Positions 1-5,979 of a stretch of 5,979 bases of DNA are shown here, in pieces. Numbering within the stretch: the stretch's first letter is position 1; each line of letters opens with the position of its first letter. The position numbers and the translations under genes are program-made. Source of the DNA: Thermoplasmata archaeon (GTDB lineage: Archaea; Thermoplasmatota; Thermoplasmata; SG8-5; JAGLSY01); NCBI GenBank assembly GCA_023137005.1, contig JAGLQE010000014.1:1-5979 (forward strand), written 5' to 3'. Under the pieces are notes generated by a model. It was not told the origin of the DNA, ran no database searches, and was given only the letters and a program-made list of their open reading frames with translations.

Positions 1-684
1 TGCTCGATGTGTATCGAAGCACCGAAGATGGTGGATGCTGGAAGGCACCAAAATATCGAACTCCTGACATACTCTGAGCTTGTCTCAGTGGAGGGGGAGG
101 ATGGGAACTTCCATGCCAAGATATTGAAGAAACCCAGGTCCGTGGATGTGGACAAGTGTACTGGCTGCGGTCTCTGTACTGAGAACTGCCCCATCATGCT
201 GAAGATCCAGATTCCTGAGAAGATACCTGAGCCAGAGGTGCGGGATAAGGAGCTCATTGATGGTTTGGTCTCCAACCACTCCAACCTTCCTAACCCCATC
301 ATCCAGATATTACTGGATGTCAATAACCAATACTCTTATCTGCCCAGGGATGTGCTGGAATACCTGGCCTTCAAAATGGAAATGCCCTTTGCCGAGATAT
401 ATAAGATCGTGACATTCTACAAGTCATTCAGCCTGGAGAAGCGCGGCAAGTATCATATCAAGGTCTGCATGGGAACAGCATGCCATGTGAGGGGTGCAAG
501 AAGCATCAGGGAAAGTATCCAGACCAGGATCGCAGGTTGCGAAGATGGATTGTTCTCCTATGAAACAGTCAACTGCCTGGGAACCTGTGCTATCGGGCCT
601 GTTATGATGATAAATGAAGAGATCCATGGTAATCTGGACGGCGACAAGGTTGACAAGGTAATAACCAAACTGGAGGGAGCTTAA
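1..684 (+). CDS. nuoE: HdrA segment fused to NuoE-type [2Fe-2S] subunit, 5'-partial
   Basis: The frame is open at the left edge, so the true start lies upstream; the ATG at position 7 is internal. Counting the codon at position 1 as residue 1, residues 1-64 match HdrA: the CSMC motif with following APKMV and GRHQNIELLTYSE, then a [4Fe-4S] motif C53-x2-C56-x2-C59-x3-C63-P. After a short proline-rich linker (65-79), residues 80-227 form a NuoE / 24-kDa-type thioredoxin-fold domain with all four [2Fe-2S] ligands, C156-x4-C161 and C192-x3-C196, and the usual helical N-terminus (NNQYSYLP, IVTFYKSF). In the family this domain passes electrons to or from the FMN subunit, which is the next gene. The HdrA part stops where a complete HdrA would continue, and the missing continuation appears in the third gene. 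Presumably cytoplasmic; no membrane segment is visible. The NuoE assignment is firm, and the HdrA origin of the N-terminus rests on motif recognition. Whether an FAD Rossmann motif lies upstream cannot be seen. Confidence 0.93.
   Translation, partial: CSMCIEAPKMVDAGRHQNIELLTYSELVSVEGEDGNFHAKILKKPRSVDVDKCTGCGLCTENCPIMLKIQIPEKIPEPEVRDKELIDGLVSNHSNLPNPIIQILLDVNNQYSYLPRDVLEYLAFKMEMPFAEIYKIVTFYKSFSLEKRGKYHIKVCMGTACHVRGARSIRESIQTRIAGCEDGLFSYETVNCLGTCAIGPVMMINEEIHGNLDGDKVDKVITKLEGA
672..679 (+). promoter_or_regulatory. Ribosome binding site of the nuoF-like gene
   Basis: The purine-rich stretch GGAGGGAG lies inside the last codons of the nuoE-like gene, 4 bases before the ATG at 684. It is a strong Shine-Dalgarno match and supports 684 as the start rather than the second ATG at 693. 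The stop and start codons share one base (TAATG), so translation of the two subunits is probably coupled. Confidence 0.7.
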
Positions 685-2549
685 TGAACCGAATGAACAG
701 CCCCGAAGACCTGAACAAGCTTAGAGATGAACTTGGCAAGGTCCAGACAAAGCCCATAGTCATCGTTGGCTCGGGAACCTGTGGTGAGGCCCAGGGTAGC
801 AAGGCAGTTCTGGCAGCCTTCCGTGAGGAGATGGACAAGAAGGGATTGACAGACAAGATAGACCTTCGTGAGTCCGGTTGTCTGGGATTCTGTGAGATAG
901 AGCCCATCGTGGTCTTCAGAAAGGATGACAAGCCTGGCATTCTCTACCAGAGGGTGAAGTCCGCCAGTGTTGAGGAGATAGTCAATGAGACCCTGGTCAA
1001 TGGAAAGCCAGTGGAGAAGTTCCTCTACACTGACAAGGCCACCAAGGAAAAGGTCACCTATGAGAATGAGAATCCATATTACAAGAAGCAGATGAGAAAT
1101 CTTCTGGCCAACAATATCGAGATAGACCCAACCCAGATAGAGGATTATATCAAGATTGGGGGATACACTGCCCTCCAGAAGGCCATCAAATCCAAGCCTG
1201 AAGAGATCGTGGAATCCATCAAGCAATCTGGTCTCAGAGGCCGTGGCGGCGGTGGTTTCCCGACCGGAAGGAAATGGGACACTGCCATGAAGTTCGAGGC
1301 AGAGAAGAAGTACGTCATCTGCAATGCTGATGAGGGTGATCCTGGAGCCTATATGGACCGAAATGTCCTGGAAAGCAACCCCCACAGTGTTGTCGAGGGA
1401 ATGATAATCGGCGCTTATGCGGTTGGCTCCAATTATGGTTATATTTACGTGAGAGCGGAGTACCCACTGGCCATCAAGCACTTCTCCATTGCATTGGAAA
1501 AAGCGCGTGAGATGGGCCTCCTGGGCAAGAACATTCTCGGAAGCGGATTTGACTTTGATATCGAGATATACCAGGGAGGGGGAGCTTTTGTTTGCGGAGA
1601 ATCCTCAGCCCTTATCCAGTCCATTGAAGGAAAGGTGGGCGAGCCAAGAGCCAAGCACATCCATGCCACAGAGCAGGGATTATGGGGCTACCCCACGGTA
1701 CTCAACAATGTCGAGACCTGGGCCAATGTCACGCTCATAATCAACAAGGGCGCGGAGTGGTATTCCCAGATAGGTACCGAGAAGAGCAAGGGAACTAAAA
1801 TTTTCTCTCTTGTGGGCAAGATAAACAATACTGGCCTGGTGGAGGTTCCCATGGGAATGACCATCAAGGAGATAGTTCTCGATATCGGCGGCGGAACACC
1901 AAAAGGCAAGGAGTTCAAGGCCATTCAGACCGGTGGACCATCTGGCGGATGCATACCTGCCTCCATGACCGACCTACCAATTGACTTTGACGAGTTGACC
2001 CGTGTGGGATCCATGATGGGGTCTGGTGGAATGATCGTCATGGACGAGGACACCTGCATGGTGGACCTGGCCAAGTATTTCATTGATTTCAATCTGGACG
2101 AATCCTGTGGAAAATGCTCCTCCTGCAGGGAGGGGAATGCCCGGCTTCTGGAGATCCTGGAAGATATCTGTGATGGAAAGGCCGAGATGAAGGACCTGGA
2201 ACTCTTGGAGGAACTGGCAGAATATGTGAAAGAAGCTTCCTTGTGCGGTCTTGGAAAAACTGCGCCCAATCCAGTTTTGTCCACTTTGCAATACTTCAAG
2301 GACGAGTATCTGGCCCATATCGAAAATCAGGAATGCCCGGCCGGTGTGTGCAAGGAGCTCATATCATTCTCAATAGACACGGAAAAATGTACTGGCTGTA
2401 CTCTCTGTGCCAAGAGATGCCCGGTCAATGCGATTTCCGGCGAGACAAAGCAACCCCATTCCATCAACCTTGACATCTGTACCAAGTGCAGAACATGCTA
2501 CGAGGTGTGTAACTTTGGAGCTGTGAAGATAACCTCGGGGGGGAAATAA
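684..2549 (+). CDS. nuoF: NuoF / HydB-like NADH-oxidising FMN subunit with C-terminal 2[4Fe-4S] ferredoxin
   Basis: A complete 621-residue protein, about the length of the HydB/HndC subunits of NAD-linked bifurcating hydrogenases and longer than complex I NuoF. Residues about 20-115 are a thioredoxin-like domain with C33 (GTCG) and C66-x3-C70. Residues about 150-460 are the FMN/NADH fold, with the glycine-rich loop GLRGRGGGGFPTGRKW (183-198), CNADEGDPGAYMDR (213-226) and GGGAFVCGES (298-307). The DEGDPGA form resembles hydrogenase-linked homologues more than complex I. The [4Fe-4S] cluster site is C475-x2-C478-x2-C481 with C521. The C-terminus is a bacterial-type ferredoxin, C569-x2-C572-x2-C575-x3-C579-P and C599-x2-C602-x2-C605-x3-C609. 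By family knowledge this subunit exchanges hydride with NAD(H) and passes single electrons to the Fe-S chain. It sits between two HdrA-fusion genes, implying that NAD(H) is one substrate of the complex. The NAD versus NADP preference is inferred from the family only. Confidence 0.97.
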   Translation: MNRMNSPEDLNKLRDELGKVQTKPIVIVGSGTCGEAQGSKAVLAAFREEMDKKGLTDKIDLRESGCLGFCEIEPIVVFRKDDKPGILYQRVKSASVEEIVNETLVNGKPVEKFLYTDKATKEKVTYENENPYYKKQMRNLLANNIEIDPTQIEDYIKIGGYTALQKAIKSKPEEIVESIKQSGLRGRGGGGFPTGRKWDTAMKFEAEKKYVICNADEGDPGAYMDRNVLESNPHSVVEGMIIGAYAVGSNYGYIYVRAEYPLAIKHFSIALEKAREMGLLGKNILGSGFDFDIEIYQGGGAFVCGESSALIQSIEGKVGEPRAKHIHATEQGLWGYPTVLNNVETWANVTLIINKGAEWYSQIGTEKSKGTKIFSLVGKINNTGLVEVPMGMTIKEIVLDIGGGTPKGKEFKAIQTGGPSGGCIPASMTDLPIDFDELTRVGSMMGSGGMIVMDEDTCMVDLAKYFIDFNLDESCGKCSSCREGNARLLEILEDICDGKAEMKDLELLEELAEYVKEASLCGLGKTAPNPVLSTLQYFKDEYLAHIENQECPAGVCKELISFSIDTEKCTGCTLCAKRCPVNAISGETKQPHSINLDICTKCRTCYEVCNFGAVKITSGGK

Positions 2550-2550
2550 A

Positions 2551-5500
2551 ATGGTCAATATCGAGATAAACGGAGCAATGTACGAAGCAGAGCCTGATCA
2601 GACAGTTCTGGAAGTTGCTAAAAAGAACAGTATAATCATCCCCACCCTCTGCCATCTGGATACCCTTCCAGAATACGGTGGATGCCGGCTTTGCATGGTC
2701 GAGAGGATGGGTGATGGCTGGTCTCAGGTGACTACCGCTTGCACCCTTCCGGTCAAGGAAGGAATGAAGGTTCAAACAGATTCCGAGAAGGTCAGGAAGA
2801 GCAGGAAGATGACAATCGAACTGCTGCTGGCCCGATGCCCGGATGAGGAGGTCCTGCAGAACCTGGCCGAGGAATATGGCGTGGGAGAACTGAGGTTCAA
2901 GAAGAACGATGATAACTGCATTCTATGCGGCCTTTGTGTCAGAATGTGCCAGAGGATGGGAATCCAGGCAATTGACTTCCAGGGTCGTGGAATGGAGAAG
3001 GAACTTGGAACCCCGTACATGGAGAAATCCGATGTGTGTATAACCTGCGGGGCATGTGCCTATATATGCCCGACCACGAGATTCACCCAGACCAAGGTGG
3101 AAAGGGTGAGCGGCAATAAGCCAATTCCCGTCATGTCCGAGTTCGAGCATGGCATGGGTACCAGGAACGCTATCTACATACCATTCCCACAGGCAGTTCC
3201 GAAGATACCTGTTATCGACAAGAATATCTGCATATATTATCAGACCGGCGAGTGCAAGACCTGTGAAGAGGTCTGTGAGGCAGGGGCCATAAAGTACGAC
3301 CAGGAAGAAGAAGTTCTTGATGTTGATATTGGCTCCATCGTCATAGCCGCGGGAACAGATGTCTTCGACCCGGCCAGATCCCCGGGATACGGATATGAAC
3401 AATACAAGAATGTCATAACATCACTGGAGTTCGAGAGGATGCTGAGTGCCTCGGGACCGACTGGCGGCCACATCATGAGGCCATATGATCACAAGGACCC
3501 AAAGAAGATAGCTTTCATTCAATGTGTTGGCTCCAGGGATTGCAATACTAACCCATACTGTTCCAGTGTCTGCTGTACCTATGCTGTCAAAGAGTCGATA
3601 ATCGCCCAGGAGCACTCTCCGGGCCTGGAAGCCCACATATATGCCATGGACATCAGGACATTCGGTAAGGGCTTTGAAGAGTATAAAGAGAGGGCTGTGA
3701 ACGAATATGGCGTGAAGATCTTCAAGAACAGTCGCGTGCCCTATGTCGAGGAGCTGGAGGACGGCAGCCTGGTCATCAAGCGCGTGGAGGAAGGAAAACT
3801 AGTTGAGGAAGAGTATGACATGGTAATTCTATCAGTTGGTCTGGAGCCCTCCAAGGACTTCAAGGAACTGGCAGCCAAACTGGGTGTTGACCTGAACGAT
3901 TACGGTTTCTGCAGAACATCCACCTTCAACCCACTATCAACTTCCAAGCCAGGGATCTTCGTATCTGGTGTGTCATCATCACCAAAGGACATTCCCGAGA
4001 CCGTGGCCCAATCATCGGGTGCGGCAGCAATGGCATCCTATTCCATATCTGACCAGCGAAACACGATGGTCAGGGACAAGGATTACCCCCCAGAGCTGGA
4101 CGTTTACGGGATGAGGCCCAGGATAGGTGTGTTCGTATGTCATTGTGGAACCAATATCTCAGGAACGGTGGATGTCAAGGCCGTGGCCGAGTACGCCCGC
4201 TCATTACCGGATGTTGCCTATGCCACCGACAATGTCTACACCTGCAGCCAGGACACCCAGGAGCTTATCAAGGACCTCATCGAGGAGCATAACCTGAACA
4301 GGATAGTCATAGCATCATGCTCTCCAAGAACTCATGAACCATTGTTCCAAGATACTATCAGGGAAGCTGGTCTTAATAAGTATCTCTTCGAGATGGCGAA
4401 TATCAGGGACCAGTGCAGTTGGGTTCATCAGAAGGAGCCGGAAAAGGCCACACAGAAGTCCATGGACCTTGTGAAGATGAACGTTGCCAAGGCCCGATTG
4501 CTGGAGCCACTGGACCAGCCGACGATCGATATAACCAAGGAACTTGTGGTGATCGGCGGAGGATTGTCTGGAATGACCGCCGCCCTTGGCTCTGCCAGTA
4601 ATGGAATAAAGACCCATCTGATCGAGAAGGGGAGCGAGCTGGGAGGAAACCTGAAGGATATCCATTATCTTTTGGGCTCTGACAAGGAACCACAAGAGGC
4701 TTTGAAGGAAATTATCGCTCAAGTGGAAAAAGAGTCACTTATCGAAGTTCACATGAACAATACCGTGAAAGAAGTGAATGGTTTCGTCGGGAACTTCGAG
4801 ACCACACTGGCCGATGACACACTCATCAGTAATGGAGCAATAATCGTGGCAACCGGTGCCAAGGAATACAAGCCCAAGGAATACATGTATGGCCAGGATG
4901 AGAAGGTAGTCACCCAGAAGGAGCTGGAGGCCTCCATAGCTGGAGGAAAGGTTCCAGAGGGTACGGTGGTCATGATACAGTGTGTTGGTTCAAGGAATGA
5001 CGAGAACCCACAGTGTTCGAGGATATGCTGTACAACGGCTGTAAAGAACGCTCTAAAGATAAAGGAACTAAACCCAGAGGCCCAGATATATGTTCTGAAC
5101 AAGGATATCAGGACCTACTCCTTCAATGAGGATTATTATAGAGAGGCGGCTGAGAAGGGCGTGGTCTTCATAAGATATGATGATGAGAAGAACCCGGAGG
5201 TCACCAATGATGGAGGATTGACAGTTCGTGTGGACGACCCGATACTGGGAGAGACACTGGAGCTCAAGCCTGATACCCTCGTTCTAAGCGCGGCCACCAT
5301 ACCTCCTGAATCCAATGGGGTGCTGGCTCCGATATTGAAAGTACCGCAGAGCAAGGACGGATTCTTCCTGGAAGCCCATGTCAAGATGAGGCCAGTGGAC
5401 TTTGCCACCGAGGGTATTTTCCTTTGTGGTCTGGCACATAGTCCCAAGTCAGTCAATGAAACTATCACCCAGGCGAGTGCCGCTGCGGCAAGAGCTTCAA

Positions 5501-5787
5501 CGATACTTTCCAAACAGCAGATTCAACTGGAAGCCTGTATCTCGCAGGTGGTGGACGAAAACTGTGATGGTTGCGCTTATTGTATTGACCCCTGTCCATA
5601 TGAAGCGATTACCCTGATTGAGTATATGAAAGATGGCGCAGTCAAGAAGAGTGTAGAAGTTGATGAAACCGCCTGCAAAGGGTGTGGGGTATGTCAAGCT
5701 ACTTGCCCCAAGAAAGGCATCTTTATCAAAGGATTTAAGCTTGACCAAATATCAGCAATGGTTGAGGCTGCGCTGGGGGTAGAATAA
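2551..5787 (+). CDS. hdrA: NuoG-like [2Fe-2S]/2[4Fe-4S] module fused to HdrA C-terminal half and a second HdrA
   Basis: A complete 1078-residue protein starting one base after the nuoF stop. (a) Residues 1-75 are a plant-type [2Fe-2S] domain, C34-x10-C45-x2-C48-x15-C64. (b) Residues 118-178 hold two [4Fe-4S] motifs, C123-x2-C126-x2-C129-x3-C133 and C163-x2-C166-x2-C169-x3-C173-P. (c) From about 197 ([18 protein letters not shown]) to about 497 it is the C-terminal half of an HdrA, with C227-x7-C235-x2-C238-x3-C242 and the CVGSRD / CC cysteine patch (325-342); its N-terminal Rossmann part is absent here. (d) Residues 522-1078 are a second HdrA: N-terminal cysteine domain (C530, C532, C565, C590, C622), FAD motif GGGLSG (669-674) with E692, the CVGSRN / CC patch (811-827), and a C-terminal ferredoxin (C1005, C1008, C1011, C1015; C1042, C1045, C1048, C1052). 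In the HdrA family the FAD is the bifurcation site. H-cluster and molybdopterin domains are absent, so this is neither HydA nor a full NuoG. The last ~90 codons differ in codon use. Confidence 0.95.
3322..4041 (+). repeat. First copy of a divergent HdrA C-half repeat within the same protein
   Basis: Residues about 258-497 align by eye with residues about 762-983 of the same protein. Shared landmarks in the same order are a beta strand ending in an ATG/AAG turn (SIVIAAGTD), the FIQCVGSRD segment, NPYCSSVCC followed by A-V-K, the DIRTF segment, and a final GIFVSG-SPK segment ending in an alanine-rich helix. This is old protein-level duplication, as expected of tandem HdrA modules, and not a recent DNA repeat. 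Confidence 0.75.
4834..5499 (+). repeat. Second copy of the divergent HdrA C-half repeat
   Basis: This copy has the matching landmarks [27 protein letters not shown] followed by A-V-K, DIRTY and GIFLCG-SPK with an alanine-rich helix. It belongs to the complete second HdrA, which also has its own GxGxxG FAD motif upstream. Unlike the first copy it is not preceded by a ferredoxin insertion. Confidence 0.75.
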
Positions 5788-5790
5788 GGG
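5786..5790 (+). promoter_or_regulatory. Weak ribosome binding site of mvhD
   Basis: AAGGG overlaps the stop codon of the HdrA-fusion gene and ends 4 bases before the ATG at 5795. It is a modest Shine-Dalgarno match. The 7-base gap leaves no room for a separate promoter, so mvhD is probably cotranscribed. Confidence 0.45.
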
Positions 5791-5794
5791 AAAA

Positions 5795-5979
5795 ATGGTT
5801 AATGAAGCTTTTGAGCCGCTGATTTTAACTTTTTGCTGTAACTGGTGTTCATACGCCGGGGCGGATTTAGCTGGTGTCTCCAGAATACAGTATCCGCCCA
5901 ATATACGCATAATCCGGGTAATGTGTTCCGGTATGGTTCACCCCAATTTAGTGATTGATGCCTTAACCAAAGGGGCTGA
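5795..5979 (+). CDS. mvhD: MvhD/FlxD-type hydrogenase iron-sulfur subunit, 3'-partial
   Basis: An open frame starts with ATG seven bases after the preceding stop and runs off the right edge after 61 codons. The visible N-terminus has the family landmarks: [18 protein letters not shown] (residues 10-27, with C14, C15 and C18) followed by [13 protein letters not shown] (38-50, with C44). MvhD is a small [2Fe-2S] protein that docks on HdrA and hands electrons between HdrA and an electron donor module such as the MvhAG hydrogenase, formate dehydrogenase or, in FlxABCD-type complexes, a flavin subunit. Its position directly after the HdrA fusion fits that role. Codon use differs from the upstream genes: four of its five leucines are TTA, while only one TTA codon was seen in the 1078-codon gene before it. 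The alternative in-frame starts would remove conserved residues, so 5795 is preferred. Confidence 0.92.

Follow-up and report, generated by a model that had tools for sequence, protein, structure and literature searches.

Several described HdrA systems come close to the arrangement reported here. According to the sections of PMC12054007 and PMC9012536 available to us, Type III HdrA (HdrA9-11) carries a GltD or NfnB-like domain inserted in the HdrA ferredoxin domain, where it has been proposed to substitute for free ferredoxin. Type II (tandem) HdrA, as presented in the accessible part of PMC12054007, has two flavin domains, the second with an N-terminal domain and a C-terminal ferredoxin domain. 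The Bfu family combines a NuoF bearing a C-terminal double [4Fe-4S] with NuoE and a short NuoG-like BfuA. Its members include the Bfu of a tungsten aldehyde oxidoreductase, for which a structure is known (9mqx), and Bam-Bfu, in which, on the available text of PMC9304861, an HdrA-type module of the same complex has been proposed as the acceptor of mid-potential electrons. In FlxABCD-HdrABC, an NADH dehydrogenase works with HdrABC.

In this study, we analysed a window of 5979 bases, the whole of contig JAGLQE010000014.1, a short MAG contig of an uncultured Thermoplasmata archaeon (GCA_023137005.1). It holds three adjacent genes, encoding an HdrA N-half fused to NuoE, a NuoF, and a NuoG-like module fused to an HdrA C-half and a second HdrA. 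As in Type III HdrA, a pyridine-nucleotide module lies in the inserted ferredoxin domain; however, Type III is one continuous chain with GltD or NfnB, whereas here NuoEFG' takes that place and the HdrA domain is spread over two genes. Identity with Type III was rejected, as NuoE, NuoF and the NuoG-like module stand between the halves and no Fer4_20/Pyr_redox GltD-type module is present, in contrast to locus L008; in the chains examined, the GltD insert point is about 35 residues further on than the present joint. The locus has the two flavin domains of Type II HdrA, but it is not plain Type II, as the first of them is split over genes 1 and 3. FlxABCD-HdrABC differs in its NADH module, and we know of no fusion in that system. 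While the subunits resemble those of Bfu, an HdrA that is split or fused to BfuA or BfuC is not described in the available text of PMC9304861, and no such enzyme appears among the Bfu types listed there. The GltD insertion in the HdrA ferredoxin domain is already published, but a split of HdrA into two genes around NuoEFG' was not found in the literature searched, including the accessible sections of PMC9304861, PMC9012536, PMC12054007, PMC11237513, PMC7325909, PMC5736913, PMC8671834, PMC6305446, PMC8407382, PMC13343851, PMC11201294, PMC10553843 and PMC8880783; Appel et al. 2021 (Biochim Biophys Acta 1862:148379) may bear on the point.

Anatomy of the three genes

Gene 1 (1..684; this and all features below lie on the plus strand) is cut at its 5' end by the contig and matches NCBIfam NuoE/HoxE models and Pfam PF01257, and its residues 1-68 align to positions 190-258 of the NCBIfam HdrA2 model. 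It had been noted to follow HdrA through the first cysteine motif and then to become NuoE, and it does so. The first four-cysteine [4Fe-4S] motif of the inserted ferredoxin domain, CTGCGLCTENCP, occupies 157..192 (C53, C56, C59 and C63 at nt 157-189, then proline to 192); the HdrA match ends and the NuoE match begins within joint 1 (202..231), and a thioredoxin-like [2Fe-2S] NuoE domain fills 232..681. The single-chain model of gene 1 (pLDDT 82.5, pTM 0.53) says little on the placing of the two domains. The contig opens at gene 1 residue 56, and the GxGxxG start therefore lies outside the window. The Rossmann half expected upstream was found not in the window itself but in a genome of the same genus (G001), whose complete gene 1 encodes 290 aa, has the GxGxxG start and shares 75% identity over the common part; a search for the missing start elsewhere in the window's own genome turned up nothing but relatives of HdrA (on C231 and C175). 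The four motif-1 cysteines are kept in 240/240 listed gene-1 proteins and GxGxxG in 235/240, the exceptions being three proteins that start too late, one of them the contig-cut copy of the window, and two with one changed glycine. Gene 1 also carries the cysteines of a CSMC motif, in the region of the partner-cluster ligand of HdrA. A longer gene-1 type bearing an HdrA N-terminal domain was seen in 25 of the 120 best matches.

Gene 2 (684..2549), which overlaps gene 1 by one base, encodes a NuoF/HydB/BfuB-like NADH-FMN subunit. It has the NADH/FMN domain, the NuoF-type 4Fe-4S and the two C-terminal [4Fe-4S] motifs of BfuB, and in place of the usual C-x4-C pair of the N-terminal [2Fe-2S] domain it reads GSGTCGEAQGS, a departure that counts against the reading proposed below. 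Since this four-cysteine site of BfuB is incomplete in the window, we call gene 2 Bfu-like; by a simple pattern, four N-terminal cysteines occur in 9/16 other split-operon NuoF.

Gene 3 (2551..5787, 1078 aa) opens with a NuoG-like module (2551..3090) with one [2Fe-2S] and two [4Fe-4S] four-cysteine motifs, in which no His-Cys cluster motif was seen by eye. The module matches residues 5-181 of 9mqx_A at nearly equal length; joined here to HdrA, it may act like a BfuA homologue that feeds in electrons from a third substrate. As noted before, the chain then returns to HdrA, at nt about 3121-3136: joint 2 (3121..3135) enters HdrA at about residue 257, and the C-half of the split flavin domain follows at 3121..4095 (end approximate), corresponding to 5odc_A 257-511, with gene 3 residues 183-497 aligned to the NCBIfam HdrA2 model at 246-558. 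The second four-cysteine motif of the inserted ferredoxin domain (3229..3276; C227, C235, C238, C242), E295 (3433..3435) and K347 (3589..3591) are all kept in 120/120 listed gene-3 proteins. These two residues align to E356 and K409 of HdrA, which the consulted part of PMC12054007 ties to flavin bifurcation, K409 interacting with flavin N5 in the solved enzyme. The tandem HdrA context was also confirmed, as a second HdrA unit (4114..5784) brings an N-terminal domain, a FAD domain without the ferredoxin insert and a C-terminal ferredoxin domain. Its top Foldseek match was 5odh_A (TM 0.75 on target), in a structural comparison that covered mainly this unit and the NuoE part of gene 1 rather than the split half by itself. 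The single-chain AlphaFold model of gene 3 is ordered save residues 195-218 (pLDDT under 50), at and after joint 2, and 533-537. Two further proteins, P0139 and P0172, resemble single-HdrA versions of gene 3 and, on the Pfam comparison, may or may not be truncated. The start of mvhD (5795..5979; Pfam FlpD, 5.4e-23) is cut by the contig end.

The two joints meet at one site of HdrA. On the solved HdrA 5odc_A, the complete gene 1 of the same genus (P0001) spans 146-259 and gene 3 spans 257-511, so that both joints coincide, as predicted, and fall within the inserted ferredoxin domain, with nothing lost or duplicated; the overlap or missing core that would have spoken against a common site was not found. 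That the two stretches follow one another within about ten residues in ordinary HdrA holds for the uninterrupted chains: in the fetched loci, the distance between them is 7 residues or less (median 3) in 52 of the 73 other HdrA chains with both stretches, a GltD-type insert of some 500 residues is present in the remaining 21, and no chain has an intermediate gap. At the present locus the flavin domain is not contained in one polypeptide, and each chain has one cysteine motif of the inserted ferredoxin domain. Judging from these sequences, the pair of genes 1 and 3 is derived from HdrA, is distinct from ordinary HdrA and likely works like HdrA.

Proposed wiring of the NADH module into HdrA

The original prediction of a flavin domain common to two chains is the best reading of these sequences, since the joints coincide, a second HdrA unit is present and the cofactor residues are kept on both halves. 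We put at roughly two in three the probability that the split HdrA chains rejoin as one FAD site with two common [4Fe-4S] clusters, and so wire an NAD(H)/ferredoxin unit into the ferredoxin port of HdrA. The Rossmann half of gene 1 and the half on gene 3 would together make up the FAD site. A cluster in the usual 2[4Fe-4S] ferredoxin fold is bound by three cysteines of one motif and by the fourth of the other, and both clusters of the domain would therefore be ligated across the two chains; a third cluster may also be cross-chain, since the CSMC cysteines of gene 1 sit where HdrA has its partner-cluster ligand. It would follow that neither the FAD nor the two clusters are held by a single HdrA half. 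The NuoEF core would handle NAD(H) and ferredoxin, and thus the port for free ferredoxin in other HdrA would become an internal wire. The predicted electron path links the FMN of NuoF to the FAD by way of the NuoG' clusters and the split ferredoxin domain, and exchange with HdrBC, MvhD and partners would take place beyond the FAD. Whether NADH and ferredoxin are consumed or produced probably depends on the host. The port logic published for the GltD/NfnB insert, as given in the available parts of PMC12054007 and PMC9012536, was counted in favour of this connection of NuoEFG' to the port.

A bolder form of the proposal, whose odds we would set slightly short of even, is a soluble electron-splitting machine in which two chains, held together by the NADH module between them, both contribute to the bifurcating FAD site and to each of as many as three [4Fe-4S] clusters. 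One wire would carry at most three bifurcating flavins, the FAD of two HdrA units and the FMN of NuoF; the HdrA ferredoxin domain would then be a general socket for at least two unrelated pyridine-nucleotide modules. The question touched here is how bifurcating modules are wired and whether two of them may act in series, for which Bam-Bfu is a proposed case. Evolution has covalently joined the modules on both sides of one site, and the wiring is thus readable from sequence and testable; NADH chemistry would, if the reading is right, be linked directly to electron splitting.

Alternative readings and history of the split

The arrangement recurs: 19 genomes of the set, that of the window included, carry the HdrA(N)-NuoE fusion. 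Gene 3 comes after gene 1 in the same orientation in 18/19 loci, the nineteenth (L104) ending inside nuoF, and in 16/19 neighbours overlap or are separated by no more than 15 bases. An assembly error or frameshift, which a short MAG contig might invite, is hardly credible, given that some 2.9 kb of the window lie between the pieces and that a slip is excluded by the recurrence in 19 genomes. The HdrA pieces could instead be docking adaptors with no working flavin, the bifurcation being left to a neighbouring full HdrA. Of 14 same-phylum loci, 8 do have a separate full hdrA (650 aa) directly upstream, and L111 has one downstream that is shorter (589 aa); it had been foreseen that a missing Rossmann half or a separate full hdrA might undo the prediction, and while the half is not missing, the full gene is there in these loci, yet the split halves are conserved. 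A neighbouring full HdrA in the 8/14 loci could take part of the work. As the eight ferredoxin-domain cysteines and the E/K pair persist throughout the 240 and 120 listed proteins, and in L102 hdrC-hdrB run straight into gene 1 with no other hdrA in the examined stretch, docking adaptors seem unlikely to us. Quite unlikely, too, is that each half pairs with a different HdrA, either the second unit of gene 3 or a separate protein, rather than with its own counterpart. HdrA is described as an obligate dimer with ligands common to both copies (PMC9012536, in the part consulted), and several HdrA are encoded side by side; however, such partners already have both halves, so that displacement would be needed, and the present halves abut and co-occur.

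More weight attaches to a different history for the same anatomy. The insertion of a nuoEFG' cassette into hdrA, as originally proposed, was upheld in part: one origin is not rejected by NuoE, NuoG', the HdrA N-half or the HdrA C-half (AU p 0.42, 0.49, 0.35 and 0.17, respectively), whereas the NuoF of split operons rejects one clade (p 1.4e-7, 6 changes), and no intermediate between intact hdrA and the split arrangement was found in the fetched loci. A single clean insertion was thus dropped as a shown fact, p values above 0.05 elsewhere being mere non-rejection. Perhaps hdrA was broken first, or the fusions arose apart, and the Nuo genes joined later, possibly repeatedly. We hold this to be a real but doubtful possibility, in keeping with the NuoF result, with the five genes that separate nuoF and gene 3 in L004, and with the C-half tree, where three changes are needed and the window's group lies beside intact tandem HdrA. 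Apart from the four trees that do not reject one origin, it is opposed by the position of both fusions at one site, with the polarity expected from insertion, and by the lone HdrA halves of the fetched loci: of 13 such chains off the locus edge (11 N-half, 2 C-half), the five that were read include none of the present kind, their break lying at a different point, the CSMC motif, where an in-frame TGA interrupts them. Most likely, a nuoEFG' cassette entered a tandem hdrA and nuoF was later exchanged, a history we infer because NuoF rejects a single insertion though four trees do not.

The N-half tree likewise needs 3 changes, NuoE and NuoG' 2 each, and none of the trees has a branch that separates the split rows from all others. 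The C-half tree used 8/21 GltD-type rows; the split set excludes another 11 rows of GltD type (5/11 rechecked, all matching the GltD query), the N-half set excludes 3 contig-cut HdrA rows, and NuoF rows were made unique (38). The two HdrA halves have a common history, the correlation of their distances being 0.51 over 16 pairs, a value that 0/5000 permutations reach; since the trees have species and transfer history in common, this correlation is no proof of contact.

Spread of the family

HdrB and/or HdrC genes lie upstream in 11/14 same-phylum loci. Of 8000 candidates that were scored, 7858 match the complete gene 1 with E no higher than 1e-20, though plain HdrA or NuoE proteins may be among them; both the HdrA N-half and NuoE are present in every one of the 120 best gene-1 matches. 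The conservation counts given above cover all 240 gene-1 and 120 gene-3 listed proteins, all different and including those of the query and the window, listed matches being the best 120 per search; 80/83 confirmed relatives were kept, and the alignments comprise 70/120 gene-1 matches (A1) and 56/120 gene-3 matches plus the window (A2). The split family looks large and occurs in archaea and several bacterial phyla, with groups named from record titles and source names. In the source records the pieces go under the names NuoE, HdrA or FAD-dependent oxidoreductase, and genome surveys may therefore miscount NuoE and HdrA.

One site in HdrA for both joints

Window C46, one entire 5979-base contig of a genome that is 79% complete, holds four head-to-tail genes with almost no gaps between them. 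Sequence reading together with Pfam and NCBIfam domain matches identified gene 1 (nt 1-684, start missing) as an HdrA N-terminal half followed by NuoE, the HdrA stretch stopping at the CTGCGLCTENCP motif. Domain matches assigned gene 2 (684-2549) to NuoF, and these plus a match to 5odc_A, a chain of solved HdrA, showed that gene 3 (2551-5787) runs from a NuoG-like iron-sulfur module (NuoG') into HdrA and then a second HdrA unit; the last gene is mvhD, its 5' part only (5795-5979; Pfam). The nearest named locus is L002, from a Thermoplasmata archaeon, with 82% identity across the best segment of gene 3.

Because gene 1 lacks its initial 55 residues at the contig edge, the complete protein P0001 (290 aa, 75% identical; contig C9 of the same-genus genome G001) was used as reference for mapping its joint. 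P0001 aligns with 5odc_A residues 146-259 and gene 3 with residues 257-511, thus the two alignments abut and both joints map to the same HdrA site, confirming the original prediction of an hdrA split at one point. Both stretches are also present in a further 73 HdrA chains from the fetched loci: 52 keep them no more than 7 residues apart (median 3), and the remaining 21 are interrupted by a GltD-type insert some 500 residues long (confirmed by Pfam in L008). Joint positions and this spacing therefore indicate that no HdrA core segment was lost or duplicated here. Within the inserted ferredoxin domain, the joint separates one cysteine motif from the other; in ordinary HdrA this domain is described, in sections of PMC9012536, as the electron route to free ferredoxin.

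Cofactor residues and the proposed complex

All four cysteines of motif 1, the ferredoxin-domain motif on gene 1, are kept in 240/240 listed gene-1 proteins, as are both cysteines of the CSMC motif, and GxGxxG is present in 235 of the 240, so the dinucleotide-binding half is not missing; the five exceptions are three late starts, the window's own among them, and two proteins with a single glycine substitution. On the gene-3 side, all four cysteines of motif 2 are found in 120/120 listed proteins, together with E295 and K347 (both 120/120), which align with HdrA E356 and K409, a pair linked in passages of PMC12054007 to stabilising the bifurcating flavin. The NuoG-like module has twelve cysteines: seven occur in 120/120 listed gene-3 proteins, one is serine in a single protein, and the other four are gapped in one or two of the 120. 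In the second HdrA unit the counterpart lysine K832 is kept in 112/120 and E793 in 114/120, the latter a glutamate near the E position and a candidate equivalent of E356. An HdrA cysteine has been described, in part of PMC9012536, as ligating a cluster of the dimer partner; the gene 1 CSMC sits in this region and putatively matches that residue, and the second HdrA unit has an N-terminal domain as candidate holder of the partner cluster. Judged by these sequences, both HdrA halves would still be working parts.

In the 2[4Fe-4S] ferredoxin fold, each cluster takes three cysteines from one motif and the fourth from the other. Since the two motifs are here on separate chains, both ferredoxin-domain clusters would be ligated across chains. 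Likewise, the FAD site would be composite, with gene 1 supplying the dinucleotide-binding half and gene 3 the bifurcation residues, and the reading that the two chains have one flavin domain in common, as predicted, is well supported by conservation. The likely wire would run from FMN through the NuoG' clusters and the split ferredoxin domain to FAD, with HdrBC and MvhD at the far end. NuoF is nearest to subunits of electron-bifurcating enzymes with known structure (9mqx, 7t2r, 9n5u), and the NuoG-like module aligns with the small BfuA of 9mqx at nearly equal length. Of the 14 same-phylum loci, 11 have HdrB and/or HdrC genes (references Pfam-checked) upstream and 9 have mvhD downstream, three others ending early. 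It has been proposed by Schut et al. for Bam-Bfu, in portions of PMC9304861, that the Bfu core passes mid-potential electrons to the HdrA module; the same Bfu-HdrA pairing would here be covalent. AlphaFold modelled gene 3 alone with a mean pLDDT of 83.7, well ordered apart from the joint (residues 195-218) and a few residues at 533-537; disorder at the joint would be expected with the partner absent and is consistent with the shared-domain reading, though no proof of it.

The NuoF N-terminal [2Fe-2S] motif in the window (gene at 684-2549) reads GSGTCGEAQGS, without the usual C-x4-C pair; TCG forms also occur in L101, L107, L110, L112 and L017, and the usual form is present in the same-genus copy. 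An FrhB/FdhB_C-family iron-sulfur gene, possibly a further redox partner, adjoins the split-HdrA operon in L090 (3468-4520), L099 (13785-14903) and L102 (8109-9152).

Spread and history of the split

The split arrangement is more than a single odd gene. HdrA(N) plus NuoE is present in 120/120 best listed P0001 relatives, 25 of which start with an additional stretch matching the second HdrA unit's N-terminal part, and the NuoG-like module plus HdrA is present in 120/120 best listed gene-3 relatives (query residues 1-520). A search from a Stahlbacteria copy listed 120 further gene-1 relatives, all of them different from the first 120. Source names and record titles place relatives in Thermoplasmata, Euryarchaeota, Actinomycetota (Hydromicrobium), Stahlbacteria/WOR-3, Spirochaetales, Planctomycetes, Chloroflexota/Dehalococcoidia, Victivallales, Aminicenantes and Thermodesulfobacteriota. 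Within the window's phylum, gene 1 was found at E <=1e-60 in 15 of 292 sampled genomes, the window's own counted. A same-strand gene 3 follows gene 1 in 18 of 19 loci, the nineteenth stopping within nuoF, and gene neighbours overlap or lie within 15 bases in 16 of 19; the L109 gap was unscored because nuoF, as framed mechanically, runs into gene 1, and L004 has several genes between the halves. In this actinomycetote locus (L004, 1-14900) MvhD and NiFe-hydrogenase subunits follow, which suggests an H2-linked version. A longer gene-1 type of about 416-429 aa, with an HdrA N-terminal domain preceding the fusion, is seen in P0029, P0014, P0035, P0038 and P0047.

The simplest history, that a nuoEFG' cassette entered a tandem hdrA gene, is plausible, being favoured by the shared site, the completeness of both halves, the right polarity, the correlation between N-half and C-half distances (r 0.51, 16 pairs; 0/5000 permutations as high) and the non-rejection of one origin in four trees (p 0.17 for the HdrA C-half, 0.35 for the N-half, 0.42 for NuoE and 0.49 for NuoG'). 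However, the insertion originally predicted is only partly borne out: in none of the four do the split rows make up one side of a branch (3 changes each for C-half and N-half, 2 each for NuoE and NuoG'), in the C-half tree the window's group adjoins intact tandem HdrA from other archaea, no intermediate stage turned up, and a single clade is clearly rejected for NuoF, the sole unfused subunit (6 changes, p 1.4e-7). One insertion followed by exchange of the free NuoF fits these trees, and so does insertion or loss more than once.

The ferredoxin domain as an insertion site

It has been reported, in parts of PMC9012536 and PMC12054007, that a GltD/NfnB-like domain is inserted in the same HdrA ferredoxin domain in ANME-1 and Bathyarchaeota; it is proposed there that this insertion took place twice and lets NAD(P)H replace free ferredoxin. 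While those cases are archaeal, the 21 single-chain GltD-type chains in our fetched loci are all bacterial by title (about 1400-1540 aa; L008, L009, L014, L019, L023, L032, L038, L041 and others), the L008 insert matching Fer4_20 and Pyr_redox_2. Because this insert occupies the same domain, the site appears to be a socket filled repeatedly; the GltD type keeps one chain, whereas the split arrangement adds a plug of another kind, which leaves HdrA in two genes. No description of HdrA split over two genes was found in the literature searched, one relevant review lying outside its coverage.

Several other arrangements were noted in the fetched loci. NuoE is lengthened by about 95 residues at its N-terminus in nuoEFG operons without HdrA (L123, L124, L126, L128), the L123 extension matching no family in Pfam. 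In L116 and L118, nuoEFG' without HdrA is followed by another protein, a possible further partner, with no Pfam match within the part covered in L118. NuoF-GltD-like fusions (frames of about 1050-1250 aa) occur in the window's phylum (L109, L133, L135, L137, L139; L139 Pfam-checked). HdrA genes in L021, L029, L037, L053 and L060 are broken by an in-frame TGA that falls precisely on the cysteine position of CSMC, perhaps encoding selenocysteine, and eight further HdrA chains may be of this kind.
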